This document shows positions 1 to 53,996 of a stretch of 53,996 nucleotides of DNA, in pieces. The DNA is from Pseudomonadota bacterium (lineage in GTDB: Bacteria; Pseudomonadota; Alphaproteobacteria; Acetobacterales; Acetobacteraceae). The DNA lies in assembly GCA_021780035.1 (NCBI GenBank), contig JAJXZO010000144.1:1-53996 (forward strand), written 5' to 3'. Each line of letters opens with the position of its first letter. Positions within the stretch are counted from its first letter, which is position 1. The notes under the pieces were generated by a model. That model was not told the origin of the DNA. It saw only the letters and a program-made list of their open reading frames with translations, and ran no database searches. A program made the translations under genes and the position numbers.

Positions 1-1
1 G

Positions 2-682
2 CACATCGAGCAGGGTCCGGTGCTCCAGGCGCGGAATCTTCCGGTTGCCGCCGTTACCGGCATCCGCGGTAACGTGCGCTATCGCTCGGTTGTCTGCCAC
101 GGCGAGGCCGGGCACTCCGGCGCGGTGGAGCGCTGGCTCCGCCACGACGCGGTGTTCGCCACCGCCGACCTGCTGCATCGGCTCGACGGCCACTGGCAAC
201 GCCTGCTCGGCGCCGGGCACGACCTGGTGTTGACGTCGGGCGTGCTGGGCACCGACCCGGCCGAGCACGCCATCGCCCGCATCCCCGGCACGGTGCGCTT
301 CTCCTTCGAGGCGCGCAGCCAGTCGGCGGCGACCATCGCGGCGGTGCGCGCCCTGTTCCTCGAGGAGTGCGAACGGGTGGGCGACGAGCGCGGCGTGCGC
401 TTCGAGCCGGGGCGGCGCATCGACACCGATGGCGCGGCGATGGACCCCGGCTGGACCGAGCGGCTGCGCGCGGCGATCCGCGGCCTCGGCCGGGACGACC
501 AGCCGATGCCGAGCGGCGCCGGCCACGACGCGGCGGTTTTCGCTCATGCCGGAGTTCCCAGCGCCATGCTGTTCCTGCGCAACGCGCATGGCTCGCACAA
601 CCCTCTGGAAGCGATGGCGATGGAGGATTTCCTGCTCGGGACCGAGGTATTGTACCGCTGCCTGCGGGAGGGCGCGGCATGA
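2..682 (+). CDS. M20-family Zn hydrolase, hydantoinase/carbamoylase type (C-terminal part)
   Basis: This is the 3' part of a gene entering from the left edge; 226 residues are visible. The fragment opens with His-Ile-Glu-Gln-Gly-Pro, the hallmark of N-carbamoyl-L-amino-acid amidohydrolases, beta-ureidopropionases and allantoate amidohydrolases, where the His binds one of two active-site metals. The late Gly-Ser-His-Asn-Pro motif (about residue 200 of the fragment) supplies the family's last metal ligand, and the middle is the dimerisation domain. The family hydrolyses N-carbamoyl or ureido compounds in the cytoplasm. The stop overlaps the start of the downstream phosphoribosyltransferase (ATGA), so the two are probably co-translated. 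The exact substrate cannot be read from the sequence. Confidence 0.9.
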   Translation, partial: HIEQGPVLQARNLPVAAVTGIRGNVRYRSVVCHGEAGHSGAVERWLRHDAVFATADLLHRLDGHWQRLLGAGHDLVLTSGVLGTDPAEHAIARIPGTVRFSFEARSQSAATIAAVRALFLEECERVGDERGVRFEPGRRIDTDGAAMDPGWTERLRAAIRGLGRDDQPMPSGAGHDAAVFAHAGVPSAMLFLRNAHGSHNPLEAMAMEDFLLGTEVLYRCLREGAA

Positions 683-1362
683 GCGACATCGCGGAGATCG
701 GCGCCGCCACGGCGCGCCTGCTGCTGCGCGCGGGGGCCCTGATGGTGGCTGGCGAGAGGCCGTTCATCCTCGCCGGCGGCTGGGCGAGCCCGGTCTACGT
801 GGATTGCCGCCGGCTGATCGGCGTGCCGGAACTGGCGCGAGGCATCACCGACGTGCTCGAGTGCTTCGTGCGGCTCCGCTTCGGGGAACCGCCGCCGTTC
901 GGCATCGTCGCCGGAGGCGAGACCGCCGGCATCCCCTGGGCCGCGTGGCTCTCCGAGCGGCTTGCGCTCCCCATGCGCTACGTGCGCAAGCGCCCGCTCG
1001 GCATCGGGCGGCACGCGCAGGTGGAGGGGGGCGAGGTGACGGGGAGCCGCGTGCTGCTGGTGGACGACCTCATCACCGACGGGCGGAGCAAGGTCGCCTT
1101 CGCCCGCGGCCTGCGCGCGGGCGGCGCGGAGGCCCGGGACGTCCTGGTGCTGTTCCACAACCACGCCTTCCCGGGCTGCGCGGAGCGGCTGGAGGCGGAA
1201 GGGCTGCGGCTGCACGCGCTCGCCGACTGGTCGGACCTGCTCGGCCTGCCGGCGGACGAGCCGCTGCTGACAACGGAAGACCGGCGGGTCATCGGGCAGT
1301 TCCTCGCCGATCCGGCCGGCTGGTCGGAGGCGCACGAAGGCCGCCGCGCCGACCAGGGCTGA
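679..1362 (+). CDS. pyrE: orotate phosphoribosyltransferase
   Basis: A 227-residue type I phosphoribosyltransferase. The PRPP-binding loop Val-Leu-Leu-Val-Asp-Asp-Leu-Ile-Thr-Asp-Gly lies at residues 125-135. The mobile-loop segment Arg-Lys-Arg-Pro-Leu-Gly-Ile-Gly (about 103-110) resembles the Lys/Arg-rich catalytic loop of OPRTs. OPRT converts orotate and PRPP to OMP in de novo pyrimidine synthesis. The ATG at 679 overlaps the preceding TGA, which fixes the start and implies translational coupling to the carbamoylase-type hydrolase. The C-terminus is somewhat longer than in short OPRTs but otherwise ordinary. A specialised paralogue rather than the only pyrE of the cell cannot be excluded. 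Confidence 0.88.
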   Translation: MSDIAEIGAATARLLLRAGALMVAGERPFILAGGWASPVYVDCRRLIGVPELARGITDVLECFVRLRFGEPPPFGIVAGGETAGIPWAAWLSERLALPMRYVRKRPLGIGRHAQVEGGEVTGSRVLLVDDLITDGRSKVAFARGLRAGGAEARDVLVLFHNHAFPGCAERLEAEGLRLHALADWSDLLGLPADEPLLTTEDRRVIGQFLADPAGWSEAHEGRRADQG

Positions 1363-1369
1363 CGGCCGT

Positions 1370-2086
1370 TCAGGCGGCCTCGGTGACGACGACGCGTCGG
1401 TGCCGCCGCGGCGCGCCCGCAGGGGTGACAGCGTAGAGGTCTTTCGTCGCCTCGGTGATGGTGAGGCCGGCGACCGCATGCGGCAGCACGCGCCGCGCGC
1501 CGCGCTCCCACGCCCGCGCGCCGCGCACCATGGGCCGCAGCCGCACCGGCGGCATGAACAGCGCCGCGTCGCGCCGCTTCACCCGGAACAGCGCGGAGGC
1601 GAGCAGGCGGGTGATCTGCCCCGGCGAATAGGGTTGGCCGTGGCCGAACGGCGTGCTTTCGAGGTAGGCCCACATGCCGCGCCGGTTCGGCGTCACCACC
1701 AGAAGCTGGCCGTCGTCTTTCAGCACCCGCCAGATTTCGCGCAGCAGCTTGCGCCCGTGCTCGGCGGATTCGAGCCCATGCACCAGCAGCACGCGGTCGA
1801 AGCAGAGGTCAGGGAAGGGCAGGGCGTCTTCTTCGCCCGCGCAGCTCAGATTCGGCAGGCCGGCGGGCCAGCGCACCACCGAGGTCTGTGCCGGAGTGAG
1901 GGCGATGCAGCGACGGGCCTGCTCGCGCCATGGCCGCAGATAAGGTGCAGCGTAGCCGATGCCGAGCACGTCGAACCCGTCCATCGCCGGCCACAGTGCC
2001 GCCAGCCGCTCGCGCAGCAGCCGCGCCACCATGGCCCCGCGCGGGGTGGCATAGAAAGCGGCCGCCGAGTGGGCTTCGCTCGCCAT
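1370..2086 (-). CDS. class I SAM-dependent methyltransferase (Methyltransf_11 type)
   Basis: A 238-residue protein. A nucleotide-binding strand, Phe-Asp-Val-Leu-Gly-Ile-Gly-Tyr, stands near residue 38 in place of the usual GxGxG. Later blocks include the post-II Asp-Ala-Leu-Pro-Phe-Pro segment and the Phe-Asp-Arg-Val-Leu-Leu-Val-His motif IV region, followed by Leu-Lys-Asp-Asp-Gly-Gln-Leu as in motif VI. Such proteins often sit divergently next to gloB in alphaproteobacteria (recalled, not checked); here 4.4 kb of respiratory genes lie between them. I used the ATG at 2086 because the longer frame adds only a low-quality Pro/Gly leader. The methyl acceptor is unknown. It converges on pyrE with 7 bp between the stops. 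Confidence 0.82.
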   Translation of the reverse strand: MASEAHSAAAFYATPRGAMVARLLRERLAALWPAMDGFDVLGIGYAAPYLRPWREQARRCIALTPAQTSVVRWPAGLPNLSCAGEEDALPFPDLCFDRVLLVHGLESAEHGRKLLREIWRVLKDDGQLLVVTPNRRGMWAYLESTPFGHGQPYSPGQITRLLASALFRVKRRDAALFMPPVRLRPMVRGARAWERGARRVLPHAVAGLTITEATKDLYAVTPAGAPRRHRRVVVTEAA

Positions 2087-2350
2087 GGCGCCGCTATAGC
2101 ACGAACTCTTGCCGCGCGCGCCGCCTGGCTGCGCGGCGGGCGGCGGACAGGCACTCACGCGTAATTGATGACATGGCTGCCAAGATGAAGTGCGCGAGCG
2201 TACGATTCTCGGTCGGGTGTGCGACTATCGCGGGAATTACGCTTCGGCTAACGTGGGCGGGTATCCGCGTTCGGTCCGGTGGTTATTCTGGAAATTCGCG
2301 GCCTGGCAAAGATTGGTTGTTTGCGGAACTTCTCAAATATAAAGAGCCCG

Positions 2351-2959
2351 ATGATGACACTTCGGATTTTTTCCGCGGCGGCGCTGGCCGCCGGGATCAT
2401 GGCCTTATTTGCGGCTTCCGCCGCCCGCGCGGCCGAGACCGTGTATCCGCCGGCGACCGTGCAGCTCTACGCCACCGCGAGCGGCGGTGCCGCGATCGGT
2501 TCGGCGACGCCGGGAACTCCGCTGGCCGTGACCACGGCGGCCTCAAGCGGTCGCGAGCAGGTGACGGTGGAAGGCTGGTCGCGCAAGGGCGGCGAATCGG
2601 TGGTGCTGCAGGCTCCGGGGCTGCGCATCCTGCTGGCGCGGCTGACGCCGGCCGCCGTTGCCGCGCGCAAGGTGCTCGGCCAGCAGACGGACAGCTACGG
2701 TACCGTCTGGGAGCATGTCTCGGTGCCGGTGTGGGTGGAGACGAAGGACGTGGTAAACAGCATCGCCACGGTGTGGGACGCGGCGGGCAAGCTCTACGCC
2801 GCCCGCTGCGCCGCCTGCCACGCGCTGCACGCGCCGAACGAACTGGCCGCCAACGCCTGGCCCGGCGAGATGCGGACGATGGCAAAGAACGCCGGGCTCA
2901 GCCCCGAACAGGACGCGCTGATCACGCGGTACCTGCAGGATCACGCCAAGAAGCAATAA
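2351..2959 (+). CDS. periplasmic SH3-like/monoheme cytochrome c, copy 1
   Basis: A 202-residue exported c-type cytochrome. A signal peptide covers residues 1-27 and ends Ala-Arg-Ala-Ala. A beta-rich, SH3-like region follows (about 30-100), containing Glu-Gly-Trp-Ser-Arg-Lys-Gly. A helical haem domain carries Cys-Ala-Ala-Cys-His at 153-157 and a probable distal Met near 177. The whole mature part resembles, from memory, the C-terminal monohaem domain of TorC/TorY-type cytochromes that feed TMAO reductases, but the NapC-like tetrahaem part is missing. It lies 47 bp upstream of the molybdoenzyme and is paralogous to the gene at 5789. It probably passes electrons to the reductase in the periplasm. 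The ATG at 2351 starts directly at the signal peptide. Confidence 0.86.
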   Translation: MMTLRIFSAAALAAGIMALFAASAARAAETVYPPATVQLYATASGGAAIGSATPGTPLAVTTAASSGREQVTVEGWSRKGGESVVLQAPGLRILLARLTPAAVAARKVLGQQTDSYGTVWEHVSVPVWVETKDVVNSIATVWDAAGKLYAARCAACHALHAPNELAANAWPGEMRTMAKNAGLSPEQDALITRYLQDHAKKQ

Positions 2960-3006
2960 AGCCGGGATTGGGGGAATCACATAAATCGAGGAAGGAGTTC
3001 GATGAG

Positions 3007-5457
3007 ATGAAAGACGATTCCAGCAAACCCGCGGTGCTGCCGCGGCGCGATGTGGTCGCGGCTGCTGCCGCCGCCGGCGTGGGAGGGCTGCTGTTTCCCG
3101 CCGCGGCTATGGCTGCGGACGCCGTTACCCCCGACATGACGGGGCTGCCCGACACCACGACTTCCAGCGCGCCGAACGTGTCGCACTGGGGCGCCTACAC
3201 GGGCGAGGTGATGGGTGGCAAGCTCGTCAGCGTGCAGCCATTCGCCGGGGACAAGTACCCGGTGCCGCTGATCCAGGCGATGCCGGACCTGCTCTACTCG
3301 CCCACGCGCATCCAGGCGCCGATGGTTCGCGAAGGCTTCCTGAAGAAGCGTTCGAAGAGCGACCGCACCGGCCGCGGCCGCGAGCCGTTCGTGCAGGTTT
3401 CCTGGGACGAGGCGACGAAGATCGTCGCCGAGGAACTCGGCCGCGTGAAGAAGCAGTACGGCAACCGCGCGATCTATGCCGGCAGCTACGGCTGGCAGAG
3501 CGCCGGCACCTTCCACACCGCCACCGGCGCCATGCAGCGCCTGATGGCGCTGCTCGGCGGCTATGTCTTCTACGTGAACACCTACAGCGCGCCGGTGCTG
3601 CCGGTGATCACGCCGCATGTTCTGGGCGATGCCCGGCCGCGCGCGTCGGCGTGGCCGACCATTCTGAAGAACGCCAAGCTCATCGTGTTCATGGGCTTCA
3701 ACCCGATGATCAGCGACGAGATCATCTACGGCGGCGACGGCCAGCATTACGACTTCAAGTGGCTGAAGGAGCTGAAGAACTCCGGCATCCCGGTGGTATC
3801 GGTGAACCCCATCGACGAGGACACCGACGAGTACCTCGGCACCGAGCGCATCACGCTGCGGCCGAACACCGACACGGCGTTCATGCTTGGCATCGCCCAC
3901 GTGCTTTACACGGAAAAGCTGCACGACCAGGCGTTCCTCGACAAATACACCGTGGGCTTCGCCAAGTTCGCCGACTACCTCACCGGCAAGGCCGACGGCA
4001 CGCCGAAGACCGCGGAGTGGGCGGCGGCCATCACCGAGGTGAGCGCCGACACCATCCGCACGCTGGCGCGGCGGATGGCGAAGAACCGCACCATGCTGAT
4101 GGGCGGCTTCTCGTTGCAGCGCGCCGAGCACGGCGAGCAGCCGGTGTGGATGATGATCACGCTTTCCGCCATGCTCGGCCACTTCGGCTCGGCCGGCGGC
4201 GGCGCGCAGATCAACTTCCCGCCGGAACTGGGCAACCCCATGGGCAGCGGCCCGCACGTGGCCGGGCTGCCGGCCATCAAGAACCCGGTGAAGGACTTCG
4301 TGCCGGTGAACATGTGGGCGGACCTGCTGCTCAACCCGGGCAAGACCATCGATTACGACGGGCGGAAGATCAAATACCCCGACATCAAGCTCGTCTACTG
4401 GACCGGCGGCAACCCGTTCCATCACGGGCAGGACACCAACCGGGTGCTGAAGGCGTGGCAGAGGCCGGAGGTGACCATCGTCCACGACTACAACTGGACG
4501 GCGACCGCCAAGCACGCCGACATCGTGCTGCCGGCCACTACCGCGATGGAGCGGAACGACATCACCTCGAGCGGCAACTTCATCCTGGCCATGCGCCAGA
4601 TCGTGCCGCCGCAGTTTGAGGCCCGCAGCGACTACGATATCTGCGCGTCCATCGCCGATCGTCTCGGGCTCAAGGACAAGTACACCGAGGGCAAGGACGA
4701 GATGACCTGGCTGAGGGAGCTGTACGCGACCGCGGCGAAGCAGGGGAAGGCGAAGGGGCTCGAGGTTCCCGAGTTCGACGCGTTCTGGGAGAAGGGATCG
4801 GTGGAGTTCCCGACGCCGAAGAGCGCGGACGAGTCGGTGGCGTACTCCGACTTCATCGAGGACCCGGACACCAACGCGCTGGGCACGCCTTCGGGGAAGA
4901 TCGAGATCTTCTCGGACCGCATCGCCTCCTTCCACTACGACGACTGCCCCGGGCACCCGACGTGGCTGCCTCCGTCGGAGTGGCTGGGCAGCCCGAAGGC
5001 GAAGAAGTTCCCGCTGCACGTCATCTCGGCGCATCCGAAGTACCGTTTGCACTCGCAGCTCGACAACACCTTCCTGCGCGACTGGTACGAGGTGAACGAG
5101 CGCGAGCCGGTGTGGATCAACCCGAAGGACGCGAAGGCGCGCGGCATCCAGACCGGCGACGTCGTGCGGGTGTTCAACGATCGCGGCCAGACCCTGGCCG
5201 GCGCGCTGGTCTCTACGCGCGTGCGGGAGGGCGTGATCAAGCTGCACGAGGGCGCCTGGTACGATCCGGTGCAGGCCGGGCGCGCCGGGTCGCTCGACAA
5301 GCACGGCAACGTCAACATGCTGACCACCGACAAGGGAAGCTCGAAGCTCGCGCAGGGCAACCCGTCGCACACCTGCCTCGCGCAGCTGGAGAAGTACAAC
5401 GGCGCCCTGCCGGCGGTGACCGCGTTCACGCCGCCGAGGACTCTGCGCAAGGGCTGA
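3007..5457 (+). CDS. Tat-exported DMSO/TMAO/biotin-sulfoxide reductase, molybdopterin catalytic subunit
   Basis: An 816-residue DMSO-reductase-family enzyme. The N-terminus has a twin-arginine signal (Pro-Arg-Arg-Asp-Val-Val, then an Ala-rich stretch). There is no Cys-rich [4Fe-4S] motif, as expected of the DorA/TorA/BisC branch. Tyr161-Gly-Trp163 and Ser194 match the active-site Tyr114/Trp116 and Mo-ligand Ser147 of Rhodobacter DMSO reductase, with identical 33-residue spacing. The MGD-binding and C-terminal domains are intact, including the Ser-Ala-His-Pro, Arg-Leu-His-Ser-Gln-Leu and His-Glu-Gly-Ala-Trp blocks. It reduces an S- or N-oxide in the periplasm. AGGAAGGAG precedes the ATG at 3007. 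Two paralogous cytochromes flank it; no TorD chaperone or NapC-type quinol dehydrogenase is nearby. Substrate is uncertain. Confidence 0.93.
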   Translation: MKDDSSKPAVLPRRDVVAAAAAAGVGGLLFPAAAMAADAVTPDMTGLPDTTTSSAPNVSHWGAYTGEVMGGKLVSVQPFAGDKYPVPLIQAMPDLLYSPTRIQAPMVREGFLKKRSKSDRTGRGREPFVQVSWDEATKIVAEELGRVKKQYGNRAIYAGSYGWQSAGTFHTATGAMQRLMALLGGYVFYVNTYSAPVLPVITPHVLGDARPRASAWPTILKNAKLIVFMGFNPMISDEIIYGGDGQHYDFKWLKELKNSGIPVVSVNPIDEDTDEYLGTERITLRPNTDTAFMLGIAHVLYTEKLHDQAFLDKYTVGFAKFADYLTGKADGTPKTAEWAAAITEVSADTIRTLARRMAKNRTMLMGGFSLQRAEHGEQPVWMMITLSAMLGHFGSAGGGAQINFPPELGNPMGSGPHVAGLPAIKNPVKDFVPVNMWADLLLNPGKTIDYDGRKIKYPDIKLVYWTGGNPFHHGQDTNRVLKAWQRPEVTIVHDYNWTATAKHADIVLPATTAMERNDITSSGNFILAMRQIVPPQFEARSDYDICASIADRLGLKDKYTEGKDEMTWLRELYATAAKQGKAKGLEVPEFDAFWEKGSVEFPTPKSADESVAYSDFIEDPDTNALGTPSGKIEIFSDRIASFHYDDCPGHPTWLPPSEWLGSPKAKKFPLHVISAHPKYRLHSQLDNTFLRDWYEVNEREPVWINPKDAKARGIQTGDVVRVFNDRGQTLAGALVSTRVREGVIKLHEGAWYDPVQAGRAGSLDKHGNVNMLTTDKGSSKLAQGNPSHTCLAQLEKYNGALPAVTAFTPPRTLRKG

Positions 5458-5788
5458 CGCCTCGGCCCTTCGGCTTCCTGCCGGGCGCAGCCGCATTCGG
5501 CGGGGAGCGGCTTTCCGCAGCAATGCCTTCCGGCGCGCTTCGCCGGACACCGCAGCCTCGCTCACGACAACCGTGGGCGAGGCTGTTGCGTAGCAAGGGG
5601 AGGCACTTTCAAAAGTGTTTGAAAAGACGATCACTGGATAATGTGGTACGCGGGCTTGCGTCTGTTGTTGGGGGAATCAGCTTACTCGCAGACGAAATGC
5701 CCTCGTTCTGCCTGGATTGTTACCAGGTAACGTGGGGATTACCGAAGTGTAATTGTTGCGGAAAGCCTGAAAGGCAGAGAGAGCACCG
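5458..5788. other. 331-bp intergenic region between reductase and second cytochrome
   Basis: No convincing standard gene. The first half holds two adjacent GC-rich hairpins (5530-5546 and 5555-5583). The second half is less GC-rich and holds two small dyads (CACTTT-CA-AAAGTG at 5604-5617 and GTTACC-A-GGTAAC at 5719-5731). It also holds a 31-codon Cys-rich open frame at 5697-5792 that overlaps the next start codon. Confidence 0.6.
5530..5583 (+). terminator. tandem hairpins after the reductase gene
   Basis: Hairpin 1 (5530-5546) has a CCGGCG/CGCCGG stem with a 5-nt loop. Hairpin 2 (5555-5583) has a 12-bp stem, GCCTCGCTCACG pairing with CGTGGGCGAGGC around ACAAC, with one G-U pair. No uridine run follows, so this is a weak intrinsic terminator or an mRNA-stabilising or attenuating structure that would separate the reductase from the second cytochrome. 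Confidence 0.45.
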
Positions 5789-6391
5789 ATGATGCTTAAA
5801 AAAACCGGAACGGCGGCGCTGTTCGCCATGGCCATCACCCTCCTGGGTGGTCCTGTCGCCCACGCGGCGGGGTTCGTCTATGCAAACGCGCTTGCGCCGC
5901 TCTACGCCGGGCCGAGCGGCGGCGGCAGCGTGGGTTCGGTCACGCCGGGAACGCCGCTGGCCGTGGTCGCACCGGGCTCGGGCGTGCGCGAGCAGGTTTT
6001 GGTGGAAGGCTGGTCGCGCAAGGGCAGCGATGCGGTGGTGCTTCAGGCGCCGGGGCTGAACATCGTGCTGGCGAAGCTGACGCCGGCCGCACGCGCCCAT
6101 CGCAAGCTGCTCGGCCAGCGCCGCGACCGCGCCGGTGCAACGTGGGAGCACGTGGAAGTGCCGGTGTGGGTGGCGCGGAGGGACGTGGCGGCCAGCGTGA
6201 ACACCGTGTGGGCCGCGGCGTACAAGCTCTACAGCGCGCGCTGCAAGGCCTGCCACGCGCTGCGCGCACCCGGAACGCGCACCGCCAACGAGTGGCCGCG
6301 CATCCTCAACGTCATGGAGAAGAACGCCGGTTTCAATGTGCAGCAGGCGGCGCTGGTGACGAAGTACATGCAGGAACACGCGAAGAAGTAG
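5789..6391 (+). CDS. periplasmic SH3-like/monoheme cytochrome c, copy 2
   Basis: A 200-residue paralogue of the cytochrome at 2351, collinear over its whole length. It has a signal peptide of about 26 residues ending Ala-His-Ala-Ala, an SH3-like beta region with the shared Glu-Gly-Trp-Ser-Arg-Lys-Gly block, and haem motif Cys-Lys-Ala-Cys-His at 152-156. A candidate distal Met lies at 176 and a Lys-Lys C-terminus is shared. Conservation is strongest in the SH3 core and around the haem; the signal peptide and the 100-115 linker differ. GGCAGAGAGAG lies just before an ATGATG start. It probably also serves the reductase upstream, either as an alternative donor or as one step of a two-cytochrome relay. 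The 331-bp gap suggests it can be expressed separately. Confidence 0.85.
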   Translation: MMLKKTGTAALFAMAITLLGGPVAHAAGFVYANALAPLYAGPSGGGSVGSVTPGTPLAVVAPGSGVREQVLVEGWSRKGSDAVVLQAPGLNIVLAKLTPAARAHRKLLGQRRDRAGATWEHVEVPVWVARRDVAASVNTVWAAAYKLYSARCKACHALRAPGTRTANEWPRILNVMEKNAGFNVQQAALVTKYMQEHAKK

Positions 6392-6467
6392 GCGGGCGCC
6401 CCGGCGGGGCAAACCGGCGCGGCGGGGGCGGCTTCCCGCCCGCCGCCGCAACGGCTACACTTGCGGC

Positions 6468-7190
6468 ATGATCACCGCCCGGCCGGTCTCCATCCTGCGC
6501 GACAACTACGCCTGGCTGCTGGAGGAGGAGGCGGGCGGCGCGCGCGCCGTCGTCGACCCGGCGGAAGCGGACCCGGTGGCGGAGGCGATCGACGCCGCCG
6601 GCGGCCGGCTCGATCTCATCCTGCTTACCCATCATCACGCCGACCATACCGGAGGCACGGACGCGCTGCGCGCCCGCTACGGCGCCCGCGTGGCCGGCGC
6701 GGCGTTCGACCGCGAGCGCCTGCCCGCGCTCGACCTGCCGCTCGCCGACGGCGATACCGTGCCGTTCGGCGGCGCCGAGGGGCGAGTGATCGCCACGCCG
6801 GGCCACACGCTTGGGCACCTCTGCTATCACTTCCCCGCCGGGACGCTGCTGCTCAGCGGAGACACCCTGTTCAGCCTCGGCTGCGGGCGGCTGTTCGAGG
6901 GAACCGCGGAGCAGATGTTCGCCTCGCTCCGCCGCCTCGCCGCGCTGCCGGCGGACACGCAGGTCTGCTGCGGCCATGAATATACCGAGGCCAACGCCCG
7001 CTTCGCCCTCATCGAGGAACCGGACAACGCCGCGCTCCGCGCTTATGCGGCGGAAGTGGCGGCACTCCGCGCGCGGGGGCTGCCCAGCGTGCCGAGCCGG
7101 CTGGCCACCGAGCTTGCCGCCAACCCGTTCCTGCGCGTCGCCGACGCCGCCGCTTTCGCCGCCCGCCGCGCCCGCAAGGACCGGTTCTGA
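6468..7190 (+). CDS. gloB: hydroxyacylglutathione hydrolase (glyoxalase II)
   Basis: A 240-residue metallo-beta-lactamase-fold hydrolase. The metal motif Thr-His-His-His-Ala-Asp-His is at 54-60, with further ligands in Gly-His-Thr-Leu-Gly-His (about 110), Ser-Gly-Asp-Thr-Leu-Phe and Cys-Gly-His-Glu-Tyr-Thr. This is the full glyoxalase II set, with the C-terminal substrate-binding extension ending Arg-Lys-Asp-Arg-Phe. It hydrolyses S-D-lactoylglutathione to D-lactate and glutathione in methylglyoxal detoxification. The next gene begins 3 bp after the stop, so the two are probably co-transcribed. Confidence 0.93.
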   Translation: MITARPVSILRDNYAWLLEEEAGGARAVVDPAEADPVAEAIDAAGGRLDLILLTHHHADHTGGTDALRARYGARVAGAAFDRERLPALDLPLADGDTVPFGGAEGRVIATPGHTLGHLCYHFPAGTLLLSGDTLFSLGCGRLFEGTAEQMFASLRRLAALPADTQVCCGHEYTEANARFALIEEPDNAALRAYAAEVAALRARGLPSVPSRLATELAANPFLRVADAAAFAARRARKDRF

Positions 7191-7193
7191 ACC

Positions 7194-7643
7194 GTGCCGT
7201 CGCTCGATCTCCGCGACCCGGCGGCCTCTGCCCGCGCGGTGATTTCCGCCCTGGGCCTCGCGCCGCACCCGGAAGGCGGGCACTACCGCGAGACGTGGCG
7301 GGACGCGCCGGCCGAGGGATGCCGCGGCACCGGTACCGCCATCCTGTTCCTGCTGGCCGCCGGTGAGGAGAGCCGCTGGCACCGGGTAGATGCCGCCGAA
7401 CTCTGGATCTGGCAGGCGGGCGCGCCGCTGTCGCTTTCCGTCAGCGACAACGGCAAGGACGGCGGCTCCGTCGTTCTCGGTCTGCATATCGGCAACGGCG
7501 AGGTACCGCACGCCGTGGTGCCGAAGGGGGCGTGGCAGGCGGCGGTGAGCGAAGGAGCCTGGACGCTCGTTACCTGCGTGGTGGCGCCGGCGTTCCGCTT
7601 CGAGGGATTCGAACTCGCTCCTCCCGGCTGGCGGCCGGGCTGA
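7194..7643 (+). CDS. DUF985/Cupin_5 family protein
   Basis: A 149-residue single-domain cupin of the DUF985 family (yeast YML079w-like). Characteristic blocks are Pro-His-Pro-Glu-Gly-Gly-His-Tyr-Arg-Glu near residue 24, Trp-His-Arg-Val-Asp-Ala-Ala-Glu-Leu-Trp (about 62), and Val-Val-Pro-Lys-Gly-Ala-Trp-Gln-Ala (about 106). Members bind small ligands in a jelly-roll barrel; no general reaction is established. It starts with GTG 3 bp after gloB, with no strong ribosome-binding site, which fits translational coupling. Its role next to glyoxalase II is unknown. Confidence 0.85.
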   Translation: MPSLDLRDPAASARAVISALGLAPHPEGGHYRETWRDAPAEGCRGTGTAILFLLAAGEESRWHRVDAAELWIWQAGAPLSLSVSDNGKDGGSVVLGLHIGNGEVPHAVVPKGAWQAAVSEGAWTLVTCVVAPAFRFEGFELAPPGWRPG

Positions 7644-7671
7644 GGGCGACAGGCAGCAAGGAGAGATCGCG

Positions 7672-9375
7672 ATGGCCAGCGGACTGCGCAAGAACCTCAC
7701 CAGTTATGGCGACAAGGGATTCTCTCTGTTCTTGCGGACCGCCTTCATCAAGGCGATGGGCTTCTCCGACGACGCGCTGGACCGGCCGATCATCGGCATC
7801 ACTAACACCTATAGCGACTTCAACCCCTGCCACGGCAACGTTCCCGACATGATCGAGGCGGTCAAGCGGGGGGTGATGCTCGCCGGCGGCCTGCCGATGG
7901 CCTTTCCCACCATCTCCATCCACGAGGCGTTCTCCCACCCCACCTCGATGTTCCTGCGCAACCTGATGGCGCTCGACACCGAGGAGATGATCCGCGCCCA
8001 ACCGATGGACGCGGTGGTGGTGATCGGCGGCTGCGACAAGACGCTGCCGGCGCAGATGATGGCGGCGGCGAGCGTCAACCTGCCCACCATCGTATTGCCT
8101 ACCGGGCCGATGCTGGTCGGGCACCACCGCGGCGAGGTTCTGGGCGCCTGCACCGACTGCCGCCGGCTGTGGGGCAAGCATCGCGCCGGGGAGATCGACG
8201 CCGACGAGATCGCCGCCATCAGTGGCCGGCTCGCCCCCAGCAAGGGCACCTGCATGGTGATGGGCACCGCCAGCACCGTCGCCAGCATGGTGGAGGCGCT
8301 CGGTATGTGCCTGCCCGGCGGCGGCACCTGCCCGGCAGCGCATTCGGAGCGGTTGCGCATCGCCGAGGCTTCCGGCACCACGGCCGTGCGCCTCGCCGCG
8401 GAGAACGTCCGCCCGAGCGACATCCTCACCCCCGCGGCGTTGCGCAACGCCTTCACCGTGTTGCAGGCGATCGGCGGGTCCACCAACGCGCTGATCCACT
8501 TCACCGCCGTCGCCGGGAGGCTCGGCATCCCGGTGGACCTGGAGGAGTTCGACGCCATCGGCCGCGACGTGCCGGTGCTGGTGGACCTCAAGCCCTCGGG
8601 CGAGCACTACATGGAGCACCTGCACCACGCGGGCGGCATTCCGGCGCTGATGCGGGAACTCGCGCCGCTGCTCGACACCTCGTGCCGCACCGTGGGCGGG
8701 GTGACGCTGGCCGAGGTGATCGCGAAGGCCGAGGAGGTGCCGGGGCAGGAAGTAATCCGCCCGCGCTCGCGCCCGCTGATGACCGGCGGCGGCCTCGCCG
8801 TGCTGCGCGGCAACCTCGCCCCCAGCGGCGCGCTGATCAAGGCGGCGGCGGCGAGCGAGCGCCTGCTTCGCCACGAGGGCCGCGCCGTGGTGTTCGAGAC
8901 GGTGGGCGAGATGGTGGAGCACATCGACGACGAGGATCTCGACATCGTCCCCGAGGACATCATCGTCATGCGCAACGCCGGTCCCATTGGCGCGCCGGGG
9001 ATGCCGGAGGCGGGCTACATCCCCATTCCGCGCAAGCTCGCGCGGCAAGGCGTGAAGGACATGGTGCGCATCTCGGACGCGCGCATGAGCGGCACCGCCT
9101 TCGGCACCATCGTTCTGCACCTCACTCCGGAATCGGCCGCCGGCGGGCCGCTCGGACTGGTGCGCACGGGCGATCGCATCCGCCTCGACGTGCCGGCACG
9201 CAGGCTCGATTTGCTGGTGGACGAGGAGGAACTCGCCGCCCGTCGCGCCGCCTGGGTGCCGCCGGCGCCGCCCGAGGGGGCGGAGCGGGGCTATCTGCGG
9301 CTCTACCGGGAACAGGTTCTGCAGGCCGACCAGGGCTGCGACTTCCGCTTCTGCCTGCCGAACTCGCAAGGCTGA
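7672..9375 (+). CDS. IlvD/Edd-family dehydratase (sugar-acid or dihydroxy-acid dehydratase)
   Basis: A 567-residue Fe-S dehydratase. Cluster cysteines are Cys53 (Asn-Pro-Cys-His-Gly-Asn), Cys121 (Gly-Gly-Cys-Asp-Lys-Thr) and Cys194 (Lys-Gly-Thr-Cys-Met-Val), the spacing of [2Fe-2S] L-arabonate/D-xylonate-type dehydratases and of IlvD. The start Arg-Lys-Asn-Leu-Thr-Ser-Tyr-Gly-Asp and the Asp-Ala-Arg-Met-Ser-Gly-Thr-Ala-Phe-Gly block favour the pentonate-dehydratase branch over biosynthetic IlvD, which I infer rather than prove. AAGGAGAG precedes the ATG. A metallo-hydrolase that could be a lactonase follows 30 bp later, suggesting a lactone-to-sugar-acid-to-2-keto-3-deoxy-acid sequence. Confidence 0.9.
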   Translation: MASGLRKNLTSYGDKGFSLFLRTAFIKAMGFSDDALDRPIIGITNTYSDFNPCHGNVPDMIEAVKRGVMLAGGLPMAFPTISIHEAFSHPTSMFLRNLMALDTEEMIRAQPMDAVVVIGGCDKTLPAQMMAAASVNLPTIVLPTGPMLVGHHRGEVLGACTDCRRLWGKHRAGEIDADEIAAISGRLAPSKGTCMVMGTASTVASMVEALGMCLPGGGTCPAAHSERLRIAEASGTTAVRLAAENVRPSDILTPAALRNAFTVLQAIGGSTNALIHFTAVAGRLGIPVDLEEFDAIGRDVPVLVDLKPSGEHYMEHLHHAGGIPALMRELAPLLDTSCRTVGGVTLAEVIAKAEEVPGQEVIRPRSRPLMTGGGLAVLRGNLAPSGALIKAAAASERLLRHEGRAVVFETVGEMVEHIDDEDLDIVPEDIIVMRNAGPIGAPGMPEAGYIPIPRKLARQGVKDMVRISDARMSGTAFGTIVLHLTPESAAGGPLGLVRTGDRIRLDVPARRLDLLVDEEELAARRAAWVPPAPPEGAERGYLRLYREQVLQADQGCDFRFCLPNSQG

Positions 9376-9405
9376 AGAGCGGTTTACAGGGAGGAATGCA
9401 AGGAA

Positions 9406-10272
9406 ATGCGGCAATTCACCATCGGCGATGTCACCATCGACGCCATCTGCGAACGCAGCGGGCCGTGGCGGACGCCGGAGACGATCTTTCTCGGCTACGA
9501 CCGGGAAGCCAGCGAGTCGAAGCTGCGCGAACTCGGCCCCGTTCTCTACGACGCGGCGCAGAACAGGCTGGTGATGGCCTACCACAGCTTCGTGCTGCGC
9601 TGGCCGGGCCGCACCGTGCTCATCGACACCTGCACCGGCGAGGACAAGGGCTATCCGCCGCCGATGGACTTCCCGAAGCAGCCCTGGCTCGACGGCCTCG
9701 CGGCCCTCGACCTCGCCTTCGAGGACATCGACGTGGTGTTCTCCACCCATCTGCACATCGACCACTGCGGCTGGAACACCCGGCTGCGGGAAGGCCGCTG
9801 GGTGCCCGCATTCCCGCGCGCCCGCTACTTGTTCGTGCGCGGCGAATACGAATACTGGAAGCAGGCCACCGCCCGTGGCGAGAACCCGCCCGGCAAGGTG
9901 TGGACGATGAACTGCGAGCCGGTGATGGCCGCCGGCCAGTGCGAACTCGTGGAGGCCGACTACACGCTCGACGGCGTCATGAGCCTGAAGTTGACCCCGG
10001 GGCACTCGCCGTTCCACTGCTGCGTCGACATTTCCTCGCGCGGCGAGCACGCGTCGGTGGTCGGCGACCTGATGCACCACGCGCTGCAACTCGTGGAGCC
10101 GGATACCTCCACCGTGTTCTGCGCTGACCCGAAAGCGGCGGCGCGCTCGCGGCGGGCGTTTCTCGCCGAGGCCGCGGAGAAGAATACGCTGCTGTTTCCC
10201 TCGCACTTCCCCGGGCCGGTGGCGGGCCGAGTGCAGGCCGAGGGCAAGGGCTTCCGCTGGCAGTTCGCGTAA
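9406..10272 (+). CDS. MBL-fold metallo-hydrolase (possible lactonase)
   Basis: A 288-residue metallo-beta-lactamase superfamily protein with Thr-His-Leu-His-Ile-Asp-His at 114-120 for the dinuclear metal site. Further ligands lie in Thr-Pro-Gly-His-Ser-Pro (about 202), Val-Gly-Asp-Leu-Met-His-His (about 225) and Ser-His-Phe-Pro near the end. The family includes AttM/AiiB-type lactonases and many uncharacterised hydrolases. It is expected to be cytoplasmic, as no signal peptide is present. A GGGAGGA element precedes the ATG. Its position right behind the dehydratase suggests hydrolysis of a sugar lactone feeding that enzyme, but the sequence alone does not fix the substrate. Confidence 0.85.
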   Translation: MRQFTIGDVTIDAICERSGPWRTPETIFLGYDREASESKLRELGPVLYDAAQNRLVMAYHSFVLRWPGRTVLIDTCTGEDKGYPPPMDFPKQPWLDGLAALDLAFEDIDVVFSTHLHIDHCGWNTRLREGRWVPAFPRARYLFVRGEYEYWKQATARGENPPGKVWTMNCEPVMAAGQCELVEADYTLDGVMSLKLTPGHSPFHCCVDISSRGEHASVVGDLMHHALQLVEPDTSTVFCADPKAAARSRRAFLAEAAEKNTLLFPSHFPGPVAGRVQAEGKGFRWQFA

Positions 10273-10279
10273 GGGGCGG

Positions 10280-10750
10280 TCAGAACTCGCAGCGGCGGAG
10301 CACGGCGAGCGGCAGGGCGATACCGGCGCCGATGCCGCCGACGGTGAACACCACGCGCAACATCGACACCACGGTGTCGGTGAAGGACTGGTCGAGCGGC
10401 AGCACGTCGGGGGCGGTGAGGGCGAACAGCCCGAGCAGCGAGCGGGCGAAAAAGGCGCCCGGCACCATCGGGATGCAGGCGGCCACCGCCACCGCGGTGG
10501 CGTTGCTGCCGAGGCGCTGGCGGCACAGCCCGGCGGCGAACAGTGTCACCGTTACCGCGGCGAGGAAGGTGGCGGCCTCCAGGCTGACCCCGTGACCGAG
10601 CAGCGCCGTGCGCACGGCGAGTGCCAGCGCGCCGCCGGCGGCGCAGAAAGCGAGCGGCCGGGGAGCGGCGTTGAACAGCACGCCGAATCCGGTCGCGGCA
10701 AGCGCCCCCAGCGATGCCGCGCGGAAAATGGTGGCGAGCAGCGGGATCAC
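10280..10750 (-). CDS. ThrE_2-type threonine/serine exporter, small membrane subunit
   Basis: A 156-residue hydrophobic protein with about four to five membrane helices, matching the C-terminal half (DUF3815/ThrE_2) of two-domain ThrE exporters. Ala-Cys-Ile-Pro-Met-Val-Pro-Gly-Ala is the typical conserved Pro-Gly block. Its start overlaps the stop of the upstream ThrE-domain gene by 4 bp, so the two form a split exporter as in many proteobacteria. Export of Thr/Ser is known for Corynebacterium ThrE; the substrate here is inferred. Confidence 0.85.
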   Translation of the reverse strand: MIPLLATIFRAASLGALAATGFGVLFNAAPRPLAFCAAGGALALAVRTALLGHGVSLEAATFLAAVTVTLFAAGLCRQRLGSNATAVAVAACIPMVPGAFFARSLLGLFALTAPDVLPLDQSFTDTVVSMLRVVFTVGGIGAGIALPLAVLRRCEF

Positions 10751-11520
10751 GCGCGCACCGCCAGAAGGATCTGCGCCAGCCAGATGCTGACGGCGATGAA
10801 CACCATCACCATCAGCACCGAGACCGCGCGCGCGCTGCCGAGCGTGGGGTAGCCGTCCACCACGTCCATTTCGGCGTTGGTCGCCGGCACGCCGGGCACC
10901 AGCAGCAGGGTGGAGCTGACCAGCGCCAGTTCCTGGGTGAAGCTGCCGGAAAGCCTGGCGCCGAGCCCGCCGAGGAAGGCGGCGAGCAGCGCCACCGCCG
11001 TGACGACCACGAACAGATTGACCCCGCGACGATGCAGGAACATCCGCAACACCTGCCCGGCACCGCTGGCGACCGCCACCGCCGGCAGTGCCAGCGCGTC
11101 CGCGCCGAGCAGACCGGCGAACGCCGCGCAGGCAAATCCGACTGCGGTCACCACCAGCCAGTCCGGATAGCGCGGCACGTCATGCATCAGCCGGTCCAGC
11201 CGCTCGGAAAGCTCGGCGACCGGCATGCAGGTTTCCGACGCCTCGCGCACCAGGGTGCGAACCGCCTGGTCGAGGCGCTGGTTGACGCCGGGCGGCGGCA
11301 CGGTGGCCATGCGGGTGATGCTGTTGCCGTCGCGGCTCAGCGTGATGGTGATGGAAGCGTAGCCCACGCGCATGCCGAGCAGTTCCACGCCGCGGCAGCC
11401 GGCCAGCAGGGCGCCGCATTCGTGGATCACCCGCACGCTGCTGCCGCACTGCATCAGCACGCGCGCGCAGCGCAGCGCCACCAGGGCGATCTGCTCCAGA
11501 TCGCGGTGGCGGAGGATCAC
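10747..11520 (-). CDS. ThrE-family threonine/serine exporter, large subunit
   Basis: A 257-residue protein. The N-terminal half is soluble and hydrolase-like (residues 1-115, with Ser-Ile-Thr-Ile-Thr-Leu-Ser-Arg-Asp), and about five membrane helices follow. The conserved Leu-Val-Pro-Gly-Val-Pro block at about 208-213 mirrors the Pro-Gly motif of the partner. It pairs with the ThrE_2 protein through an ATGA overlap. The start is uncertain: GTG at 11520 is the first plausible codon and has no clear ribosome-binding site. A 60-bp gap separates it from the SIMPL gene upstream on the same strand. Confidence 0.85.
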   Translation of the reverse strand: MILRHRDLEQIALVALRCARVLMQCGSSVRVIHECGALLAGCRGVELLGMRVGYASITITLSRDGNSITRMATVPPPGVNQRLDQAVRTLVREASETCMPVAELSERLDRLMHDVPRYPDWLVVTAVGFACAAFAGLLGADALALPAVAVASGAGQVLRMFLHRRGVNLFVVVTAVALLAAFLGGLGARLSGSFTQELALVSSTLLLVPGVPATNAEMDVVDGYPTLGSARAVSVLMVMVFIAVSIWLAQILLAVRA

Positions 11521-11580
11521 CGGGTCGGTTTCGACGGGCTCGGTCAGCGCGGGGTTCTTTCGGCGGGGAAGGCGGCCAGT

Positions 11581-12267
11581 CTAGCGCAACAGCACGTCCG
11601 CTTCGACACTCGCGCTCACAGGGATGTCCTGCGCGCGGGCGATGGGAGGCTGGGGCCGAGGCGCCGCCGCCATCCTGGCGAAGATGCGCGGGGGCGGCGC
11701 GGGTGGCGGGCCGGAGTCGATCTTCACCGTCTCGAAGCGATCGAAATGCAGGCCGAGGTCGCCGGCCGCCTGTTCCGCCCGTGCCCGCAGGGCGGAGAGA
11801 GCCTGCCGGGTCGCCTGTTCGCGCGCGGCGCGCACCGCCTTGGAGCTTGCCACGAAGCGCAGTTCCTCCACCGCGAGGCCCTGCTGTTGCAGCGTTCCCA
11901 CCAGCGCGAGTAGGGCGGCGCCCTTGCCATCCGTGCTTAGCGACAGCGTTTCGCTGGCGTGCCAGGGGGCTGCGGGCTTGCCGGCGGCGACGAAAGGTTG
12001 CCAGACGCTATAGGCGCCGGTGCTTGCCGTCACCGCCGCCACGGGCTTCGCCGCGGCGAGCGCATCGCGCATCAGCCCGTTCACACGCGCCTGCGCCGCC
12101 GCCGCCGAGGGCGCGTTTGCCTCCACCTGCAGGGAGGCGACCAGACGGTCGGGGTGGAGCATGACCTCGGCCGTCTCGGTCAAATGCAGTACGGTTTCCG
12201 GTGGCACCGGGGCGGCGGCCATCAGCAGGACGGCGAAAGCAGCGGCCGGAAGGGCTGGGCGCGGCAT
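11581..12267 (-). CDS. SIMPL-domain (DUF541) periplasmic protein
   Basis: A 228-residue exported protein. A signal peptide of about 20 residues is followed by the DUF541/SIMPL fold: Leu-Thr-Glu-Thr-Ala-Glu-Val and Pro-Asp-Arg-Leu-Val-Ala-Ser-Leu at the start, and Ala-Arg-Ala-Glu-Gln-Ala-Ala-Gly-Asp-Leu-Gly-Leu in the C-terminal half. Family members form periplasmic or outer-membrane assemblies (YggE, BP26), and some are linked to oxidative-stress tolerance; none is an established enzyme. It lies 18 bp downstream of the TRAP permease on the same strand and may share its transcript. Confidence 0.82.
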   Translation of the reverse strand: MPRPALPAAAFAVLLMAAAPVPPETVLHLTETAEVMLHPDRLVASLQVEANAPSAAAAQARVNGLMRDALAAAKPVAAVTASTGAYSVWQPFVAAGKPAAPWHASETLSLSTDGKGAALLALVGTLQQQGLAVEELRFVASSKAVRAAREQATRQALSALRARAEQAAGDLGLHFDRFETVKIDSGPPPAPPPRIFARMAAAPRPQPPIARAQDIPVSASVEADVLLR

Positions 12268-12285
12268 GGGGCCTCCGGACAGAAA

Positions 12286-13578
12286 TCAGGCGAGATGCAG
12301 CAGGTGCGGCAGCCACAGCGAGATCGCCGGGATGTAGGTGACCAGCATCAGCACGCCGAACATCACCAAGTAGAACGGCCAGATATGCTTCACCACCTCC
12401 TCCATGGAAACCCTGCCCACGGCGCAGCCGACGAAGATGATCGACCCCACCGGAGGATGGCAAAGCCCGATGCCGAGGTTCAGCATCATCAGGATGCCGA
12501 AGTGGACCGGATTCACGCCGAAGTTCTGCATCACCGGCAGCAGGATCGGCGTGGTGATGAGGATGGAGGGTGCCATGTCCATGAAGCAGCCGATCAACAG
12601 CAACATGACGTTGATCAGCATCAGGATGACGTATTTGTCGTGGGAGATGGACAGGAAGAACGAGGTGATCATCGCCGGCATCTGCACCATCGCCATGATG
12701 TAGCCGACGCCCGCGGCGAAGGCGATCAGCGTCATCACCATCGCCACCGTGCGCAGCGTCCGGTGCACGAGCAGCGGTAGGTCGCGCCAGCGGTAGTCGC
12801 GGTAGATGAACATGGTGACGAAGAAGGCCCACACGGTGGCCACGGCGCCCGCCTCGATGGCGGTGAACACGCCGCCCAGGATGCCGCCGATGATGATGAG
12901 AATGGTCACCAGGCCCCAAAGGGCGTCGATGCCGATGCGCACGGACTGCCGGAACGGCACCACGATGCCGCGCGGATATTTGTAGCGGTAGGCATAGACG
13001 AGGCAGAGCAGGATGATGGCCAGTCCGAGCAGCAGGCCGGGAATGACGCCGGCCATGAACAGGGCGATGATGGAGATAGTGCCGCCCGTGGCCAGCGAAT
13101 ACAGCACGGCGTTATGCGAGGGCGGCACCAGCAGCGCCTGCACCGAGGCGCTGATGGTGACGTTGGTGGCGAACACGCGCGGGTAGCCGCTGTCCTCCAT
13201 CTGCGGGATCAGCACCGAGCCGATCGCCGAGATGTCCGCCACCGCCGAGCCGGAAATGCCGGAGAGGAAGGTGGTGGCCACCACGTTCACCGCGGCGAGG
13301 CCGCCGCGCAGGCGGGTGACGCCGACGAGGACGTTGGCCAGCGCCACCAGCCGCCGCGCCATGCCGCCCTCGGCCATGATGGCACCGGCGAGGACGAAGA
13401 ACGGAATGGTGAGCATGGCGAACTTGGAAACGCCGCTCGAGATCTGCAGCATCACCGCATCGAGCGGGATGGAGGCGCCCCAGGCGCCGATCAGCGCCGC
13501 GGCGCCCAGCGCGTAGGAAACCGGCATGCCGATCACCAACCCGACGACCAGCGCACCCAGGACGTAAAGGACTTCCAT
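12286..13578 (-). CDS. dctM: TRAP transporter large permease
   Basis: A 430-residue integral membrane protein of the DctM/TRAP-type large permease family (ion transporter superfamily). There are about 12 hydrophobic segments and conserved blocks such as Gly-Ile-Ser-Gly-Ser-Ala-Val-Ala-Asp (about 111) and Pro-Pro-Ser-His-Asn (about 152). It drives sodium- or proton-coupled uptake of an organic acid together with DctQ and DctP. It lies 6 bp downstream of dctQ in one operon. Confidence 0.95.
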   Translation of the reverse strand: MEVLYVLGALVVGLVIGMPVSYALGAAALIGAWGASIPLDAVMLQISSGVSKFAMLTIPFFVLAGAIMAEGGMARRLVALANVLVGVTRLRGGLAAVNVVATTFLSGISGSAVADISAIGSVLIPQMEDSGYPRVFATNVTISASVQALLVPPSHNAVLYSLATGGTISIIALFMAGVIPGLLLGLAIILLCLVYAYRYKYPRGIVVPFRQSVRIGIDALWGLVTILIIIGGILGGVFTAIEAGAVATVWAFFVTMFIYRDYRWRDLPLLVHRTLRTVAMVMTLIAFAAGVGYIMAMVQMPAMITSFFLSISHDKYVILMLINVMLLLIGCFMDMAPSILITTPILLPVMQNFGVNPVHFGILMMLNLGIGLCHPPVGSIIFVGCAVGRVSMEEVVKHIWPFYLVMFGVLMLVTYIPAISLWLPHLLHLA

Positions 13579-13584
13579 CGGAGA

Positions 13585-14112
13585 CTACTCCTGGGCCGCA
13601 GCGCGTGCGGGAGTGGCGTGCGCGGGGCGGATGACGTCGGGGGCGGGGCCGAACAGCAGCCGCTCGATCACGAACAGGACGGTGATGGCGCCGCCGATCG
13701 GGATCGGCAGGTAGGAGACGCCGACCCTAAGCCAGGGAAACGCGTCGATATATTGGTGCCAGGTGGTGATGCACAGCATGACGCCCCAGTAGGCCATGAA
13801 CAGCGACAGGGCGCCGACGACGAGGTCGGAGAGCTTGTCGGAGATGAACTTCAACCGCGGAGGCAGCATGTTCTGGAACACCAGCACGCGCATATGCACG
13901 TCCACGCGGTAGCAGGCGGCGGCGCCGAAGAAGGTGATCACCGCCGCCATCAGGGTGGAGGCGGGTTCCGGCCAGCCGGCGGAATTGTGCAGGACGTAGC
14001 GCGTGAAGACGCCGTAGGGGATGACGAAGGAGATGAGGACGAAGGCCAGCGAGGCGATGGTGACGCTGATCCAGTAAAGTACGTCCATGGACCGGCGAAA
14101 AATCTGCCGCAT
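13585..14112 (-). CDS. dctQ: TRAP transporter small permease
   Basis: A 175-residue DctQ-family protein with four membrane helices, including the conserved Val-Phe-Thr-Arg-Tyr-Val-Leu and Gly-Trp-Pro-Glu-Pro between the first two. I chose the ATG at 14112 because an AGGAGG element stands 6 nt in front of it; the in-frame ATG at 14118 lies immediately against that element. It connects the periplasmic binding protein to DctM. The last 30 residues are an Ala/Pro-rich cytoplasmic tail. Confidence 0.9.
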   Translation of the reverse strand: MRQIFRRSMDVLYWISVTIASLAFVLISFVIPYGVFTRYVLHNSAGWPEPASTLMAAVITFFGAAACYRVDVHMRVLVFQNMLPPRLKFISDKLSDLVVGALSLFMAYWGVMLCITTWHQYIDAFPWLRVGVSYLPIPIGGAITVLFVIERLLFGPAPDVIRPAHATPARAAAQE

Positions 14113-14195
14113 CGTCATCCTCCTGTGCGGGCGCAGCAAAACCCGCAGACGGAAGCGGTCAGGCCTCCGCCCGCGGGGAAATCACGCAAACAGCC

Positions 14196-15203
14196 TCAAG
14201 AGACTTTCTGGATGCGCTCGACGAGGGCCTTGTACTTGGAGCCGTACTTCTCCCACACCGGCTTCTCCGCATCCTGCCAGGGGGTCTTATCCTTGATGTA
14301 GGTGATGTCGATCTTCGCTTCTTTCATCTTCTTCAGCGCGTCGGCTTCCTTCTCGTCCCACAGCTTGCGCTCCTCGAACTGCGCCTCGCGGGCGAGCTTG
14401 GCGATCAACTGCTGGTCCGGCTTCGCCATCTTGTTCCAGACGATCTTCGACATCACCAGCATCTCGGGGAGGATCAGGTGCTCGGTGAAGGTGTAAAACT
14501 TCGCGGCTTCGTAGTGGTGGTCATAGACATAGCTCGGCGTGTTGTTCTCGGCGCCGTCGATCACCCCCGTCTGCAGCGCGCTGAACACCTGATCGTAGCC
14601 CATCGGCACGCCGTCGGCGCCGAGCGCGTTCATCATCGCCACGAAAATCGGGTTGCCCATCACCCGCATCTTCAGCCCCTTCATGTCGGCGATGGTCTTG
14701 ATGGGCTTCTTGGTGTCGTACATGCTGCGGGCGCCGGCATCCATGAACGCCAGGCCGACGAGGTTGGCGTTCGGGGAGTTGGTGACCGAGGCGAGGAGGT
14801 CCTTGCCGATCTCGCCGTCGATCACTTTCCTCATGTGCTCGGTGCTGCGGAAGACGAACGGCAGGCTGAAGACGTTGAGGTCGTCGATCACCGGGCCGAG
14901 CGTGCCGGCCGAGGTGCGGCAGAAGGCCAGCGCGCTGGTCTGCGTCTGCTCGATCGTCTCCTTCTCGCCACCGAGCTGCATGGAGGCATACATGGCGATG
15001 GAGAGCCGGCCCTTGGTGGCGGCGGCGAGCTTCTTGCCCATGCTCTCGACCGCAGCGACGGTTGGATAGCCTTCCGGATGCACATCGGCGGCCTTCAGCA
15101 CCATCTTCGCATCGGCGGCCTGGGCGAGCCCGCCGAAGCCGGCGGAAGCGAGCCCAAGAGCCGCGGCACCGCCGCCGAGCTTCAGAACACTGCGTCGATC
15201 CAT
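14196..15203 (-). CDS. dctP: TRAP transporter substrate-binding protein (DctP family)
   Basis: A 335-residue exported receptor. The N-terminus Met-Asp-Arg-Arg-Ser-Val-Leu-Lys-Leu-Gly-Gly is a Tat-like or Sec signal ending near Ala-Gln-Ala-Ala (about 30). Gly-Leu-Lys-Met-Arg-Val-Met contains the conserved Arg that binds the substrate carboxylate in DctP proteins. Gly-Val-Ile-Asp-Gly-Ala-Glu-Asn is the usual late motif. GGGAGG precedes the ATG. It heads the dctPQM operon. The ligand is probably an organic or sugar acid, and the convergent sugar-acid dehydratase 4.8 kb away is a possible metabolic partner (inference). Confidence 0.93.
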   Translation of the reverse strand: MDRRSVLKLGGGAAALGLASAGFGGLAQAADAKMVLKAADVHPEGYPTVAAVESMGKKLAAATKGRLSIAMYASMQLGGEKETIEQTQTSALAFCRTSAGTLGPVIDDLNVFSLPFVFRSTEHMRKVIDGEIGKDLLASVTNSPNANLVGLAFMDAGARSMYDTKKPIKTIADMKGLKMRVMGNPIFVAMMNALGADGVPMGYDQVFSALQTGVIDGAENNTPSYVYDHHYEAAKFYTFTEHLILPEMLVMSKIVWNKMAKPDQQLIAKLAREAQFEERKLWDEKEADALKKMKEAKIDITYIKDKTPWQDAEKPVWEKYGSKYKALVERIQKVS

Positions 15204-15306
15204 CGTAGCCTCCCTGTTCCTCGGAGCGCATGCCCCGGGTGGATAATCACCGGAATCCTGGCAACGGCAGCCGAAAACTGGCCGGATGGCAGCGCCCGCC
15301 ACCGCA

Positions 15307-15337
15307 CGGCGCCGCCATACCACTTGGCGGAACGCCG
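15307..15337. promoter_or_regulatory. dyad upstream of dctPQM / downstream of merR
   Basis: CGGCG-CCGCCA, 7 nt, TGGCGG-AA-CGCCG. The inner 6-bp arms and outer 5-bp arms are both perfect, with a 2-nt bulge. It sits about 105 bp upstream of dctP and 48 bp past the merR stop. It could be an operator for the TRAP operon or a hairpin ending the merR transcript; there is no T-run, so termination is unproven. Confidence 0.35.
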
Positions 15338-15384
15338 AACAAGCAGCCCACGGGATGCTTTTCAGAACACAGCCGCGTGTGGCG

Positions 15385-15936
15385 CTACGGAAACAATGCG
15401 CGCAGTGCTTCAAGTTCTGCCAAAGTATGCAGAAGGACCGTGCGCAGGCGCTCCACTTCGCTGTCGCGCGGGCGCGTCTGCCGTGCAGGCGGGGGAGTAT
15501 CCGCGACCAGGCCCGGCATCGGCAGTTGCCGCGATGCCTCGGGCGCCGGAGGCTCGGCATCCGTATGCGCTTCCGCCCGATCATCGCCGCTCGCGGGAGG
15601 GATGTCGTCCGCGAGCCTGCCGCCGCCCTCGCGCAACAGGCGCTGCACGCCCTTGATCGTATAGCCTTGGATGTACAGAAGATCGGAAATGCGCCTGAGC
15701 AGCGCGATGTCGTCCGGCCGGTAATAGCGGCGGCCGCCGCCGCGCTTCAGCGGCTTTACCTGCGCGAACTTGGTTTCCCAGAAACGCAGCACATGCTGCG
15801 GAATATGCAGGTCATCGGCGACTTCGCTGATGGTGCGGAAGGCATTCGGGGCCTTCCGTGTCCTGACGCGCTCACCTTCCGCCTCCTCCACCAGGGACGG
15901 TTCTTCGCGGGTGGTGCCGGCTGGAAGGATGCTCAT
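15385..15936 (-). CDS. MerR-family transcriptional regulator
   Basis: A 183-residue protein with a MerR helix-turn-helix at about 34-85: Thr-Ile-Ser-Glu-Val-Ala, then Val-Leu-Arg-Phe-Trp-Glu-Thr-Lys-Phe and Arg-Arg-Tyr-Tyr-Arg-Pro-Asp-Asp. No metal-binding cysteines follow. The C-terminal half is Pro/Ala/Glu-rich and ends in a short helix. This is the MerR paralogue conserved immediately downstream of ihfA in alphaproteobacteria. Its start overlaps the ihfA stop (15933-15936), so they are co-translated. Its targets are unknown. Confidence 0.9.
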
Positions 15937-16250
15937 TCTTCGTCTCCCACCCCCTCGGGCACCGCCACATGGTTCACCCGTGCCTTCAGCACCTGGCTTG
16001 GCCGGAATACCAGCACGCGGCGCGGCAGGATCGGCACCTCCACCCCGGTTTTCGGGTTGCGGCCGATGCGGCGGCCCTTCTGCCGCACCGAGAAGGTTCC
16101 GAACCCGCTGATTTTGACGGACTCTCCTCCTTCGAGTACAACCGCCATCCGCTCCAGCACGAGTTCCAGGAGGTCGGCGGATTCGTTGCGGGATAGACCC
16201 ACTTCGCTATAGATGCTCTCGGCCAGCCGGGCCCGGGTGAGGGTGTTCAT
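15933..16250 (-). CDS. ihfA: integration host factor subunit alpha
   Basis: A 105-residue HU/IHF-family DNA-bending protein. Gly-Phe-Gly-Thr-Phe at 49-53 and Arg-Asn-Pro-Lys-Thr-Gly at 64-69 are the IHF-alpha arm motifs; the Pro intercalates DNA. Val-Phe-Arg-Pro-Ser near 81 is also typical. It forms a heterodimer with IHF-beta (not in the window). Genes often found upstream elsewhere (plsX-fabH) are absent here; a TPR gene lies 45 bp away on the same strand instead. Confidence 0.95.
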
Positions 16251-16295
16251 GGCATGACGCTAGAAAGCGCAGCGCGACTCGTCAATGCTCAAATA

Positions 16296-17660
16296 TCAGC
16301 CACTTGAACCCAGGCGGCCGGCGGCGAGGCTACGGAGGTCGGAAGCGACGTCGGCAAGCACCTCCGCCCAGGCGCCGGGGCGGGGCTGCCGGTAGAGGCG
16401 AAGGCTGGGGTACCAGGGGCTGTCTTGCCGATTCTGCAGCCAGCGCCAGCACATATCGAAACGGGACAGCAGCCATACGCGCTTGCCCAGCCCCCCGGCG
16501 AGAAGCGCCACCGCCGTATCGACGGCGATCACCATGTCGAGCGCCGCCACCAGCGCCGCCGTGTCGGCGAAGTCGGCGCACTGTTCCATGGGGTCGAAAA
16601 TAACGGCCCCCGAAGGCGGTGCCGGCCCTTTCTGCAGCGAGACGAAGCTCACGCCGGGAATGGTGCCAAGCGTGGCGAGCGCACCGGCGGGCAGGGAGCG
16701 GCGGGCATCCATGGCGTGCGCTTCCCGCATGGAGGGGCGGGAGGCGCCCGCCCACACCAGGCCCACGAGCAGTTCCGGCCCGGCGAGGCGTTCTCTCCAC
16801 CGCCGGGCCGCGGCGGGATCGGCCGTGAGATAGGGAATATCCGCCGGCACCGTGGCCATCGTGGTGCCGAACGCGTGCGGCAGCGACAGCATCGGGCAGT
16901 GCAGGTCGTAGGCGGGCAACGGCTCGCCGCGTGCGAATACCGCCTCCGGCCCCGGCAGGCGGGAGAGCAGGCGAAGCAGCGGCGGCTGCACCTGGAGCAG
17001 TACCCGCGCGCCGCGCGCCGCCAGAAGCGGCACGTAGCGAACGAACTGCAGCGTGTCGCCGTAGCCGGCCTCGTCATGCACGAGGATGCGCCGCCGGCCT
17101 GCGATGTCCTCCCCCTGCCAGCAGGGGCCGGGAACACCGTGCGGCAGCATGCCGGGCACGAGCCAGCGGCTCTCGTTCTCGGCGAAGCCCCGGGCGAGGT
17201 CGCCGGCGGCGAGCAGGGCGAGCGCACGGTTGCAGCGCACCGCCGGATCGCCCAGGGCGAGCCTGAGCGCGTAGTCGTGGACCGGCAGCGCCGCCTCGGC
17301 GTGACCCTGTTCGGTGAGAGCGATCCCGAGGTTGGTGGCGGCCTCGACACAGGCGGGGTTGCGCCGCAGCGCCCCGGCATAGGCGGCGATTGCCTCCTCG
17401 TAGCGCTGCTGGCGGTGCAGCGCCGTGCCGAGCGTGCTGCACGCGGCCCAGAAGCCGGGTGAGGCCGCGAGCGCCTGCCGTGCGGCCTGTTCCGCCGCCC
17501 CGTGCTCGCCGCGCACGTTCAGCACCGCCGCGAGGTTGCTCCAGGCCGCCGCATCCGCGGGATTGGCCGTGAGCGCGACGCGAAAGGCGGTTTCGGCTTC
17601 CGCGAACGCGCCGGCGGTGAATGCCGCGCACCCTGCCTGCACAACCTCCGCCTTCGCCAC
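16296..17660 (-). CDS. TPR-repeat protein with glycosyltransferase-like C-terminal domain
   Basis: A 454-residue protein. About four tetratricopeptide repeats span residues 5-150 (Ala-Ala-Trp-Ser-Asn-Leu-Ala, Ala-Ala-Cys-Ser-Thr-Leu-Gly, Ala-Ala-Thr-Asn-Leu-Gly). A C-terminal domain of about 270 residues resembles ADP-heptose/GT9-like folds: His-Asp-Glu-Ala-Gly-Tyr-Gly-Asp-Thr-Leu-Gln-Phe-Val-Arg-Tyr near 195, Val-Gly-Leu-Val-Trp-Ala-Gly, and the Asp-Thr-Ala-Val-Ala-Leu-Leu-Ala block near 385. Similar fusions are common in Acetobacteraceae. It may modify cell-surface glycans; the donor and acceptor are unknown. Confidence 0.8.
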   Translation of the reverse strand: MAKAEVVQAGCAAFTAGAFAEAETAFRVALTANPADAAAWSNLAAVLNVRGEHGAAEQAARQALAASPGFWAACSTLGTALHRQQRYEEAIAAYAGALRRNPACVEAATNLGIALTEQGHAEAALPVHDYALRLALGDPAVRCNRALALLAAGDLARGFAENESRWLVPGMLPHGVPGPCWQGEDIAGRRRILVHDEAGYGDTLQFVRYVPLLAARGARVLLQVQPPLLRLLSRLPGPEAVFARGEPLPAYDLHCPMLSLPHAFGTTMATVPADIPYLTADPAAARRWRERLAGPELLVGLVWAGASRPSMREAHAMDARRSLPAGALATLGTIPGVSFVSLQKGPAPPSGAVIFDPMEQCADFADTAALVAALDMVIAVDTAVALLAGGLGKRVWLLSRFDMCWRWLQNRQDSPWYPSLRLYRQPRPGAWAEVLADVASDLRSLAAGRLGSSG

Positions 17661-17722
17661 CCCGCCCTCCCTGTGCCGGGCAGAGCGTGCCGGTTCGGCA
17701 TGAATGGCCGGTGAAGAAACGC

Positions 17723-17753
17723 GAAGGGCGCGCGGGAGTGCCGCACGCCCTTC
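17723..17753 (-). terminator. intrinsic terminator after the Ldh_2 gene
   Basis: GAAGGGCG and CGCCCTTC arms (8 bp perfect) with an inner GCGG/CCGC stem. Read on the minus strand, the hairpin is followed by GCGTTTCTTC, a T-rich tail. It lies 26 bp past the stop at 17779, so it should end the ABC/Ldh_2 operon. Confidence 0.6.
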
Positions 17754-17778
17754 AACAGGTGGCGCGAGTCGCCCCGGT

Positions 17779-18864
17779 TCAGGCCGGGATCGGCACCTGC
17801 AGTTCCCTGGCGAGGGCGCAGATGCCGTTCCAGGTGTCGAGTTGCAGCGGGATGCCCTGGGCCGTGCGCGTGACCCGGTTGCGTGCCTCGGGCTCGCCGG
17901 GCACCAGCACCTCCTCGATGCCGGCGGCGGTCGGCGAGGACTTCACGTAGTCGGCGTACTCCATTGCCTTCCTGGCGAGGTCGGAAGCGCCGAAGTGGTT
18001 CGGATCGAGATAGATGGAAAGCATGCCGTTGGAGACGCGCGCGCTGCCCTTCTGCTCCGGCCCGGCGGTGCCGCCGCCGGTGAACAGGCCGCCCAGGATT
18101 TCGCACATGAAGGCGAGCGCCGAGCCCTTGTGCTCGCCGAAGGCGCGGATGGCGCCGATGCCATTGCGGGCGCTGAACGGACGGGCATCGCCGTAGAGAA
18201 CCTCTGGATCGGCGGAAAGCTTGCCGTCGGGTCCGATCAGGGCGCCTTCCGGCACCGGCTTGCCGCCATTCGCCGCCACCATCACCTTGCCTTCGGCGAC
18301 GATCGAGGTGGCGAGGTCGGCGAGCAGCATCGGGCGGCCGTCGAGCGGCGGGATGCCGATGCAGATCGGGTTGGTGGCGAAGCGGCGCGCGCGGCCGCCG
18401 AACGGAGCGACGAGCAGGCTGTTCTCGACGTTGACGAAGTGGATGGAGACGAGTCCGGCGGCGGCAGCGCGCTCGCCCCAGTCGCCGATGCGGCCGATGT
18501 GCGCCGAGTGCCGGAGCGCGACCACCGAAAGCCCGGCCTTCTTCGCCTTGGCGATGCCGAGATCGACCGCCTGCGGCCCGATCGTCTGGCCGAAGCCGTG
18601 GTTGCCCTCCACGACGGCGTGCGTTTCCGTCTCGGAGACGATGGTCATCGACTGGTTGGGGACGGTGTGACCGAGGCGGACGTCGGCGACGTAGCGCGTC
18701 ACGCGGATCACGCCGTGGCTGTCATGGCCGGTGAGGTTGGCGGAAACCAGGAACCAGGCGATCGCCTTCGCTTCCGTGTCGTTGCAGCCCACCTTGCGGA
18801 AGATGGTGCCGACGAACTCGCGCAGCGCTTCCGCCGCGATGGTGTAGGTTTTCAGTTCAGCCAT
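17779..18864 (-). CDS. Ldh_2-family NAD(P)-dependent oxidoreductase
   Basis: A 361-residue member of the malate/L-lactate/ureidoglycolate/2,3-diketo-L-gulonate dehydrogenase family (type-2 malate dehydrogenase fold). Conserved blocks are His-Asp-Ser-His-Gly-Val-Ile-Arg (about 50), His-Gly-Phe-Gly-Gln, the His-Ser-Ala-His-Ile-Gly-Arg catalytic-His region near 118, and Gly-Glu-His-Lys-Gly-Ser-Ala-Leu-Ala (about 250). It reduces a 2-keto acid or oxidises a 2-hydroxy acid. The ATG at 18864 follows AAAGGG; a TTG two codons earlier is less likely. It is the last gene behind a CUT1 sugar ABC operon, so it probably acts on a metabolite of the imported compound. Confidence 0.87.
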   Translation of the reverse strand: MAELKTYTIAAEALREFVGTIFRKVGCNDTEAKAIAWFLVSANLTGHDSHGVIRVTRYVADVRLGHTVPNQSMTIVSETETHAVVEGNHGFGQTIGPQAVDLGIAKAKKAGLSVVALRHSAHIGRIGDWGERAAAAGLVSIHFVNVENSLLVAPFGGRARRFATNPICIGIPPLDGRPMLLADLATSIVAEGKVMVAANGGKPVPEGALIGPDGKLSADPEVLYGDARPFSARNGIGAIRAFGEHKGSALAFMCEILGGLFTGGGTAGPEQKGSARVSNGMLSIYLDPNHFGASDLARKAMEYADYVKSSPTAAGIEEVLVPGEPEARNRVTRTAQGIPLQLDTWNGICALARELQVPIPA

Positions 18865-18941
18865 GATCAATGCCCTTTCTTCCTCCGCGGTGCGGAGGCG
18901 ACTACGAACAGCAGACAGACGATGATGCGGAGTGGGTGCGC

Positions 18942-20039
18942 CTACACGACGCGGCCGGTTTCGTCGTCGATGAGGTGCATCTGGTTGAGATCGGCGGCGA
19001 GGGGCAGGTTTTGCCCTGGATGGGCGGGGGTGGCGGGATCGACGCGGGCGCAGACGGGCTGGCTGCCGATGAAGAAGTGGATCAGCGTCTCCATGCCCAT
19101 CGGTTCCACCACGTCCACCGGCGCGTCCACCCGCGCCACGCCGGGGTGCATCACGTCCTGCGTCTCGGTCAGGTGTTCGGGACGCAGCCCGAGGGTCATC
19201 TGCCGGCCCTTGCAGGCGGCGTAGCGCTCGAAGCGGCTGGCGGGAACGGGCAGCACGGCGCCGTTGGCGAGGCGCATCTTCAGCCCGCCGTCGTCGAACA
19301 TCTCGACGAGCAGGAAGTTCATCGCCGGGCTGCCGATGAAGCCGGCGACGAAGCGGGTGGCGGGGCTGTGGTAGAGTTCCTGCGGCGGGCCCACCTGCTC
19401 GATGATGCCGGCATTCATCACCACCACTCGGTCGGCGAGCGTCATCGCCTCCACCTGGTCGTGGGTGACGTAGACGGTGGTGGTGGGGATGGTCTGGTGC
19501 ACCTTCTTGATCTCGGTGCGCATGGCCACGCGGAGCTTGGCGTCGAGGTTGGAGAGCGGCTCGTCGAACAGGAACACCTTGGGGTTGCGGACGATGGCGC
19601 GGCCCATGGCCACGCGCTGGCGTTGGCCGCCGGAGAGCGCCTTCGGCTTGCGGCCGAGCAGGGCGGAGATGTCGAGCATGCGGGCGGCGTCGTCGACGCG
19701 GCGGCGGATCTCGTCCTTGGGGAACTTCCGCAGCTTCAGGCCGAAGGCCATGTTCTCGAACACGGTCATGTGCGGGTAGAGGGCGTAGTTCTGGAACACC
19801 ATGGCGATGTCGCGGTCGCGCGGGGGCACGTCGTTCACTAGGTCACCGCCGATCCAGATCTCGCCCGAGGAGATTTCCTCCAGCCCGGCGACCATGCGCA
19901 GCGTGGTGGACTTGCCGCATCCCGAAGGACCGACGAGGACGACGAACTCCTTGTCAGCGATTTCGAGGTCGATCCCCTTCACCGCCTGGACGTTGCCTTC
20001 GAAAACCTTCACGACCTTGCGGATCGAAACCTCGGCCAT
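18942..20039 (-). CDS. CUT1 sugar ABC transporter ATP-binding protein (UgpC/MalK type)
   Basis: A 365-residue ATPase with all catalytic motifs: Walker A Gly-Pro-Ser-Gly-Cys-Gly-Lys-Ser, Q-loop Val-Phe-Gln-Asn-Tyr, signature Leu-Ser-Gly-Gly-Gln, Walker B Phe-Leu-Phe-Asp-Glu-Pro and switch His in Val-Thr-His-Asp. A C-terminal TOBE-type regulatory domain follows. As the only ATPase of its operon it should act as a homodimer under the two permeases. The ATG at 20039 has GGGAGG in front and lies 10 bp past the upstream permease stop. Confidence 0.95.
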
Positions 20040-20049
20040 GTGACCTCCC

Positions 20050-20946
20050 TTAGCCCTTCGTGGCACCGGCGGTCAGGCCGGCGATGTAGTAATCCATCAG
20101 GAAGGCGTAGATGACAATGGGGGGCGCGGCGGCCATCACGCAGCCGGCCATGATCTTGCCCCACTGGAAGACGTCGCCGCGGATCAGGTCGCCGGCGATT
20201 CCCACCGTCAGCACCTTCTGGTCCGACGAGTAGAGGTAGGCGAGGGGATAGAGAAACTCTCCCCAGGAAACGGTGAAGGCAAAGATGGTGGCGGCAATGA
20301 TGCCCGGCAGCGCCACGGGGATAAAGATGCTCCAGAGCATGCGCAAGTATCCGGCACCGTCGATCAGCGCCACTTCGTCGAGTTCTTTTGGAATGGAGCC
20401 GAAGTAGCCGATCATGATCCAGGTGCAGAAGGGCACCGCCAGCGTCGGATAGAGCAGCGCCAGGCACCAGACATTGTTGATCAGCCCGAGCGAGCGGATC
20501 ACCTGGAACAGCGGGATGAACAGCAGCGAGTCCGGGATCAAATAGGTGAGAAACACCCCCGAGGCGAGGGTGGCGCTGCCCTTGAAACCGAGCCGCACCA
20601 GCCCAAACGCCGCCAGCACCGAGATCACCATCGACACGGCGACCGTCACCAGCGCGACCATCACCGAGTTGATGAAATAGCCGCGGAAGTTCGGCATGCT
20701 CAACAAATCGATGAAATTCTGCAGCGTCGGATGGTGGACGAACCACGGGTTGCCGGCCTGGGCCGCGATCTCCTGGTCGGACTTCAGGCTCGTCATCAGC
20801 ACGTAGAAGGGCGGCACCAGGAACACGAACACGAACAGGGCGAGTGCCGCGTAGCTTCCCCACAGCGCCCAGCGGCGGTGGCGTTCCATGCGGCTCGGGC
20901 GGCGGGCCGGTACCGCCATGCCGGTGGCGATCCCCGCGGCGCTCAT
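20050..20946 (-). CDS. CUT1 ABC transporter permease (MalG type)
   Basis: A 298-residue inner-membrane permease with six membrane helices and the MalG-type EAA loop Glu-Val-Ala-Leu-Ile-Asp-Gly-Ala-Gly (about 208), where it docks on the ATPase. The N-terminal 25 residues are basic. The start overlaps the stop of the MalF-type gene by 4 bp (ATGA), implying coupled synthesis of the heterodimeric channel. Confidence 0.93.
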
Positions 20947-21887
20947 ACCGCCATCTCCTTGCCGCGCCGGGTGACGTTGCGCAGCACGAAATAGGCGAAC
21001 ACGGCGAGCAGGGGGAACATGAACAGGCTGACGGAAGCGCCGAGCGGCACGTCTCCGGACTGGATGCCCACCTGGAAGGCGTAGGTGGCGAAGACGTGGG
21101 TGCTGTCCTCCGGGCCGCCGTTGGTGAGGATCCGCACGATGTCGAAGTTGGCGAAGGTGACGATCAGGCTGTAGAGCACCGTCACCGAGATGATGTTGCG
21201 GATCATAGGCAGCGTTATGTACAGCATTTTCTGGATTGCCCCCGCGCCGTCGATGGCCGCCGCTTCGTAGAGCTGCTCGGGTACCGACTTCAGCGCCGCC
21301 AGGTACATGATCATGAAGAAGGAGGTGCCGAACCAGACGTTCACCGCGATCATGCACAGCCGCGCCGGCCAGGCGACGCCGAGCCAGGGGACGGGGGTGA
21401 AGCCAAGATCCTTCAGCACGTAGTTGAAGGCCGAATAGGACGGGTCGAACAGCCACCACCAGCCAAGCGTGGACAACGCCAGCGGGATCACCCACGGCAC
21501 CAGCAGCAGCCCGCGCCAGATGCGCTGGTGCCGGTTCGGGATGTTATGCATCAGGTGCGCCAGGATGAAGCCGAAGAAGGCCTTGAGCAGCACGGCGCTG
21601 ATGGCGAACAGGCTACTCTGGAAGATCACCTGCTGGAAGGTCAGGCGATGCAGCAGGAACAGGAAGTTGCCCAGACCGACGAAGGCCGTCATGCGCCGGT
21701 TCAGCATCGACAGGTAGAGCGCATACAGCGCCGGATACAGCACGAGGCCGCCGATCAGCAGGATCATCGGCAAGCACATCAGGAGCGCCACCGTGGAGCG
21801 GCGGTGCAGCAGCCGCCGCCAGCGGCGGCAAGCGGCCGCTCGCGGCGGCTCGGCGGCCATCGCCAATTCCCTCGTGCCATCGACCAT
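20943..21887 (-). CDS. CUT1 ABC transporter permease (MalF type)
   Basis: A 314-residue permease with six membrane helices after a basic, Arg-rich N-terminal segment of about 30 residues. The EAA loop reads Glu-Ala-Ala-Ala-Ile-Asp-Gly-Ala-Gly (about 217). Start ATG at 21887 has GGAGGG 6 nt upstream. It forms the channel with the MalG-type partner. A strong GC stem-loop lies between it and the binding-protein gene upstream. Confidence 0.92.
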   Translation of the reverse strand: MVDGTRELAMAAEPPRAAACRRWRRLLHRRSTVALLMCLPMILLIGGLVLYPALYALYLSMLNRRMTAFVGLGNFLFLLHRLTFQQVIFQSSLFAISAVLLKAFFGFILAHLMHNIPNRHQRIWRGLLLVPWVIPLALSTLGWWWLFDPSYSAFNYVLKDLGFTPVPWLGVAWPARLCMIAVNVWFGTSFFMIMYLAALKSVPEQLYEAAAIDGAGAIQKMLYITLPMIRNIISVTVLYSLIVTFANFDIVRILTNGGPEDSTHVFATYAFQVGIQSGDVPLGASVSLFMFPLLAVFAYFVLRNVTRRGKEMAV

Positions 21888-21941
21888 CGTTCCCTCCGCC
21901 TTGCGGTGCCGACCGGCGGCGTCCGCCCCAGCCAGGCCGGG

Positions 21942-21955
21942 GCGCGGCGCCGCGC
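21942..21955 (-). other. GC stem-loop between binding protein and permease genes
   Basis: A perfect 14-bp palindrome, GCGCGGC/GCCGCGC, in the 83-bp gap after the first-listed binding-protein gene. It probably protects the 3' end of the binding-protein message or attenuates transcription into the permeases. Comparable structures follow two other binding-protein genes in the window. Confidence 0.4.
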
Positions 21956-21970
21956 CGCGTCGGCAGGGCC

Positions 21971-23314
21971 TCACCCGCGCAGGAAGCCCTCCAGCTCGTT
22001 CTCCGCCCAGCCGACCACGTTGGCGATGGACTCGCCGCTCTTCAGCTTGGCCATCATCGTCGGCATGGTGCCGCGGTTGTACATCTGCACCCCGATCGCG
22101 GGCGGGGCGGGCGCCCCGGAGATGTGCGCCTCGGCCTTGTGCCAGGGACGGATCGGGTAGTTGTAGAGCGTGCCCTTGGGCGGCGTTTCGTCGGCCCAGA
22201 CATTGAAGTCCATCATGCTGGGGTAGGGCGGCATGTCGTAGCCCATGGTGGCGGCGCAGCGCTCCTCCACCTGCTCGCGCTGGGAGAGGTACTCGATCAG
22301 GTCCTTCGCCGCCGTCTTGTTCCTGGCGAATTTCCAGACGCCCCAGAAATATTCCACTGCGGACACGAAACGCCCCTTCGGCCCGGCCGGCGGCGGGAAG
22401 TGCCAGCAGTCGGCTCCCACCGCCGGGGCGTCGTGCGTCGCCACCGCCCAGGCCGAGGGCGGGTTGAAGATCAGCGCCGCCTGGCCGGAGATCAGCGCCC
22501 GGTTGTTGGAGGCGTCGTCGTAGCCGACGGCGTTGGGCGGCAGGAACTTGACGAGGCGTTGCGCGTATTCCAGCGCCTGGCGCACGGCGTCGGAGCGCAC
22601 GGCGATCTCGCCCTTGGCGTTCACCAGCTCGGCGCCGAAGGAGGCGAACAGGCAGCCGGCGGAATCGGACGAATCCCCCGTGGTGCCGAGGCCGATGCCG
22701 AACGGTTTGCCGGCTTTGGAGCAGGCTTCGGCGGCCTTCAGGAGCGCTTCCCAGGTCCAGCCGTCCACGCCGGGGCTGGCGCCGGGCGCGGCGGGAAACA
22801 TCTCCATCACGTCGAGCCCGGCGGCCTGCTTCAGAATGCTGATGCGGCCGACGCAGCCCTTGAGCTGTCCGCCGGACGAACTCGGCACTGCCATCCAATG
22901 GCCCTTCGACTTGGCGAGGTAGGCGGCCATGTCGTTCGGCGGGCCGATCGTCGTCGCCAGCCGGGCCATGACGTCGTCCATCGGCTCCAGGTAGTCGAGG
23001 TGGGTGGGCGCTTCCCAGGTGGCGAAGGAATAGGCGTCATGGCCGGCTCCGGCCTGCGCCTCGGCATTCTCGGTGATGACGATCTGGTTGTTGGCCGTGC
23101 TGAGGAAGTCGGCTTTCACCTCGACCTTGTTCTTCTCGCTCCATGCCGCGACCTGTTTCTTCATGGCGGTGTTGCCGGCCTGCACCCAGGCGTCGAAGAA
23201 CACGATGGAGACGCTGCCGGCGGCGCCGGCGGTGCGGATATGGACGAGCGGCAGCGCCGTCGCCGCCACCCCCAGCTTGAGCGCCCGGCGGCGCGACAAT
23301 GTGGTGCTTCGCAT
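21971..23314 (-). CDS. ABC sugar-binding protein, tandem copy B
   Basis: A 447-residue extracellular solute-binding protein (family 1). The N-terminus Leu-Ser-Arg-Arg-Arg-Ala-Leu-Lys-Leu-Gly is a Tat-like signal ending near Ala-Gly-Ala-Ala (about 32). It is collinear with the gene at 23366-24706: the shared blocks Glu-Asn-Ala-Glu-Ala-Gln-Ala, Trp-Glu-Ala-Leu-Leu-Lys-Ala-Ala-Glu-Ala-Cys, Tyr-Asp-Asp-Ala-Ser-Asn-Asn-Arg and Pro-Lys-Gly-Thr-Leu-Tyr-Asn-Tyr lie in the same order. It starts 51 bp after copy A, and the permeases follow. Ligand is unknown, probably a carbohydrate or polyol. Confidence 0.92.
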   Translation of the reverse strand: MRSTTLSRRRALKLGVAATALPLVHIRTAGAAGSVSIVFFDAWVQAGNTAMKKQVAAWSEKNKVEVKADFLSTANNQIVITENAEAQAGAGHDAYSFATWEAPTHLDYLEPMDDVMARLATTIGPPNDMAAYLAKSKGHWMAVPSSSGGQLKGCVGRISILKQAAGLDVMEMFPAAPGASPGVDGWTWEALLKAAEACSKAGKPFGIGLGTTGDSSDSAGCLFASFGAELVNAKGEIAVRSDAVRQALEYAQRLVKFLPPNAVGYDDASNNRALISGQAALIFNPPSAWAVATHDAPAVGADCWHFPPPAGPKGRFVSAVEYFWGVWKFARNKTAAKDLIEYLSQREQVEERCAATMGYDMPPYPSMMDFNVWADETPPKGTLYNYPIRPWHKAEAHISGAPAPPAIGVQMYNRGTMPTMMAKLKSGESIANVVGWAENELEGFLRG

Positions 23315-23336
23315 GCACGCTTCCTCCCTTGTTGGC

Positions 23337-23358
23337 GGCCGGGGCCCGCGCCCCGGCC
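23337..23358 (-). other. GC stem-loop between the two binding-protein genes
   Basis: GGCCGGGGC and GCCCCGGCC, a perfect 9-bp stem with a 4-nt loop, in the 51-bp gap between tandem binding-protein copies A and B. There is no U-run, so mRNA stabilisation or partial attenuation is more likely than full termination. Confidence 0.45.
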
Positions 23359-23365
23359 TGCCGGT

Positions 23366-24706
23366 TCAGCGGACGAATCCCTCGAGTTCGTTCTCGGCCC
23401 AGGCGACCACCGCCGGGATCGACTGGCCGCTCTTCAGCTTCGCCAGCATGGTGGGCATGATGCCCTGGTTGTAGATGCGCACGGCGATCTCGGGCGGCGC
23501 GGGCAGGGCGGCGATGTGCGGCGTCTGCCCGTGCCACGGGCGGTTCGGGTAGTTGTAGAGCGTGCCCTTCGGTGGTTCGGCCGTCTCCCACACCGGGAAG
23601 TCGAGCATGCTGACGAAGGGCGGGATGTCGAAGCCGAGGGTGGCGTTCTCGCGCGCCTCCACGTTGTCGCGCTGCGACAGGAACTCCAGGAGATCCTTGG
23701 CGGCGCTCTTGTTCCTGGCGAACTTCCAGATCCCCCACATGTACGGAAGGTAGGGCAGGAAGCGCCCCTTCGGCCCCGCCGCCGCCGGGAAGTGCCAGAT
23801 GTCGGCGGCGATCTGCGGCGCGTCGCGCAGCGCCACCGCCCACGGCGATGGCGGGTTGAGGATCATCGCCGTCTGGCCGGAGATCATGGCGCGGTTGTTC
23901 GAGGCGTCATCGTAGCTCACCGCGTTCGCCGGCAGCACCTTCACCAGCCGGCTGCCGTAGTCGAGCACCTCGCGCACGGCGTCGGAGCGCACGGTGATCT
24001 CGCCCTTGGCGTTCACCAGTTCCGCGCCATAGGCGGCGAACAGCGAGCCCGCCGCATCGACCGAATCGGCGGTGGTGCCAAGGCCGATGGCGAACGGCTT
24101 GCCCGCCTTGGCGCAGGCCTCCGCCGCCTTCAGCAGCGCCTCGTAGGTCCAGCCCTCCAGGCCCGGATCGGGGCCGGGGCCGGCGGGGAACATCTGCATC
24201 ACGTCGAGGCCGGCCACGTCGCGCAGGACGCTGATGCGGCCTTCCGGTCCCTTGGTCTGGGTGCCGGAGGAGGAGGGCACGGCGAGCCAATGGCCCTGCG
24301 CCCTGCACAGATATTCCACCACCGGGTTGGTGGGACCGAATTTGGCGGTGAGCCGGGACATCACGTCGTCGACCGGCTCGAGGTCGTCCACGTGGTTGTG
24401 CACCTCCCAGACCGAGAAGGCGTAGATGTCGTGGCCGGCCTTCGCCTGCGCCTCGGCGTTCTCCGTCATCAGAATCTGGCCGCTGGCGGAACCGATGAAG
24501 TCGGCCTTCACCTTCACCTTGTTGCGCTTCTCGAACTCGGCGATCTGCTGGCGCATCACCGCGTTGCCCTGCTGGACCCAATGGTCCCAGAGCGCGATCG
24601 ACACTTCGCCTTCGGCGTGCGCGGTGCGGATGTGGACGAACGGCAAGGCTGTCGCCGCGGCTCCGAGAGAGAGCGCCCGGCGGCGAGTGACCTTTGCTGG
24701 CGACAT
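23366..24706 (-). CDS. ABC sugar-binding protein, tandem copy A
   Basis: A 446-residue family 1 solute-binding protein that heads the operon. It has a Tat-like signal (Val-Thr-Arg-Arg-Arg-Ala-Leu-Ser-Leu-Gly) ending around Ala-His-Ala-Glu (about 32). It is paralogous to copy B along its whole length with conserved gap structure; the two differ most in the first 60 mature residues and in the segment around 340-350 that often lines the ligand cleft. Divergence looks old rather than recent. Both copies precede a single permease/ATPase set, so both probably feed it. Confidence 0.92.
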   Translation of the reverse strand: MSPAKVTRRRALSLGAAATALPFVHIRTAHAEGEVSIALWDHWVQQGNAVMRQQIAEFEKRNKVKVKADFIGSASGQILMTENAEAQAKAGHDIYAFSVWEVHNHVDDLEPVDDVMSRLTAKFGPTNPVVEYLCRAQGHWLAVPSSSGTQTKGPEGRISVLRDVAGLDVMQMFPAGPGPDPGLEGWTYEALLKAAEACAKAGKPFAIGLGTTADSVDAAGSLFAAYGAELVNAKGEITVRSDAVREVLDYGSRLVKVLPANAVSYDDASNNRAMISGQTAMILNPPSPWAVALRDAPQIAADIWHFPAAAGPKGRFLPYLPYMWGIWKFARNKSAAKDLLEFLSQRDNVEARENATLGFDIPPFVSMLDFPVWETAEPPKGTLYNYPNRPWHGQTPHIAALPAPPEIAVRIYNQGIMPTMLAKLKSGQSIPAVVAWAENELEGFVR

Positions 24707-24861
24707 TTCCTGGACCCCCTAGGATCCGGCTCGACGCGGCCGGTACCCGTACGGCGCACAGGTTTCATTCCCGCATCGATCCGCATGCAGATCATGATCC
24801 TCACGAAGACGTGAAGCAAGAAGTTCCTGCGCCGGCGCGGAAGGGGCGCGAAAACGCGGTC

Positions 24862-25536
24862 ATGGAAGACTGGGTCGTGCTCGATCAGGCGGTGGCGGCG
24901 GACGGCAAGGAGCTGCTGCTGCGCCAGCGGGGCGGCGCCTTCGAGATCCGCTGCAACGGCTTCGAGCTGATGGCCAACCGCGCGCACCAATCAGAACAGA
25001 TGCTGGCGCGGCTCGGATGCAGCGGGCTTCGGCGCCGTGCCGCGCCCAGGGTGCTGATCGGTGGGCTCGGCATGGGCTACAGCCTGCGCGCCGCGCTCGA
25101 CGCGCTGCCGGCGCGTGCCCGCGTGGTGGTGGCGGAACTGTTCCCGCAGGTGATGGCGTGGAACCAAGGTGTGCTCGGCGCGCTCGCCGGCCACCCGCTG
25201 CGTGACCCGAGAGTGACAGTAGCGACCGTTAACGTCGTCGCGCGGCTGGAAGGGGAGACCTTCGACGCGATCCTGCTCGACGTGGACAATGGCCCCGAGG
25301 CGGTGATGCTGCCCGGCAACGCACGTCTCTATACCGTGAGGGGGATCCGGCGGCTGGCGGAAGCGCTCGCCCCGCACGGCCGGCTGGGGTTCTGGTCGGC
25401 CGACGATTCGCCCCGCTTCGAGGCGGCGCTGGCGGATGCCGGATTGCGCTGGTGGCGCCGGCGCGTACCCGCGCGCGGCGTGGCGGGCGATCCGCTGCAC
25501 ACGCTCTACTTCGGCACGCTCCGCCGGGCGGTGTAG
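24862..25536 (+). CDS. spermidine-synthase-like (PABS-fold) protein
   Basis: A 224-residue protein. The nucleotide-binding motif Val-Leu-Ile-Gly-Gly-Leu-Gly-Met-Gly-Tyr (about 65-75) is followed by a strand ending in the acidic residue of Val-Val-Val-Ala-Glu-Leu, and then Asp-Ala-Ile-Leu-Leu-Asp-Val-Asp-Asn-Gly. This is the pattern of the spermidine/spermine synthase Rossmann fold. It is shorter than true SpeE and lacks a recognisable N-terminal beta domain, so polyamine synthase activity is doubtful. The ATG at 24862 begins at the conserved region. It is transcribed divergently from the tandem binding-protein operon. Function unknown. Confidence 0.78.
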   Translation: MEDWVVLDQAVAADGKELLLRQRGGAFEIRCNGFELMANRAHQSEQMLARLGCSGLRRRAAPRVLIGGLGMGYSLRAALDALPARARVVVAELFPQVMAWNQGVLGALAGHPLRDPRVTVATVNVVARLEGETFDAILLDVDNGPEAVMLPGNARLYTVRGIRRLAEALAPHGRLGFWSADDSPRFEAALADAGLRWWRRRVPARGVAGDPLHTLYFGTLRRAV

Positions 25537-25585
25537 GCCGCTTCCGCGGAGGAGCGGCGAGGCGGCAAGGCTGCTCTCTCAGGTT

Positions 25586-25620
25586 CAATTGCGAATGATT
25601 ATTGACTGCATTCGCAATTG
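25586..25620. promoter_or_regulatory. perfect 12-bp inverted repeat, probable metalloregulator operator
   Basis: Left arm CAATTGCGAATG (25586-25597), 11-nt spacer, right arm CATTCGCAATTG (25609-25620), with no mismatch. The half-sites are 23 bp apart centre to centre, about two helical turns. The -35 element of the mntH promoter lies in the spacer and the right arm fills the -35/-10 gap. The TGCGAAT/ATTCGCA core resembles Fur-family (Fur/Mur) sites of alphaproteobacteria; which regulator binds is inference. Confidence 0.7.
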
Positions 25621-25630
25621 GACGTATATC
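25602..25630 (+). promoter_or_regulatory. sigma70-like promoter of mntH
   Basis: TTGACT (25602-25607), 17 nt, TATATC (25625-25630). Hexamers and spacing are close to consensus, which is uncommon in this GC-rich DNA. Transcription would begin near 25637, some 25 nt before the mntH start. The overlapping dyad would block polymerase binding when occupied. Confidence 0.65.
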
Positions 25631-25662
25631 CGCACCGGAAGGCACGCCGAGCGGAGACGATG

Positions 25663-26961
25663 ATGAGCGGAACCACGGCCAGCTTAAGCGAACGGACCAT
25701 CATCGCCGGCCGCGAGGCCCTGGCGGGCCGGCGCCGCGGCCTGGGCGCCGTACTTCCCTTCGCCGGCCCGGCGGTGGTTGCCTCCGTCGCCTACATGGAC
25801 CCCGGCAACTTCGCCACCAACATCGTCGCCGGCGCCCGCTACGGCTACGGACTGCTGTGGGTGGTGGTGCTCGCCAACGTCGTGGCCATGCTGTTCCAGT
25901 CGCTTTCCGCCAAGCTCGGCATCGTCACCGACCAAAGCCTCGCCGCGCTGTGCCGCGACCGTTTCCGCCTCTCCGTGGTGTGGGGGATGTGGCTGGTGAG
26001 CGAGGTGGCGGCGATGGCCACCGACCTTGCCGAGTTCGCCGGCGCCGCGCTCGGCATCGCGCTGCTCACCGGACTGCCGATGCTGCCGGCCATGGTGGTG
26101 GCCGGCATCGTCATCCTCGCCATGCTCCACTTCGGGCGACGCGGCTTCCGGCCGCTGGAACTGGTGATCGGCGGCTTCGTCGCCGCCATCGCGCTCGCCT
26201 ACCTGGCCGAATTGCTGATCGCGCCTCCGGACTGGGCGGCGGCCGTGCGCGGCACGCTTTCGCCGCGGCTCGCCGACGGCGAGGCGTTGTGGCTGGCGGT
26301 GGGCATCATCGGCGCCACCATCATGCCGCACGCGCTCTACCTGCACTCGAGCCTCACCGGGAGGCGGCTGCCCGCTTCCAGCCGCTGGCAGCGGCGGCTG
26401 GTACTGCGCAATTCCAACATCGAGGTGGCGGTGGCGCTCGGCGTGGCGGGCGCGGTGAACATGGCGATGGTGACGATGGCCGCCGCCGCCTTCCACCTCG
26501 GCCATTCCGGCGTCACCGACATCGCGCAGGCCTACCACACGCTGGCACCGCTGCTCGGCGGCGGCGCGGCGCTGGTTTTCGGCCTGTCGCTGCTGGCCTC
26601 GGGCACGTCGAGTTCGCTGGTGGGAACCATGGCGGGGCAGGCGATCATGCAGGATTTCGTCCATTTCCGCATGCCGCTCTGGGCGCGCCGGGCCGTCACC
26701 ATGGTGCCCGCCTTCCTGCTGATCGGCTTCGGCGCCGATATCACGCAGTCGCTGGTGTGGAGCCAGGTGATCCTCAGCCTTGCACTGCCGGTGCCGATGC
26801 TGGCGCTGGTGGTGCTCACCGGCGACCGCGGCCTGATGGGTCCTTTCGCCAACAGTCGCGGCACGCAGGCGGTGGCGGTGGCCGCGACGCTGGTGGTGAT
26901 CGCGCTGAACCTGCTGCTGGTGCTGCAGACCCTCGGCGTCAGCCTGCCGTGGCTGGCCTGA
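25663..26961 (+). CDS. mntH: Nramp-family divalent metal transporter
   Basis: A 432-residue inner-membrane symporter with 11 predicted helices. The first helix carries the metal-binding Asp-Pro-Gly-Asn (46-49), and Met-Pro-His at 221-223 in helix 6 supplies the soft ligand that favours Mn2+ over Ca2+. Gly-Gln-Ala-Ile-Met-Gln-Asp-Phe near 326 is also typical. It imports Mn2+ (and Fe2+) with protons. Two adjacent ATGs exist (25660 and 25663); GGAG is 6 nt from the second and only 3 from the first, so I chose 25663. Its 3' end overlaps the convergent pcp gene by 23 bp. Confidence 0.95.
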   Translation: MSGTTASLSERTIIAGREALAGRRRGLGAVLPFAGPAVVASVAYMDPGNFATNIVAGARYGYGLLWVVVLANVVAMLFQSLSAKLGIVTDQSLAALCRDRFRLSVVWGMWLVSEVAAMATDLAEFAGAALGIALLTGLPMLPAMVVAGIVILAMLHFGRRGFRPLELVIGGFVAAIALAYLAELLIAPPDWAAAVRGTLSPRLADGEALWLAVGIIGATIMPHALYLHSSLTGRRLPASSRWQRRLVLRNSNIEVAVALGVAGAVNMAMVTMAAAAFHLGHSGVTDIAQAYHTLAPLLGGGAALVFGLSLLASGTSSSLVGTMAGQAIMQDFVHFRMPLWARRAVTMVPAFLLIGFGADITQSLVWSQVILSLALPVPMLALVVLTGDRGLMGPFANSRGTQAVAVAATLVVIALNLLLVLQTLGVSLPWLA

Positions 26962-27583
26962 ACGCGGCTGCCACGCGCGCGACGATGCCAAGGGCGGCGG
27001 TGGCGGTGGCGGTGGTCATGCTCGGCTGCCCGGGGCGGCGCACCGCCTGCTCGGGCAGGCCGGGCAGGTGGATGAAGCCGCCACGCATGCCGGGGTATTC
27101 GGTCGCCGCGAGGTGGCCGAGCAGGTAGAGCGTGTGGTTGCAGAGGTGGGCGCCGGCGGAGTTCGAAATACTGGCCGGAATCCCCGCTTCCTGCAGCGCT
27201 TCCACGATCGCCCGCACGGGGATGGTGGCGAAGTACGCGGCCGGCCCTCCCGCCACCACCGGCAGGTCGATCGGCTGTGCGCCGTCGTTGTCGGGAATGC
27301 GGAAGTCGTTCACGTTGATGCCGACGCGCTCCACGGTGACGTCGGCGCGCCCGCCCGCCTCGCCGGTGGCGATGACGATGGCCGGGCGGTGGAGGGCGAT
27401 GGCCGCGCGCAGCGCCGGACCGGTCTTTGCCGCCGACACGGGCAGGATGGCGGTGGAAAGCGCGACGCCGGGCGGCGGGTCCGCGGCGAGCGCCAGCACC
27501 GCCTGCATCGAGGGATTGACCGGTTCGCCGCCGAAGGGCTCGAAGCCGGTGAGAAGAACGCGCTGAAGATCGTTTCCGGACAT
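26939..27583 (-). CDS. pcp: pyroglutamyl-peptidase I
   Basis: A 214-residue C15 cysteine peptidase. It has Thr-Gly-Phe-Glu-Pro-Phe-Gly-Gly at 12-19, catalytic Glu85 (Val-Glu-Arg-Val-Gly-Ile-Asn), Cys148 (His-Leu-Cys-Asn-His) and His172 (Phe-Ile-His-Leu-Pro). The spacings of 63 and 24 equal those of the Bacillus enzyme triad Glu81/Cys144/His168. It removes N-terminal pyroglutamate in the cytoplasm. The C-terminal 20 residues are an Ala/Thr-rich tail encoded partly opposite the end of mntH. Confidence 0.93.
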   Translation of the reverse strand: MSGNDLQRVLLTGFEPFGGEPVNPSMQAVLALAADPPPGVALSTAILPVSAAKTGPALRAAIALHRPAIVIATGEAGGRADVTVERVGINVNDFRIPDNDGAQPIDLPVVAGGPAAYFATIPVRAIVEALQEAGIPASISNSAGAHLCNHTLYLLGHLAATEYPGMRGGFIHLPGLPEQAVRRPGQPSMTTATATAALGIVARVAAAFRPATAG

Positions 27584-27623
27584 GCGCGCAGCATAGGTCG
27601 GCCCGCCCGGCGCGCCAACCCGG

Positions 27624-27971
27624 TCAGGATGGCAGATGCACGGCGAGCCAGACCGCCGGAGGCTCGGCCGAGGTCCACGCTACCCGGTGGCGCTCGTGCG
27701 CGCCGATCAGCACCCACGCGCCGGGGGCAAGGCGCTGGCGCCTGCCGTTTGCGAACTCCAGTTCCGCCTCGCCGGCGAGCAGCGCCACCCATTCGGCCTG
27801 CGGCTGGTCGTACCAGAACCCCGGCGGGCTCGCGTGATCGCGCGAGACGATGCGTTCCACCCGGCAGCCGCCGGCCGAGGCCAGAACTTCCGCCTCCTCG
27901 CCGGGCGGACGGCTCGCCGCGGACGCGAACAGATTGCCGGTTTCGCCCAAGTTCCGCCTCCCTTTCGCCAT
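27624..27971 (-). CDS. small cupin-domain protein
   Basis: A 115-residue single cupin. The second half shows Trp-Val-Ala-Leu-Leu-Ala-Gly-Glu-Ala-Glu-Leu (about 61), Leu-Ala-Pro-Gly-Ala-Trp-Val-Leu-Ile and His-Glu-Arg-His-Arg-Val, the usual strand pattern of cupin motifs 1 and 2. The first motif has Arg-Asp-His-Ala-Ser in place of the full His-x-His, so metal binding is uncertain. It lies 40 bp upstream of pcp on the same strand. No specific reaction can be assigned. Confidence 0.75.
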   Translation of the reverse strand: MAKGRRNLGETGNLFASAASRPPGEEAEVLASAGGCRVERIVSRDHASPPGFWYDQPQAEWVALLAGEAELEFANGRRQRLAPGAWVLIGAHERHRVAWTSAEPPAVWLAVHLPS

Positions 27972-28144
27972 GCCGTCCGGCTACCGCCACCCTGCGCCCG
28001 TGCGGCGCCGGCCGCACGCGGTTTTCTCGCCACTCGCGCCGCCCGCGGAAGCGCGCGGGGCGGGAAGGGCACCCATGACGGTGCCGACTAGCATGGCGGC
28101 GGCCGATCGGGCAGAATCGGCGCAGTTTCATCCCAGGGGCATGC

Positions 28145-29224
28145 ATGGCCAGACGCTTCGTCCCAACCCGTCTCGTCTTCGCCGCCGCCGCGCTGGCAGC
28201 GCTCGCCGGCTGCACGCCCAGCTACTCGCCCAACAACTACAACGCCGCGGCCGTGCAGAAGGCGAACCAGACGATGCAGGGCATCATCGTCGGCGTGCGC
28301 AAGGTGGATGTCACCGCGTCGGGCGCCACCGGCGCCCTGGTGGGCGGCGCCGCCGGCGGCATCGCCGGGGCCCAGGCCGGTACCGGCAGCACCGCGGCAT
28401 TCGGCGCGCTTGGCGGCAGCGTGGTGGGCGGCCTGCTCGGCATCGGCGTCGAGCGCGCCGCCGGCGATACCACCGCCTACGAATATGTCGTGCGCGAGAC
28501 CAACGGCCAGCTTGTCTCCGTCACGCAGAAGGACAAGGCGCCGCTGGTGATCGGCGAGCACGTGCTGGTGATTTCCGGCGAGCAGGCGCGCGTGGTGCGG
28601 GACTACACCGTGCCGCTGTCGCCCGCCTTCGCCGTACGGGAGAGCACCGTGCCGCCGCCGTCGCCGGTGAAGCAGGCGCCGCTGACCTCGCCCGCCGGTG
28701 TGCCGGTCGCGGCTGGCGCGGCCGCTGGTGCTGCGGCGGGCGCCGCAGCTGGGTCCACGTCCGCTCCGGCGGCGGCCGCACCCGCAACGGCGACGATTCC
28801 CCCGGCCGTGACCGCCACTCCCGCCGCCGCCAAGGCCGCCGACGTGGTGAAGGCCCTCCCCGAGATGACCAGCGCCGCGAGCGCGACAGGCGGTCCGGCC
28901 GTCCCGGCTTCGGTGATCCCCTCGGCTCCCGGCATCAAGGCGGCGAACGTGATCAAATCTATCCCCGAGGTGACGAATCCGGCCGCCACGGCACCCGCCA
29001 CCAACGCATCGGAGATCCCGGCCTCGGTGGTGCCGTCCACCACGGGCACGCCCGCCACGGCGCTGATCAGCGCCTTGCCGCAGGCTGCGGGCGCCGCCTC
29101 CGACAACGGCACGCCGACCCCGCTGGTGCCCAAGAGCAGCATCCCCGTGCCCGTGGTGCTGCCGGACGCGAACGGCGGCGGCGGCACGGGCAGCGCCTCC
29201 ACCACGCCCGCGACGTCGCCGTAG
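28145..29224 (+). CDS. glycine-zipper (SlyB-like) lipoprotein with long Ala/Pro repeat tail
   Basis: A 359-residue outer-membrane lipoprotein. The lipobox Leu-Ala-Gly-Cys places the lipidated Cys at 23. Residues 24-160 match SlyB/Pcp-type proteins, with a Gly-zipper hairpin at about 60-102 (Gly-Ala-Leu-Val-Gly-Gly-Ala-Ala-Gly-Gly) and a conserved beta domain after it. From 165 on there is a low-complexity tail of Ala, Pro, Thr and Val with (Gly-Ala-Ala-Ala) runs and two diverged repeats (230-264 and 265-302). Typical SlyB proteins stop near 155 residues, so the tail roughly doubles the protein. It may span the periplasm or contact peptidoglycan; this is inference. Confidence 0.8.
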   Translation: MARRFVPTRLVFAAAALAALAGCTPSYSPNNYNAAAVQKANQTMQGIIVGVRKVDVTASGATGALVGGAAGGIAGAQAGTGSTAAFGALGGSVVGGLLGIGVERAAGDTTAYEYVVRETNGQLVSVTQKDKAPLVIGEHVLVISGEQARVVRDYTVPLSPAFAVRESTVPPPSPVKQAPLTSPAGVPVAAGAAAGAAAGAAAGSTSAPAAAAPATATIPPAVTATPAAAKAADVVKALPEMTSAASATGGPAVPASVIPSAPGIKAANVIKSIPEVTNPAATAPATNASEIPASVVPSTTGTPATALISALPQAAGAASDNGTPTPLVPKSSIPVPVVLPDANGGGGTGSASTTPATSP

Positions 29225-29228
29225 AAGC

Positions 29229-29696
29229 TCAGGCGGGGCGGCTGGCGTCGAGCGCCGCCTGCAGGATGTAGGCGGCCGCCATGCGGTCCACCACTTCCGC
29301 GCGGCGGCGGCGGCTCATGTCGGCCTCGTCGATCAGGAAACGGTTGACGGCGGAGGAGGAAAGCCGCTCGTCCCACAGCGCCGCCGGCAGGCCGGTTGCC
29401 GCCGACAGCGCCTCCGTCCAGTCGCGCGCCGCCTGCGCCGCCGGGCCGAAACTGCCGTCGAGCGACAGGGGCAGCCCCACCACTAGCCCGCCCGCGCCTT
29501 CCTTCCCGGCGATGGCCAGCACCTCGGCGGCGTTCGCCTTCAGCTTGCCGCGCCTGAGCGCGCCATAGGGGCTGGCGAGCGCGAGCGTGACGTCGGACAG
29601 CGCGACGCCGATGGTGCGGCTGCCGGGGTCGATGCCGAGCAGCCTCTGGCCGGGGGCGAGGCGGGCGCGCAGGTCGGTCAGGTTGAAGAGCGGCAT
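29229..29696 (-). CDS. ruvX: putative pre-16S rRNA nuclease / RuvX resolvase
   Basis: A 155-residue YqgF/RuvX-family RNase H-like protein. Leu-Leu-Gly-Ile-Asp-Pro-Gly-Ser-Arg-Thr-Ile-Gly at 19-30 has catalytic Asp23. Val-Val-Gly-Leu-Pro and Leu-Trp-Asp-Glu-Arg-Leu-Ser-Ser complete the site. In E. coli YqgF trims 16S rRNA 5' ends. I placed the start at the ATG at 29696 because the conserved fold begins shortly after; a longer frame is open but runs back over gatC. It is divergent from gatCAB and ends 4 bp from the lipoprotein stop. Confidence 0.92.
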   Translation of the reverse strand: MPLFNLTDLRARLAPGQRLLGIDPGSRTIGVALSDVTLALASPYGALRRGKLKANAAEVLAIAGKEGAGGLVVGLPLSLDGSFGPAAQAARDWTEALSAATGLPAALWDERLSSSAVNRFLIDEADMSRRRRAEVVDRMAAAYILQAALDASRPA

Positions 29697-29742
29697 CGGC
29701 GCCGTTATGGTCGCAAAACCTCCCCCGACGACAGGAGAAATT

Positions 29743-30030
29743 ATGGCGCTCGAGCCCGAGACCGTCCGGCGCATCGCCAGACTGGCACGCATCCGCATCA
29801 GCGAGGACGAACTGCCGCGGCTGCTCGGCGAGCTGAACGGCATCCTCGGCTGGATCGAGCAGTTGCAGGAGGTGAACGTTGACGGCGTGGAGCCGCTCAC
29901 CGGCGGCGCCGACATGGCGCTCCGGCTGCGCGACGACGTGGTGACGGACGGCGGCATCCCCGAGGAGGTGCTGGTGAACGCGCCCGACCGCGCCGGCGCC
30001 TTTTACGCCGTGCCGAAGGTGGTCGAGTGA
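29743..30030 (+). CDS. gatC: Asp/Glu-tRNA amidotransferase subunit C
   Basis: A 95-residue GatC. [11 protein letters not shown] at the start, Leu-x-x-Ile-Leu-Gly-Trp-Ile-Glu-Gln-Leu and Val-Asp-Gly-Val-Glu-Pro-Leu are standard. It bridges GatA and GatB in the complex that amidates misacylated Glu-tRNA(Gln) or Asp-tRNA(Asn). AGGAG precedes the ATG. The stop overlaps the gatA start by one base (TGATG). Confidence 0.95.
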
Positions 30031-31511
30031 TGTTTTCCCTCACCCTGGCCGAAACCGCGGCGGCGCTCAGGAAGCGGCAGTTCTCCGCCTCCGAGCTGAC
30101 GGAAACCTATCTCGCGGCGGTTGAGGCGCTGAACCCGCGCCTCAACGCCTTCATCACGCCCACCCCGGAGCTTGCCCGCGAGCAGGCCGCCGCCGCCGAC
30201 CGGGCGCTCGCCGCCGGCGAGGCCGGGCCGCTCGCCGGCATCCCGCTCGGCATCAAGGACCTGTTCTGCACCAAAGGCGTGCGCACCACGGCGGCGAGCC
30301 GCATCCTCGCCCCGTTCGTGCCGCCCTACGAAAGCACGGTGACGGAGCACCTCCGCCGCGACGGCGCGGTGTTCCTGGGCAAGACCAACCTCGACGAGTT
30401 CGCCATGGGCTCGTCCAACATCACCTCGGCCTTCGGGCCGGTGACCAACCCGTGGACGCGCCCCTCGGATGCCGCGCCGCTGGTGCCGGGCGGTTCGTCC
30501 GGCGGCTCGGCGGCGGCGGTGGCGGCGCGGCTCGCGCTCGGCGCCACCGCCACCGACACCGGCGGCTCCATCCGCCAACCGGCGAGCTTCTGCGGCGTCG
30601 CGGGTATCAAGCCCACCTACGGCCGCTGCAGCCGCTGGGGTATCGTCGCTTTCGCCTCCTCGCTCGACCAGGCCGGGCCGCTCGCCCGCACCGTGGAAGA
30701 CTGCGCGCTGCTGCTGAATTCGATGGCGGGTTTCGATCCGAAGGATTCCACCTCCGCCGACCGCCAGGTGCCGGATTTCGCCGCCGCCAGCCGTCGCGGC
30801 GTGAAGGGATTGCGCATCGGCGTGCCGCGCGAATACCAGAGCGACGGCATGCCGCCGGAAATCGCGGCGCTGTGGCAGCAGGGGCTTTCGTGGCTGCGCG
30901 AGGCGGGCGCCACGCTTCACGACGTGTCGCTGCCGCACACGAAATACGGGCTCGCCACCTACTACATCGTCGCCCCGGCCGAGGCCTCGGCCAACCTCGC
31001 CCGCTACGACGGAGTGCGCTTCGGCGCCCGGGTCGAGGGCGAGGATCTCGACTCCATGTACGAGAACACCCGCGGCGCCGGCTTCGGCGCCGAGGTGAAG
31101 CGGCGCGTGCTGATCGGCACCTACGTGCTCTCGGCCGGCTACTACGACGCCTATTATCTGCGCGCGCAGAAAGTCAGGGCGCTGATCTTGCGCGACTTCC
31201 TCGACGTGTTCCGCGACGTGGACGCGCTGCTGACGCCCACCGCGCCCTCGGCCGCCTTCGCCCAGGGCGAGCGCATGGACGACCCGGTGAAGATGTACCT
31301 GAACGACGTATTTACCGTGCCGGCGAACATGGCGGGCATTCCGGGGCTTTCCGTGCCGGCGGGGCTCGACGCGCGCGGCCTGCCGCTCGGCCTGCAGGTT
31401 CTTGGCAAGCCGTTCGACGAGGAGACGGTGCTCGCGGTGGGCGCGGCGGTGGAAAAGGCGGCGGGGTTCGCCGCCCTGCCGTCTCTCCGGGCGGGGGAGG
31501 CGCGGCCATGA
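30030..31511 (+). CDS. gatA: Asp/Glu-tRNA amidotransferase subunit A
   Basis: A 493-residue amidase-signature enzyme that releases ammonia from Gln or Asn. The Ser-cisSer-Lys triad is visible: Lys76 (Gly-Ile-Lys-Asp), cis-Ser156 (Pro-Gly-Gly-Ser-Ser-Gly-Gly-Ser) and nucleophile Ser180 (Asp-Thr-Gly-Gly-Ser-Ile-Arg). The 24-residue gap between the two serines equals that of characterised GatA. The ATG at 30030 overlaps the gatC stop, and the gene ends in an ATGA overlap with gatB. Confidence 0.96.
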
Positions 31512-32959
31512 CCTACTTTATCGACGGCGCCACCGGCCCGTGGGAAGTGGTGATCGGACTCGAGGTGCACGCCCAGGTCATCAGCAGGGCGAAGCTGTTC
31601 AGCGGCGCCGCCACCGCCTTCGGCGCCGAGCCGAACACCCAGGTTTCCTTCATCGACGCCGCCTTCCCGGGCATGCTGCCGGTGCCGAACCGCGAGTGCA
31701 TCGCCCAGGCGGTGCGCACGGGTCTCGGGCTCAACGCCCGCATCAACCTGGCCAGCCATTTCGACCGCAAGAATTACTTCTACCCCGACCTGCCGCCCGG
31801 CTATCAGATCAGCCAGTTCACGCGCCCCATCGTGGGCAAGGGCACCATCGAGATCGAGCTTGCCGACGGCAGCGAGCGGGCCATCGGCGTCACCCGCCTG
31901 CACCTGGAGCAGGACGCGGGCAAGAGCCTGCACGACCAGCACCCGAGCAAGAGCTACATCGACCTCAACCGCGCCGGGGTGGCGCTGATGGAGATCGTCA
32001 GCGATCCCGATCTGCGCAGCCCGGAGGAGGCCGGCGCCTATCTGCGCAAGCTGCGCAGCATCCTGCGCTATCTCGGCACCTGCGACGGCAACATGGAGGA
32101 GGGCTCGCTGCGCGCCGACGTCAACGTCTCGGTGCGCCATCCGGGCGAGGCGGAATATCGCACGCGCTGCGAGGTGAAGAACGTCAACTCCGTCCGCTTC
32201 GTCATGCAGGCGATCGAGGCGGAGGCGAAGCGGCAGGTGGCGGTGTGGGAGGCGAACGAGACGGTGGAGCAGGAGACGCGGCTGTTCGATTCCGCCATGG
32301 GTGTCACCCGCTCGATGCGCAGCAAGGAAGACGCGCACGACTACCGCTACTTCCCCGAGCCCGACCTGCCGCCGCTGGTGCTCGACCCTGCCTGGGTGGA
32401 GAAACTGCGCCAGGGCCTGCCGGAACTGCCCGACGCACGGCGCGAGCGCTTCCTGCGCGACTTCGGGCTTTCCCCCTACGACGCCTCGGTGTTGGTGGCG
32501 GAAAGGGCGACCGCCGAATATTTCGAGGCGGTGGCGAAGGGGCGCGACGCCAAGCAGGCCGCGAACTGGATCACCGGCGAACTGTTCGCGCATCTGAACC
32601 GCAGCGGCCAGGGTATTGAAGAATCGCCGATTTCCGCGGCCGCGCTCGGGCGCATGCTCGACCTCATCGCCGACGGCACCATCAACGGCAAGATCGCCAA
32701 GCAGGTGTTCGAGGCGATGGCTGGGAGCGGCGCCGGGCCGGACGCCATCATCGCCGAGCGCGGGTTGCGGCAGGTGACGGACGAGGGCGCCATCGAGGCG
32801 GCGGTGGCGAAGGTGCTGGCGGCGAACCCGGACAAGGTGGGCGAATACCGGGCCGGCAAGGACAAGTTGTTCGGCTTCTTCGTCGGCCAGGTGATGCGGG
32901 AGATGAAGGGCAAGGGCAACCCGGCGCTGGTGAACGAGGCACTGCGCCGCCAACTCTAG
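31508..32959 (+). CDS. gatB: Asp/Glu-tRNA amidotransferase subunit B
   Basis: A 483-residue GatB. The kinase-like cradle starts [12 protein letters not shown] and includes [11 protein letters not shown] and Asn-Met-Glu-Glu-Gly-Ser-Leu-Arg-Asp/Ala. The C-terminal YqeY-like domain ends Asn-Pro-Ala-Leu-Val-Asn-Glu. It phosphorylates the misacylated tRNA and completes transamidation. The ATG at 31508 overlaps the gatA stop by 4 bp, so gatCAB is one coupled operon. Confidence 0.96.
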
Positions 32960-33037
32960 AGGGCGGCGCTTGGCGGCGGCGGCCGGCGCCCGTATATAGT
33001 TTCGGTTCGCCCAACCAGAGAGCTGCAGTCCAGTCCC

Positions 33038-33712
33038 ATGCCCCTCGACATGACCGATACCGCCGAAGCGCGCACCCTGATGGTCTCCGGCCAGCTCAGG
33101 CCCGGAGCGGTGACGCACGCGCGCCTGCTCGCGGCGATGCACGCGCTGCCGCGCGAGGCGTTCCTGCCGCCCGCACTCGCCGACCGCGCCTATACGGACG
33201 CGAATATCCCGTTGCCCGGCGGCCGCGTGCTGCTCGCGCCGCTCGCCCTGGCCAAGCTGGTGCAGCTTGCCGACCCCAAGGCGGGAGAGAAAGTGCTGCT
33301 GGTCGGCGCCGGCGTGGGCTACGGTGCGGCGGTGGTCGCCGCCTGCGGCGCCAATGTGACGGCGGTGGAGGAGGTGGAAGGGCTGCTGGCACTCGCCCGC
33401 AGCAATCTCGCCCGTTTCGCCCCCGAGGTCCGGCTGCGCGAAGGCCCGCTGGCCGCGGGTGTGGCCGAGGGCGGGCCCTTCGACCTCGTGTTCGTCGAGG
33501 GCGGCTTCGAGGTGCTGCCGGATGCCCTGGTCGCCGCCGTGCGACCGGGCAGCGGCCGCTTCGTCGGCGTCCGGGTCACCGCGCGTGGCATCGGTCAGGC
33601 CGAGCACGGAGAGCGGGCAGGCGCCGATGGCGCGCTGATTCTCCGTCCCGGCTTCGACTGCATCGCCCCGGTGCTGCCGGGCCTCGGGCGCCCGCGCGGC
33701 TTCGCGTTCTGA
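33038..33712 (+). CDS. protein-L-isoaspartate methyltransferase-like protein
   Basis: A 224-residue protein of the PCMT family, in the position normally taken by pcm upstream of tolC in alphaproteobacteria. The SAM loop reads Val-Leu-Leu-Val-Gly-Ala-Gly-Val-Gly-Tyr (86-95). The block that in true Pcm is Gly-Gln-Thr-Ile-Ser-Gln-Pro is here Gly-Arg-Val-Leu-Leu-Ala-Pro, so the catalytic Ser region is absent and isoaspartate repair is doubtful. The name is kept at family level. It may act with the adjacent secretion/export genes. Confidence 0.82.
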   Translation: MPLDMTDTAEARTLMVSGQLRPGAVTHARLLAAMHALPREAFLPPALADRAYTDANIPLPGGRVLLAPLALAKLVQLADPKAGEKVLLVGAGVGYGAAVVAACGANVTAVEEVEGLLALARSNLARFAPEVRLREGPLAAGVAEGGPFDLVFVEGGFEVLPDALVAAVRPGSGRFVGVRVTARGIGQAEHGERAGADGALILRPGFDCIAPVLPGLGRPRGFAF

Positions 33713-33845
33713 CTGCGACGCCGTTGCCCGGCGCCGGGGCCACTGCCGGCGGGGCGGCAACGGCGTGGCGAAACGGCGGGATTTGTGGCAGATGAGGGCC
33801 GGCGCGCAGGCAACCGCCTGTCGTGGCGCCAAAGAGGGTCGAAGC

Positions 33846-35258
33846 ATGCATTTGCGCCATCCGGTTGTGGTCGGTCTGCTCGTCGCCCTGGCGGCCGGAG
33901 GCAGCGCCCGCGCCGAGCCGCCCCGCACCCTCACCCAGGCTCTTGCCGCGGCGTACGCGAACAATCCCGGCCTGCAGGCCGCCCGCGCCCAGTTGCGCGC
34001 GGTGGACGAGAACGTGCCGCAGGCGCTGGCCGGCTGGAGGCCGCAGGTCACGATTTCGGCGAACGCCGGCTACAACCAGCTGAACACCGTCAACCACATC
34101 ACGTCCACCTACTCGGCGCCCTACAACATCACCACCAACCGCGTGCTCGGCACCAATACCGAGCAGCTCGTGGTCACGCAGCCGTTGTGGCGGGGCGGGG
34201 CGACGCGCGCCGCCACGAACCGGGCGAAGAACCAGGTGCTGAGCCAGCGGGCACAGCTGATGAACAGCGAACAGCAGCTGTTCAGCAACGTCATCAACGC
34301 CTTCGTGAACGTGATCGCCAACCGGCAGGTGCTCGCCCTCGACGTCAACAACGAGCAGGTGCTGTCCAAGCAGTTGCAGGCCACGCGCGACCGTTTCCGG
34401 GTGGGCGAGATCACCCAGACCGACGTGGCGCAGGCGGAGGCGGCGCTGGCAGGGGCCACCGCCACGCGGCAGACCGCGGAAGGCAACCTGCAGACGGCCC
34501 GCTCGCAGTTCCTGCAATACGTGGGGGAACTGCCCGGCGACCTGTTGCCGCCGCAGCCGATCCAGCTGCCGGTGCGCACGCTCGAGCAGGCCCGCGCCCT
34601 GGCGAGCGCCAACAATCCGAACGTCATCGCCGCCCGCTTCAACGACGCGGCGGCCAAGGACGCGTTCGACGCCGCCTATGCCAAGCTGATGCCGAACCTC
34701 AGCCTGCAAGGCATTCTGGCCCGCACCAAGGACGTGAGCAACGCCAACACAACCGAACGCTACGGCGAGATCCTCGCCACGCTGAGCATGCCGCTCTACC
34801 AGGGCGGCGCCGAATACGCCGCCATCCGCCAGGCGCGGCAGCAGGAGGAGCAGGCGCGCAAGCTGATCGCCGACGCGCAGCGCACCGCCGTGCAGCAGGT
34901 GATTTCCGCCTGGGAAACCTACAACTCGGCGAAATCGACGCTGCAGAGCACCCGCGCGCAGATCCACTCCAACGAGATCGCCCTCGAAGGCACCGAGCGC
35001 GAGGCGATCGTCGGAACCCGCACCACGCTCGACGTGCTGAACGCCGAGCAGCTGCTGCTGAATTCCCAGGTGACGCTGGTGCAGAACCTCGCCAACCTGG
35101 TGGGGGCAAGCTACTCCGTCGCCGGCGCCGTTGGCCGGCTGACCGCGCGGGATCTCGCCCTGCCGGTGCCGCACTACGACGAGACCGCCTACTACAAGGC
35201 GGTGAAAGACCGGTTGATCGGCACCGGCGACTACGCGACGGACCAGCCCGGCCGCTGA
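33846..35258 (+). CDS. tolC: TolC-family outer-membrane channel protein
   Basis: A 470-residue outer-membrane efflux/type I secretion channel. A signal peptide of about 23 residues ends Ala-Arg-Ala. Two OEP halves follow: Thr-Leu-Thr-Gln-Ala-Leu-Ala-Ala-Ala-Tyr-Ala-Asn-Asn-Pro near 29, then long Gln/Ala-rich helices, and the second half ending Gly-Thr-Arg-Thr-Thr-Leu-Asp-Val-Leu-Asn-Ala-Glu-Gln, the usual signature near the second hairpin. It trimerises into a periplasm-spanning tunnel. No inner-membrane partner is encoded nearby. The ATG at 33846 starts right at the signal peptide. Confidence 0.93.
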   Translation: MHLRHPVVVGLLVALAAGGSARAEPPRTLTQALAAAYANNPGLQAARAQLRAVDENVPQALAGWRPQVTISANAGYNQLNTVNHITSTYSAPYNITTNRVLGTNTEQLVVTQPLWRGGATRAATNRAKNQVLSQRAQLMNSEQQLFSNVINAFVNVIANRQVLALDVNNEQVLSKQLQATRDRFRVGEITQTDVAQAEAALAGATATRQTAEGNLQTARSQFLQYVGELPGDLLPPQPIQLPVRTLEQARALASANNPNVIAARFNDAAAKDAFDAAYAKLMPNLSLQGILARTKDVSNANTTERYGEILATLSMPLYQGGAEYAAIRQARQQEEQARKLIADAQRTAVQQVISAWETYNSAKSTLQSTRAQIHSNEIALEGTEREAIVGTRTTLDVLNAEQLLLNSQVTLVQNLANLVGASYSVAGAVGRLTARDLALPVPHYDETAYYKAVKDRLIGTGDYATDQPGR

Positions 35259-35295
35259 TGGCGCAGGAACGGAAAGCGATGCCAAGGACGGCAGC

Positions 35296-35850
35296 ATGAG
35301 CGGAACATCTGCGGGTAAGCCAGCAATGCCCGCGCAGGCAGGCGGCACCGGCGATCCCTCGATGGAGGACATTCTCGCCTCCATCCGGCGCATCCTGGAC
35401 GAGGACGAGTCGCACCAGCCGCCGCCGGTCGCGGTGGACGACGTGCTAACGCTCGACGCCTCGATGCGTGCCGATGCGCCATCACCGGAAGCCGAGGGGA
35501 GGCACGCCGCGTTCGCGTATCCGCCGGCGACGGCGCCCGTGGAGACGATCATGGAAGAACTCGTGCCTGCCGCCGCCGCTGCCTCGTTGCCCGACGAGAC
35601 ACCGGACCCGGCCACCCTGTTGGCTCCCGAGGCGGCGGCGGCCACCACCGCCTCGGTCTCCGGGCTTATCCGCACGCTGGCCGAACAGCAGGCGGTCGGC
35701 GTGCATCATGGCGGCCCCACGCTCGAAGACATCGTGCGCGAGGAACTTCGCCCGCTGCTGAAGTCGTGGCTCGACCACAACCTGCCGCCGCTGGTGGAAC
35801 GCGTGGTCAGCGCCGAGATCCAGCGCCTGATCGGCCGCGCCTTTCCCTGA
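35296..35850 (+). CDS. popZ: DUF2497 protein, polar organising protein PopZ-like
   Basis: A 184-residue protein. The N-terminal Asp-Pro-Ser-Met-Glu-Asp-Ile-Leu-Ala-Ser-Ile-Arg-Arg-Ile-Leu (20-34) and C-terminal Leu-Glu-Asp-Ile-Val-Arg-Glu-Glu-Leu-Arg-Pro-Leu-Leu-Lys helices are the two conserved PopZ blocks. An acidic, Pro/Ala-rich disordered linker of about 100 residues joins them. In Caulobacter PopZ forms a polar condensate that anchors ParB-parS; the same role is inferred. It stands between tolC and valS as in other alphaproteobacteria. Confidence 0.88.
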   Translation: MSGTSAGKPAMPAQAGGTGDPSMEDILASIRRILDEDESHQPPPVAVDDVLTLDASMRADAPSPEAEGRHAAFAYPPATAPVETIMEELVPAAAAASLPDETPDPATLLAPEAAAATTASVSGLIRTLAEQQAVGVHHGGPTLEDIVREELRPLLKSWLDHNLPPLVERVVSAEIQRLIGRAFP

Positions 35851-35917
35851 ACGCGGCGAATCCCGCCACCTTTCCCCGCGCGGCCTGCCGGGCGCGCGAA
35901 TTTCCAGACGCCCGCGG

Positions 35918-38623
<2,706 letters not shown>

Positions 38624-38635
38624 AGGCGGGGCGGA

Positions 38636-39004
38636 TCAGGGCTGCTTCAGGAAGTCCTGCCGGAGCGGGGTGAAGCAGTCCACCACCTTCGCCGTGGGCG
38701 AAAGCAGCTGCACCGCGTGCGGCACGTCGGGCGGCACGGCGAACAGATCGCCGGCGGAGAGCCGCGCCGGTTCGCGGTCTGCGCGGATCAGCAAAATCTC
38801 GCCTTCGGCGACGTAGCTGATCTGCTCGTGCGGGTGGGTGTGCAGCGGGTCGGGTTCGGCCCACGGGCCGCCGGAAAACACCAGCACCGCGGCCATCAGG
38901 TTACCCGTGTGCAACAGCCAGCGTTCGGCCTCGGGGCGGATTTTCTCGGCGGGCGCGTCCGCCGGGCGAAGGATGGTCAGTGTCCGCGTGTTGTCGATGG
39001 CCAT
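38636..39004 (-). CDS. cupin-domain protein
   Basis: A 122-residue single cupin with a complete metal site: His-Thr-His-Pro-His-Glu-Gln (about 55-61) and a later Val-Pro-His-Ala-Val (about 97). I used the ATG at 39004 because the fold begins shortly after it. Its stop lies 13 bp from valS, with which it converges. Cupins of this size are often isomerases, dioxygenases or binding proteins; no specific role can be read here. Confidence 0.8.
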   Translation of the reverse strand: MAIDNTRTLTILRPADAPAEKIRPEAERWLLHTGNLMAAVLVFSGGPWAEPDPLHTHPHEQISYVAEGEILLIRADREPARLSAGDLFAVPPDVPHAVQLLSPTAKVVDCFTPLRQDFLKQP

Positions 39005-39014
39005 GCCGGCCGCC

Positions 39015-39452
39015 TCAACGCTGGCGGGCCTTGCGCGCGGCGGCACGGGCCTCCTGCAGCGCCTTCTGCTCGGTCACCATCGCTATCGCCCGGGCCTTCT
39101 TCTCGGCGGCGCGGGTGGCGGCGCGAGCCGTCATGTCCGCCTGCGCGGTGCGGGCGCGCCACTCAGCCTCGCGAGCGGCACGCGCCTTCTCCTCCTGCTC
39201 CGCCCGCTCGCGGACGATGCGGGCCTGCCGCTCCGCCTCCAGGCGGGCGGCCTCCGCCTCGCGGGCGGCCTTGCGCTCCGCCTGCCGGGCGGCCCGGGCC
39301 TCGTCCGCGGCCTTCTGCTGGGCGATGCGTTCCTGCACCGCCGGGTCGTCAAGACCGGGCTGAGACTTGAACTTCTCCAAAGCGGCCTTTTTCGCCGCGG
39401 CGGCTGCCGCCAGGCGGTCAGCGAAATCGTCGAATCGGTTGCGCGCGCTCAT
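39015..39452 (-). CDS. DUF6481-type Ala/Arg/Glu-rich coiled-coil protein
   Basis: A 145-residue highly charged protein that is almost entirely helix. The start Ala-Arg-Asn-Arg-Phe-Asp-Asp-Phe-Ala-Asp-Arg-Leu matches small alphaproteobacterial proteins of the DUF6481 type. The rest is Ala/Arg/Lys/Glu heptad-like sequence without Cys or aromatic clusters. The coding strand is supported by the conserved N-terminus. Nucleic-acid binding is possible given the basic helix, but this is a guess. It lies 10 bp upstream of the cupin. Confidence 0.7.
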   Translation of the reverse strand: MSARNRFDDFADRLAAAAAAKKAALEKFKSQPGLDDPAVQERIAQQKAADEARAARQAERKAAREAEAARLEAERQARIVRERAEQEEKARAAREAEWRARTAQADMTARAATRAAEKKARAIAMVTEQKALQEARAAARKARQR

Positions 39453-39539
39453 GCGCGCTTTCTAGCCGCAAACGCGCCCAGTGCAAGAGGAGCGAATGCA
39501 CACGGGAGTGTCGGTTGACGCAAGGCCTCGGCGGCGGCA

Positions 39540-41204
39540 ATGGAAGCGGCCATGAAGGCCCTTGCCGCCCCGCTGCTTGCCGTTCTCTCGCTCTGGCGAG
39601 GCCGAGCCGGCTGGATATTCGCCGCCGGCGTGGTGATGCTGGCCTCGCTCGCCTCCGGCCTCGCGCTGGCCGGCGTCGCCGGCGGGCTGTTCGCGGCACT
39701 CGCCACCGGCACGGTGTTCGCCAGCGCCGCGTTGCTGCGCACGCTCGGCCCGCTGCGCGTGGTACTGCGCTACCTCGAGCGGCTGGCCGGCCACGAAGCG
39801 ACTTTCCGCGCACTGGCCGACCTGCGCGTGTGGTTCTATCGCGGCCTGTGCAACAGCGCCTCCGGTGGGCTCGGCTTCCGCCAGCGCGGCGACGTGCTGA
39901 GCAGGCTGGTGAACGACATCGAGGCGCTCGACGGCCTGGTGCTGCGCATCCTGCTGCCCTGGTGCGGCGCCGTGCTGATCCTGGCGGTGTTCCTCGGCTT
40001 CTATTTCCCCTACGCGCCGTGGGTGGGGGTGGGCATCGCGGCGCTCTTCGCCGGCACCGCATTCGCCCTGCCGGTGCTCGCCGCGCGTGCCTCCGCGCAG
40101 GCCGGCGCGCGGCTCGCGCAGGCTACGGCGGCGCTGCGGGTGGCGGCGCTCGATACGCTCGCCGGGCTGCGCGAGGTGTGCGCCTACGGTGCCGGGGGGC
40201 GGATGCTCGCGCAGGTTCAGGCGCGCGAGGGGGCGCTGTTCACCGCGCAGGCCGCGCTTGGGCGCAAGGGCGCGCGCATCGGCGCCGTGGCCTTTCTGTG
40301 CGGGCAGGCGGCGATCGGGCTCGCGCTCGCCGCGGCCGCGTTCCATCTGGTGCCCCTGAGCGGACCGGCGGTGGCGGGAACCTTCATCGTCGTCGCCGGG
40401 TTCGAGGCGGCGGCGGGACTGGCGATGGCCGGCGTGCAGGCAGGCGCTGCGTCGGCCGCCGCCGGCCGTGTGCTGGCCGCGGCGCAAACGCCCCCGGCCG
40501 TGAAGGAGCCGCGCGAACCCGCGCCGCTGCCTACCGGCAACAAGCTTAGCTTCGAGGACGTTTCCTTCCGTTGGCTGCCGGACCGGCCGGCGGTGTTCCG
40601 CAACCTCACGTTGGAGATTCCGGCAGGAGCGCGCGTGGCGGTGCTGGGGCCTTCGGGCGCCGGCAAGTCCACCCTCGCGGCTCTCGCGCTGAGGCTCGCG
40701 GCGCCCGAGGCGGGGAGGGTGCTGCTCGGCGGCACCGACATCGCCACCCTGCCGGCCGCGGCGCTGCATAAGCGCATCGCCTGGCTGAGCCAGACCACGC
40801 ACCTGTTCGACGACAGCCTGCGGCGCAACCTGCTGCTCGCCCGCCCGGATGCGACGGAGGAGGAACTGTGGGCCGCGCTCGACGCGGCGCAGATCGGCGA
40901 TTTCGTGCGCGCACTGCCGGGCGGCCTCGATTCCTGGCTCGGCGAGGCGGGTGCGGCCGCTTCCGGCGGGCAGGGACGCCGGCTGGCGCTGGCGCGGGCG
41001 CTCCTGTCGGCGGCGCCGATTCTCATTCTCGACGAGCCTTGCGCGGGACTCGACGCCGAGAACGAGCGCGCCTTCTTCGCCGCGCTGAACGAGGCGGCGG
41101 GCGAGCGCACCGTGCTGCTCATCGCCCACCGGCTTACCGGGGCCGAGCGCCTGCACCGAATTTGGCGGCTCGCGTCGGGCGGCGTGGTCGCGGCGGCCGC
41201 CTGA
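39540..41204 (+). CDS. cydC: CydC-type ABC exporter (thiol reductant export subunit)
   Basis: A 554-residue fused ABC exporter. Six membrane helices lie at about 10-300, with Arg-Tyr-Leu-Glu-Arg-Leu-Ala-Gly-His-Glu-Ala-Thr at 78-89, a typical CydC block. The ATPase domain follows: Walker A Gly-Pro-Ser-Gly-Ala-Gly-Lys-Ser at 370-377, signature Ala-Ser-Gly-Gly-Gln, Walker B Leu-Asp-Glu-Pro and switch His in Ile-Ala-His-Arg. All catalytic residues are present. CydDC exports glutathione and cysteine to the periplasm and is needed for cytochrome bd and c-type cytochrome assembly. The usual cydD partner is not adjacent, and neither is cydAB. An in-frame ATG at 39552 is an alternative start. Confidence 0.85.
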   Translation: MEAAMKALAAPLLAVLSLWRGRAGWIFAAGVVMLASLASGLALAGVAGGLFAALATGTVFASAALLRTLGPLRVVLRYLERLAGHEATFRALADLRVWFYRGLCNSASGGLGFRQRGDVLSRLVNDIEALDGLVLRILLPWCGAVLILAVFLGFYFPYAPWVGVGIAALFAGTAFALPVLAARASAQAGARLAQATAALRVAALDTLAGLREVCAYGAGGRMLAQVQAREGALFTAQAALGRKGARIGAVAFLCGQAAIGLALAAAAFHLVPLSGPAVAGTFIVVAGFEAAAGLAMAGVQAGAASAAAGRVLAAAQTPPAVKEPREPAPLPTGNKLSFEDVSFRWLPDRPAVFRNLTLEIPAGARVAVLGPSGAGKSTLAALALRLAAPEAGRVLLGGTDIATLPAAALHKRIAWLSQTTHLFDDSLRRNLLLARPDATEEELWAALDAAQIGDFVRALPGGLDSWLGEAGAAASGGQGRRLALARALLSAAPILILDEPCAGLDAENERAFFAALNEAAGERTVLLIAHRLTGAERLHRIWRLASGGVVAAAA

Positions 41205-41381
41205 TTTCGCGTATCGATCAGCAACAGACTTATTTTGCGGTAGAAATCTGATTCGCCCGCGGCGGCGTTTTTGGCTCTTGGCGCCCCGGCTCCCTGCGCA
41301 CATGATACGCTTGAGGATCGGCGAAAGGTCCGGCAGAGAAAACGGCCGGACGGCAGCAAGGGCTGATCCAGGAGGTCGTTC

Positions 41382-43346
41382 GTGCCACACACTTTGTCGG
41401 GGCCGCGCACCGCGGTTCTCATCGGGCCTTACGGCAGCGGCAAATCGACGCTGTTCGATGCGCTGATCGCCGCCGCCGGCGGACCGGCGCGCCGTGGTGC
41501 CGCCCCGCGCGGCGGCGGCACACGCATCGGTCACTGCGTCTATCTCGACGAGCCTTGGGCGCTTGTTGACTGCCCCGGTTCGGTGGAATTCGCCCACGAG
41601 GCCGACGCCGCACTGGCGATGGCCGACATCGCCATCCTGGTCTGCGATCCCGACCCGGCGAAGGCCCAGGCCAGCGCTCGGCTGCTGCGCCGGCTCGAGG
41701 AGAACGAACTGCCCGCGCTGGTGTTCATCAACCGCATCGACAGCTTCACCGGCGACGTGCAGCAGACGGCGGAGGCGCTGCAGAAGCTGACGAAGCGGCG
41801 GCTGGTGCTGCGCGAGGTGCCGATCCGCTCGGGCGAAGCGGTGACCGGCTATGTCGACGTCGTGAGCGAGCGCGCCTACCAGTACCGTCCCGGCAACCCC
41901 TCGGAGCGGATCGAACTACCGGCGACGGCGACCACCAGCGAGGAAGAGGCCCGAGCGGTGCTCGTGGAGGCGCTGGCCGACCACGATGACGCGCTGCTGG
42001 AAAAGGTTGTGGAGAACATCAAGCCCACCGCGGGCGAGGTGTTCGAGCGGCTGGTGGACGTGGAGGGCCGCGCGCAACTGGTCGAGGTGCTGATCGGTTC
42101 CGCCGAGCGCGACCAGGGCGTGCGCCGGCTGTGGAAGGCGCTGCGCCACGATGGCCCGCCGGCCTCCGTGCGCGCCGACCGGCAGGGGGTGGCCGCCAGC
42201 GGCGCGCCGCTGTTGCAGGTTTTTCGCACGCTGAACGCGGGCTTCGGCGGCAAGCTCTCCTGGGCGCGCGTCTGGCGCGGCCCGGTGAAGGACGGTGCCA
42301 CGCTCGACGGCAGCCGCATCGGCGGCATGTGGCGGAACGCGGGCGGCGAGATGACCAAGATCACCGAGGCCGCCACCGGCGAAGTGGTGGCGCTGGGACG
42401 CCTCGAGGGGGTCGTTACCGGCGCGGTGCTGGGCGACGTGGGTGACGCCGACCTGACCTTCCCGACGCCGCCGCAGCCCGTCTACGAGATGGCCATCAAC
42501 ACCGCCGACCGGAAGGACGACGTGCGCCTCTCCGCGGCGCTGCAGAAGCTGCTGGAGGAGGACCCCGGCCTGGTGCTGCGCCAGGATGCCGATCTCGGCG
42601 AGACGGTGCTGCTCGGCCAGGGGGAGATGCACCTGAAGGCGGCGATGGAACGGCTGGCGAACGCCTTCAGCGTGAAGGTGAACGCACACCGCCCGCGTAT
42701 TCCGTTCCGCGAAACCATCCGCAGGCCGGTGCACGAGCATGGTCGTCTGAAGCGGCAGACCGGCGGTCATGGCCAGTTCGCCGACGTGAAGCTCGACATC
42801 GCGCCGCGCGAGCGGGGCGATGGCTTCCAGTTCGTGGACAAGATCGTGGGCGGCGCGGTGCCGCGCAACTTCATCCCCGCGGTCGGCGAGGCGGCGGAGG
42901 AGGCGGCGAGGAAGGGCGCGTTCGGCTATCCGGTGGTGGACATCTCCGTCACCCTGGTGGACGGCGGCTTCCACACCGTGGACAGCTCCGACATGGCCTT
43001 CCGCACCGCCACCCGCATGGCCATGCAGGAGGCGATCCCGAAGGCCGAGCCGGTGCTGCTGGAGCCGATGCACCACGTCACCGTGACGGTGCCGAACACC
43101 TATACCGCCACCGCGCAGAGGCTGCTCACCGGAAGGCGCGGGCAGATCCTCGGCTACGGCGAGCGGCCGGGCTGGTCCGGCTGGGACGACGTCGAGGCGC
43201 TGGTGCCGGAAATCGAGCTGCACGACTTCATCATCGAGTTGCGCAGCCAGACCATGGGGCTCGGCACCTACACCCATCGGTTCGAGCATCTGGCCGAGGC
43301 GCACGGCAAGGTGGTGGCCGAGGCGCAGAAGATGGCCGAGGACTGA
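41382..43346 (+). CDS. elongation factor G-like protein with degraded GTPase site
   Basis: A 654-residue protein with the full EF-G domain order, shorter than EF-G (about 690). The P-loop Gly-Pro-Tyr-Gly-Ser-Gly-Lys-Ser (15-22) is intact. Switch I (Arg-Gly-Ile-Thr) is missing. G3 is Asp-Cys-Pro-Gly-Ser (63-67), so the catalytic His of Asp-Thr-Pro-Gly-His is a Ser. G4 is Asn-Arg-Ile-Asp (117-120) instead of Asn-Lys-x-Asp. Domain IV is well kept (Gly-Gly-His-Gly-Gln-Phe, Gly-Ala-Phe-Gly-Tyr-Pro-Val). GTG start with AGGAGG 6 nt upstream. It probably binds ribosomes but is unlikely to be the main translocase. Confidence 0.88.
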   Translation: MPHTLSGPRTAVLIGPYGSGKSTLFDALIAAAGGPARRGAAPRGGGTRIGHCVYLDEPWALVDCPGSVEFAHEADAALAMADIAILVCDPDPAKAQASARLLRRLEENELPALVFINRIDSFTGDVQQTAEALQKLTKRRLVLREVPIRSGEAVTGYVDVVSERAYQYRPGNPSERIELPATATTSEEEARAVLVEALADHDDALLEKVVENIKPTAGEVFERLVDVEGRAQLVEVLIGSAERDQGVRRLWKALRHDGPPASVRADRQGVAASGAPLLQVFRTLNAGFGGKLSWARVWRGPVKDGATLDGSRIGGMWRNAGGEMTKITEAATGEVVALGRLEGVVTGAVLGDVGDADLTFPTPPQPVYEMAINTADRKDDVRLSAALQKLLEEDPGLVLRQDADLGETVLLGQGEMHLKAAMERLANAFSVKVNAHRPRIPFRETIRRPVHEHGRLKRQTGGHGQFADVKLDIAPRERGDGFQFVDKIVGGAVPRNFIPAVGEAAEEAARKGAFGYPVVDISVTLVDGGFHTVDSSDMAFRTATRMAMQEAIPKAEPVLLEPMHHVTVTVPNTYTATAQRLLTGRRGQILGYGERPGWSGWDDVEALVPEIELHDFIIELRSQTMGLGTYTHRFEHLAEAHGKVVAEAQKMAED

Positions 43347-43353
43347 AAGCGAA

Positions 43354-43388
43354 CCGGCCGGCCTGGGCGGTTGATCCGGGCCGGCCGG
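43354..43388. terminator. bidirectional hairpin between convergent genes
   Basis: CCGGCCGGCC (43354-43363) and GGCCGGCCGG (43379-43388), a perfect 10-bp stem. It extends inward to about 14 bp with two G-T pairs around a 7-nt loop. It lies exactly between the EF-G-like gene and the convergent dhaL, so it can serve both. No long T-run is present. Confidence 0.55.
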
Positions 43389-43408
43389 AAGCCTTCAGGG
43401 GCGGAAAC

Positions 43409-44014
43409 TCAGGCGCCGAGGCCGCGCAGGATCTCACGGAAGGCGACCTGCCCCGGATCGTCGAGCCCGACGGAACGGTCGGCGAAGATGCGGGCGCGGC
43501 CAATGTGCGCCGGCTCGTTCCGCATCCGCGCGAGCGTCGCGTCCACCGCTGCCGCTGCCGCCACCAGCATCGCCGCCGGGTCGTCCTTGCCCGTGGTGGC
43601 CTCGATGGCGGCGTTCAGTGCATCCAGCACCGTTTTGTCGCCGAGCGAGGCCTTGCCGCGAGCGATCATGGCGTCGAGCGCGCCCTGCAGCAGCGCCGGC
43701 ACCTCGGTCCACGGCACCTCGGTACGGCCCTTGGTGGCCTTGGCGGCGCTGAGCAGCGCTGTCGCCAGCAGGGTGCCATAGCTGGAGCCGGAAGCGCGGG
43801 TGAACGCCTGTGCGCAGGCCATCAGCGCCATGCCCACGTCGGCCGGCAGCGTCGGCAGCGCTTTCACCACCTCGCGGCCGCCGCGGACCATGGTGACGCC
43901 GAGGTCGCCGTCGCCGAGCTGGCCGTCGATGGTGTTGAGCGAATCCGCCGCGGTCTCCATGTGCGCGGCGATGCGGGAAAGCCCGGCGGCGAGCACCGGC
44001 ACGGTGAGCGGCAT
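43409..44014 (-). CDS. dhaL: DhaL-type kinase subunit, pair A
   Basis: A 201-residue ATP-binding subunit of a dihydroxyacetone/tetrulose kinase. Metal-binding Asp30, Asp35 and Asp37 lie at the same numbers as in E. coli DhaL (Ile-Asp-Gly-Gln-Leu-Gly-Asp-Gly-Asp-Leu-Gly). The residue after Asp37 is Leu38 rather than the usual His. Gly-Ser-Ser-Tyr-Gly-Thr-Leu and Gly-Asp-Lys-Thr-Val-Leu-Asp complete the nucleotide site. It transfers phosphate from ATP, or in other bacteria from a PTS protein; no DhaM is present, so ATP is likely. It begins 4 bp after its dhaK partner. Confidence 0.9.
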   Translation of the reverse strand: MPLTVPVLAAGLSRIAAHMETAADSLNTIDGQLGDGDLGVTMVRGGREVVKALPTLPADVGMALMACAQAFTRASGSSYGTLLATALLSAAKATKGRTEVPWTEVPALLQGALDAMIARGKASLGDKTVLDALNAAIEATTGKDDPAAMLVAAAAAVDATLARMRNEPAHIGRARIFADRSVGLDDPGQVAFREILRGLGA

Positions 44015-44018
44015 GGTC

Positions 44019-45017
44019 TCACACCCTCCAGAAGGCGCACTCGGCCGGGGCGAGGAGGTATTTCTCCAGTTCCGGCGTGAGCGTGATGATGGTGAAGGAA
44101 ACGCCGGCCATCTCCATCGAGCAGGCGTAGCGGCCGACCAGCGGCATGACGATGCTGGCTCCCGCGCCGGTGAGCCGCGCCGCAACGTCGCGGTAGAGGA
44201 TGAACAGTTCCTCGGGCGGCGTGGCGCCGAGGCTGTTCACCAGCACGGAGACGCGCTGGCCGGAAGCGATCGGCCGGTCGGCGAGCAGCATGTCGAGCAT
44301 CTCACCGGCGATGGCCTGCGCCGGGCGCAGGGCGCCGCGGCGCACGCCGGGTTCGCCGTGGATGCCCATGCCGATCTCCATCTCATCCTCGCCGATGGTG
44401 AAGGTGGGGCGGCCCGCCTGCGGCACCGTGCAGGGGGTGAGCGCCACGCCGACGGTGCGGCAGGCATCCGCCGCGGCCTGGGCGACGCGCGTCACTCCCG
44501 CGAGGTCGAGGCCCGCCTCGGCGGCGGCGCCGGCAATTTTGAAGGCGTAAATCATGCCGGCAACGCCGCGCCGCTTGGCGGCCTCGGCGGGCGGGGCGGA
44601 GGCCACGTCGTCGGCGAGGCGGACGGTGGTGGAGGGAACGTCCTCCATGTCCATCATCTCGCCGGCCATGTCGAAGTTCATCACGTCGCCGCCGTAATTG
44701 CCGTAGAGGCGCAGGATGCCGGCGCCACCGTCGGCCGCGCGCATGGCGTCCACCATCTGTTCCACCGAGGGGGAGGCGAACACCTCGCCGATGGCGCAGG
44801 CGTCGAGCAGGCCGCGACCGACATAGCCGGTGAACACCGGCAGGTGTCCCGAGCCGCCGCCCGTCACCACACCCACCTTGCCCTTGCGCGCGAGGCCGGG
44901 GCGCTTGATCACCCGTCCGCCGCCGCCCGTGCGCTCGTAATACTGGGGAAAGGCGAGGCAGAGCCCCTCCAGCGTCTCGTCGACGTAGGCGAAGGGGTCG
45001 TTCAGGATCTTTTTCAT
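44019..45017 (-). CDS. dhaK: DhaK-type kinase subunit, pair A
   Basis: A 332-residue substrate-binding subunit. The keto-sugar attaches to a His, here His220 in Gly-Met-Gly-Ile-His-Gly-Glu-Pro-Gly. Asp111 (Asn-Tyr-Gly-Gly-Asp) and His58 (Gly-Gly-Gly-Ser-Gly-His) complete the pocket. The pocket loop is His-Leu-Pro instead of the common His-Glu-Pro seen in pair B. With DhaL it phosphorylates dihydroxyacetone or a related ketose such as erythrulose. It is divergently transcribed from pair B across a 260-bp regulatory gap. Confidence 0.9.
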   Translation of the reverse strand: MKKILNDPFAYVDETLEGLCLAFPQYYERTGGGGRVIKRPGLARKGKVGVVTGGGSGHLPVFTGYVGRGLLDACAIGEVFASPSVEQMVDAMRAADGGAGILRLYGNYGGDVMNFDMAGEMMDMEDVPSTTVRLADDVASAPPAEAAKRRGVAGMIYAFKIAGAAAEAGLDLAGVTRVAQAAADACRTVGVALTPCTVPQAGRPTFTIGEDEMEIGMGIHGEPGVRRGALRPAQAIAGEMLDMLLADRPIASGQRVSVLVNSLGATPPEELFILYRDVAARLTGAGASIVMPLVGRYACSMEMAGVSFTIITLTPELEKYLLAPAECAFWRV

Positions 45018-45277
45018 CGCGCGTTCCTCTGCGGTGCCGCCCCGGTGGCCGGCATTGGCGGCAGCATAGCCCGCCCGGCAGCCGTTGGGCAGATGGCAAG
45101 CGGAACGAAACCGCCACCGCGGGGGTGCGCCGATGAGCATCTGTTCTCCCGCGTTGACAAAAGATAGAGCCGCCCGTTATGGTCGCGCGGTCTGCCGCAG
45201 GGCAGCATGCCGGCCTCCGGCGGCGACGGCGGCCGACCGGAAAAGCCTCCTGAAGCGTCCAACCTGGCGGACAGATA
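45018..45277. other. 260-bp divergent promoter region between the two dhaKL pairs
   Basis: It holds the start signals of both kinase operons. A good plus-strand promoter is at 45154-45183. No equally clear minus-strand promoter and no long inverted repeat were seen, and no regulator gene lies in this part of the window. Confidence 0.5.
45154..45183 (+). promoter_or_regulatory. sigma70-like promoter for dhaK pair B
   Basis: TTGACA (45154-45159), a perfect -35 hexamer, then 18 nt and TATGGT (45178-45183). The leader to the dhaK start would be about 85 nt. It is the only consensus -35 in the divergent region. Confidence 0.55.
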
Positions 45278-46282
45278 ATGAACCGGATCATCAATAATCC
45301 CGACCTCGTGGTGGAAGATGCGGTGCGCGGCTACCTGAAGGCGCACGCCGACCTGGTCGCGCCGACCGGCAATCCGCGCGTCATCCGCCACCATCTGGCG
45401 CCGCGCCAAGGCAAGGTGGGCGTGGTGACGGGCGGCGGTTCCGGCCACGAGCCGGCGTTCCTCGGCTACGTCGGCGACGGCATTCTCGATTCGGTGGCCA
45501 TCGGCGAGATCTTCTCCTCGCCCACGGCCAAGAGCTTCCACGACGCCTTCGTCGCCGCCGACGGCGGCCGCGGCGTCGCCTGCCTCTACGGCAACTACGC
45601 CGGCGACAACATGAACGTGAAGCTCGCGGTGAAGCAGGCGTCGGCGCATGGCCTCGTGGTGAAGACGGTGGTCGCCAACGACGACGTTCCCTCCGCTCCG
45701 GTGGCCGAGCGCGCCAAGCGCCGCGGCGTGGCCGGCGAGGTGCTGATGTGGAAGGTGGGCGGCGCGCGGGCAGCCGAGGGCGCCGACCTGGAGCAGGTGA
45801 TCGCCTCGGCGCAGAAGGCCATCGATTCAACGCGCAGCATCGGCATCGGGCTTTCCGCCTGCACCATTCCCGCCGTCGGCAAGCCGAACTTCTCCATCGA
45901 CAACGGCATGATGGAGGTGGGCATCGGCCACCATGGCGAGCCGGGAGTGAAGGTGAGCGCGATCTGCCCGGCGAGCGAGATGGCCGACCTGATGCTGGAG
46001 CACGTGCTGCCCGATCTGCCGTTCGCCGCCGGCGACGACCTTGCGGTGCTGGTCTCGGGGCTCGGTGCCACGCCGATCATGGAGCTTTACATCCTCTACG
46101 ACCGCATCAGCGAAGTTCTGGGAGGCAAGGGGATGAAGGTGCGCCACCCGTTCATCGGCAACTATTTCACCTCGCTCGAAATGATGGGCGTCACGCTCAC
46201 CATCATGCGGCTCGATGCCGAACTCGACCGACTGGTGGCGGCACCCGCGCGGTCGCTCGGGCTGACGAAGGTCGTGTCGTGA
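45278..46282 (+). CDS. dhaK: DhaK-type kinase subunit, pair B
   Basis: A 334-residue DhaK paralogue. It has Gly-Gly-Gly-Ser-Gly-His-Glu-Pro (His57), Asn-Tyr-Ala-Gly-Asp-Asn-Met-Asn (Asp110) and covalent His219 in Gly-His-His-Gly-Glu-Pro-Gly. The pocket loop is the canonical His-Glu-Pro. Overall it is only moderately similar to pair A, so the two pairs are not a recent duplication and probably prefer different ketoses. It is followed by its own dhaL, with start and stop overlapping. Confidence 0.92.
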   Translation: MNRIINNPDLVVEDAVRGYLKAHADLVAPTGNPRVIRHHLAPRQGKVGVVTGGGSGHEPAFLGYVGDGILDSVAIGEIFSSPTAKSFHDAFVAADGGRGVACLYGNYAGDNMNVKLAVKQASAHGLVVKTVVANDDVPSAPVAERAKRRGVAGEVLMWKVGGARAAEGADLEQVIASAQKAIDSTRSIGIGLSACTIPAVGKPNFSIDNGMMEVGIGHHGEPGVKVSAICPASEMADLMLEHVLPDLPFAAGDDLAVLVSGLGATPIMELYILYDRISEVLGGKGMKVRHPFIGNYFTSLEMMGVTLTIMRLDAELDRLVAAPARSLGLTKVVS

Positions 46283-46923
46283 GAGGCGTCGTCCTGGCCG
46301 ACGCGGGCGGCGTCGTGGTCGAAATGGTCGACGCGATCAACGCCAACCGCGCGAAGCTTTCGGAGATCGACGGCGCCATCGGCGACGGCGACCACGGCAT
46401 CAACATGAGCAAGGGCTTCACCCAGGCCGGTGCGGCGCTGGGCGACCCTCTGCCGCCGCTGCCGAAGGCGCTGCAGGTGCTGGCCGACGCGCTGTTCGAA
46501 GGCATCGGCGGCTCCATGGGGCCGCTCTACGGCTCGCTGTTCGGCGCCATGGCGGAGACGCTCGGCAGCGCCCCCGTGCTGGACGCGCCGCTCTGCGGGC
46601 GCATGCTGCGAGCGGGACTGGAGGGAGTCGAGGAGATCGGCTCGGCGAAGCCCGGCGACAAGACGCTGCTCGATTCTCTTGCTCCCGCCTGCGACGCCTT
46701 CGACGCTGCGATGGCCGCCGGCAGGCCGTTCGCGGAATGCCTGCGGGAGATGGCGGCGGCGGCGGAGAAGGGGCGCGATTCCACCCGCGACATGATCGCC
46801 CGCGTCGGCCGGGCTTCCCGGCTCGGCGAGCGCTCGCGCGGCGTGGTCGACGCCGGCGCGTCCTCCTGCTGCCTGATTCTGCAGACCATCGCCGCCGGGC
46901 TGGAAAAACGGCTTCAGGCCTGA
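46279..46923 (+). CDS. dhaL: DhaL-type kinase subunit, pair B
   Basis: A 214-residue subunit with the canonical metal loop Glu-Ile-Asp-Gly-Ala-Ile-Gly-Asp-Gly-Asp-His-Gly (Asp31, Asp36, Asp38, His39). Gly-Gly-Ser-Met-Gly-Pro-Leu-Tyr-Gly and Gly-Asp-Lys-Thr-Leu-Leu-Asp-Ser also match. It starts with GTG inside the dhaK stop (GTGA overlap), forcing coupled translation. The C-terminal helix ends Gly-Leu-Glu-Lys-Arg-Leu. The SDR follows after 125 bp on the same strand. Confidence 0.92.
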   Translation: MRGVVLADAGGVVVEMVDAINANRAKLSEIDGAIGDGDHGINMSKGFTQAGAALGDPLPPLPKALQVLADALFEGIGGSMGPLYGSLFGAMAETLGSAPVLDAPLCGRMLRAGLEGVEEIGSAKPGDKTLLDSLAPACDAFDAAMAAGRPFAECLREMAAAAEKGRDSTRDMIARVGRASRLGERSRGVVDAGASSCCLILQTIAAGLEKRLQA

Positions 46924-47048
46924 CGTGACTCTGTGACGGCGGGCCGGAGCTTCGCCGCCGCGTCCCCTGCATCCGGGCAGACGGATTACGACGCCCGCCA
47001 GGATTTCCGCTTCGGCCCGAACTGCCAACCGCTGAAGGAACAGCGAGA

Positions 47049-47813
47049 GTGAGCGCCTATAGTTTCGAAGAGGCCTTCGACATGACCGGGAAGGTGGTCC
47101 TGGTCACCGGCGGTGCGGGTGGCATCGGCGAGGCGATCGCCATGGCGTTCGCCGCGCGCGGCGCGCGCCTCGTGCTGGTCGGGCGCAGCGACAGGGTGAT
47201 GAAGCTTGCGGAGGCGCTGCCGGGCGCCGGGCATCTCGGCATCACCGCCGACATCTCCGTCCGCGGCGAGCCGGAACGGGCGATGGATCTGGTGCGCGAA
47301 CGCTGCGGCCGGCTCGACGTGCTGGTGAACAACGCCGGCATTTCCGCTCTCGAATGGGCGGAAAAATTCGACGACGACGACTGGGACCGCATCATGGCGG
47401 TAAACCTTTCCGGCGCATTCCGCATGGCGCGCGCGGCCTTCCCGCTGCTGCGCGACTCGGGCGGCGGGCGGATCGTCAACATGGCCTCCCAGGCGGCGAC
47501 GGTGGCGCTGGAGAAGCACGTCGCCTACTGCACGAGCAAGGCCGGCATGCTGGGCATGACCAACGTTCTCGCGGCGGAATGGGCGAAATACGGCATCGGC
47601 GTGGTGGCGATCTCGCCCACCGTGGTGGAGACGGAACTCGCCCGCTGGGCCTGGGCGGGCGAGGTGGGCGAGGCGATGAAGCGGAAAATTCCCATGGGCC
47701 GCTTCGCGCAGCCCGAGGAGATCGCCATGGCCGTCGTGTATCTCGCCTGCGGCGCCGCGAACATGATCACGGGCGCCAACCTGGTCATCGACGGAGGCTA
47801 CACGGTCATCTGA
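47049..47813 (+). CDS. SDR-family dehydrogenase (possible D-threitol/polyol dehydrogenase)
   Basis: A 254-residue classical short-chain dehydrogenase. The NAD(P) motif is Thr-Gly-Gly-Ala-Gly-Gly-Ile-Gly (20-27), with Asn-Asn-Ala-Gly (94-97), catalytic Ser147, Tyr160 and Lys164. No basic residue clearly sets NADP preference. The start is GTG at 47049; the ATG at 47082 would remove the first strand leader. Given two ketose kinases and an erythritol-type dehydrogenase in the same cluster, oxidation of a polyol to a ketose (as by D-threitol dehydrogenase of Mycobacterium) is a reasonable inference. Confidence 0.88.
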   Translation: MSAYSFEEAFDMTGKVVLVTGGAGGIGEAIAMAFAARGARLVLVGRSDRVMKLAEALPGAGHLGITADISVRGEPERAMDLVRERCGRLDVLVNNAGISALEWAEKFDDDDWDRIMAVNLSGAFRMARAAFPLLRDSGGGRIVNMASQAATVALEKHVAYCTSKAGMLGMTNVLAAEWAKYGIGVVAISPTVVETELARWAWAGEVGEAMKRKIPMGRFAQPEEIAMAVVYLACGAANMITGANLVIDGGYTVI

Positions 47814-47968
47814 CAAGGCGAACGGCAAATGAGGCTCGCGCCAGCCGGCGGGAATTCACAAGGAAGCCTCGGACTCTTACCGGTCCCGCAAGCGGCACCG
47901 GCAACTTTTCCCGATCAGGATGATCGCCTGCAACATCGGGTCCGCTCGCGGGCCGAAGGAGGAGGACA

Positions 47969-49075
47969 ATGAGCAGCACGATTGCGCGACCGAACCAGCT
48001 TCCGGAGACCATGCATGCCGTGGTCGCCTATGCGCCGCGCGACTACCGCTTCGAGACGGTGCCGGTGCCGCATGCCGGCCCGGATGACATCATCATCGAG
48101 GTCGAGGGCTGCGGCATCTGCGCCGGCGATTCGAAGGCCTACGAGGGGGCGCCCTCGTTCTGGGGCGACGGCAAGGACCAGCCGCGCTACATCAAGGCAC
48201 CGATGATCCCCGGCCACGAGTTCGTCGGCATCGCCGTCGAGCTTGGCGAAAACGTCGCGCGCAAGGGCGAGTTCAGGCTCGGCGAGCGGCTGATCTCGGA
48301 ACAGATCGTTCCGTGCGACGACTGCCGCTACTGCAAGAGCGGCCGCTACTGGATGTGCGAGCGCCACGACGTCTACGGCTTCCAGAACAACGTCAACGGC
48401 GCCATGGCGAAGTACATGCGCCTGCCGGCCACCTCGCGCACGCACAAGGTGCCGAACGAACTGCCGCTCAGCAAGGCGCTGCTGGTCGAGCCCTATGCCT
48501 GCTCGGTGCACGCGGTGAACCGCGGCAACATCCAGCTCGACGACTTCGTCGTCCTCGCCGGCGCGGGGCCGCTCGGGCTTGGCATGGTCGGCGCGGCCAG
48601 GCTGAAGAACCCGGCGAAACTCGTCGTGCTCGACACCAAACCGGAACGCCTGGAGATCGCCAAGCGCTTCGGCGCCGACCTGGTATTCAACCCGCTGAAG
48701 GACGACGTGGTCAAGATCGTCAAGGAAATGACGGGCGGCTACGGCTGCGACGTCTACATCGAGGCGACCGGCCACCCGCAGAGCGTGCTGCAGGGGTTGA
48801 ACATGGTGCGCAAGCTCGGCCGCTTCGTCGAGTTCAGCGTGTTCGGCCAGGAAGTGACGGCCGACTGGAGCATCATCAGCGACCGCAAGGAGCTTGATGT
48901 GCTCGGCTCCCATCTTGGGCCGTACTGCTATCCGTTCGTCATCGCCGCCATCGCCGACGGCAGGCTGCCGACGGAGGGCGTAGTGACGCACCAGCTGCCG
49001 CTTAAGGACTTCGAGAAGGGAATCGAAATGATGCACAAGGGGGAAGGATCGATCAAGATCGCACTGATTCCGTAA
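47969..49075 (+). CDS. zinc alcohol dehydrogenase, erythritol/L-threitol dehydrogenase-like
   Basis: A 368-residue medium-chain dehydrogenase. Catalytic zinc ligands are Cys51 (Gly-Ile-Cys-Ala-Gly-Asp) and His83-Glu84 (Gly-His-Glu-Phe-Val-Gly). The structural zinc lobe has Cys116, Cys119, Cys122 and Cys130. The Rossmann motif is Gly-Ala-Gly-Pro-Leu-Gly-Leu-Gly. Several blocks, such as Ser-Glu-Gln-Ile-Val-Pro-Cys, Asp-Trp-Ser-Ile-Ile-Ser-Asp and Leu-Gly-x-His-Leu-Gly-Pro-Tyr-Cys, match what I recall of mycobacterial EltD, which oxidises erythritol and L-threitol to L-erythrulose. AAGGAGGAGG precedes the ATG. It sits between the SDR and the ABC transporter. Confidence 0.88.
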   Translation: MSSTIARPNQLPETMHAVVAYAPRDYRFETVPVPHAGPDDIIIEVEGCGICAGDSKAYEGAPSFWGDGKDQPRYIKAPMIPGHEFVGIAVELGENVARKGEFRLGERLISEQIVPCDDCRYCKSGRYWMCERHDVYGFQNNVNGAMAKYMRLPATSRTHKVPNELPLSKALLVEPYACSVHAVNRGNIQLDDFVVLAGAGPLGLGMVGAARLKNPAKLVVLDTKPERLEIAKRFGADLVFNPLKDDVVKIVKEMTGGYGCDVYIEATGHPQSVLQGLNMVRKLGRFVEFSVFGQEVTADWSIISDRKELDVLGSHLGPYCYPFVIAAIADGRLPTEGVVTHQLPLKDFEKGIEMMHKGEGSIKIALIP

Positions 49076-49194
49076 CTATCCGGCGGCGGACCGGCGCGGG
49101 CAATCCCGCTGCCGGCCGCCGCCCGGCTTCACACGTGCCCCCGAGCGGAAGCGGCCGCGGGGGATCAAACCGAAAATCCGCGGGAGAGGGTTCA

Positions 49195-50634
49195 ATGAAA
49201 GACAAAGCCACGAGTTTGTTCGAGGATTTCGCCGCCGGACGCCTGTGCCGTCGCGATCTCATCCGGGGCGCCGCCAAGCTCGGCATCGGCAGTGCCGCCG
49301 CCAGCATCATGCTGAACAGCGTGCAGACACAGGCGATGGCGGCCAACTGGGACTGGATGAAATTCAAGGGCAAGAGCATCAAGCTGCTGCTCAACAAGCA
49401 TCCCTACACCGACGCGATGCTCGCCAACCTCGATCATTTCAAGAAAATGACGGGGATGAATGTCACCTACGACGTGTTCCCCGAGGATGTTTATTTCGAT
49501 AAGGTGACGACAGCGCTTTCCAGCAAGTCCACGGCGTACGACGTGTTCATGTCGGGCGCCTACCAGACCTGGCAGTACGGCCCGGCCGGCTGGCTCGTCG
49601 ACCTCAACGAGTTCATCCACGATCCGGCCGCGAACTCTCCGGACTTCAACGTGAAGGACTTCCTGCCGAATCTGCTCGCTTCCGACTCGTGGTCCGGCGT
49701 TCCCGGCGAACCCCTCGGCGGCAAGGGCGCCAAGCAGTGGGCCATGCCGTGGGGCTTCGAGCTGAACTCCATCAGCTACAACAAGAAGATGTTCGCCGAG
49801 GCGAAGCTCGAGCCGCCGATGAATCTGCCCGACCTGATCGTGAAGGCCGAGAAGCTGCAAAAGGATATCAAGGGCATCTACGGCATCGGCGTGCGCGGTA
49901 GCCGCAGCTGGGCAACCATCCATCCGGGCTATCTCTCGGGGCTGGTGAGCTACGGCGGCTCCGATTTCGACGTGGTGAACGGCAAGCTGAAGGCGGCGAT
50001 GAACAGCCCGCAGGCGAAGAAGTTCACCAAGTTGTGGATCGAGATGATCCAGAAGGCCGGCCCGCGCAACTGGACCAACTACACCTGGTACGAGGTGGGG
50101 AACGACCTCGGCGCCGGCGCCTCGGCGATGATCTTCGACGCCGACATCCTGGGCTTCTTCCAGCAGGCCGGGTCCAAGCAGTCCGGCAATATCGGCTTCC
50201 ACGCCTTCGCCGCCAACCCTGAGAAGAAGGCGCCAACGCCGAACGTGTGGATCTGGTCGCTGGCGATGAGCGCGTTCTCCGCCAACAAGCCGGCGTCGTG
50301 GATGTTCCTGCAGTGGGCCGCGGGCGCCGAGCAGTGCCTGTATGGCGCCACCAAGGCCAGCCAAGTCGACCCGGTGCGGCAGTCGATTTGGAACGACAAG
50401 GACTTCCAGTCTCGCCTGAACGCGAAGTATCCGGGCTACCTCGAGCAGTACCAGGCTTCAGCGCCGGGCTCGAAGATCTACTTTACGCCGCAGCCGCTGT
50501 TCTTCAACCTCACCACGGACTGGGCCGCCGCGCTGCAGGAGATGTACGCGAAGCAGGTGCCGGTGGACGAAGGACTCGACAAGCTCGCCGAGCGTGTGCA
50601 GAGCCAGCTGCGCGACGCGGGTATCGCCGACTGA
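49195..50634 (+). CDS. ABC transporter polyol/sugar-binding protein
   Basis: A 479-residue family 1 solute-binding protein with a Tat-like N-terminus: Leu-Cys-Arg-Arg-Asp-Leu-Ile-Arg-Gly (about 17-25) and a hydrophobic stretch ending near Ala-Met-Ala-Ala (about 44). The mature part has Ala-Tyr-Asp-Val-Phe-Met-Ser-Gly-Ala-Tyr-Gln-Thr and Trp-Gly-Phe-Glu-Leu-Asn-Ser-Ile-Ser-Tyr-Asn-Lys, typical of CUT1 receptors. GGGAGAGGG precedes the ATG. It is not closely similar to the tandem pair at 21971-24706. It probably captures the polyol used by the adjacent dehydrogenases. Confidence 0.92.
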   Translation: MKDKATSLFEDFAAGRLCRRDLIRGAAKLGIGSAAASIMLNSVQTQAMAANWDWMKFKGKSIKLLLNKHPYTDAMLANLDHFKKMTGMNVTYDVFPEDVYFDKVTTALSSKSTAYDVFMSGAYQTWQYGPAGWLVDLNEFIHDPAANSPDFNVKDFLPNLLASDSWSGVPGEPLGGKGAKQWAMPWGFELNSISYNKKMFAEAKLEPPMNLPDLIVKAEKLQKDIKGIYGIGVRGSRSWATIHPGYLSGLVSYGGSDFDVVNGKLKAAMNSPQAKKFTKLWIEMIQKAGPRNWTNYTWYEVGNDLGAGASAMIFDADILGFFQQAGSKQSGNIGFHAFAANPEKKAPTPNVWIWSLAMSAFSANKPASWMFLQWAAGAEQCLYGATKASQVDPVRQSIWNDKDFQSRLNAKYPGYLEQYQASAPGSKIYFTPQPLFFNLTTDWAAALQEMYAKQVPVDEGLDKLAERVQSQLRDAGIAD

Positions 50635-50650
50635 TCCGACTTACCTTCGA

Positions 50651-50674
50651 CGGGGGTGCCGCGAGGCGCCCCCG
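50651..50674 (+). other. GC stem-loop with GNRA tetraloop after the binding-protein gene
   Basis: CGGGGGTGCC, loop GCGA, GGCGCCCCCG: a 10-bp stem with one T-G pair and a GNRA loop, 17 bp past the stop. No T-run follows. It is likely to stabilise the binding-protein message relative to the permeases. Confidence 0.5.
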
Positions 50675-50690
50675 CCCTTCCGCTTGATGG

Positions 50691-51641
50691 ATGTGTGACG
50701 CCATGCCCAACCCGGCTGCGGCCACAATGGCCGTTTCCCACGCCAAACGCCGCAGCGGCGCGCGCATGGCGCGCATCTTGCCGTATCTGCTCAGCCTGCC
50801 GGCGCTGCTGACCTGCATCGGCATCCTGGTTCCCTTCTTCTCAGCCGTGTATTATGCGCTGCAGCGTTACAATCTGGCCTTTCCCGCGGGGAGGAAGTTC
50901 ATCTGGCTGGACAATTTCGTCCAGCTGTTCCTCAGCGGCGAGTTCTGGCACACCATCACCATCTCGCTTCTCTATACGGCGCTGACCGTCGGCCTCGAGA
51001 TGCTGCTGGGGCTGGCCATCGCGCTGCTGCTGTGGCGGCGCAGCTTCGTCACCAATCTGCTCAGCGTGGCGCTGATCCTGCCGCTGATGGTCGCACCCGA
51101 GATCGCCAGCCTGATGTGGAAGCTGATGACGAACGCCAATTTCGGCATCCTCAGCTACTTCGTCTCGGTGATCGGCATCCACGACTTCCGATGGGCCTCG
51201 GCGCCGCAGAGCGCGCTGTTCACCGTCGTGCTGGTGGACATGTGGGTGTACACGCCCTTCATCAGCATCCTGCTGCTCGCCGGCTTGCGCGGCCTGCCGC
51301 GCCAGCCGTTCGAGGCCGCCGAACTCGACGGCGTGCCCACGAGCTTCGTGTTCTTCCGCATCATGCTGCCGATGCTGCTGCCCTACATGCTCACCGCCGG
51401 CCTGTTCCGCATGCTCGACTCCATCCAGCAGTTCGACATCATCTACGCCATGACTCAGGGCGGCCCCGGCAACACGCTGATGGTGTTCCAGATCCAAGCT
51501 TACTTGCAGGCCTTCACCTTCACCAATATCGGTCGCGCCTCGGCGATCCTTGTGGTGCTGTGGGCAATCACCTTCGCGCTCAGCAAGGTCTTCATGAAGA
51601 ACTGGCTGCGCCTGCGCGAGCGGGCCCACGGCCTCGCGTGA
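50691..51641 (+). CDS. CUT1 ABC transporter permease (first)
   Basis: A 316-residue permease with six membrane helices; the EAA loop is Glu-Ala-Ala-Glu-Leu-Asp-Gly-Val-Pro (about 206). Early blocks are Pro-Tyr-Leu-Leu-Ser-Leu-Pro-Ala and Gly-Gly-Pro-Gly-Asn-Thr-Leu late. The start is not certain: in-frame ATGs at 50691, 50703 and 50727 all lack a strong ribosome-binding site, and the hydrophobic part begins after all three. The gene ends 13 bp before the second permease. Confidence 0.92.
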   Translation: MCDAMPNPAAATMAVSHAKRRSGARMARILPYLLSLPALLTCIGILVPFFSAVYYALQRYNLAFPAGRKFIWLDNFVQLFLSGEFWHTITISLLYTALTVGLEMLLGLAIALLLWRRSFVTNLLSVALILPLMVAPEIASLMWKLMTNANFGILSYFVSVIGIHDFRWASAPQSALFTVVLVDMWVYTPFISILLLAGLRGLPRQPFEAAELDGVPTSFVFFRIMLPMLLPYMLTAGLFRMLDSIQQFDIIYAMTQGGPGNTLMVFQIQAYLQAFTFTNIGRASAILVVLWAITFALSKVFMKNWLRLRERAHGLA

Positions 51642-51654
51642 GAGGAGAGAAACC

Positions 51655-52500
51655 ATGCAAGGCAAATCCGTCCTCCGCGCCGTGTCCTTGGTGCTGATCG
51701 GGCTGTTCTTCCTGTTCCCGCTGTTCTGGGTTTTCCTGATGTCGTTCATGACGAATGCCGACATTCTGCGGAACCCGCCGAGCGTGATCTTCTCGCCGAC
51801 GCTGCACAACTACGGCGCGCTGATCTCCGGCAACCTCGGCACGGTGGTCGGCACCCAGAAGATCGACTACATGCTGAACCTGTTCAACAGCTTCGTGCTG
51901 AGCTCGGGCTCGGTGATCTTGTCGCTCATCCTCGGCGTGCCCGCGGCCTACGCCTTCGCCCGCTTCAAGTTCCGGCTCGGCGAAGACATGGCCTTCACGC
52001 TGCTCAGCTTCCGCTTCGCGCCGCCGCTGCTCGTGCTGCTGCCGCTGCTCATCTACTTCCAGCAGATGGGCCTCTACGACACTTACTTCGGACTGATCTG
52101 GGTGTACCAGCTCATCACCCTGCCGCTGGTGCTGTGGATCGTGCGCGGCTATTTCGAGGACGTGAGCGAGGACATCGAGCTTGCCTACCGGCTCGACGGC
52201 CACAGCTGGCTGCAGACGTTTCTGCGCATCTCCATCCCGCTGGCGCGGCCCGGAATCGCCGCGGCGGCGCTGCTCTCCTTCATCTTCGCCTGGAACAACT
52301 TCATCTTTGCCCTCATTCTTGGCTCCTCCTCGGTGCAGCCGGTGACCGTGGGCGCGCTCGCCTTCATCACCGCGTCCGGCATCGAGTACGGGCAGATCGC
52401 GGCGGCTTTGGTGCTCTCCATCGTGCCCACGCTCATTCTTGCGCTGTTCACCCAGCGCTATCTCGTCGAGGGCCTGAGCCTCGGCGCCATCAAGGGCTGA
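51655..52500 (+). CDS. CUT1 ABC transporter permease (second, MalG-like)
   Basis: A 281-residue six-helix permease. The EAA loop reads Asp-Ile-Glu-Leu-Ala-Tyr-Arg-Leu-Asp-Gly (about 178-187), a variant of the common Glu-Ala-Ala-x-x-Asp-Gly with polar residues at the ATPase contact. GAGGAGAG precedes the ATG. The polar loop is noteworthy because the partner ATPases are also unusual. The ATPase gene follows 11 bp after the stop. Confidence 0.92.
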   Translation: MQGKSVLRAVSLVLIGLFFLFPLFWVFLMSFMTNADILRNPPSVIFSPTLHNYGALISGNLGTVVGTQKIDYMLNLFNSFVLSSGSVILSLILGVPAAYAFARFKFRLGEDMAFTLLSFRFAPPLLVLLPLLIYFQQMGLYDTYFGLIWVYQLITLPLVLWIVRGYFEDVSEDIELAYRLDGHSWLQTFLRISIPLARPGIAAAALLSFIFAWNNFIFALILGSSSVQPVTVGALAFITASGIEYGQIAAALVLSIVPTLILALFTQRYLVEGLSLGAIKG

Positions 52501-52511
52501 GGGAGATACCG

Positions 52512-53594
52512 ATGGCATTTCTCGAGATCACCGGCCTGAACAAGGCATTCAAGGGCCACGCGATCATCCGCGACCTTTCGGTCGCGGTCGAGAAGGGCGA
52601 GTTCCTCGTCGTGTTCGGCCAGTCCGGCAGCGGCAAGACGGTGTTGCTGCGGCTCATCGCCGGCATGCTGCAGGCGGACGCCGGCGACGTCCGCCTCGAC
52701 GGGCAGTCCCTGCTCGGCGTCAACCCGGAATACCGCGATATCGGCATGGCGTTCCAGAACTACGCCCTCTATCCGCACATGACCGCCTTCGAGAACATCG
52801 CGAGCCCGCTGCGCTCGCGGAACGTGCCCGAGGACGAGGTGCAGAAGCGTGTGCACGACACGGCACGGCTGCTGCGCATCGACCACGTCATCGACCACCT
52901 GCCACGGGCGCTATCGCAGGGGCAGAAGCAGCGCACCGCGCTGGGGCGCAGCCTGGTCGGGCGGCCCGCCGTGCTGCTCCTCGACGACCCGCTCCGCAAC
53001 GTGGACGCGAAGATCCGCTATGAAATGCGCCTGGAACTGCCGCGGCTTCTTCGCAGCTTCGAGTCGACGGTGATCTACGTCACCCAGGACTACAAGGAGG
53101 CGATGGCGCTCGGCGACCGCATCGCCGTGCTGGTGGACGGCACCTTCCAGCAGGTGGCGAGCCCGCACGCGGTCTACGACGCGCCGAACAACACCCGCAT
53201 CGCCCGGCTGTTCGGCGACCCGCCGATCAACCTGCTTTCGGTGCGCCCCGCCGGCACCGCCCACGGGCTGACCATGCGCATCGCCGACACCATGGTGGCC
53301 CTGCCGCAGACCGACGAGGCGCTGGTCGGGCGGGAGTGCATGCTCGGCATCCGCTCGGAGAACGTCGGCGTCTCGCTCGAGTCGACATCGGGCATCCCGG
53401 TGACGATCGACGCCATCACGCCGCTCAACAACCGCCTGGTGATGCTGCTGCGCTGCACCGACGGCACCGAGGTTTTCGCGAGCTGTCCGCAGGGAGGGCC
53501 GCTTGAGGGATTGCGCGGGCGGCACCAGGCGTGGGCGGATTTCGATCTCGCGCACGCCTTGTTCTTCGACACCAACGACGGCGCGAGGCTCTGA
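52512..53594 (+). CDS. ABC ATPase with degraded catalytic motifs (GlpS-like)
   Basis: A 360-residue CUT1-type ATPase. Walker A Gly-Gln-Ser-Gly-Ser-Gly-Lys-Thr (36-43) and Q-loop Gln82 are intact. The signature is Leu-Ser-Gln-Gly-Gln (134-138), the catalytic Glu after Walker B is Asp159 (Leu-Asp-Asp-Pro) and the switch His is Gln192 (Val-Thr-Gln-Asp). A TOBE-like domain follows. It probably binds ATP but hydrolyses it poorly, and should pair with the second ATPase downstream. Glycerol ABC systems of rhizobia (GlpS/GlpT) are a known case of two ATPases with one odd partner. Confidence 0.9.
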   Translation: MAFLEITGLNKAFKGHAIIRDLSVAVEKGEFLVVFGQSGSGKTVLLRLIAGMLQADAGDVRLDGQSLLGVNPEYRDIGMAFQNYALYPHMTAFENIASPLRSRNVPEDEVQKRVHDTARLLRIDHVIDHLPRALSQGQKQRTALGRSLVGRPAVLLLDDPLRNVDAKIRYEMRLELPRLLRSFESTVIYVTQDYKEAMALGDRIAVLVDGTFQQVASPHAVYDAPNNTRIARLFGDPPINLLSVRPAGTAHGLTMRIADTMVALPQTDEALVGRECMLGIRSENVGVSLESTSGIPVTIDAITPLNNRLVMLLRCTDGTEVFASCPQGGPLEGLRGRHQAWADFDLAHALFFDTNDGARL

Positions 53595-53600
53595 GACACC

Positions 53601-53996
53601 ATGGCAACGCTCTATCTCGACAAGGTCTGCAAGACCTACGGCGGCACCACGATCCGCGCCGTTGAAGACGTGACCATGCACATCGAGGACGGCGAGATCA
53701 TCTCGCTGCTCGGCTCCTCGGGCTGCGGCAAGACTACCACGCTGCGCATGGTGGCGGGTCTCGAAACGATCACCGAAGGCAAGATCCGCGTCGGCGACAA
53801 GCTGGTGAACGAACTGGCGCCCGCGCACCGCAACGTTGCCATGGCGTTCGAAACCTACGCGCTGTATCCACCGCTCAAGGTGCGCGACAACATCGCCTTC
53901 GGCCTGCTGCGCGACCGCGTGCCGCGCGCCGAGATCGACAAGAAGGTGAACCACATCGCCGAGATGCTGGAAATCACCGACCTGCTCGACCGCTAC
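53601..53996 (+). CDS. second ABC ATPase of the operon (N-terminal part)
   Basis: The first 132 residues of a CUT1-type ATPase cut by the window end. Walker A Gly-Ser-Ser-Gly-Cys-Gly-Lys-Thr (38-45) is intact. The Q-loop reads Ala-Phe-Glu-Thr-Tyr-Ala-Leu-Tyr-Pro-Pro, so the usual Gln is Glu84. The signature, Walker B and switch His lie outside the window. It starts 6 bp after the first ATPase. The two genes probably encode a heterodimeric ATPase pair for the permeases above. Confidence 0.9.
   Translation, partial: MATLYLDKVCKTYGGTTIRAVEDVTMHIEDGEIISLLGSSGCGKTTTLRMVAGLETITEGKIRVGDKLVNELAPAHRNVAMAFETYALYPPLKVRDNIAFGLLRDRVPRAEIDKKVNHIAEMLEITDLLDRY

Follow-up and report, generated by a model that had tools for sequence, protein, structure and literature searches.

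A putative TorAB-type S-/N-oxide reductase module with a doubled stand-alone cytochrome in an alphaproteobacterial draft genome

A reductase gene of the TorA/DorA/BisC family is flanked by two genes for small monohaem cytochromes (cytA and cytB) in the window, which is the whole stretch of 53,996 nucleotides that was analysed. The window corresponds to contig C212 of a draft genome that totals 2,667,043 bases in 253 contigs, with 90.03% completeness and 2.52% contamination. The three genes are read as a TorAB-type reductase that would be fed by soluble cytA and cytB, with the TorC encoded on contig C232 as the likely quinol entry, and this reading is considered fairly probable. The two cytochromes would take over the role of the C-terminal domain of TorC and would deliver electrons to the Mo centre of the reductase; this exported enzyme would then reduce an S- or N-oxide. 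Quinol electrons would reach the cytochromes via the TorC on C232, which is the sole NapC-family protein found. An earlier sequence-only reading of this DNA had placed the reductase between two small cytochromes at the positions given below. This layout holds, with all three frames intact and on the same (+) strand.

2351..2959 (+): cytA, from the ATG at 2351 to the stop that ends at 2959; 202 aa; one CxxCH at residue 153
2807-2821 (+): cytA haem motif CAACH, from the translation
2879-2881 (+): cytA Met177, conserved, likely distal ligand (Met in 28 of 32 aligned C-terminal domains)
3007..5457 (+): reductase of the TorA/DorA/BisC family, from the ATG at 3007 to the stop that ends at 5457; 816 aa
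3487-3489, 3493-3495 and 3586-3588 (+): reductase Tyr161, Trp163 and Ser194, from alignment columns
5458..5788: gap of 331 bases between the reductase and cytB
5789..6391 (+): cytB, from the ATG at 5789 to the stop that ends at 6391; 200 aa; one CxxCH at residue 152
6242-6256 (+): cytB haem motif CKACH
6314-6316 (+): cytB Met that matches that of cytA

The neighbours identified by profile scans are a methyltransferase upstream on the opposite strand and a glyoxalase II downstream. The region 2000-6700 has no sigma-70-type promoter match (0.4 expected) and six terminator-like sites against 3.2 expected, one of which lies on the + strand within the gap between the reductase and cytB (5648-5661). 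With that gap before it, cytB may share the transcript of the reductase or be expressed separately. An FNR-like site pattern, with at most two mismatches, has nine sites across the window against 4.4 expected, and four of 100 shuffles reach nine. None of these sites is upstream of cytA or cytB, and two sit inside the reductase gene. Elsewhere in the window (43409-46923) there are two divergent gene pairs, which we presume to resemble dihydroxyacetone kinase DhaK/DhaL.

The reductase is, as judged by its profile and structure matches, a molybdopterin S-/N-oxide reductase of the TorA/DorA/BisC family. It matched the bisC_fam profile TIGR00509 with an E-value of 6.8e-303 and 1006.7 bits, which is slightly below the curated cut-off of 1017.55. 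Its best PDB match is the DMSO reductase 1dms (E=7.6e-238), and DMSO reductases align with it over almost the full length. The DMSO-reductase spacing that had been proposed for Tyr161, Trp163 and Ser194 is confirmed by the 1dms alignment, where Tyr161-x-Trp163 and Ser194 coincide with the Tyr, Trp and Ser positions. We take these to be active-site residues and the Ser to be the Mo ligand. Trp and Ser are each present in 33 of the 33 reductases aligned, and the Tyr is variable. The Tyr is kept by the window reductase and is absent from the reductases of C239 (another contig of the same genome) and of three related genomes (G285, G310, and G414), so the substrates of those four may differ from that of the window reductase, which is probably an S- or N-oxide. 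A twin-arginine leader (PRRDVV) was read from the translation by inspection, which suggests that the reductase is exported.

Both cytochromes match only the C-terminal part of TorC, as the sequence-only reading had held. cytA matched the TorC profile TIGR02162 with an E-value of 8.6e-33 over profile positions 198-380 of 387, and cytB matched it with 4e-28 over positions 210-380 of 387. They score far below the cut-off of 478 bits because each corresponds to half of a whole-protein model. The haem part alone matched Pfam DHC, with 24.3 bits for cytA (cut-off 22.2) and 17.8 bits, below cut-off, for cytB. The membrane-bound tetrahaem NapC-type half is absent from both, each having a single CxxCH, and signal peptides were seen by inspection of the translations. 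Counted from the first Cys in the haem motif, the conserved Met of the C-terminal domains is 24 residues further on, and it is likely the distal haem ligand. By these matches, cytA and cytB are stand-alone homologues of the TorC C-terminal monohaem domain. They are 58% identical to each other and are sisters in the tree with support of 99/95, so that the proposed duplication is borne out and cytB would be the product of a local duplication in the lineage of the window organism.

The N-terminal half of the cytochromes had been described as an SH3 domain. No SH3 family match was found for them in Pfam. The structure model of cytA is rich in beta structure across 37-130 and helical across 131-199, and it is a weak model built from 3 sequences with a mean pLDDT of 50. 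An SH3 fold of this half is putative. An excerpt of PMC11727998 refers to the stretch of E. coli TorC ahead of the last haem domain as a hinge or linker domain. Nothing significant was found when cytB alone was compared with PDB sequences (best E=0.21). A six-row cytochrome profile matched the dihaem cytochrome c 3u99 in the haem part only (E=0.00031), with three others at E 0.3-0.7, and the sole match of E. coli TorC to solved structures was NrfH.

The sequence-only reading had also stated that the reductase is without NapC-type or TorD partners. This stands for the locus, as none is found on the 54 kb contig. It does not stand for the genome, which has a TorC on C232 and a TorD-like gene on C32. 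The C232 TorC is the one match to the NapC family (PF03264) in the genome. It is truncated by the contig end and keeps part of the NapC half and the C-terminal haem domain. A torC/napC gene elsewhere that is dedicated to the window reductase had been named as a finding that would count against the proposal. This is half borne out: a torC gene does exist elsewhere in the genome, but it is found beside another reductase, 26 bases upstream of it. This position speaks against TorC as the donor of the window module, and its link to cytA and cytB is putative. Genes of the TorD family (PF02613) are found only on C32, C97, and C226 in the genome, and none in this search is linked to the window reductase. 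The C32 gene is upstream of a reductase and matched PF02613 above cut-off and NF003442 below cut-off (E=3.1e-25).

Strong matches to TIGR00509 are found on seven contigs (C163, C32, C212, C61, C132, C232, and, as a partial match, C239), two of them above cut-off, and the weaker rows are other molybdoenzymes. The C61 reductase has no cytochrome beside it. C239 has a third stand-alone cytochrome of the TorC C-terminal type, upstream of a reductase that runs off the contig. Many molybdoenzyme loci were listed in this 2.67 Mb draft (C163, C32, C61, C132, C232, C239, C97, C201, C208, and C226). Inspection of the translations pointed to NarGHJI-like genes on C97, further molybdoenzyme operons, and, on C208, a bd-type oxidase.

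The cytochromes of the window, C239, G285, G310, and G414 and the C232-type TorC form one group in the cytochrome tree (96/97), apart from classical TorC and from fusions of the TorC C-terminal domain to a dihaem part. The reductase tree exhibits a corresponding group in the 11-row set (95/95) that also takes in the C61 and C132 reductases. The placement of the window reductase within it is moderately supported (inner forks 83/70 to 89/87), and it pairs with that of C61. For the six stand-alone cytochromes in the cytochrome group, one common origin is not rejected (p-AU 0.216), and the corresponding topology test of five reductases gave a p-AU of 0.278, both sets having been picked after the trees were viewed. 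A single clade of all nine stand-alone cytochromes is rejected (p-AU 0.004). The trees and the topology tests together indicate that free and fused forms interconverted more than once, in a direction that the trees do not fix.

The cytA protein has matches in six of 60 genomes, which are its own, four congeners, and one from a different family. A four-row profile has matches in 10 of 395 genomes of the order-wide sample. Matches were found in eight of 385 genomes of the class-wide sample and 51 of 398 of the phylum-wide sample, the own genome being included in each count. The pairing of a stand-alone cytochrome with a reductase recurs in relatives. G285, G310, and G414, which are among the ten genomes of the order-wide matches and represent two other genera of the same family, have a stand-alone cytochrome upstream of a bisC-family reductase and no NapC/NirT-family match. 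The G414 reductase was assigned by tree placement. The family is probably Acetobacteraceae, to which G310 and G414 would belong. The two genes are 48 bases apart in G310 and G414 and about 700 in G285, where a 124-aa frame lies between them that is class I cytochrome-like with a broken haem motif (CAARH). Two more distant cytochrome/reductase pairs, without the Met, are found in G002 and G003. G002 also has two tandem C232-type reductases behind a TorC end (L063:591-5403, +).

The module loci of the relatives have further genes of their own. A small membrane protein is encoded in G285 (L087:3922-4392, -), G310 (L088:3777-4289, +), and G414 (L089:2-418, +), and neither Pfam nor NCBIfam has a match to those of L087 and L088. 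The module locus of G285 and G310 also has a class I cytochrome c. Beside the G285 module there is an arsenite-oxidase-like large subunit (L087:9556-11898, -; TIGR02693, 261 bits, below cut-off) with a Rieske_3 domain.

Among the matches listed from outside the family, those that extend into the N-terminal half are in frames of at least 367 aa, except in G1105. That size would fit TorC-like or fused proteins, and some of these frames were read. G1105, a one-contig genome of another family, has a 206-aa stand-alone cytochrome upstream of a reductase, and a third gene where TorD would otherwise be (L140:6589-10301, +). The other matches outside the family in the phylum-wide and class-wide samples cover the haem part only. 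The two such loci that were read (L141 and L142) are tandem dihaem cytochromes with no reductase in the stretch and were rejected as instances of the module. Among the matches listed in the 60-genome, order-wide, class-wide, and phylum-wide samples, no other genome has two whole-domain matches around one reductase. The related-locus search of genome contigs returned one locus, from a Rhodobacteraceae bin with a five-haem TorC.

The possible electron inputs of the module were compared among genomes. PF03264 is present in seven of 12 chosen genomes and has no match in G001, G148, G285, G310, and G414, the last three of which are 98%, 94%, and 88% complete. Among seven genomes, cytochrome c1 is found in G002, G003, G285, G310, and G414 (a short piece at a contig end) and is not found in G1105 or the window genome. 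Cytochrome b is found in G285, G310, and G414. In G285 the bc1 looks intact, and its cytochrome b has retained PEWY and the two histidine pairs. The cytochromes b of G310 and G414 (L153 and L154), aligned by eye to that of G285, are without PEWY, and the second histidine of the two pairs is replaced by Gln and Thr. In L153 the cytochrome b is beside a cytochrome c1 that retains CxxCH. These altered proteins fit the present but non-functional bc1 that is described for acetous and acidophilic Acetobacteraceae in an excerpt of PMC10715153. The module is therefore found in three contexts, which are TorC without a found bc1, bc1 without a found NapC, and neither of the two apparently functional. 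It seems that the cytochrome is not tied to any fixed quinol dehydrogenase, and the module would be fed by bc1 in G285 and by something else in G310 and G414.

Entry via the bc1 branch had been suggested for the window organism. In this alternative, in which a class I cytochrome c may take part, the bc1 (Qcr) genes would simply be absent from the draft bin. The apparently intact complex of G285, which has the module and no NapC match, the single class I cytochrome c (PF00034) of the window genome on C101, and the bc1 route proposed for C. jejuni TorAB in the excerpted text of PMC6195509 all favour it. Against it, the searches that detected cytochrome b and c1 in relatives found neither in the window genome, and this genome holds TorC and the bd-type oxidase. 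With a completeness of about 90%, the bin may lack a bc1 locus or a second NapC, which weighs against the TorC-fed explanation; bc1 genes are usually clustered, and a single gap could therefore hide them. We consider bc1 entry rather unlikely, and TorC on C232 the likelier, if unproven, point at which quinol electrons would enter in the window organism.

The two copies may also form a relay or divide the labour, with cytA as the direct reductant and cytB taking electrons from the donor or serving another reductase. The position of the copies on both sides of the reductase and the gap before cytB, which permits separate expression, are consistent with this, as is the finding that only C212, C232, and C239 of the seven contigs with bisC-family reductases have a TorC-type C-terminal domain. 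However, both copies share the haem motif type, the Met, and the flanking residues, and the sequences do not separate their roles, so that such a division appears improbable. Reverse flow, in which the pair would oxidise a thioether or other donor and pass electrons via the monohaem cytochrome to the respiratory chain, might be read from the lack of a dedicated quinol dehydrogenase at the locus and from the arsenite-oxidase-like neighbour and class I cytochromes in G285, but the family and active-site columns are the same as in reductases and the genome has no found bc1 and one PF00034 cytochrome as a possible acceptor, which makes it very improbable.

The TorC-fed reading places the window module beside known systems. 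In C. jejuni, according to the excerpted text of PMC6195509, TMAO reduction requires QcrABC, TorC is absent, and TorA is associated with TorB, a soluble monohaem cytochrome of small size that has homology to the C-terminal domain of TorC. In C. concisus, the excerpted text of PMC10653797 describes the pairs BisA/BisB and TorA/TorC-Y and a monohaem cytochrome of 189 aa, predicted to be periplasmic, that goes with a periplasmic N-/S-oxide reductase; each genome has several reductases of this type, and Qcr is suggested as the donor. The window module is similar to these in having a stand-alone cytochrome of the TorC C-terminal type adjacent to the reductase, with export assigned by inspection and TorB/BisB compared by their published description. 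In contrast to C. jejuni TorA/TorB (Cj0264/Cj0265), the window genome has a TorC elsewhere, no bc1 was found in it, and the cytochrome is doubled. The doubling also sets it apart from C. concisus BisA/BisB as described in that excerpt. The window module would thus be of the Campylobacter TorAB/BisAB kind, and a variant rather than a plain member for the three reasons just given.

E. coli TorCAD and TorYZ share with the window the reductase family and the C-terminal monohaem domain of TorC/TorY. In E. coli, unlike in the window, a tetrahaem NapC-type half is joined to this domain; torD comes after torCA, and no torD is beside torYZ. The dihaem/TorC-C fusions (G004 L052 and plasmids of Neorhizobium, Cereibacter azotoformans, Azospirillum, and Rhodovulum) resemble the window in combining the TorC C-terminal domain and a reductase with an input other than NapC, but each is one three-haem protein and they form a separate group in both trees. 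A TorD-family gene is annotated or matched in L052, L069, and L070. Four of 26 matched plasmid records were read. Three-haem cytochromes near a TorA-family reductase were observed in G004 (L052:6353-7927, -) and in L067, L068, L069, L070, and L144. Two class I type haem domains replace the NapC half of TorC in them, as scanned for L052 and as assigned by haem spacing and the tree for the others. In G148 (L090:5684-7291, +) a dihaem/TorC-C gene is apparently interrupted, with two frames for one and a stop inside the match.

The combination of an S-/N-oxide reductase with a stand-alone TorC-C cytochrome is already known from Campylobacter (excerpts of PMC6195509 and PMC10653797). What would be new is the doubled cytochrome, the spread of the module in one family, and the varying electron input. 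No report of the module outside Campylobacter was found in the open-licence literature, as judged by the titles and abstract openings listed.

According to the excerpted text of PMC6195509, TorC pumps no protons and Qcr/bc1 does. Energy conservation in S-/N-oxide respiration depends on which complex oxidises quinol. A tentative and somewhat doubtful extension is that the TorC C-terminal domain may act as a free periplasmic shuttle for S-/N-oxide reductases whatever the donor. The donor would be TorC for the window organism and bc1 for G285, and in G310 and G414 NapC and a working bc1 would both be lacking. If true, this would imply a third, undescribed electron entry into this reductase family. 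G310 and G414 hint at such an entry, which neither the TorC nor the bc1 model explains. A cytochrome detached from TorC and bc1, in a family where NapC and bc1 come and go, would be a natural experiment on energy conservation.
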